Positions 1-22,131 of a stretch of DNA of 22,131 nt are shown here, piece by piece. Where the stretch lies: positions 1-22,131 of the forward strand of contig CALZHQ010000063.1 in NCBI GenBank assembly GCA_945787295.1, in the 5' to 3' direction. Position numbers and translations under genes: made by a program. This DNA comes from an uncultured Desulfuromonadales bacterium. Lineage in GTDB: Bacteria; Desulfobacterota; Desulfuromonadia; Desulfuromonadales; Geopsychrobacteraceae. The first letter of the stretch is position 1. Each line of letters begins with the position of its first letter. The notes under the pieces are model-generated. The model saw nothing but the letters and a program-made list of their open reading frames with translations. It had not been told where the DNA came from and made no database searches.

Positions 1-246
1 GGAGGCCAGCTTGACGCTGTCAGCAAAATGCTGCGCGATATCGAAGAAGAGCAGGCCTTTGCTCCAGGGCATGACCATCTTCCAGCGGAAGGTCTTGTCT
101 GAGGTCTTGATGGTGCGCAGCTCGCGCTTGACCTCTTCATGGCGCTTGTCGGTGCCGAACTTCTCGCGCTTGGCGGCAAAGGCTTGCGGCACGATCAGCA
201 AACTCAGGATGACAACCAATCCTACCAGCAACTTCAGTTTTCTCAT
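1..246 (-). CDS. TRAP transporter substrate-binding protein (DctP type), 5' part only
   Basis: The first 82 codons of a gene that runs off the left edge. From ATG at 246 the product has a basic start (MRKLK), a hydrophobic core and an A-F-A-A signal cleavage region near residue 24. It then has a short linker and the stretch FRWKMVMPWSKGLLFFDIAQ, which matches the first strand and helix of periplasmic TRAP receptors (family pattern 'YKWKMVTTWP...'). Such receptors bind organic acids in the periplasm and hand them to DctQM membrane subunits. The start is supported by an AAGGAGG ribosome site (252-258) ending 5 bases before ATG. The substrate cannot be told from this fragment, and DctQ/DctM genes, if present, lie outside the window. 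Confidence 0.75.
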   Translation of the reverse strand, partial: MRKLKLLVGLVVILSLLIVPQAFAAKREKFGTDKRHEEVKRELRTIKTSDKTFRWKMVMPWSKGLLFFDIAQHFADSVKLAS

Positions 247-560
247 GCTTTCCTCCTTGTTCGTTTGAACCTTGGTGAAAGAACGATTGCGGGCTTGACC
301 CCGGCAACCTGGGTAAATGAATCATCAGCCGAAACAGCTGGCCAGAAAACGGTTCTTAAAGAGGGCAAAAGCTGTGCCAGCCGAGTCATTAAACTTTACC
401 GGCTGACACGAACTTAGCAAGGCGCCGAAATACAAAACTTTTTCTTTGCCGATGCGGGCAACAGAAGATGACCGAAAAAAACCCGGTCGCTAGGTAACTT
501 TACAATTAGATCAAGAGATTTCAAGGACTTGGTGGCGAATACCGCTAAAACATTAAAGAA

Positions 561-598
561 TCTTTTGGCAGGGGAATTTGTTTTCCCCTGCCAAAAGA
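561..598. repeat. Perfect 16-bp inverted repeat, 6-base loop
   Basis: Arms 561-576 and 583-598 (core GGCAGGGGAA / TTCCCCTGCC flanked by TTTT/AAAA) pair perfectly around a TTTGTT loop. The T run is on the 5' arm and the A run on the 3' arm, the reverse of a classic intrinsic terminator. Downstream on the minus strand the sequence is only moderately T-rich. It could still halt transcription or be an mRNA-end or protein-binding structure. Confidence 0.6.
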
Positions 599-678
599 CC
601 AAGCCGACCTTCTCTTTTTGCTTTAGGGTTAAGAAAAAAACCTTTAAGGCGGGCGCATTTTGACACGGAGTGAATGTA

Positions 679-712
679 ATCGCTGGTTTACAGCGATATG
701 TCTCCATATCGC
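679..712 (-). promoter_or_regulatory. Two overlapping, mutually exclusive hairpins
   Basis: Stem 1: 693-700 with 705-712 (GCGATATG/CATATCGC, 8 bp, 4-base loop). Stem 2: 679-685 with 691-697 (ATCGCTG/CAGCGAT, 7 bp, 5-base loop). They share bases 693-697, so only one can form at a time. Read as minus-strand RNA, the loop of stem 1 is GAGA, a GNRA tetraloop, which favours that strand. This is the layout of an attenuator or switch, about 430 bases before the TRAP receptor start. Function is inferred; it may instead be a dispersed repeat. Confidence 0.4.
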
Positions 713-870
713 GCCCCTGAAGACTGAGCGCCTGACTGAAAACACTTAGACTGAACCGAATCGGCTCGAAGGGCGACAGGCTCAGCGAAGTTTTCGCCTC
801 GGCCGAACGGGAGGCGATCCGTTGCACCCTGGGAGTCACGGGCAACGCCAAGGTCCGGCTATCTCAGCTG

Positions 871-1803
871 CTAGCCCAGCGTCGCCAGCGCTGCAGAGAC
901 CCGCTCCCTTTGCGCCTCTGTTGTCAATTCTGAAAACTGCTTTTGAAAGCGGGGGTGTTCGACGCCGGAAAATATGTATTGCCAGCGATAAGCCTTGAGC
1001 AGCAAGCTCTTGAGGCGTCCCGCGTCCTCCTGCGCGAAGGCACGACCACAAACCCGTAAAAAGTATTCAGCGTCGTTCAGACTCTGCGCCTGCAGAATCC
1101 CGTCGACGTCGCCGACCAACTCAATCAGCTCACCAATGGCCCGGTCCCGCTCGTCAGGGCTGAGCTTTTTGTCCTGAAGTTGCCATTCCAGGGCATCCAG
1201 AGTGGCATGGTGGGCTTCTTCCTTCCAATGAAATAAGAAGATGTCCCTATAGAGTTCGGAGATATTTTCATCAGGCTCAATGCTCTTTTTGTAATGTTCC
1301 TGCGTAAACAGCTCTATTTCGTAGGTCAGGGCCATGACCGCCCAGGTCGACTTTTCCAGGACCGCGGCGGCGACCTGGTTGGGATCCCAGGGAAAGGAAT
1401 ACCCGGCTGGCATCCCAGCGGCAATCATCTCCTCGATCCGGTGGAACAGCTCCTGGTGCTTCAATTCCTCGTCACAGAAACGCACTAAGGCCTCAAGGGC
1501 AACTTGGTCACCAATCCAGTGATCGCGGCTGATCTCGAGGATCTTGGCGACAATGAAGCGCTCGACAAAACCAAACATATTGGCATAGGTTCGCCCTTGA
1601 ATCTGACTGAGCAGGGTTTTCTCTTGCTCCGTGAGGAATTCAAGTCGATCGACTTTGGAGATGCCATCCGGAAGAAATTTCTTGGCGTGGTCGAAGTCAC
1701 GGCCTCGAATCACATCAGTGTCGATATCCCAACGGATGCGTTTCGAACCTTCGATGCATTTCGAATACTTTTCGCTCGTTGCAACCTCTGCCTGCCGGTT
1801 CAT
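871..1803 (-). CDS. Ferritin-like di-iron carboxylate protein, unknown substrate
   Basis: 310 residues, no signal peptide, so cytoplasmic. Two ligand motifs of the ferritin-like four-helix fold are visible: DEELKHQ (E113-x-x-H116) and WKEEAHHA (E195/E196 with H198/H199). Each is preceded by a helix with a likely extra ligand (E81 in FVERF; E162/E164 in YEIELF). The E...ExxH...E...ExxH order is that of di-iron oxygenases, oxidases and AurF-like N-oxygenases. The exact reaction cannot be read from sequence; it may be an oxygenase or a peroxide/iron-handling protein. The start at 1803 is supported by AAGGAGG seven bases upstream. It stands alone: the next gene upstream ends 155 bases away. Confidence 0.75.
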   Translation of the reverse strand: MNRQAEVATSEKYSKCIEGSKRIRWDIDTDVIRGRDFDHAKKFLPDGISKVDRLEFLTEQEKTLLSQIQGRTYANMFGFVERFIVAKILEISRDHWIGDQVALEALVRFCDEELKHQELFHRIEEMIAAGMPAGYSFPWDPNQVAAAVLEKSTWAVMALTYEIELFTQEHYKKSIEPDENISELYRDIFLFHWKEEAHHATLDALEWQLQDKKLSPDERDRAIGELIELVGDVDGILQAQSLNDAEYFLRVCGRAFAQEDAGRLKSLLLKAYRWQYIFSGVEHPRFQKQFSELTTEAQRERVSAALATLG

Positions 1804-1883
1804 AACCTTACCTCCTTGTGCGGGTGGTAACTTTCAGACCTTGAGCAATCTGTACGAAGCGGTTAAAAGATAGATGAAAAATT

Positions 1884-1921
1884 TGCCTGCCTAGGCGTTA
1901 ATGATAACATGTGAACAGGCA
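1884..1921 (-). terminator. Possible intrinsic terminator after the sialidase-like gene
   Basis: On the minus strand, a TGCCTG...CAGGCA stem (1916-1921 with 1884-1889) is followed by AAATTTTTC. The stem is short and the loop (26 bases, with a GCCTAGGC palindrome inside) is long, so the call is weak. Position just past the stop at 1959 fits. Confidence 0.35.
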
Positions 1922-1958
1922 GAAAGGAGGGTGAAACGAAGCAGGTAAAAAGCAGCCG

Positions 1959-3077
1959 CTACCAGCCGGTTAGCCGCCAGCGGCAGCCACGAATTATCGC
2001 CCCCAGGTCATTCGGGCGCGACTGGTACCAGACCGTGTAGAGCGAACCGTCCTCCAGCTCGACAGTCGCCGGGTAACCGAGATCGGGAATCTGGTAGTAG
2101 ATCTCGCCTACATCTTCGGCTGCGGTCTGTTCCTGATATTTGATTTCATCGATCGTCAGAATCTGCGGCCAACTCACCCCGCCATCACAGCTGAGCGCAA
2201 CCCGCTGACCGAACGGCTGGCGGCGATGGCCGTAGCTGCTCAGCAGCACCCCCGAGGAATGCTGCAGCAGGTGCGGCGGCAAGCCCCAGATGCCGGTCGC
2301 TTCGACCGGACTCCAGCTGCGTCCGCCATCCTCGCTGATGCTCTGGAACAGCTGGCGTTTATCGACATCCGCGGCGTTAGCCCGCAGCTGCCCGAGCAGC
2401 CGCCCATCCGGCAGTCGCACCAGGTGCGGCTCGCAGAAGTAAATCCCCTCCAGAGCCTGGGCGTCGGCGAGCACCCCGCGCGCCTGCCAGCTCTCCCCCC
2501 GGTCAATGGAAACGTAACAGGCGATGCTGACCTGCTCTGCCGAACGATGATTGCCGAGAAACAGCAGTTCGCCGTCCGCCCCGAGAATCGGCCCGTGCGG
2601 TGCCGTCACCGGCGCCCGCCGCAACCCGCTCCAGCTCTGCCCCTGATCGTCAGAGAGCAGGGTGAAGTAGCCGAGATGGTTTTGCCGCACCTCCAGGGTT
2701 GCGCGTTCGATGTTCGGCCGCCAGCGGTCGATCTCTTCCTGACCGTAATAGGCAGCCGCCTCCTGCCAGCTGGCAAACAGCCAGGAGGTAAACAGGCTGA
2801 CCAGCCAACTTCCGTCCGGCAGAACCAGAATTCCGGGATCGCGGTCATCAAGCAGGGTGTCGTTGATCACCCGCGGCTCCGACCAGCTCTGACCGTCGTC
2901 ACGGCTGCGGACCAGCAGGGTCTTGCCGTAGGGATCGATATGAAATTTGCGCGCGCCGGAAAAGACCACCAGCAGTTCGCCGGCGGCAGTGCGGGCGATC
3001 GACGGCCAGCCGCCGAACTTGCCGGGCACGTCATAGAGGACGTGTGAGCTGATGATTTCGGCGTGTTCAAGCGTCAT
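1959..3077 (-). CDS. Sialidase/neuraminidase-fold (Asp-box, BNR) protein
   Basis: 372 residues. Five Asp boxes (S-x-D-x-G-x-x-W) mark the blades of a six-bladed beta-propeller: SRDDGQSW (58-65), SDDQGQSW (142-149), SIDRGESW (190-197), SEDGGRSW (248-255) and SCDGGVSW (296-303). This is the exo-sialidase (GH33-like) superfamily. The N-terminus lacks a signal peptide and lacks a clear FRIP motif; GGWPSIAR (22-29) may be its counterpart, so sialidase activity is not assured. The ATG at 3077 lies inside the end of the truC-like gene (11-base overlap, ATGACGCTTGA), implying translational coupling. A longer open frame upstream runs antisense-free through truC and is ignored. A related propeller hydrolase acting on another sugar is possible. 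Confidence 0.75.
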   Translation of the reverse strand: MTLEHAEIISSHVLYDVPGKFGGWPSIARTAAGELLVVFSGARKFHIDPYGKTLLVRSRDDGQSWSEPRVINDTLLDDRDPGILVLPDGSWLVSLFTSWLFASWQEAAAYYGQEEIDRWRPNIERATLEVRQNHLGYFTLLSDDQGQSWSGLRRAPVTAPHGPILGADGELLFLGNHRSAEQVSIACYVSIDRGESWQARGVLADAQALEGIYFCEPHLVRLPDGRLLGQLRANAADVDKRQLFQSISEDGGRSWSPVEATGIWGLPPHLLQHSSGVLLSSYGHRRQPFGQRVALSCDGGVSWPQILTIDEIKYQEQTAAEDVGEIYYQIPDLGYPATVELEDGSLYTVWYQSRPNDLGAIIRGCRWRLTGW

Positions 3078-3819
3078 TTTCAGACCCCTGGGGAAGCAAT
3101 CCGGTGCTCTGCAGCACCTTCTGCAGGTCGCCATCCAGCGGTGCGCCAAGCTGCAGCGGACGCTCTTCATGCGGATGGAACAGGCGCAGTTGGCTGGCGT
3201 GCAGCAGCAACCGGTGACTGTTGACCTGCTGGCGGAAAATGCGATTGTGCCGTCCGTCGCCGTACGTGGTGTCACCGATGATCGGGTGGTAAATATGCTT
3301 GAAATGCCGCCGCAGCTGATGCCGACGGCCGCTGGCCGGCCGGGCTTCGACCAGGGCGTAGCGGCTGGTCGGGTGGCGCCCGTCGGAGATCGGCAACTCG
3401 CTGACGGCCAGGGTGCAAAAATCGGTCTGCGCCGGGCGGGGCAGGTCTGATCCGCGCTGATCGGCATAGTTGCCCCGCTGTGGCCCGTCGATCAGCGGAT
3501 AATCGATGCGGCCGCGCTCCGCCGGCCAGCCGCGCACCACCGCCAGGTAGGCTTTTTCCACCTGCCGTTGCTGAAACTGAGCGTTTATCAGCTGCGCGGT
3601 CTGCGGATCGAGGGCGAACAGCAGCACCCCTGAGGTCGGCTTGTCGAGCCGGTGGACCGGGTAAACCCGCCGTCCCAGCTGGTCGCGCAGCAGCTGCAGG
3701 GCAAAGCGGGTCTCGTGCCGGTCGAGCATGCTGCGATGCACCAGCAGCCCGGCCGGCTTATTGATCGCCACCAGCTGGTGGTCCTGATAAATGATCTTTA
3801 AATTCTCCAGCTGCGCCAT
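3067..3819 (-). CDS. truC: tRNA pseudouridine(65) synthase TruC-like (RluA family)
   Basis: 250 residues. Family marks in order: NKPAGLLVHRS (20-30), the catalytic motif HRLDKPTSGVLL with Asp59, RGWPAERG, and the C-terminal RRHQLRRHFKHIYHPIIGD and TTYGDGRHNR. The combination 'LVHRS-LDR' plus 'HRLD+PTSGVLL' plus 'HQLRRH..H..HPIIGD...GD.R.NR' is characteristic of TruC, which isomerises U65 in tRNA(Ile) and tRNA(Asp); an RluA-family rRNA target is less likely. ATG at 3819 gives the normal family length. The 73 codons of open frame further upstream (to 4038) lie antisense to a pseudogene and look random. The ribosome site (GGGGA, about 13 bases upstream) is weak. Confidence 0.85.
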   Translation of the reverse strand: MAQLENLKIIYQDHQLVAINKPAGLLVHRSMLDRHETRFALQLLRDQLGRRVYPVHRLDKPTSGVLLFALDPQTAQLINAQFQQRQVEKAYLAVVRGWPAERGRIDYPLIDGPQRGNYADQRGSDLPRPAQTDFCTLAVSELPISDGRHPTSRYALVEARPASGRRHQLRRHFKHIYHPIIGDTTYGDGRHNRIFRQQVNSHRLLLHASQLRLFHPHEERPLQLGAPLDGDLQKVLQSTGLLPQGSENDA

Positions 3820-3920
3820 CGCTGTTTTGTTTCCCCAAGCCGAATCTTGACCTGCCGATAGGCTCAGCGGTAGATTAACCGCTTCACTGCGAGCTTTATT
3901 TTCAATCACAGGAGCAACCG

Positions 3921-4279
3921 ATGAACCGCCTGCTGATGCCTCGTGAGCTGCCTGCTCTCCGCTGTGGGCGACGCCCGAGACCGGGCAAGCCTCCGGCGAT
4001 ACCGTCTCCCTCAACCAGATCGTCGCACCCCCGGCCAACGAGGCCCTGCGTCCGGGGGTGAAGGATGAATTAAAGGGTCGTGGCTATAAAGTCCAGTACC
4101 ATGATCACAGCGCCCAGGGCAACAGCGGCATCGCCACCGCCATGAGCCCCGTCGGCCGCCTGCTGAAACGGTACTACCCGTTGCGCGGCGAGCCGACCGG
4201 ATGCAGCTGCTTTGAGCAGCAGCTTTTCCAGGCCGTCGGGAAGAAAATTGTCCTGAAACAGGTTAGAATTAATGGCTGA
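3921..4279 (+). pseudogene. Frameshifted N-terminal remnant of an ABC substrate-binding lipoprotein (PF04392/TrpX-like)
   Basis: AGGAG (3910-3914) precedes ATG at 3921, and the first codons read MNRLLM. The frame is then lost, and the signal peptide/mature start resumes in another frame (from about 3950: AACSPLWATPETGQ). That frame contains VSLNQIVAPPANEALRPG and VKDELKGRGYKVQYHDHSAQ, then GNSGIATAM. This matches the first strand and helices of the ABC_sub_bind family ('QIVEHPALDAARQGF.D.LKE.GY....Y..AQG....A'). After about 4145 the similarity fades and a stop follows at 4277-4279. The family normally has about 320 residues, so most of the gene is gone. It sits directly in front of the efflux operon, so its promoter may still serve that operon (inference). 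Confidence 0.65.
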
Positions 4280-4321
4280 TCGCTCGAACCACTTAACCCC
4301 CAAAGCAAAACGGCGCTGCCC

Positions 4322-5434
4322 ATGATAAAAAAAATCCTCCTGACCATCTTCGGCCTGCTGGTGCTGGTCGTTATCATTGGCGGCATTAAATACCTGCAGA
4401 TCGTCAAGATGGTCGATGCCAGCAGCCAGTTCGCGATTCCTCCTGAACCGGTGACCACTGCCAAGGTGAGCACCGAAGCCTGGGAGCAGTTACTCACCTC
4501 GGTCGGCAGCCTGACCGCCGTACAGGGGGTGATCGTTGCCGCGGAACTCCCCGGAAAAATTGTCGAGATCGCCTTTACTCCCGGCAGCAAGGTGGAAAAA
4601 GGACAACTGCTGCTGCGCCAGGATACCAGCTCGGAACGGGCCGAGCTGTCGGGAACCGAAGCCGCGCTGAAACTAACCGATCAGTCGCTGCAGCGGACCA
4701 AGCGATTGATCGGCGAACAGCTGATCTCTGCAGCCGAACTCGACCGTGATGAAGCCGCCTACCAGCAGGCGCTGGCCAACATTAATGCCCTGCGCAGCCG
4801 GATCGCCAAAAAGACCATCCGCGCCCCCTTTGCCGGCCACCTCGGCATCCGCCAGGTCAACCTGGGGCAGGTGCTGAGCGAAGGCGAACCGATCGTCAGC
4901 CTGCAGAGCCTTGATCCGATCTTCGTCGATTTCAAGCTCCCCCAGCAGCAGCTGCACCTGCTGAAACCTGGGCTGCCGGTCCGGGTCTTTGCCGACGGCA
5001 TTCCCGATCGTCAGCTGCAGGGGGTGATCTCCACCATCAATCCGCAAGTCGATGCCGCAACCCGCAACATCGGTGTGCAGGCCACCCTGGACAATCATGA
5101 TGAGAGTTTGCGTCCGGGCATGTTCGTCACCGTGGAGGTGCTGCTGCCGGAGCCGCAACAGGTGCTGGCGATTCCCGCGACCGCGGTGCTTTATGCCCCG
5201 TTCGGCGATTCGGTGTTCATCGTTGAAGAGAGCAAAGCTGAGCTGGCCCTGCGCCAGCAGTTCGTGCGCCTTGGTGCCAAGCGGGGAGACTTCATCAACG
5301 TACTCTCCGGCCTGCAGGGGGGTGAAACCCTGGTCAGCACCGGGGTGTTCAAGCTGCGCAACGGCCAGGCCGTGGTGGTCGACAACAAACTGGCGCCCGA
5401 CTTCAAACTGAACCCGCAGCCGGAAAACAACTGA
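4322..5434 (+). CDS. RND efflux pump periplasmic adaptor (membrane fusion protein)
   Basis: 370 residues. One N-terminal membrane anchor (residues 4-22, KILLTIFGLLVLVVIIGG); a biotinyl-lipoyl half-motif AAELPGKIVEIAFTPGSKVEKGQLL (73-97); an alpha-helical hairpin (105-163); the returning lipoyl half with IRAPFAGHLGIRQVNLGQVL (166-185); then a beta-barrel (DPIFVDFKLP) and a membrane-proximal domain (VLAIPATAVLY). This order is typical of MexH/MexC/AcrA-class adaptors that link an inner-membrane RND pump to a TolC channel. The gene ends five bases before the pump gene. No outer-membrane channel gene follows, so the pump must use a TolC encoded elsewhere. The substrate is not predictable. The ribosome site is poor. 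Confidence 0.9.
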   Translation: MIKKILLTIFGLLVLVVIIGGIKYLQIVKMVDASSQFAIPPEPVTTAKVSTEAWEQLLTSVGSLTAVQGVIVAAELPGKIVEIAFTPGSKVEKGQLLLRQDTSSERAELSGTEAALKLTDQSLQRTKRLIGEQLISAAELDRDEAAYQQALANINALRSRIAKKTIRAPFAGHLGIRQVNLGQVLSEGEPIVSLQSLDPIFVDFKLPQQQLHLLKPGLPVRVFADGIPDRQLQGVISTINPQVDAATRNIGVQATLDNHDESLRPGMFVTVEVLLPEPQQVLAIPATAVLYAPFGDSVFIVEESKAELALRQQFVRLGAKRGDFINVLSGLQGGETLVSTGVFKLRNGQAVVVDNKLAPDFKLNPQPENN

Positions 5435-5439
5435 GGCTT

Positions 5440-8400
5440 ATGCGTTTTACCGATCTCTTTATCCGCCGGCCGGTGCTGGCGCTGGTGGTCAGCTTGTTGA
5501 TCATCATCGCCGGTCTGCAGGCGGTACGCAGCCTGAACGTGCGCCAGTACCCGCGCAGTGAAAATGCCGCGGTGACGGTCACCACCGTCTATGTCGGCGC
5601 CAGCGCCGAACTGGTGCGCGGCTTTATCACCACGCCGCTGGAACGGGCGATCGCCGCGGCCGACGGTATCGAGTACATCGAGTCGCAGAGCGCGCAGGGT
5701 TTATCGACCATCACTGTCCGCCTGAAACTGAACTACAATGCGATCCAGGCGCTCTCCGAGATCAGCTCCAAGGTCGACCAGGTGCGCAACGACCTGCCGC
5801 CGGAAGCCGAGGTGCCGATTATCAACGTCGAATCGGCCGACAGCCGCTTCGCCTCGGCCTACCTGAGCTTCACGTCCGACATCCTCGAACAGAACGAAAT
5901 CACCGACTACCTGGTGCGGGTGGTGCAGCCGCGCCTCTCGGCCCTCACCGGGGTGCAGCGGGCCGATATTCTCGGCGCCCGCACCTTCGCCATGCGCATC
6001 TGGCTGAAACCGGAGCGGATGGCGGCGCTCAATGTCAGTCCGGCCGAAGTCCGACAGGCCCTGGCCGGCAACAATGTCCTGGCCGCCCTGGGCCGCTCTA
6101 AAGGCGCACTGATTCAGGTCAACCTGGTCGCCGACACCAACCTGAACAGCGTACGTGAATTCGAGCAGCTGGTGGTGCGCGAAGAGGCGGGCGCGATTGT
6201 CCGCATCACGGATATCGCCGCTGTCGTCCTCGGCGCCGAGGACTATGATGCCGAGGTGCGCTTCTCCGGCCAGACGGCCGTGTTCATGGGGATCTGGCCG
6301 TTGCCGAACGCCAACTCGCTGGATGTGATCAAACGGGTGCGGGTCGAGATGGCGAAGATTCAGGAGGATCTGCCGGGCGGATTGCAGGCGCGCATCGCCT
6401 ACGACGCCACCGCCTATATCGACAACGCGATCCGCGAAGTGATCAAAACGCTGAGCGAAACCCTGCTGATCGTGATTGTCGTCATCTTCCTGTTCCTCGG
6501 CTCACTCCGTTCGGCTCTGGTGCCGGTGGTGGCGATTCCGTTGTCGTTGATCGGCGGTGTGTTTTTGATGCAGGTCTTCGGCTTCACCATCAACCTGTTG
6601 ACCCTGCTGGCGATCGTGCTGTCGGTCGGACTGGTGGTCGATGACGCCATCGTCATGGTGGAGAATGTCGAACGGCATATCCGCAACGGCGAGAAACCAT
6701 TCCAGGCGGCCCTGCTCGGCGCGCGCGAGCTGGTCAGCCCGATCATCGCCACCACCCTGGTGCTGGGGGCGGTCTATACGCCGATCGGTCTGCAGGGCGG
6801 ACTGACCGGCTCGCTGTTTCGCGAATTCGCCTTTACCCTGACCGGCGCGATCGTCATCTCGACCATCGTCGCCCTGACCCTGTCGCCGATCATGTCCGCC
6901 AAACTGCTCAAACCGGGCGCCGCCGAACGGGGTCTGGCCGGGCGGATATCGCGCGACTTCGACCGGCTGCGAAACCTCTATGGCCGGCTGCTCGACGCCA
7001 GCCTGCGCAGCCGACCGGCGGTATATCTGGTCTGGCTGGTGGTCGCGGCGCTGTGCGTGCCGATGTTCATCATGTCAGCGGTCGAGTTGGCCCCGACCGA
7101 GGATCAGGGGGTGATTTTCGGCATCGTCGATGCCGCAGCCAACGCCACCCTGGACCAGACCAGCATCTATGCTGCGGAGGCCAACCGCGCCTTCATGAGC
7201 GTACCGGAGACCGATTTCACCTTCCAGATCACCTTCCCGTCGTCCGGCTTCGGGGGGTTGGTGACAAAACCCTGGGAGGAGCGCGAGCGGACTATCTTCG
7301 AAATCCTCCCCGAGGTGCAGGGCAAGCTGCACGCCATCCCCGGCATCCGCATGTTCCCGGTGACACCTCCGGCATTGCCGGGCGGCGGAGACTTCCCGGT
7401 CGAGTTCATCCTCGCTTCGACCGCCGAACCTGAACAGATCCTGCAGTTCGCCCGGCAGATCCAGGTCAAAGCGATGCAGAGCGGCATGTTCGCCTTTCCG
7501 CCGATCATCGATGTCAAAATCGACCAGCCTCAGGCTGAATTCGTCATCGATCGCGATCGGGTCGCCAGTCTGGGCCTGAACCTGCGGCAGGTGGCCGCCG
7601 ATCTCGGCGGCATGGTCGGCGGGAATTTCGTCAACCGCTTCGATATCTCCGGTCGCAGCTATAAGGTGATCCCTCAGGTGCAGCGAGTCGACCGGCTGAA
7701 CCCAGAGCAGCTGAAAGATATCTATGTGACCGGCCCGGCTGGCCAGCTGGTGCCCTTATCGACCATCGCCAGGATCGAGAACTCGACCGTGCCCCGCTCA
7801 TTGAACCGTTTTCAACAGTTGAATGCGGTAAAAATCAGCGGCGTTTCCGTCCGGCCACTGGAGGAGGCGCTGCAGTTTCTCGAAGCGGAAGCCGCCAAAA
7901 TCCTGCCGGACGGCTATCTTCTCGACTACACCGGCGAATCGCGCCAACTGCGGGCCGAGGGCAATCAGTTTCTGCCGACCTTCGCCCTGGCGATCGCGCT
8001 GATCTTCCTGACCCTGGCGGCGCAGTTCAACAGTTTCCGCGATCCCCTGGTGATTCTGGCCGGCTCGGTGCCCCTGGCGATGTTCGGCGCGCTGATCTTC
8101 ACCTTCTTGAAAATGCCCGACCCGAACGTCCCCTTCTGGACCCAGGGCTGGACCACCACCCTGAATATCTACTCGCAGGTCGGTCTGGTCACCCTGGTCG
8201 GCCTGGTGGCGAAAAACGGCATTCTGGTGGTCGAATTCGCCAACAAGCTGCAAGTGCAGGGACGGACCAAGCTTGAGGCGGTGCGCGAAGCGTCACGCGT
8301 GCGGCTGCGGCCGATTCTGATGACCTCTGCTGCGACCATCGCCGGCCACTTCCCGCTGACCCTGGTCACCGGCGCCGGCGCCGAAGCGCGGAATTCGATC

Positions 8401-8559
8401 GGCCTGGTGCTGGTCGGCGGCATGGCGGTCGGCACCCTGTTCACCCTGTTCGTGGTCCCCTCGCTGTACATGCTGTTCGCCAAGGATCACAGCCAGGACC
8501 GGGAGTCACTTGCGACGGCGGAACCCTCACTGGCCAACACCGCACCCGAAAGCTTATAA
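5440..8559 (+). CDS. RND multidrug efflux pump inner-membrane transporter (AcrB/MexI-like, HAE1 family)
   Basis: 1039 residues, the usual HAE1 length. TM1 follows FIRRPVLALVVSLLIIIAG (7-25). Two large periplasmic loops are present. The TM4 proton-relay motif VGLVVDDAIVMVENVERH carries Asp401 and Asp402 (AcrB D407/D408), and the TM10 lysine is K925 in LVGLVAKNGILVVEFANK (AcrB K940). So the proton-relay residues checked are intact. It drives drug/proton antiport from periplasm or membrane through the adaptor and an outer-membrane channel. GAGG lies five bases before ATG, and the gene is clearly co-transcribed with the adaptor. The GC-rich codon use matches the neighbouring core genes. Confidence 0.93.
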   Translation: MRFTDLFIRRPVLALVVSLLIIIAGLQAVRSLNVRQYPRSENAAVTVTTVYVGASAELVRGFITTPLERAIAAADGIEYIESQSAQGLSTITVRLKLNYNAIQALSEISSKVDQVRNDLPPEAEVPIINVESADSRFASAYLSFTSDILEQNEITDYLVRVVQPRLSALTGVQRADILGARTFAMRIWLKPERMAALNVSPAEVRQALAGNNVLAALGRSKGALIQVNLVADTNLNSVREFEQLVVREEAGAIVRITDIAAVVLGAEDYDAEVRFSGQTAVFMGIWPLPNANSLDVIKRVRVEMAKIQEDLPGGLQARIAYDATAYIDNAIREVIKTLSETLLIVIVVIFLFLGSLRSALVPVVAIPLSLIGGVFLMQVFGFTINLLTLLAIVLSVGLVVDDAIVMVENVERHIRNGEKPFQAALLGARELVSPIIATTLVLGAVYTPIGLQGGLTGSLFREFAFTLTGAIVISTIVALTLSPIMSAKLLKPGAAERGLAGRISRDFDRLRNLYGRLLDASLRSRPAVYLVWLVVAALCVPMFIMSAVELAPTEDQGVIFGIVDAAANATLDQTSIYAAEANRAFMSVPETDFTFQITFPSSGFGGLVTKPWEERERTIFEILPEVQGKLHAIPGIRMFPVTPPALPGGGDFPVEFILASTAEPEQILQFARQIQVKAMQSGMFAFPPIIDVKIDQPQAEFVIDRDRVASLGLNLRQVAADLGGMVGGNFVNRFDISGRSYKVIPQVQRVDRLNPEQLKDIYVTGPAGQLVPLSTIARIENSTVPRSLNRFQQLNAVKISGVSVRPLEEALQFLEAEAAKILPDGYLLDYTGESRQLRAEGNQFLPTFALAIALIFLTLAAQFNSFRDPLVILAGSVPLAMFGALIFTFLKMPDPNVPFWTQGWTTTLNIYSQVGLVTLVGLVAKNGILVVEFANKLQVQGRTKLEAVREASRVRLRPILMTSAATIAGHFPLTLVTGAGAEARNSIGLVLVGGMAVGTLFTLFVVPSLYMLFAKDHSQDRESLATAEPSLANTAPESL

Positions 8560-8580
8560 CCCACACCGCGAGGACGCGCG

Positions 8581-8670
8581 ATGACCAAAACCCAAGTCTT
8601 CCTGATCCTGATTATTGTCATCCTGCTGGGCGCCATTCTGGCCTACACTCAATACAGCCAGCTGCAATGA
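8581..8670 (+). CDS. 29-residue single-span membrane peptide behind the RND pump
   Basis: ATG at 8581, 21 bases after the pump stop, with GCGAGGA seven bases upstream. The peptide starts MTKTQ, has an unbroken hydrophobic run VFLILIIVILLGAILAY (6-22), and ends TQYSQLQ. The stop overlaps the next ATG (ATGA at 8667-8670), so the reading frame sits inside a coupled gene chain. Small membrane peptides are known to bind RND pumps (AcrZ with AcrB in E. coli), but no sequence similarity to AcrZ is claimed. It could also be a translational coupler with little function of its own. Confidence 0.55.
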   Translation: MTKTQVFLILIIVILLGAILAYTQYSQLQ

Positions 8671-8984
8671 CCCACCCTGCCGGCTCTGAGACTCTGATGC
8701 ATTGGCAGGTCTACATGATCCTCTGCTGTGACGATTCCCTCTACACCGGTATCACCACCGACATCGACCGGCGCATCCAGCAGCACGCCGCAGGCACTGG
8801 CGCCAAGTATTTTCGCGGCCGCCAGCCCCGGCAAGTGGTCTACCTGGAAGCGAACCATAGCCGCGGCAGCGCCAGCCGGCGTGAGGCCCAGCTCAAGCTG
8901 CTCAGCCGCAGCGCAAAAATGCGCCTGGTCGCCAGCGCTTTTCGGCCTGAAACAGGCCAGACATCCAATCAGCCCGTCAAGTAA
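8667..8984 (+). CDS. GIY-YIG nuclease-fold protein, UPF0213/YhbQ family
   Basis: 105 residues. The motif WQVYMILCCDDSLYTGIT (13-30) is the GIY-YIG core in the YhbQ form (Y-x-n-YTGIT). It is followed by DIDRRIQQH with the catalytic-type Arg, then GTGAKYFRGRQP and a REAQLKLLSRSAKMRLV tail with the family Glu (REAQ). Family members are small stand-alone nuclease-fold proteins of poorly known role, possibly in DNA repair or processing. It is the last gene of the efflux chain, coupled to the 29-residue peptide by the ATGA overlap; that link is probably positional, not functional. An in-frame ATG at residue 11 (MHWQVY) is an alternative start. Confidence 0.85.
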   Translation: MTHPAGSETLMHWQVYMILCCDDSLYTGITTDIDRRIQQHAAGTGAKYFRGRQPRQVVYLEANHSRGSASRREAQLKLLSRSAKMRLVASAFRPETGQTSNQPVK

Positions 8985-9133
8985 CTGAAAAAAACTCAAC
9001 GAGTAAAAAACCATTTTTCCCCCGCGACGACTTGATTTCTCATTAAGCTCTGGTATCGGTTAAAGAGATCAATCCCGTCAATGCCAATCTTTCTGTTGGG
9101 AAGGAACGGAAAGCAGCGTCATTGAGAGAAGCA

Positions 9134-9177
9134 GGCCGAGCTGCCGACGGCTGAGAATCCTTTTGGTGTGTTCGGCC
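9134..9177 (+). terminator. Possible terminator or RNA structure before the TIR gene
   Basis: GGCCGA (9134-9139) pairs with TCGGCC (9172-9177), followed by ATTTTG, with a small GCCGACGGC hairpin inside. It lies between the efflux chain and the TIR gene and could close the former. The stem is short with a 32-base interior. Confidence 0.25.
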
Positions 9178-9180
9178 ATT

Positions 9181-9199
9181 TTGCATCGATTTCATGCAA
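9181..9199 (+). promoter_or_regulatory. Inverted repeat upstream of the TIR gene, possible operator
   Basis: TTGCAT (9181-9186) and ATGCAA (9194-9199) are perfect 6-base arms seven bases apart. They end 32 bases before the TIR gene ATG, in an AT-rich stretch where a promoter would be expected. No regulator gene is adjacent. Confidence 0.3.
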
Positions 9200-9231
9200 T
9201 ATTTTCTTGTTTTGAGGAAAGGACTCTCTGA

Positions 9232-10512
9232 ATGGGACTCCCTTTAAATAGGCGAGACTACGATATTTTTCTCAGCTACGCACACAGCGATCGGTCCTTT
9301 GTGGAGCAGATCTATCAGTGGTTGCAACAGGCGGGATTGGAGGTGTGGTGGGATGATCGAGATATGTCGGCTGGAGCATTATTGGCAACTGAACTGCAAA
9401 AGGCCATAGAGAGATGTCGTGCAGTAATACTTGTTGCTACGGACGATTCGGTTGCTCGCGGGTGGGTGCAAGCCGAGTACAACATAGCCATGGATGAGCG
9501 CGCTAATTATAAGGGATTTCGGGTTGTCGTGTTGAGAATGGAGAATGCAAACGTAAACGACTTTTTGATTAAAGGCATGTCTTGGATTGATGTGCCCAAT
9601 AACACCCTTGATGCAGACCTTGGTTTGGCAATTGTGCGAGCGTTATACCCCAGCGAGAATAGACCTAATCCAGTCACTGCACACGACATTTTTATTAGTG
9701 CCTCTTGGCAAAGTGAGGATAACGAGAGTGCAACCGCAGTATGTAAACATTTATCAAGACAAGGATTTCGCCTCATTGGAGACTCTAAAGACCAAAAAGG
9801 TTTTGAATCTGGTCACAGGTCCGAACAAATCATGTCCAGTTGTGGGGCATTCGTAAGCATTATTCCATATCGCGGTGAAGACACTGCTGTCGCTGGCGAG
9901 AAACCTTACAATTATTTTCTTCAAGAAATTGATTTTGCCGCGGAGCAAAGCTTACCAAGTCTTGTAATTGCTGATCCTCGAATTAAAAGGGCAGATGGCC
10001 ACGATCAGAATTGGCTTCGCATGGAGACTGACAACGACAATGTGCCTCAAATAATACAAAACTCTCTGCAATCCATTTGGGACAGATGGCGTAAACCGCT
10101 GAAGCCACACTATATTTTCTATGCTATGGACCTTGACTCCGAAAATAAGCGCTTAATGGGACCCGTCCGCCAGCTCATTCAGCTTATCACCTCGATGCCC
10201 ACAATAGTTGGTGATGAAGTTCATGAAGGGAATCCAGAAAGTACGAACGCCGCTGTACGGGCTGCTGTTTCTGACGCTTTTCTGGTGATTGCCGACCTAA
10301 CTGACGACAATGTTAATGCTTGTATTGAAGCTGGGATGGCACTTGCAGTAGGGACGAATGTCGAACTTCTTGCTGCGGGCCCACAACGTCGACCACCTTT
10401 CATGCTACGAGAGCGAAATATGCCGACCTATAATAATGAGGTGCAGAAAATAGGTTTACTTCACAAAATATCGAGGCACTACCGTCGTCGGGTTATTAAC
10501 GCAGAGCTATGA
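9232..10512 (+). CDS. Three-module TIR / TIR-like / nucleoside deoxyribosyltransferase-like protein
   Basis: 426 residues, cytoplasmic. Module 1 (9-140) is a TIR domain: YDIFLSYAHSDRSFVEQI, EVWWDDRDMSAG, AIERCRAVILVATDDS and WVQAEYNIA, where Glu82 sits at the place of the TIR NADase catalytic Glu (W-x-x-x-E). Module 2 (150-290) starts HDIFISASWQSEDNES and resembles a diverged TIR/SEFIR fold; E232 may be its counterpart Glu. Module 3 (292-415) has HYIFYAMDL, then VIADLTDDNVNACIEAGMAL (352-371), the 'ADLT..N.N...E.G.A' pattern of deoxyribosyltransferase-like (TIR-related) folds. The gene is clearly AT-richer than both neighbours, which suggests transfer. GAGGAAAGGA lies about 10 bases before ATG. 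A defence or nucleotide-signalling role is inferred. Confidence 0.8.
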   Translation: MGLPLNRRDYDIFLSYAHSDRSFVEQIYQWLQQAGLEVWWDDRDMSAGALLATELQKAIERCRAVILVATDDSVARGWVQAEYNIAMDERANYKGFRVVVLRMENANVNDFLIKGMSWIDVPNNTLDADLGLAIVRALYPSENRPNPVTAHDIFISASWQSEDNESATAVCKHLSRQGFRLIGDSKDQKGFESGHRSEQIMSSCGAFVSIIPYRGEDTAVAGEKPYNYFLQEIDFAAEQSLPSLVIADPRIKRADGHDQNWLRMETDNDNVPQIIQNSLQSIWDRWRKPLKPHYIFYAMDLDSENKRLMGPVRQLIQLITSMPTIVGDEVHEGNPESTNAAVRAAVSDAFLVIADLTDDNVNACIEAGMALAVGTNVELLAAGPQRRPPFMLRERNMPTYNNEVQKIGLLHKISRHYRRRVINAEL

Positions 10513-10561
10513 CTTGAACGACCTCTGAGGCACAGGACTTTTTTATATTGAAGGGGGCATT

Positions 10562-11560
10562 ATGAGCGAAAATATCGAATCTGCGCGGGCCGTACTTAAG
10601 GAAAGATCCAGGGAATTCTTGAGCCGGAGCAATGTTGTGGCGACAGGGATCGGCTACAAGGTGACCGGCGGGAAGCGCACCGAGACGCCTTGTATTGTCT
10701 GCTCGGTCGAGAAAAAGCTCGCCGCCGCAGCCTTGTCAGCTCAGGATCTGCTGCCGAAGGAAGTGCAGGGCATCGCCACCGACGTGGTCGAGACCGGGAT
10801 TTTCCGTGCCTTACAGGCCCCGACCGGCAGGTTCCGTCCGGCCCCCGGCGGCGTCAGCATCGGTCACAAGGACATCACCGCTGGAACCTTGGGGTGTTGG
10901 GTGAAGCGGGACGGCCAGTGGCACATCCTCTCCAACAATCATGTCATGGCCAACAGTAACAATGCCCAGATTGGCGATCCGATCCTGCAGCCCGGCCCCC
11001 ACGATGGTGGGCAGAATCCCGCCGACCAGATCGCCACATTGACCGATTTCGTGCCGATCGAGATCGGCGGACAGCCGAGCAACTGCAATGTCGCCGGCAA
11101 TATCGTCAACCTGCTGAACAAATTTGCCGAGATGGCCTCCAGCGACACCCGCTTGCAAGCGGTCAAGGCCTTCGCCGGGGAAAACCTGGTCGACGCCGCC
11201 ATCGCCCGGCCTCTCGATGATGCCGATGTGCAGAACGAAATCCTCGGCATCGGAGCGATTCAGGGTCTGACGGACGGCCTGCTCGGCATGAAGGTGAAAA
11301 AGAGCGGCCGGACGACCTCATTCACCGAAGATGAGATTCTGCAGGTCGATGTGACGGTGAATGTTCAGTACGGGGCCGGCCAGATTGCCACCTTTGCCGA
11401 TCAACTGGTGGCGGGGCCGATGAGCCAGGGGGGCGACAGCGGGTCCGCGGTGCTCGACGAAAACAACAATCTGGTCGGTCTGCTGTTTGCCGGCAGCGAT
11501 CAGAACACCATTTTCAACCGCATCCAGAATGTCTTCAGCGCCTTGAGGCTGGGCTTATGA
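10562..11560 (+). CDS. Trypsin-fold serine protease with N-terminal prodomain-like region
   Basis: 332 residues with no signal peptide, so probably cytoplasmic. The chymotrypsin-like triad is readable: His127 in LSNNHVMA, Asp211 in LVDAAIAR and Ser293 in QGGDSGSAV. The segment between His and Asp is enlarged by about 50 residues. Residues 17-80 form a separate domain (NVVATGIGYKVTGG ... LPKEVQGIATDVVETG) that is matched by the small lipoprotein encoded next, suggesting an inhibitory or folding prodomain. AAGGGGG precedes the ATG. The gene begins 49 bases after the TIR gene, on the same strand, but its GC-rich codon use differs. Substrate unknown; similar bacterial proteins are annotated only as S1-type peptidases. 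Confidence 0.8.
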   Translation: MSENIESARAVLKERSREFLSRSNVVATGIGYKVTGGKRTETPCIVCSVEKKLAAAALSAQDLLPKEVQGIATDVVETGIFRALQAPTGRFRPAPGGVSIGHKDITAGTLGCWVKRDGQWHILSNNHVMANSNNAQIGDPILQPGPHDGGQNPADQIATLTDFVPIEIGGQPSNCNVAGNIVNLLNKFAEMASSDTRLQAVKAFAGENLVDAAIARPLDDADVQNEILGIGAIQGLTDGLLGMKVKKSGRTTSFTEDEILQVDVTVNVQYGAGQIATFADQLVAGPMSQGGDSGSAVLDENNNLVGLLFAGSDQNTIFNRIQNVFSALRLGL

Positions 11561-11850
11561 AAACCCTATTCGCCGGCATCATCCTGTTCCTTCTGGCGGC
11601 TTGCTCTCAAGAACCGAATAAGGAAATAACCATGACAGACGCCATCCAGGACGTCAAAGCCAAATATGAAAAACAGATAATTGCCACCCCGGGCGTGGTC
11701 TCAATGGGTATCGGCAAGAACGCCGCCGGCGACACCGCGATCATCATCGGAATCGAAAAGGACAGTGAGAAAACCAGAGCGGCGCTGCCCAAAGAGCTGG
11801 ATGGCTATCCGATCGAGATCCAGACAACCGGCCCGGCACGCGCCCAATGA
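11557..11850 (+). CDS. Small lipoprotein homologous to the protease N-terminal domain
   Basis: 97 residues. Signal peptide MKTLFAGIILFLLAAC with lipobox Cys16. The mature part aligns with residues 25-80 of the protease: GVVSMGIGKN against NVVATGIGYK, then IGIEK against CSVEK, LPKELDGYPI against LPKEVQGIAT, and a closing TTG against ETG. The start overlaps the protease stop (ATGA), so the two are translated as a pair. An internal ATG at 11632, with AAGGA 8-12 bases before it, would give a 72-residue form without the signal peptide, which could stay in the cytoplasm with the protease. Role as inhibitor or chaperone of the protease is inference. Confidence 0.7.
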   Translation: MKTLFAGIILFLLAACSQEPNKEITMTDAIQDVKAKYEKQIIATPGVVSMGIGKNAAGDTAIIIGIEKDSEKTRAALPKELDGYPIEIQTTGPARAQ

Positions 11851-11924
11851 CCAGCCTGAACGTTTAAATGACCGGCCGATAGCCAAAACAAAGGCTGTTG
11901 CCGCCACCAAAAGCAGGCGCTCTT

Positions 11925-11998
11925 AGGCGAGGCACCAAGGGCACGAAGAAAAGCTTTATAACGGAGAGGCGCTGAGTCCGCGGAGTTCGCAGAGACAG
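11925..11998. repeat. Probable dispersed intergenic repeat
   Basis: Purine-rich stretch with GGCACCAAGGGCACGAAG followed by GAGAGGCGCTGAGTCCGCGG and TTCGCAGAGACAGG. The wording resembles a short interspersed sequence seen repeatedly between genes in environmental bacteria, recalled by pattern only. No second copy lies in this window. Confidence 0.3.
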
Positions 11999-12263
11999 GC
12001 AATTATTTTTCTCTTTTTGATGTCTTAACCAAAACCTAATCTGACAGACAGTATCAGATTATCTCCTGTTCTCAACAGTCCTTGCACTTACGCGATCCTT
12101 TTTGAAGCAACTTGCGCAAAGGCAGTTCGCCATTTGGGCCATGAATACCTTAGATGCGGCGATCTGTGTGAAGACTTTGCAATAAGCAGGGAATGCGCAA
12201 GCCCCAAAGGAAATTACTGGTGAAACCTTCCAAGACCATCTTTAGGGCCGGCTGTCACACTAC

Positions 12264-12292
12264 TTGACCTTTCTAAAAACACTGGCATACAC
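12264..12292 (+). promoter_or_regulatory. Candidate sigma-70 promoter of the zinc-type operon
   Basis: TTGACC (12264-12269), a 17-base spacer and ATACAC (12287-12292). The predicted start would fall close to the ATG at 12299, so the first gene would have almost no leader. No recognisable Zur or Fur box was found nearby. Confidence 0.4.
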
Positions 12293-12298
12293 TTGTTT

Positions 12299-12661
12299 AT
12301 GTTTCGGCTGAGCGTAGATAAAAAACCTATTCCAGTACTGCTTCTGGTGCTGCTGACTTTTCAGTCACTTCTTCCCAGCTGGCATCACCTTCAGCACCGG
12401 GCTGAGGCCACATCTTTACAGGCTATTGAACACCAAGATTCTGGTCTGTTTGCCATCGCCGCTAACGGCCATGAGGAGGAAGAAGACTGCCTGGTTTGTC
12501 AGACTCTAACCCGGTCGAATCATTCTTTTCTCCTCGAAACGGATCAACTGTCCCGGACGATCCTTACCCCCAATACCCTTTATACCCCCAGCGATCAAAG
12601 GCCCTCTGCGGTCATCCAACTGAACTGGCCTTCCCCCAGAGGACCACCCCGTCTCGCCTGA
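12299..12661 (+). CDS. Small exported His/Cys protein (DUF2946-like)
   Basis: 120 residues from ATG 12299; a TTG two codons upstream is an alternative. A hydrophobic segment at 11-25 (IPVLLLVLLTFQSLL) acts as signal peptide or anchor. After it comes a His-rich stretch (WHHLQHR, residues 29-34; H45; H58), a run of acidic residues and a C64-x-x-C67 motif (EEDCLVCQ). A short secreted protein with scattered His and a CxxC is the pattern of DUF2946-type proteins often found near metal uptake genes. No ribosome site is visible, consistent with a leaderless mRNA. Its position at the head of a zinc-type cluster supports metal binding, which is inferred. The gene is 265 bases from the next one. Confidence 0.5.
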   Translation: MFRLSVDKKPIPVLLLVLLTFQSLLPSWHHLQHRAEATSLQAIEHQDSGLFAIAANGHEEEEDCLVCQTLTRSNHSFLLETDQLSRTILTPNTLYTPSDQRPSAVIQLNWPSPRGPPRLA

Positions 12662-12817
12662 TACCAACTGATCCAGATCTGGGCACCCGAAAGCAACTGC
12701 ATGTCGGGCGTTCTCGTCATCCTGAATCCAAGATTTAGGCACTCTTCAATCGGAGAACCTGCTTCTTGCCAAAATCAAGTTGCGCACGTTTTCTCAGTAA
12801 TCAGGAGAAGAATCGTG

Positions 12818-12889
12818 ATGAGATCTTTGCTCGCAGGAGCAAAGTCGCCCATATCCCGGCGACCCTCTGTTCGTCGAGATTTCGGTTAA
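12818..12889 (+). other. Possible 23-codon leader ORF with two tandem hairpins
   Basis: AGGAG (12803-12807) precedes GTG 12815 and ATG 12818; the frame reads MRSLLAGAKSPISRRP and ends at TAA 12887. Within it are two back-to-back perfect hairpins: CTTTGCTC/GAGCAAAG (12825-12844, GCAG loop) and GTCGCC/GGCGAC (12844-12863). The next gene starts 37 bases past the stop. This could be a leader or attenuator region of the downstream genes, or chance. The peptide itself shows no known motif. Confidence 0.3.
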
Positions 12890-12926
12890 GTTTTTCGAAA
12901 CAGCCCCATCTACAAAGGAGAAGCAT

Positions 12927-13559
12927 ATGAAGAAAATTCGTTTACTCTTAATCGTTTGGTTACTCTTTCCGACCCTCGCAATGGCTGGTGTTTTTGAACT
13001 TAAACCTGGACTAAAGGTGGTTTTGCCGGAGGTGGCGTCCCCCTGGAAGGTGACGACTGAACCGAGTCAGGAACTGGTCGAGCACCTGACGGAACACATT
13101 CTGGAAGAGGCCAGGGAAAAGGGCCAAAACCCAACGAATGAGCAAGCGCGGAAAGTCGCTTTGGAGCGCGCTCAAAACAATCAGTTGTTCGTCATCAACC
13201 AAAGCAGCGACGCACATTTATTGATTAGTTTTTCCCCACTCAAAGAGGGAGAAAAAGCGCCATCGGCTAAGACGGTTGCAAAATCAGCCAAGTACGCCGC
13301 AGAAGGAGTGACTGACGAGGGCTGGGAGGTGATTTCGACTCGACAAGCAACCACCGCAATTCAGGGGGCTCAAGCGGCGCAATGGTTTGCCATCGACTAT
13401 ACGCACGAAGGAGAATCCAGCCTGTTTATGGGAATCGTGGGGTTTGCAGACCCCTACTGGTTCTGGCTGTATGGCAATGATCACCTGAAAGATCCCAACG
13501 ACAAGGATTATCTCGAAAAGTTGATGTTGGGAATCCAGGTCCAGGTGGAAGCACAATAG
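12927..13559 (+). CDS. Exported protein of unknown function, start of the zinc-type cluster
   Basis: 210 residues with a clear signal peptide (MKKIRLLLIVWLLFPTLAMA, cleavage after residue 20). The mature part is mixed alpha/beta with an amphipathic helix (HLTEHILEEAREKGQN, 53-68) and a C-terminal WFAIDY...FMGIVGFADPYWFWLYG. I do not recognise the family. It has no Cys and few His, so it is not an obvious metal carrier. AAAGGAG stands six bases before ATG. The stop is 31 bases before the DUF2796 gene start, so it is almost certainly co-transcribed and acts in the periplasm with that system (inference). Confidence 0.7.
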   Translation: MKKIRLLLIVWLLFPTLAMAGVFELKPGLKVVLPEVASPWKVTTEPSQELVEHLTEHILEEAREKGQNPTNEQARKVALERAQNNQLFVINQSSDAHLLISFSPLKEGEKAPSAKTVAKSAKYAAEGVTDEGWEVISTRQATTAIQGAQAAQWFAIDYTHEGESSLFMGIVGFADPYWFWLYGNDHLKDPNDKDYLEKLMLGIQVQVEAQ

Positions 13560-13590
13560 AGTGACACGATTTTCTTTAACGGAGGACCTA

Positions 13591-14205
13591 ATGAAGGGTC
13601 AAGTGGTTTTGCTTAACATCATCAGCCTGATACTCCTTCTCTCGCCGACCATCCTCATTGCCGGCGAAGAGGTATCCCATGATCTCGAAGGCCATGCCCA
13701 GCATGACGCCCATGAACACGGCGCCGCTCGCCTAATGATTGCTGCCACTGGCGAGCAACTGGAAATTATCCTCGAATCCCCGGGGGTTAACCTGGTCGGC
13801 TTCGAGCATGCCGCGACCTCGGCCGCAGACCGGCAGAGGTTAGCTGACGCCAAAGCCAAACTGGACGCCGGGCAGAATCTGTTCCGGATCAACCCGGAAG
13901 CGGAATGCACACTGAAAAACAGCCATGTCGATATCGCAGCACTTGGCCATGAAGACCATGATGCGCATGAGGAGCATAAAGATCACGGGGAGCATGCGCA
14001 GCATGAGGAGGGGGAAACGCATAGTGACATCGAGGCGACCTGGCTCTTCACTTGCGCCGAGCCTAGCGATCTGGCCACGATCCAAACCGGACTGTTCGCC
14101 GCATTCCCGAAAGGGTTTGAAAAGATCATGGTCGAATGGCTGACGGACAAAAATGCCTCAGCCATCACCTTGGAACAGGATGCAGTGATTGAACTGAAAA
14201 GATGA
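13591..14205 (+). CDS. zrgA: His-rich periplasmic zinc-binding protein (DUF2796, ZrgA-like)
   Basis: 204 residues. ATG 13591 is chosen because CGGAGG lies five bases ahead; an in-frame GTG at 13561 has no such site. Signal peptide to about residue 27 (SPTILIAG). Family marks: HDAHEHGAARLMIA near the mature N-terminus, then LESPGVNLVGFEHA, then a His/Glu/Asp-rich loop (GHEDHDAHEEHKDHGEHAQH, about residues 127-146) ending before the second beta domain. The C-terminal WLTDKNASAITL is also typical. DUF2796 proteins are the periplasmic metal binders of the Zrg zinc uptake system described in Vibrio. The gene overlaps the ATPase gene by ATGA. Zinc as the metal is inferred from the family. Confidence 0.85.
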   Translation: MKGQVVLLNIISLILLLSPTILIAGEEVSHDLEGHAQHDAHEHGAARLMIAATGEQLEIILESPGVNLVGFEHAATSAADRQRLADAKAKLDAGQNLFRINPEAECTLKNSHVDIAALGHEDHDAHEEHKDHGEHAQHEEGETHSDIEATWLFTCAEPSDLATIQTGLFAAFPKGFEKIMVEWLTDKNASAITLEQDAVIELKR

Positions 14206-14876
14206 ATATCATCGAGTTACAGGATCTCCATTTCCGCTGGCGCGGACAGAGCCACGACACCCTGGGGATTGCCGAGTTACGGGTTCCCCAGGGTGAACAC
14301 CTGTTTATCCGCGGCGAGAGCGGCAGCGGCAAAACCACCTTGCTGAATCTCATCGCTGGCATCCTCAAGCCCAACAGCGGTCAATTAGCCCTGCTCGGGC
14401 AAGCGGTCGAGGGCCTTGGCGGCTCGGCCCGCGACCGCTTCCGCGCCGATCATCTGGGGATCATTTTCCAGCAATTCAATTTGCTGTCCTATTTGTCCGT
14501 GGTGGAAAATGTACTGCTCCCTTGCCGCTTTTCGCTTCGCCGCAAGCAACGGGCTGGAAATGTGCGAGACACCGCCGGTCGCTTACTCGACCATCTCGGT
14601 TTGCAGGCCGACCTTTTCCAACGCGCTGTGACCGATTTGAGCATGGGACAGCAACAACGGGTCGCCGTGGCCCGTGCTTTGATGGGCAGCCCAGAGCTGA
14701 TCATTGCCGACGAACCCACTTCTGCCCTGGATACCAATACCCGCGACGGTTTCCTCGACCTGCTGTTTCAAGAGGCAGAGGCGCTGGGCAGCACGATTAT
14801 TTTCGTCAGCCATGACCCGCATATCGCTGACCACTTCTCGAGGGTCGTGGACCTGCAGGAGATCAACCAGCCATGA
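14202..14876 (+). CDS. ABC transporter ATPase (LolD/MacB class), Zrg-like system
   Basis: 224 residues with all ATPase motifs: Walker A GESGSGKT (38-45), Q-loop Gln90 in IIFQQFNLL, signature LSMGQ (146-150, with Met for the usual Gly-like position), Walker B LIIADE (166-171) and His204 in the H-loop FVSHD. Such ATPases pair with FtsX-fold permeases (LolCE, MacB). It overlaps genes on both sides by ATGA, so it forms one translational unit with the DUF2796 protein and the permease. It powers the complex from the cytoplasm. Confidence 0.9.
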   Translation: MNIIELQDLHFRWRGQSHDTLGIAELRVPQGEHLFIRGESGSGKTTLLNLIAGILKPNSGQLALLGQAVEGLGGSARDRFRADHLGIIFQQFNLLSYLSVVENVLLPCRFSLRRKQRAGNVRDTAGRLLDHLGLQADLFQRAVTDLSMGQQQRVAVARALMGSPELIIADEPTSALDTNTRDGFLDLLFQEAEALGSTIIFVSHDPHIADHFSRVVDLQEINQP

Positions 14877-16132
14877 TTCTGCTCAAACTCACCTTGCACA
14901 GCCTCTGGAATCGCCGGGCGAGCCTCTTACTGACCCTGTTCTCGATCACCATCAGCATCACCCTGCTGCTGGGCGTCGAATACATCCGCAAGGAAACCAA
15001 GAGCGCTTTCTTGAGCACCATCTCAGGGACCGACTTGGTCGTGGGCGCCCGGAGTGGGCCGGTTCAACTGCTCCTCTACAGCGTGTTTCGAATTGGCAAC
15101 GCGACCAACAACATCGGTTGGGATACCTATAAGGAGATTGCCGAGAAACCGGAGATCGAGTGGACCATTCCGCTCAGTCTGGGCGATTCTCACCGGGGAT
15201 TTCGGGTGCTGGGAACAAACCTGGACTATTTTCGCTATTACCGCTACGGGAATGAACAATCGCTGGCGTTTGCCTCGGGCGAGCCATTTGCGGGGGTTTT
15301 CGATGCGGTGCTGGGAGCGGAAGTCGCCCGAAAGCTGGGTTACCAGAATGGGGATAAAATCATCATTGCCCATGGCGCGGGGGATGCCGCATCGGCCCGG
15401 CACGAAGATAAGCCATTCCGAGTGGTCGGGATTCTCAAACCGACCGGCACTCCCATTGACCGCACCGTCCATGTGTCTTTAGAGGGGATCGAAGCGATTC
15501 ATATCGACTGGATCGGCGGGGCGCCGATTTCCGGCTACCAGATCAGCGCCGACGAAGCGCTGACAAAAAACTTGCAGCCCAAGGTCATCACCGCATTCTT
15601 CGTTGGACTGAAGAGTCGTGCCATGGCGTTCCGGCTGCAGCGCACCATCAATGACTATAAGCTGGAACCGATGCTGGCGATCGTGCCCGGGATCGCCCTG
15701 GCGCAGCTGTGGCAGGCGATCGGCCTGTTTGAGAACGTGTTGCGGGTCATAACGGGCTTTGTGGTGGTAGCGGGCCTGCTGGGGATGCTGACCGTGCTGC
15801 TCTCCACCCTCAATGAACGGCGGCGGGAGATGGCCATTCTGCGGGCGGTGGGCGCGCATCCCCGCCAGGTGTTCCTGCTGTTTGTCCTCGAAGCCCTGGT
15901 TCTGGTCGTTTCGAGTTGTGCTCTCGGAGCAGCCCTGCTCTTCACCCTGGTGCTCAGCTTACGCCCCTGGGTCATGGCGCACTATGGTTTTTTCCTGAAT
16001 CTCTGGACTCCGGGGCAAGAAGAAATCCTGCTGCTTGCTGTGGTCGCGGCAGTTGCGTTACTGTTTAGCTTGATCCCTGGAGCCATTGCCTATCGTCGGT
16101 CGCTGCAAGACGGACTCACCGTGAGGTTATAA
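14873..16132 (+). CDS. ABC transporter permease, FtsX/MacB fold, Zrg-like system
   Basis: 419 residues. One N-terminal span (about 14-38, RRASLLLTLFSITISITLLLGVEYI), a large periplasmic MacB-type domain (40-280), then three C-terminal spans: ITGFVVVAGLLGMLTVLLST, LFVLEALVLVVSSCALGAAL and ILLLAVVAAVALLFSLIPGA. Between the first two of these lies the coupling segment LNERRREMAILRAVGAHP that docks the ATPase. Four spans with one large extracytoplasmic domain is the mechanotransmission type (MacB/LolC), which does not itself form an import channel; that makes its use in a metal uptake cluster unusual. The DUF3299 gene starts two bases after its stop. Confidence 0.9.
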   Translation: MILLKLTLHSLWNRRASLLLTLFSITISITLLLGVEYIRKETKSAFLSTISGTDLVVGARSGPVQLLLYSVFRIGNATNNIGWDTYKEIAEKPEIEWTIPLSLGDSHRGFRVLGTNLDYFRYYRYGNEQSLAFASGEPFAGVFDAVLGAEVARKLGYQNGDKIIIAHGAGDAASARHEDKPFRVVGILKPTGTPIDRTVHVSLEGIEAIHIDWIGGAPISGYQISADEALTKNLQPKVITAFFVGLKSRAMAFRLQRTINDYKLEPMLAIVPGIALAQLWQAIGLFENVLRVITGFVVVAGLLGMLTVLLSTLNERRREMAILRAVGAHPRQVFLLFVLEALVLVVSSCALGAALLFTLVLSLRPWVMAHYGFFLNLWTPGQEEILLLAVVAAVALLFSLIPGAIAYRRSLQDGLTVRL

Positions 16133-16134
16133 AT

Positions 16135-16734
16135 ATGCGCCTTTCAAAATTCCATTTTGGTTTCTGTTTTTTGCTTCTTTACACGATGACCGTTACGCCG
16201 GTTTTTTCGGTCACGACAAATCATTCTCAAGCGGAACGTCCCGAGAATAAACCGGAATACGAAGAGATTTTCTGGGGGGATCTGGAAAAGCCGGATCAGC
16301 GAGCGGCCGATGTCTTAAAAAAATATCAGCCGCAGCTTGAGGAAATGCAAGACGGAGACCCGGAAGCCATGGCTCTGCTGGAGAAGATTCAGGCGGAACT
16401 TTACTCCCTTCCGGTCAACCCGGCGATGGATGGCAAAAAGGTCATGTTGGCTGGCTATGTCGCCCCACTGGAGGTGGATAACGAAGATGGCATGGTCAAA
16501 GAATTTCTTCTCGTCCCCTACTTCGGTGCTTGTGTTCATGTCCCTCCGCCCCCTCTTAATCAGATTCTGCTGGTTATGCCACAAAAAGGGAAATCAATTC
16601 ATATGCAGGACATTAACGAACCTGTCTGGGTGTTCGGAATAATTAGCACCGAAAATATCTCAACCGACTTGGCAAAGGTAGGTTATCAGATGCAGAACGC
16701 CCGGGTGGAATTGATGCCCACAGGTACTGAATAA
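16135..16734 (+). CDS. DUF3299 exported protein, Zrg-like system
   Basis: 199 residues. Signal-type N-terminus (hydrophobic 8-25, FGFCFLLLYTMTVTPVFS), a linker rich in E/K, then the DUF3299 core: KVMLAGYVAPLEVD (about 103-116) and FLLVPYFGACVHVPPPPLNQ (124-143) with the conserved G-A-C-x-H-x-P-P-P-P. The Cys and His of this motif could bind metal. DUF3299 genes travel with DUF2796 and the ABC pair in Zrg-type clusters. It is the last gene of the operon. Function within the system is not established. Confidence 0.85.
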   Translation: MRLSKFHFGFCFLLLYTMTVTPVFSVTTNHSQAERPENKPEYEEIFWGDLEKPDQRAADVLKKYQPQLEEMQDGDPEAMALLEKIQAELYSLPVNPAMDGKKVMLAGYVAPLEVDNEDGMVKEFLLVPYFGACVHVPPPPLNQILLVMPQKGKSIHMQDINEPVWVFGIISTENISTDLAKVGYQMQNARVELMPTGTE

Positions 16735-16768
16735 ATCGCTTCACCAAAAGGACTGAACCAGCTATCCC

Positions 16769-16905
16769 CAATTGACCCAGCCCGCTTTTGTCAGACAGAA
16801 GACTCGACAAAAGGTGGCCAGGAACATTAATCTCATAATCGGTCATCGTGGTTTTCTCTCCTTGTTGATGGCCTCATGAATTTACAGCACTATACGGACT
16901 CAACC
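16769..16905 (-). mobile_element. Truncated IS256-family element: end plus transposase N-terminus
   Basis: On the minus strand AAGGAGAG (16857-16864) precedes ATG 16846. The frame reads MTDYEINVPGHLLSSLLSDK then SGLGQL, like the first residues of IS256 (Mutator-type) transposases ('EINIPKELL.GLLS...GL.QLVEAVLNQ'). After about residue 26 similarity stops, where the expected VLNQ(I/V)LEAQ is missing, so the element is cut off next to the DUF3299 gene. The sequence between 16905 and 16865 (GAGTCCGTATAGTGCTGTAA) resembles an IS256 terminal repeat. It begins exactly where similarity to the resolvase gene ends, which marks the insertion point. Confidence 0.55.
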
Positions 16906-16975
16906 CCTTTCATTGCCAATCTCCTCGCGCTCGATGCAAAAGAACCATGGCACTCCTTGCAACTTCCCTCCTTTG
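16906..16975 (-). repeat. 70-base repeat, left copy (resolvase 5' region relic)
   Basis: About 87% identical, with one indel, to 20137-20205, same orientation. It contains AAAGGAGG, a 12-codon leader ORF, GAGGAG and ATG AAA GG of a resolvase gene. The resolvase frame then breaks: it stops at TAG 16890 after seven codons, because IS256-type sequence follows. Confidence 0.8.
16910..16948 (-). pseudogene. Leader ORF of the lost resolvase (12 codons)
   Basis: ATG 16948, preceded by AAGGAG four bases upstream, encodes MVLLHRARGDWQ. Its TGA overlaps the relic resolvase ATG (ATGA, 16910-16913). Same layout as the intact copy at 20141-20179. Confidence 0.45.
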
Positions 16976-16984
16976 GAAATAAGA

Positions 16985-17010
16985 GAAGCCCCAGCGTGAA
17001 CCGGGGCTTC
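16985..17010 (-). terminator. Intrinsic terminator after the ParE-type module
   Basis: GAAGCCCC (16985-16992) pairs with GGGGCTTC (17003-17010) around a 10-base loop. On the minus strand it is followed by TCTTATTTCC, and it lies 36 bases past the toxin stop. Confidence 0.6.
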
Positions 17011-17045
17011 ATTACGTTATGATATTTGAAATGGGTAGCCTTCAG

Positions 17046-17345
17046 CTAGTGATAATCCTCTTCCAACTGATGACGAACGGCTAAAATTGTAACCGTTTTG
17101 TTGTTCTCGATCTCGAATAGGACAACATAGCCTTTTGAGCCGAATGGAATGATCATTTCGCGCAGCAGGGGATTTTCAGGTGTCGCCTTTCGGCAGGTAA
17201 AAGGAAAATCCTGAAGAAAGCCGACGCCTTTTTCGATTGCTTCGAGTGCTTTGCGGGCAGCAGCTAAGTCTAATTCAACAAGAAAACCATACAGCCGAAC
17301 AAGGTCTTCTTTCGCCCCTTTTGTATAGCGAACTTGATAGCTCAC
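17046..17345 (-). CDS. ParE/RelE-family toxin
   Basis: 99 residues, the normal size. YQVRYTKGAKEDLVRLYGFL opens the family's helix hairpin, followed by FPFTCRKATPENPLLREMIIPFGSKGYVVLFEIEN and VTILAVRHQLEEDYH, the beta-sheet and C-terminal strand with the family Arg/His positions. The GTG start overlaps the antitoxin stop (GTGA, 17342-17345), so translation is coupled. ParE-type toxins poison gyrase and RelE-type ones cut mRNA; the target cannot be told here. A terminator follows at 17010-16985. Confidence 0.85.
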   Translation of the reverse strand: MSYQVRYTKGAKEDLVRLYGFLVELDLAAARKALEAIEKGVGFLQDFPFTCRKATPENPLLREMIIPFGSKGYVVLFEIENNKTVTILAVRHQLEEDYH

Positions 17346-17614
17346 TTAATAGCCTTTTTCTCTGCATCGTGAAGCATAGTCTTTAATTCATCAAAGACCG
17401 CATCCGCAGAAAAATACTCCCCAGTTCGTTTTGCTTCTTCTCTGGAGGCCAGACCTCTTGAAATGAACTCTTTCTGAGCCACTCGATGTTGGATTCCGGC
17501 CTTCAAAGACTCTTCCATAAAGTTGGATAAACTTTCACCTTCACGTAAAACGCTCTCAGCCGCTTGGCGCAATTCAGGCTCAACTCTTATGGATGGGATT
17601 GATGATGATTTCAT
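17342..17614 (-). CDS. Antitoxin of the ParE-type module (YlcI/YnfO-like, RHH N-terminus)
   Basis: 90 residues from ATG 17614, chosen because GGAGG lies five bases upstream; an in-frame upstream ATG run (to 17641) would cover the operator. SSIPSIRVEPELRQAAESVL with ESLSNFMEESLKAGI is a ribbon-helix-helix DNA-binding pattern. The tail EFISRGLASREEAKRTGEYFSADAVFDEL is typical of this antitoxin family and should wrap the toxin. It likely represses its own promoter through the palindrome at 17630-17646. Confidence 0.8.
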   Translation of the reverse strand: MKSSSIPSIRVEPELRQAAESVLREGESLSNFMEESLKAGIQHRVAQKEFISRGLASREEAKRTGEYFSADAVFDELKTMLHDAEKKAIK

Positions 17615-17629
17615 AATGACCTCCATGCG

Positions 17630-17646
17630 ATGCATTTGCAATGCAT
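17630..17646 (-). promoter_or_regulatory. Operator-like palindrome of the ParE-type module
   Basis: Perfect 7-base arms ATGCATT/AATGCAT around TGC, ending 16 bases upstream of the antitoxin ATG. Size and place fit autoregulation by the RHH antitoxin. Confidence 0.5.
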
Positions 17647-17679
17647 TCTACCAAAGGAATCCCTTTCTGGCAATCATTG

Positions 17680-17705
17680 AAAAAAACTCCCAGTCGAACC
17701 AGGAG
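17680..17705 (-). terminator. Minus-strand-specific intrinsic terminator
   Basis: Minus-strand RNA reads CUCCUGG-UUCGA-CUGGGAG followed by seven U. The stem has 7 bp including two G-U wobbles, which would be mismatches on the plus strand, so it works one way only. It lies upstream of the antitoxin promoter and would stop incoming minus-strand transcripts, for instance from the resolvase side. Confidence 0.5.
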
Positions 17706-17769
17706 CTTTTAAGTCAGAAGTTCTTGCGTCAACGGCCCTAGCTAAATGAGGGTTTTGATTGACCCGATT

Positions 17770-17799
17770 TTGCATCGTGTGTAGGGTATTCTCTATATT
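17770..17799 (+). promoter_or_regulatory. Candidate promoter for the exported-protein pair
   Basis: TTGCAT (17770-17775), an 18-base spacer and TATATT (17794-17799), 23 bases before the ATG at 17823. Confidence 0.4.
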
Positions 17800-17822
17800 T
17801 CAATGTGATAGGAGGGAGGGTT

Positions 17823-18326
17823 ATGCTGAAAGGTATCATATCGTTCTGCGCCATTTCGATTTTGCTCCTGTTTACCTGTCCTGCCTACTCCACCACCCTG
17901 ATCGATTCTTTGGTCAAGAGCTTCAAAACAATCGGCTATCCTGAAAATGAAGTCGTCGCCAGAATCACTTTTCAGACCGACATCCCCCAGATCACAGGTG
18001 ACCGTACAGAAGATTCTGTGCTGCTAGCCTACAAAATCCAGAATAAACTCGTTTCGACATTTTTACAGAACGGTTGGCAAACCGACGATTCTCTACAGGT
18101 TGATATAATTGATGCCGGGATCATCGAGCTGGAACTTGGCAAAGGGATGACCCTAGGCCTCAAGGAAACTCTCCGACTGAAGGCCTATATTCATCAATGT
18201 GATCCCCCAATGCGCAAGTACCGTGGCGGTAGCCTTGATGAGTTTTTCAAGAAGCAGGTTCTAGAAACTTCTGAACGGTGCTTCACATACGATGAAAAGT
18301 TGCAGGGAAAGAATTATCCCTATTGA
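17823..18326 (+). CDS. Exported protein of unknown function
   Basis: 167 residues from ATG 17823, with GGAGGGAGGG just upstream. An in-frame GTG at 17805 would place the ribosome site inside the gene. Signal peptide 1-23 (GIISFCAISILLLFTCPAYS). The mature part shows FKTIGYPENEVVARITFQTDIPQITG, a KIQNKLVSTFLQNGW helix, and a C-terminal half with two Cys that could form a disulfide (IHQCDPP and SERCFTYD). No family recognised. It is followed 17 bases later by the TPR-like gene, so the two are likely one transcript. Its AT-leaning composition suits the accessory region. Confidence 0.7.
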   Translation: MLKGIISFCAISILLLFTCPAYSTTLIDSLVKSFKTIGYPENEVVARITFQTDIPQITGDRTEDSVLLAYKIQNKLVSTFLQNGWQTDDSLQVDIIDAGIIELELGKGMTLGLKETLRLKAYIHQCDPPMRKYRGGSLDEFFKKQVLETSERCFTYDEKLQGKNYPY

Positions 18327-18343
18327 GCATGTAGGAGGCTATG

Positions 18344-19327
18344 ATGCGTAAAGTTATTGTCCTTTTCTTGGCCCTAGCTCTTGGGCTCAGTGTTCCCTTA
18401 CAAAGTCATGCGGGGCTTTTTGAAACAAATGTCGATAAAGCAAAGGACTTTATGCAGGCAAAAATGTTTCCGCAAGCAATTGCTCTGCTAGAAAAGGAAA
18501 TCAACGAGGAGCCGACGAATGCAGAGGCTCATTATCAACTTGGTATTTGCTATATCAACAAGGGCAGCTTCAGCCGTGCAGATGAGCGATTTGCCAGTGC
18601 TGTAGCCTTGGATTCTCAATTCGGACAACAAATAGGAAAAGAATGGAAGTCTGCTGGTTCTCAAGAGCTAAATAAGGGCAATATCTCTTCTGCTGAGAGG
18701 CTATTCAGTAAAGCTGTTGATTATCAGCCTAGCTTAAAAAGCAGTATTGCAGGCAGTTTTGTCTCAACAGGAGAAGCGAACCCATCTATTGCTCTTAAGT
18801 GTTTCGAGAGCGCCCTGAGATTTTCCCCAGACAATCAGGAAACCAAAAAGAAGATTGGCATTGAATACCTTAAGGCTGCTGCGCAGGCATGGCCTAACGG
18901 CTCACATAAATCACTTAAAGAGAAAGCGACAAACATATTAGGCGAAGCGAAAGTGCAGGAAGTCTTTCCGGCCCCATACGATAAAGTTGTTTTCGAACAA
19001 ACTTTTTCCCACTCTGATCCAAAAAACAAAGAGTGGACACGCACTTTTGCTTGGAGCGAAAAATTTCAACCTGGTGATTTGATTCAGATTCTCACCAAAA
19101 GTGCCAACGGCCCTGGGAAAATTTATGTTTATCGGGGAAAGGAATTTACTCCTAAAATGACCAAAGTAACAAGCGGAGAATACAAGCAAAAAATCGAGGA
19201 ATTTGAAGTTGGCAAATATTTCTCAATATGGCTGGATACGGACACCCCTAGCTTAAAAGCCAGAGTAAGAGTCACAAGAAAAATATCAAACCCAGAGCCT
19301 AATATCAGTAAGCTCGCTGGATTTTAA
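18344..19327 (+). CDS. Exported TPR-repeat protein
   Basis: 327 residues. ATG 18344 is preferred over the adjacent ATG 18341, since AGGAGG (18333-18338) is five bases from the former and only two from the latter. Signal peptide 1-23 (KVIVLFLALALGLSVPLQSHA). Residues 25-185 hold tetratricopeptide units: AIALLEKEINEEPTNAEAHY then QLGICYINKGSFSRADERFA, and later SSAERLFSKAVDYQP and ALKCFESALRFSPDNQETKK. The C-terminal 110 residues (EWTRTFAWSEKFQPGD onward) form a separate beta-rich domain I do not recognise. Likely a periplasmic scaffold working with the protein encoded just upstream. Confidence 0.75.
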   Translation: MRKVIVLFLALALGLSVPLQSHAGLFETNVDKAKDFMQAKMFPQAIALLEKEINEEPTNAEAHYQLGICYINKGSFSRADERFASAVALDSQFGQQIGKEWKSAGSQELNKGNISSAERLFSKAVDYQPSLKSSIAGSFVSTGEANPSIALKCFESALRFSPDNQETKKKIGIEYLKAAAQAWPNGSHKSLKEKATNILGEAKVQEVFPAPYDKVVFEQTFSHSDPKNKEWTRTFAWSEKFQPGDLIQILTKSANGPGKIYVYRGKEFTPKMTKVTSGEYKQKIEEFEVGKYFSIWLDTDTPSLKARVRVTRKISNPEPNISKLAGF

Positions 19328-19344
19328 CCGACTCTTTCAATTTG

Positions 19345-19373
19345 TGAATTGCCCCTGTTTTAGACACTCTCGA
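19345..19373. mobile_element. Possible IS3-type terminal repeat remnant
   Basis: TGAATTGCCCCTGTTTTAGA followed by CACTC resembles the 'TGAA..GCCCC.GTTT' ends of IS3-group elements, recalled by pattern only. No transposase remains beside it. Confidence 0.25.
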
Positions 19374-19466
19374 TCCAGTCAAAGACTGTCCGTCGCAAAA
19401 CTTGAAGGTTGTTAGGCAGTTTTTTGGTAAGTCCCCAGGAAGGCCGAATTTGGCCAAAAAAATCCC

Positions 19467-19506
19467 CTGTTTTTCATGCCTCAAAATCGAGGGACATTTG
19501 AGATCC
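19467..19506. repeat. Diverged repeat, copy 1 of 2
   Basis: CTGTTTTTC, AAAATC and ATTTGAGATCC occur in this order with 7-base gaps. The same words with 5-base gaps occur at 21096-21131. The copies bracket the resolvase and the RelE module. Confidence 0.35.
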
Positions 19507-19544
19507 GGGCCTGTAAATTCCTGAGAACTTCCCCAGCAAGAAGC

Positions 19545-20144
19545 TTATGAACAGGACACTCTCTGGCTCATCTTTATCTTGCTCGCAAAACGGTATATGG
19601 TCGCTCGGCTGACTTTATACTTGATGGCTAAATCCTCTTTGGAAAAGTCACCTTGTTCAAATTCTCGGATCAGTTGTTTCCTTTGAGCGGTCGTCATGTC
19701 CTCAAACATGGATTTCCTGCCAAACTTAACTCCCCTGGCTTTTGCTAATTCTCGCCCCTCAGCAGTTCGCTGCATAATCATGTCTCTTTCAAACTCACCA
19801 ATGGCAGAGATCATGTAGAAGAGCAGTCTGCCGCTCGGAGTTGTCGTGTCGATCTGCTGGTCTAGAACAACCAAATCAACATTTTTTTCTTCAAGCAACT
19901 TGGCGATGTTGGCAAGATCGATCACCGAACGCGCTAATCGATCAAGCTTTGTCACCACGAAAATATCCCCCTCCCGGATGTAGTTTAACGCTGCTTCAAG
20001 TTGTTCCCGTTGTGACCCCGTCTTTCCGGTAAATTTCTCCGAAAAGATTTTGTCGCAGCCGCTTTCAGTTAACCGCTGCACTTGAATGTCCAACGACTGC
20101 CCGCTTGTGGATACCCGACTGTAGCCAACCTTGATTCCTTTCAT
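19545..20144 (-). CDS. Serine recombinase (resolvase/invertase family)
   Basis: 199 residues, the full size of small Tn3-resolvase/Pin-type enzymes. Catalytic region VGYSRVSTSGQSLDIQVQRL with nucleophile Ser12 and Arg10. KLDRLARSVIDLANI supplies the catalytic Arg pair, and GEFERDMIMQRTAEGRELAKARGVKFGR leads from helix E into the DNA-binding tail. The helix-turn-helix is KEDLAIKYKVSRATIYRFAS. It should cut and rejoin DNA at a nearby res-like site through a Ser-DNA bond. ATG 20144 has GAGGAG seven bases upstream and overlaps the stop of a 12-codon leader ORF. It lies downstream of the RelE module on the same strand, behind a strong terminator. It looks intact and could be active. Confidence 0.88.
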   Translation of the reverse strand: MKGIKVGYSRVSTSGQSLDIQVQRLTESGCDKIFSEKFTGKTGSQREQLEAALNYIREGDIFVVTKLDRLARSVIDLANIAKLLEEKNVDLVVLDQQIDTTTPSGRLLFYMISAIGEFERDMIMQRTAEGRELAKARGVKFGRKSMFEDMTTAQRKQLIREFEQGDFSKEDLAIKYKVSRATIYRFASKIKMSQRVSCS

Positions 20145-20205
20145 TGCCAGACTCCTCGCGTTTGATACAAAAGAACCATGGCACCCCTTGGTCTACCCTC
20201 CTTTG
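20137..20205 (-). repeat. 70-base repeat, right copy (intact resolvase 5' region)
   Basis: Partner of 16906-16975, same orientation. It covers AAAGGAGG, the leader ORF, the resolvase ribosome site and the first codons. The two copies are about 3.2 kb apart and each sits behind a toxin-antitoxin module and terminator. Confidence 0.8.
20141..20179 (-). CDS. 12-codon leader ORF overlapping the resolvase start
   Basis: ATG 20179, with AAGGGG four bases ahead, encodes MVLLYQTRGVWQ; its TGA overlaps the resolvase ATG as ATGA. The frame, length and overlap are kept in the left copy. However, all five codon differences change the amino acid, so the act of translation, not the peptide, is what may matter. 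Likely a coupling device for resolvase translation. Confidence 0.45.
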   Translation of the reverse strand: MVLLYQTRGVWQ

Positions 20206-20210
20206 AATAA

Positions 20211-20249
20211 AAAATCCCCCTGACTTCTCTTGGAGGTCAGGGGGATTTT
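20211..20249 (-). terminator. Strong bidirectional intrinsic terminator
   Basis: Perfect 14-bp arms AAAATCCCCCTGAC (20211-20224) and GTCAGGGGGATTTT (20236-20249) around an 11-base loop, with T runs on both sides. On the minus strand it ends the RelE module before the resolvase leader. Confidence 0.9.
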
Positions 20250-20348
20250 TGTCTAAGCGCCCGGGAAGGGGAAGTGCTTGCTGAACGGCAACTTGAGCTA
20301 AAAATCGCATATCTGCGTTCTATAAGGGATCATACGGATACCCTCTTT

Positions 20349-20636
20349 TCAATTTTTTCTTTTGTCGACCTTCTTGTAAACTAGATTCTTGTCCCGCCTG
20401 CCAATCGCAATAACCTGGACGCAAATCCGCTCGTCTATCACCTCATAGACCAGTCGATACCCGCTTGCCCGCAGCTTGATCTTGTAATGGTTCTCATATC
20501 CGGAAAGCTGGTCCCCTGGCACACGCGGATTTTCTAAGCGGTCCACCATCTTCTTCTTAAACTGTGCCCTGATCGAGCCATCCAATTTTTTCCATTCTTT
20601 GAGAGCCGTTGGCAAAAATTCCAGCTCATAGGTCAT
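20349..20636 (-). CDS. RelE/StbE-family toxin
   Basis: 95 residues. YELEFLPTALKEWKKLDGSI, RLENPRVPGDQLSG, YKIKLRASGYRLVYEVIDERICVQVIAIGRRD and a basic tail follow the RelE/StbE pattern, with the Lys/Arg positions used for mRNA cleavage in the ribosome A site. The ATG overlaps the antitoxin stop by 11 bases (ATGACCTATGA, 20626-20636), so the pair is translationally coupled with antitoxin first. The terminator at 20211-20249 ends the operon. Confidence 0.9.
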   Translation of the reverse strand: MTYELEFLPTALKEWKKLDGSIRAQFKKKMVDRLENPRVPGDQLSGYENHYKIKLRASGYRLVYEVIDERICVQVIAIGRRDKNLVYKKVDKRKN

Positions 20637-20877
20637 CGAGGCTGACCTTTACTGCGGATATTTTTTCATGCTGCCGTTGTTGAACGATCAAGCCGATCTG
20701 ATAATCCTCTACCTTCTCCATTAGCGCCTCATAGGTCTCAGCCGGAATCAGGTAAGCCGTAGGCTTGTTATGGTTAAGGATAGCGATTGGTTCGCCACCA
20801 GACTTTTCGATCAGGGATGAGGGGTTTTTCTTTAGCTCAGAAATGCTAGCTGAGCAATTTGCGAGTACCGTTTCCAT
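20626..20877 (-). CDS. Phd/YefM (StbD-like) antitoxin
   Basis: 83 residues from ATG 20877; an in-frame upstream extension to 20913 lacks a ribosome site, while GAGG precedes 20877. ETVLANCSASISELKKNPSS with GGEPIAILNHNKPTAYLIPA is the Phd/YefM DNA-binding domain in its StbD form. The acidic tail (EKISAVKVSLDDL) binds the toxin. It should repress its own promoter at the palindrome around 20918-20935. Confidence 0.9.
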   Translation of the reverse strand: METVLANCSASISELKKNPSSLIEKSGGEPIAILNHNKPTAYLIPAETYEALMEKVEDYQIGLIVQQRQHEKISAVKVSLDDL

Positions 20878-20917
20878 AATAAAACCTCTTTCTCGATCTC
20901 TATAAAGACTCAATTTG

Positions 20918-20953
20918 AGACCTTATTATAGGTCTTTTTGCGGGGATATTCAA
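20918..20953 (-). promoter_or_regulatory. Promoter and operator of the RelE module
   Basis: On the minus strand: TTGAAT (20953-20948), a 17-base spacer and a perfect TATAAT (20930-20925). The -10 box is framed by inverted repeats AGACCT/AGGTCT (20918-20923 and 20930-20935), so a bound Phd-type antitoxin would cover it. The site lies 41 bases before the antitoxin ATG. Confidence 0.65.
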
Positions 20954-21290
20954 GTTTCATATGGCCTAAATTGACGGAGGTCCAACTCGGCGACCAAGAT
21001 CAGTAAGATCACAAGCGATTTTGAGTGGTGGCCAATTTCTCCCCACTGGTTCAGCCGAAAGGCCTCTGGCGGGATCCCCTGGGAAGGTTCTCGGGCTGTT
21101 TTTCGACAGAAAATCAGGAATTTTGAGATCCAATGTAGTTCCCACCCAGCCCCCCTGTGTCCAAAGGCTGAAACGATTTATGAGATAGGGCAGCACCTCC
21201 TTCAAGTTAACAAAAACTCCAATGTTTAAGAACTGGCTGATTGGACTAGAATTTCATTCTCAAAAGTAATTTGGTGATTTTATGAAAAAT
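20954..21290. other. 337-base stretch without a recognised gene
   Basis: Holds a 79-codon minus-strand frame (20966-21205; start TTG after a T-rich stretch) whose product, with LDLKIPDFLSKNSPRTFPGD and RNWPPLKIACDLTDLGRRVG, matches nothing I know. It also contains the second copy of the diverged repeat (21096-21131). It is probably decayed mobile DNA. Confidence 0.35.
21096..21131. repeat. Diverged repeat, copy 2 of 2
   Basis: Partner of 19467-19506: CTGTTTTTC, AAAATC and TTTTGAGATCC in the same order and orientation. Confidence 0.35.
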
Positions 21291-21893
21291 CTACCCTTGG
21301 ACCGGATTCATCAGCGTTCGAGTATAACGGCTCATCACCCAACCGGTATCGCCATTTTTCAACTCGACAAAATACCAGTTTTCAACCACCGCCTTAACTG
21401 CCAATTCAGTCCCTTTACGTAAGGTCTGTTCCGCCGAATGATTTTTTCCCGGTCCTCTCCGTAAATTCAGCCATTCGGCAAAAACCGCAACATGGTCTCC
21501 AACTTCAGCCTGCTTTATGGGGTCTTGCTTCGGTGCTGGTTCGACAGGTTTTTCAACGACCTGATAACCGAGATCAACGGGGCGATAATAAACCCCCTGA
21601 CAGAAAAAAAAGTCAATTCCTCTGATTGTCAGGGTGATGCTGCCGGCAGGAAGACTGGCGATAATGACGCCGACCGGTGGATGAACAACTCTGAAGCCGT
21701 GTTTGGCAGGTCGATAATAGAAACCATCGTGAAAAAATAGACCACCCTTGAGGGACCTGTAACCATGCGGCAGACGCTCGATGACACCTCCCGAATGAAG
21801 TGGGTGGAAAGGGGCTGCCGTTAGTGGGGTCACCTGCAGACAAAGAACAATCGCGATAACAGAAAATACGAGGAAGTTTCGCTTTGTCTTCAT
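21291..21893 (-). CDS. Exported DUF6515-like protein with C-terminal bacterial SH3 domain
   Basis: 200 residues from ATG 21893 (GAAGGGA upstream; an in-frame start 13 codons earlier would bury the signal peptide). Signal peptide 1-27 (FLVFSVIAIVLCLQVTPLTAA). Residues 35-74 and 75-117 are two copies of one unit: GGVIERLPHGYRSLKGG...FHDGFYYRPAKHGFRVVHPP and GVIIASLPAGSITLTIRG...FCQGVYYRPVDLGYQVVEKP, as in DUF6515. A Pro/Lys linker leads to an SH3_3 domain (133-193: VAVFAEWLNLRRGPGKNHSA, then NWYFVELKNGDTGWVMSRY), which usually binds cell-wall peptides. Probably periplasmic and envelope-associated. Confidence 0.8.
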   Translation of the reverse strand: MKTKRNFLVFSVIAIVLCLQVTPLTAAPFHPLHSGGVIERLPHGYRSLKGGLFFHDGFYYRPAKHGFRVVHPPVGVIIASLPAGSITLTIRGIDFFFCQGVYYRPVDLGYQVVEKPVEPAPKQDPIKQAEVGDHVAVFAEWLNLRRGPGKNHSAEQTLRKGTELAVKAVVENWYFVELKNGDTGWVMSRYTRTLMNPVQG

Positions 21894-22131
21894 TGTTTTC
21901 CCTTCTATTGATGTTACGGGTGGCGCCAGCAAATGCGTTGATAGAAGTTACCCTTAGCGTTTGCCAGTAAGCCCCCAGAAAAACAGACGTAAGGTAACTG
22001 GAGGTGGAAGCACATAAATGAAAAAAGACTGTACTTTCAGGGCAGCGGTAGTTGTTTGGCTAAGTTGTATTTTTGGATGATTGAAATATTATTCTCGATC
22101 AACATGTAACGGAATACTTTCTTAGCAGGTA

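Follow-up and report, generated by a model that had tools for sequence, protein, structure and literature searches.

The pro region of alpha-lytic protease acts as both foldase and inhibitor of its own enzyme; it is longer than the protein described here and is made in one piece with its protease. For subtilisins, SUB1-ProM of Plasmodium is a stand-alone propeptide-like protein that adjoins subtilase genes and potently inhibits SUB1, and further free subtilisin propeptide-like inhibitors occur in yeast, Pleurotus and Arabidopsis (PMC6993865, in the part of the text accessible to us). In Pseudomonas, the lipoprotein LbcA is described as an activator of the C-terminal processing protease CtpA (PMC8764530 and PMC11021448, likewise in their accessible parts). 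NARROW LEAF 1 (NAL1) of rice, with structures 7y77, 8has, 8hat, 8hau, 8pmi and 8pn1, is a trypsin-like serine protease containing a NAL1_N domain (PF25608). NAL1 influences the size of rice leaves and, in maize, flowering as well as the width of leaves, and the accessible part of the source makes no mention of a role for its N-terminal domain (PMC12915138). Among the matches listed in our literature searches, which included a survey of prokaryotic serine proteases (PMC2605481), no title dealt with prokaryotic NAL1-type proteases, a free NAL1_N protein or NAL1 structures; subscription papers were outside the scope of these searches, which do not prove absence.

Here we analyse a contig of 22,131 nucleotides from an uncultured Desulfuromonadales bacterium (the window), in which the gene for a protease with NAL1_N, as in rice NAL1, overlaps that of a small lipoprotein. 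Like SUB1-ProM, as far as its source is accessible, the lipoprotein is a free-standing relative of a protease propeptide or N-terminal domain, encoded beside a protease gene; however, the SUB1-ProM type is eukaryotic and acts on subtilisin-type enzymes, whereas the window pair is prokaryotic, with a trypsin-fold protease, overlapping genes and a likely second start. The CtpA-LbcA pair also joins a protease to a lipoprotein partner, but LbcA is an activator, and a prodomain relation is not mentioned in the accessible texts. No sequence relation of the partner to the alpha-lytic pro region was found in Pfam and PDB sequence searches.

Results

The protease gene contains the following features, with the catalytic residues invariant in an alignment of 19 sequences:

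10562..11560, + strand: NAL1-type trypsin-fold serine protease, 332 aa (ATG at 10562, stop TGA at 11558-11560)
10562..10813, + strand: NAL1_N (prodomain-like) N-terminal domain, residues 1-84 (Pfam and end-to-end alignment with the partner)
10832..11557, + strand: catalytic trypsin-fold domain, residues about 91-332 (fold match)
10940..10942, + strand: codon of catalytic His127
11192..11194, + strand: codon of catalytic Asp211
11438..11440, + strand: codon of catalytic Ser293 (GDSGS)

The product is a NAL1-type protease of trypsin fold, and its His-Asp-Ser triad is intact. PF25608 matched residues 20-72 above its cut-off (33.3 bits, cut-off 27), and the catalytic domain, in a single-chain structure prediction, matched the fold of NAL1 and of the Streptomyces griseus and alpha-lytic proteases; trypsin-family Pfam matches to this part were all under their cut-offs. 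Unlike in rice NAL1, Nal1_C (PF25819) stayed below its cut-off (13.6 versus 26.1 bits), so that the window protein is a NAL1-like protease and at most a candidate orthologue. Its N-terminus has no hydrophobic segment. The family is large, with 7981 of 8000 scored candidates at E ≤ 1e-3.

The partner gene follows, and the ATGA overlap and the coordinates given by an earlier, sequence-only reading proved correct:

11557..11850, + strand: partner gene, 97-aa lipoprotein with a stand-alone NAL1_N-like domain (ATG at 11557, stop at 11848-11850)
11557..11604, + strand: lipoprotein signal peptide MKTLFAGIILFLLAAC (lipobox LAAC, Cys16 codon at 11602-11604)
11620..11624, + strand: Shine-Dalgarno-like AAGGA, 7 nt upstream of the internal ATG (sequence; pooled peak at the same place)
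11632..11847, + strand: stand-alone domain, residues 26-97 (internal ATG, Met26, at 11632)

The signal, called by eye from the sequence, comprises a hydrophobic segment, lipobox and Cys (LLAAC at residues 12-16), with the AAC conserved in 10 of 15 aligned proteins. The window lipoprotein matched no Pfam family, none reaching its cut-off, and PF25608 was matched by one of 27 aligned partners (E 0.013); NCBIfam matches were weak and mainly within the signal region, and a PDB sequence search returned nothing useful. The C-terminal tail of the partners (...RAQ) is conserved (Ala in 117/120, Gln in 99/120).

The motifs that the sequence-only reading had noted in both the protease N-terminus and the lipoprotein are present, and in the stated order. 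Pairwise BLASTP of the two segments was weak (19.6 bits, E 0.018), and their local alignment scored 62, a value reached by none of 2000 shuffles (mean 24.8, SD 4.7). Profile-profile comparison of 44 partners with 44 protease N-terminal domains aligned the entire domain (98.4% probability, E 9.5e-15), versus 0.2% for a reversed profile and 0.05-0.6% for three column shuffles. These results indicate a similarity well beyond chance, on which that reading had staked its proposal. Judged from the alignments, the first ~84 residues of the protease and residues 26-97 of the lipoprotein are homologous end to end. The best match of the partner's predicted structure was the NAL1 N-terminal domain, and it weakly resembled the alpha-lytic pro region (a chain of 154 residues). 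By profile comparison and structure match, the lipoprotein has both the homology and the fold of NAL1_N.

A tree was built from 44 pairs, each contributing the partner domain and the N-terminal domain of its own protease, 13 of the 57 pairs being omitted as divergent, fragmentary or containing a stop. All partners lay on one side of a single branch (support 100/98, present in all of 200 bootstrap trees, from few columns). Partner identities followed those of the catalytic domains (r 0.85; best of 999 permutations, 0.17), and together the split and the tracking identities indicate that, in the close family, one old separation was followed by co-inheritance. A recent duplication of the window's own domain is contradicted by this topology, and also by the identity of partners to their own protease domain, 24.5%, as compared with 23.8% to those of others (44 pairs). 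The earlier statement that the lipoprotein copies the prodomain of its protease was thus misleading, since stand-alone and protease-borne forms separated in a single old event and not by local copying.

Scanning genome contigs for the protease yielded 12 loci, and in 11 of them a stand-alone domain relative adjoined the protease, downstream in nine bacterial loci and upstream in two from Woesearchaeota; in the twelfth (L011), without a partner, just 228 bases precede the protease frame. The reversed order was seen in L010 and L012 (Woesearchaeota) and in L039, from a genome of the same phylum. In four genome sets searched with a protease profile (146, 398, 148 and 40 genomes), 4, 5, 2 and 20 genomes, respectively, carried the protease, with 38 genes in total, and a partner was detected beside 27 of these (3/4, 3/5, 2/2 and 19/27). 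The 11 negative genes include two cut at a contig end (L050, L059), one with 403 bases left (L064) and one with a 132-aa frame of borderline match (G185, E 0.004); four loci are common to the 12-locus and 38-gene samples. The protease was rare in the sampled Proteobacteria; in Calditrichota, to which G009 belongs as judged from L009, it was common. The partner is usually present wherever a close relative of the protease is.

The sequence-only reading would have been weakened by homologues regularly lacking a partner. This is not the case in the close family, although among more distant plasmid and viral relatives a partner could be detected in just 2/9 loci, drawn from 16 matched records. Partners were identified in Rubrobacter radiotolerans (RS15440, E 1.5e-8; the pair is RRADSPS_RS15435/RS15440, and its partner has no signal when inspected by eye) and in Rhizobium ruizarguesonis, here as an unannotated frame on the opposite strand (E 2.5e-8); a small gene after the R. 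leguminosarum protease looks alike by eye, yet went undetected by the partner search. A profile search of protein databases with 23 partners retrieved 774 proteins (E ≤ 1e-3), short because of the length limits applied. A wider set of 73 protease frames had a same-strand partner in 57, a ratio that is not usable as a rate because the set includes loci found through the partner search. Two of its frames (L087, L090) are C-terminal pieces of the L093 and L100 proteases, and L093, L100 and L101, scored as without, have their partner roughly 1 kb downstream on the same contig, outside the stretch examined. Sequence profile, fold and recurrent gene pairing thus support the proposal of a stand-alone prodomain-like protein beside the protease.

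Several loci were unusual. Genome G001 carries two protease-partner pairs (contigs C398 and C180; L067, which is the L001 pair, and L069), with ATG as the internal start of one partner and GTG in the other. The protease frame at 2127-3122 of L004 has one in-frame TAG in the assembly, and its partner frame is open. In a Streptomyces canus plasmid (L118, 1926-3806), a NAL1-type protease domain lies within a protein annotated as DNA/RNA non-specific endonuclease, apparently a fusion of protease and nuclease. The archaeal Aeropyrum coil-shaped virus encodes a protease relative annotated as putative serine protease (L120, 1989-2969), and no partner was detected within the stretch examined there.

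Taking hydrophobicity as a proxy for an export signal, we found a strongly hydrophobic N-terminus on the downstream partner in 29 of 57 pairs, including that of the window. Their proteases lacked one in 23 cases (window included) and had one in four (L014, L016, L065, L066), the frames of the other two (L004, L086) being incomplete at the N-terminal end. In Calditrichota, 17 of 19 partners had no hydrophobic N-terminus, 16 of the 17 being 71-76 aa long; the two others are L065 and L066, and in L042 and L044 a hydrophobic stretch before the protease falls upstream of its probable start. A protease without signal would not share a compartment with a lipoprotein that is exported, a point absent from the sequence-only reading, and initiation at a conserved internal codon could resolve this mismatch.

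Such a codon is kept at the start of the domain of exported partners, an observation that is new here. In an alignment of 121 stand-alone proteins, out of the 774, the column of window Met26 holds M in 87, V in 32 and A in 2, with no Leu or Ile, and its flanking residues vary; at least three entries of 72 aa start at this column and are trivially Met. Seven other columns have at least 10 Met (first residue aside), and Leu or Ile is among the commonest letters in six of them, the exception being column 20, in a gappy linker. In all 29 exported partners with DNA, a start codon lies 66-84 codons ahead of the stop, at exactly 72 in 19 of them; its presence alone is not surprising, because up to about 16 codons were scanned, and what counts is the precise column and codon. 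The Val at this position is encoded by GTG in 6/6 cases with DNA, which amount to about three independent ones (P about 0.035, by arithmetic from codon usage). L104 and L105 use GTG here, though GTG is a minor choice for Val in the protease genes of both, and the preceding sequences are GAGGAGG and GGAGGAGGG, respectively.

Averaged over 18 representatives, the anti-Shine-Dalgarno energy was strongest at the internal codon among 80 codon offsets (-6.8, as compared with -4.5 for synonymous shuffles; Fisher P 0.003, Stouffer P 0.0007). It was weaker at the first start (-2.7); in 23/29 genes this start shares four bases or one base with the stop of the protease gene. Gene by gene, synonymous shuffling gave P below 0.05 in 3/29 (L004, L104, L105), and the site of the window gene alone was not significant (P 0.18 and 0.48, in runs that took codon usage from different frames); in L014 and L016 it is less certain which codon is the internal start. 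Since another peak inside the gene reached -5.3 and P exceeded 0.05 in 26/29 genes, the signal is moderate. In the window, the internal ATG would give a 72-aa product without signal, and the conserved codon suggests that exported partners also have a cytosolic product, alongside a protease that carries no signal.

Alternatively, the internal codon could be a relic, left when a signal was added upstream of a once-cytosolic partner, with the old ATG and Shine-Dalgarno site now unused. That the signal-less Calditrichota partners begin at about the same place agrees with this, and we consider it a serious possibility, if one we would bet against, because an unused codon would hardly remain M or V in 119/121 proteins among varying neighbours, nor would Val be GTG in every case with DNA or a Shine-Dalgarno-like peak persist in pooled, diverged representatives.

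Discussion

The computed homology, fold, gene pairing, co-inheritance and conserved start codon are best explained, with a probability that we put at about 0.5, by a protease and a stand-alone, trans-acting prodomain-like regulator, whose gene would give two products in Proteobacteria and Desulfuromonadales. A regulator binding the protease in trans is the simplest reading in accord with the homology, with the recurrence of the pair and with the match in compartments. The partner, an old paralogue of the protease's NAL1_N domain, most likely acts on its cognate protease as a prodomain does, bound to the catalytic domain with the conserved C-terminal tail pointing to the active site; bound, it would hold the protease inactive and perhaps aid its folding. 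From one gene there would probably arise an exported lipoprotein or periplasmic form, whose translation is coupled to the stop of the protease gene, and a cytosolic form of 72 aa, made from the second start with its own Shine-Dalgarno-like site and sharing the compartment of the signal-less protease; we infer use of this start from its conservation. The sequence-only reading had left inhibition, folding, anchoring and competition with the N-terminal domain side by side, and inhibition in trans appears to us the likeliest. The partner is a separate paralogue of the N-terminal domain that the protease itself carries, and the two genes are neighbours, from which we infer binding and predict inhibition.

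A partner serving as a structural or anchoring subunit, which stands in for NAL1_N within an oligomer or holds the protease at the envelope without inhibiting it, seems unlikely. NAL1_N is indeed a built-in domain of rice NAL1 and the best fold match of the partner, and the 29 hydrophobic N-termini would suit an anchor; however, an exported lipoprotein could not tether from outside a window protease that lacks a hydrophobic N-terminus, unless the protease were released, and many partners have no anchor. It is less probable still that the partner is a foldase only, helping the protease to fold without regulating the folded enzyme: the weak likeness to the alpha-lytic pro region and translation right after the protease, through the ATGA overlap, would fit, but the protease has its own copy of the domain and 11/38 protease genes have no detected partner. 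Least probable of all is a substrate or decoy cut by the protease, such as a signal released from the envelope, since the conserved tail that would suit it is accompanied by domain-wide conservation and by homology to the protease's own domain, both favouring a binding partner.

Returning to the trans-acting regulator, a wider proposition, which we advance tentatively and rate a little short of even, is that bacterial and archaeal NAL1-type proteases would be under the control of a dedicated family of trans-acting prodomain paralogues, which in Proteobacteria and Desulfuromonadales would reach two compartments through the two start codons of one short gene, and that, by extension, the N-terminal domain of plant NAL1 would regulate its own active site in the manner of a prodomain. 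With the prokaryotic NAL1_N available as a free 72-aa protein beside its protease, binding, inhibition and folding are directly testable with two small recombinant proteins. If inhibitory, these partners would give trypsin-fold enzymes a family of propeptide-type inhibitors, comparable to the subtilisin ones; and if the second start is used, one gene would provide a clean case of a protease regulator on both sides of the membrane.

Neighbouring genes

A gene for a TIR-domain protein (426 aa, 9232-10512; TIR_2, 101 bits) ends 49 bases before the protease. Its best PADLOC match, PDC-S66, covers part of the protein, and it is thus a possible stand-alone defence gene; the protease and lipoprotein had no PADLOC match at E up to 1. 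A defence operon of TIR gene and protease found no support: in eight other protease loci, no such gene was seen in the one sizeable upstream frame chosen for each among the frames listed (DUF3300, FHA, no family, amidohydrolase, amino-acid permease, PhzF, Memo and PAC2).

Elsewhere in the window, translations inspected by eye revealed a membrane fusion protein and RND-type transporter pair (4322-8559) and two small gene pairs resembling RelE/ParE-type toxin-antitoxin modules (17046-17641 and 20349-20913). A serine recombinase/resolvase-like protein, also recognized by eye (19545-20144), lies near one of these pairs and points to a possible mobile segment.
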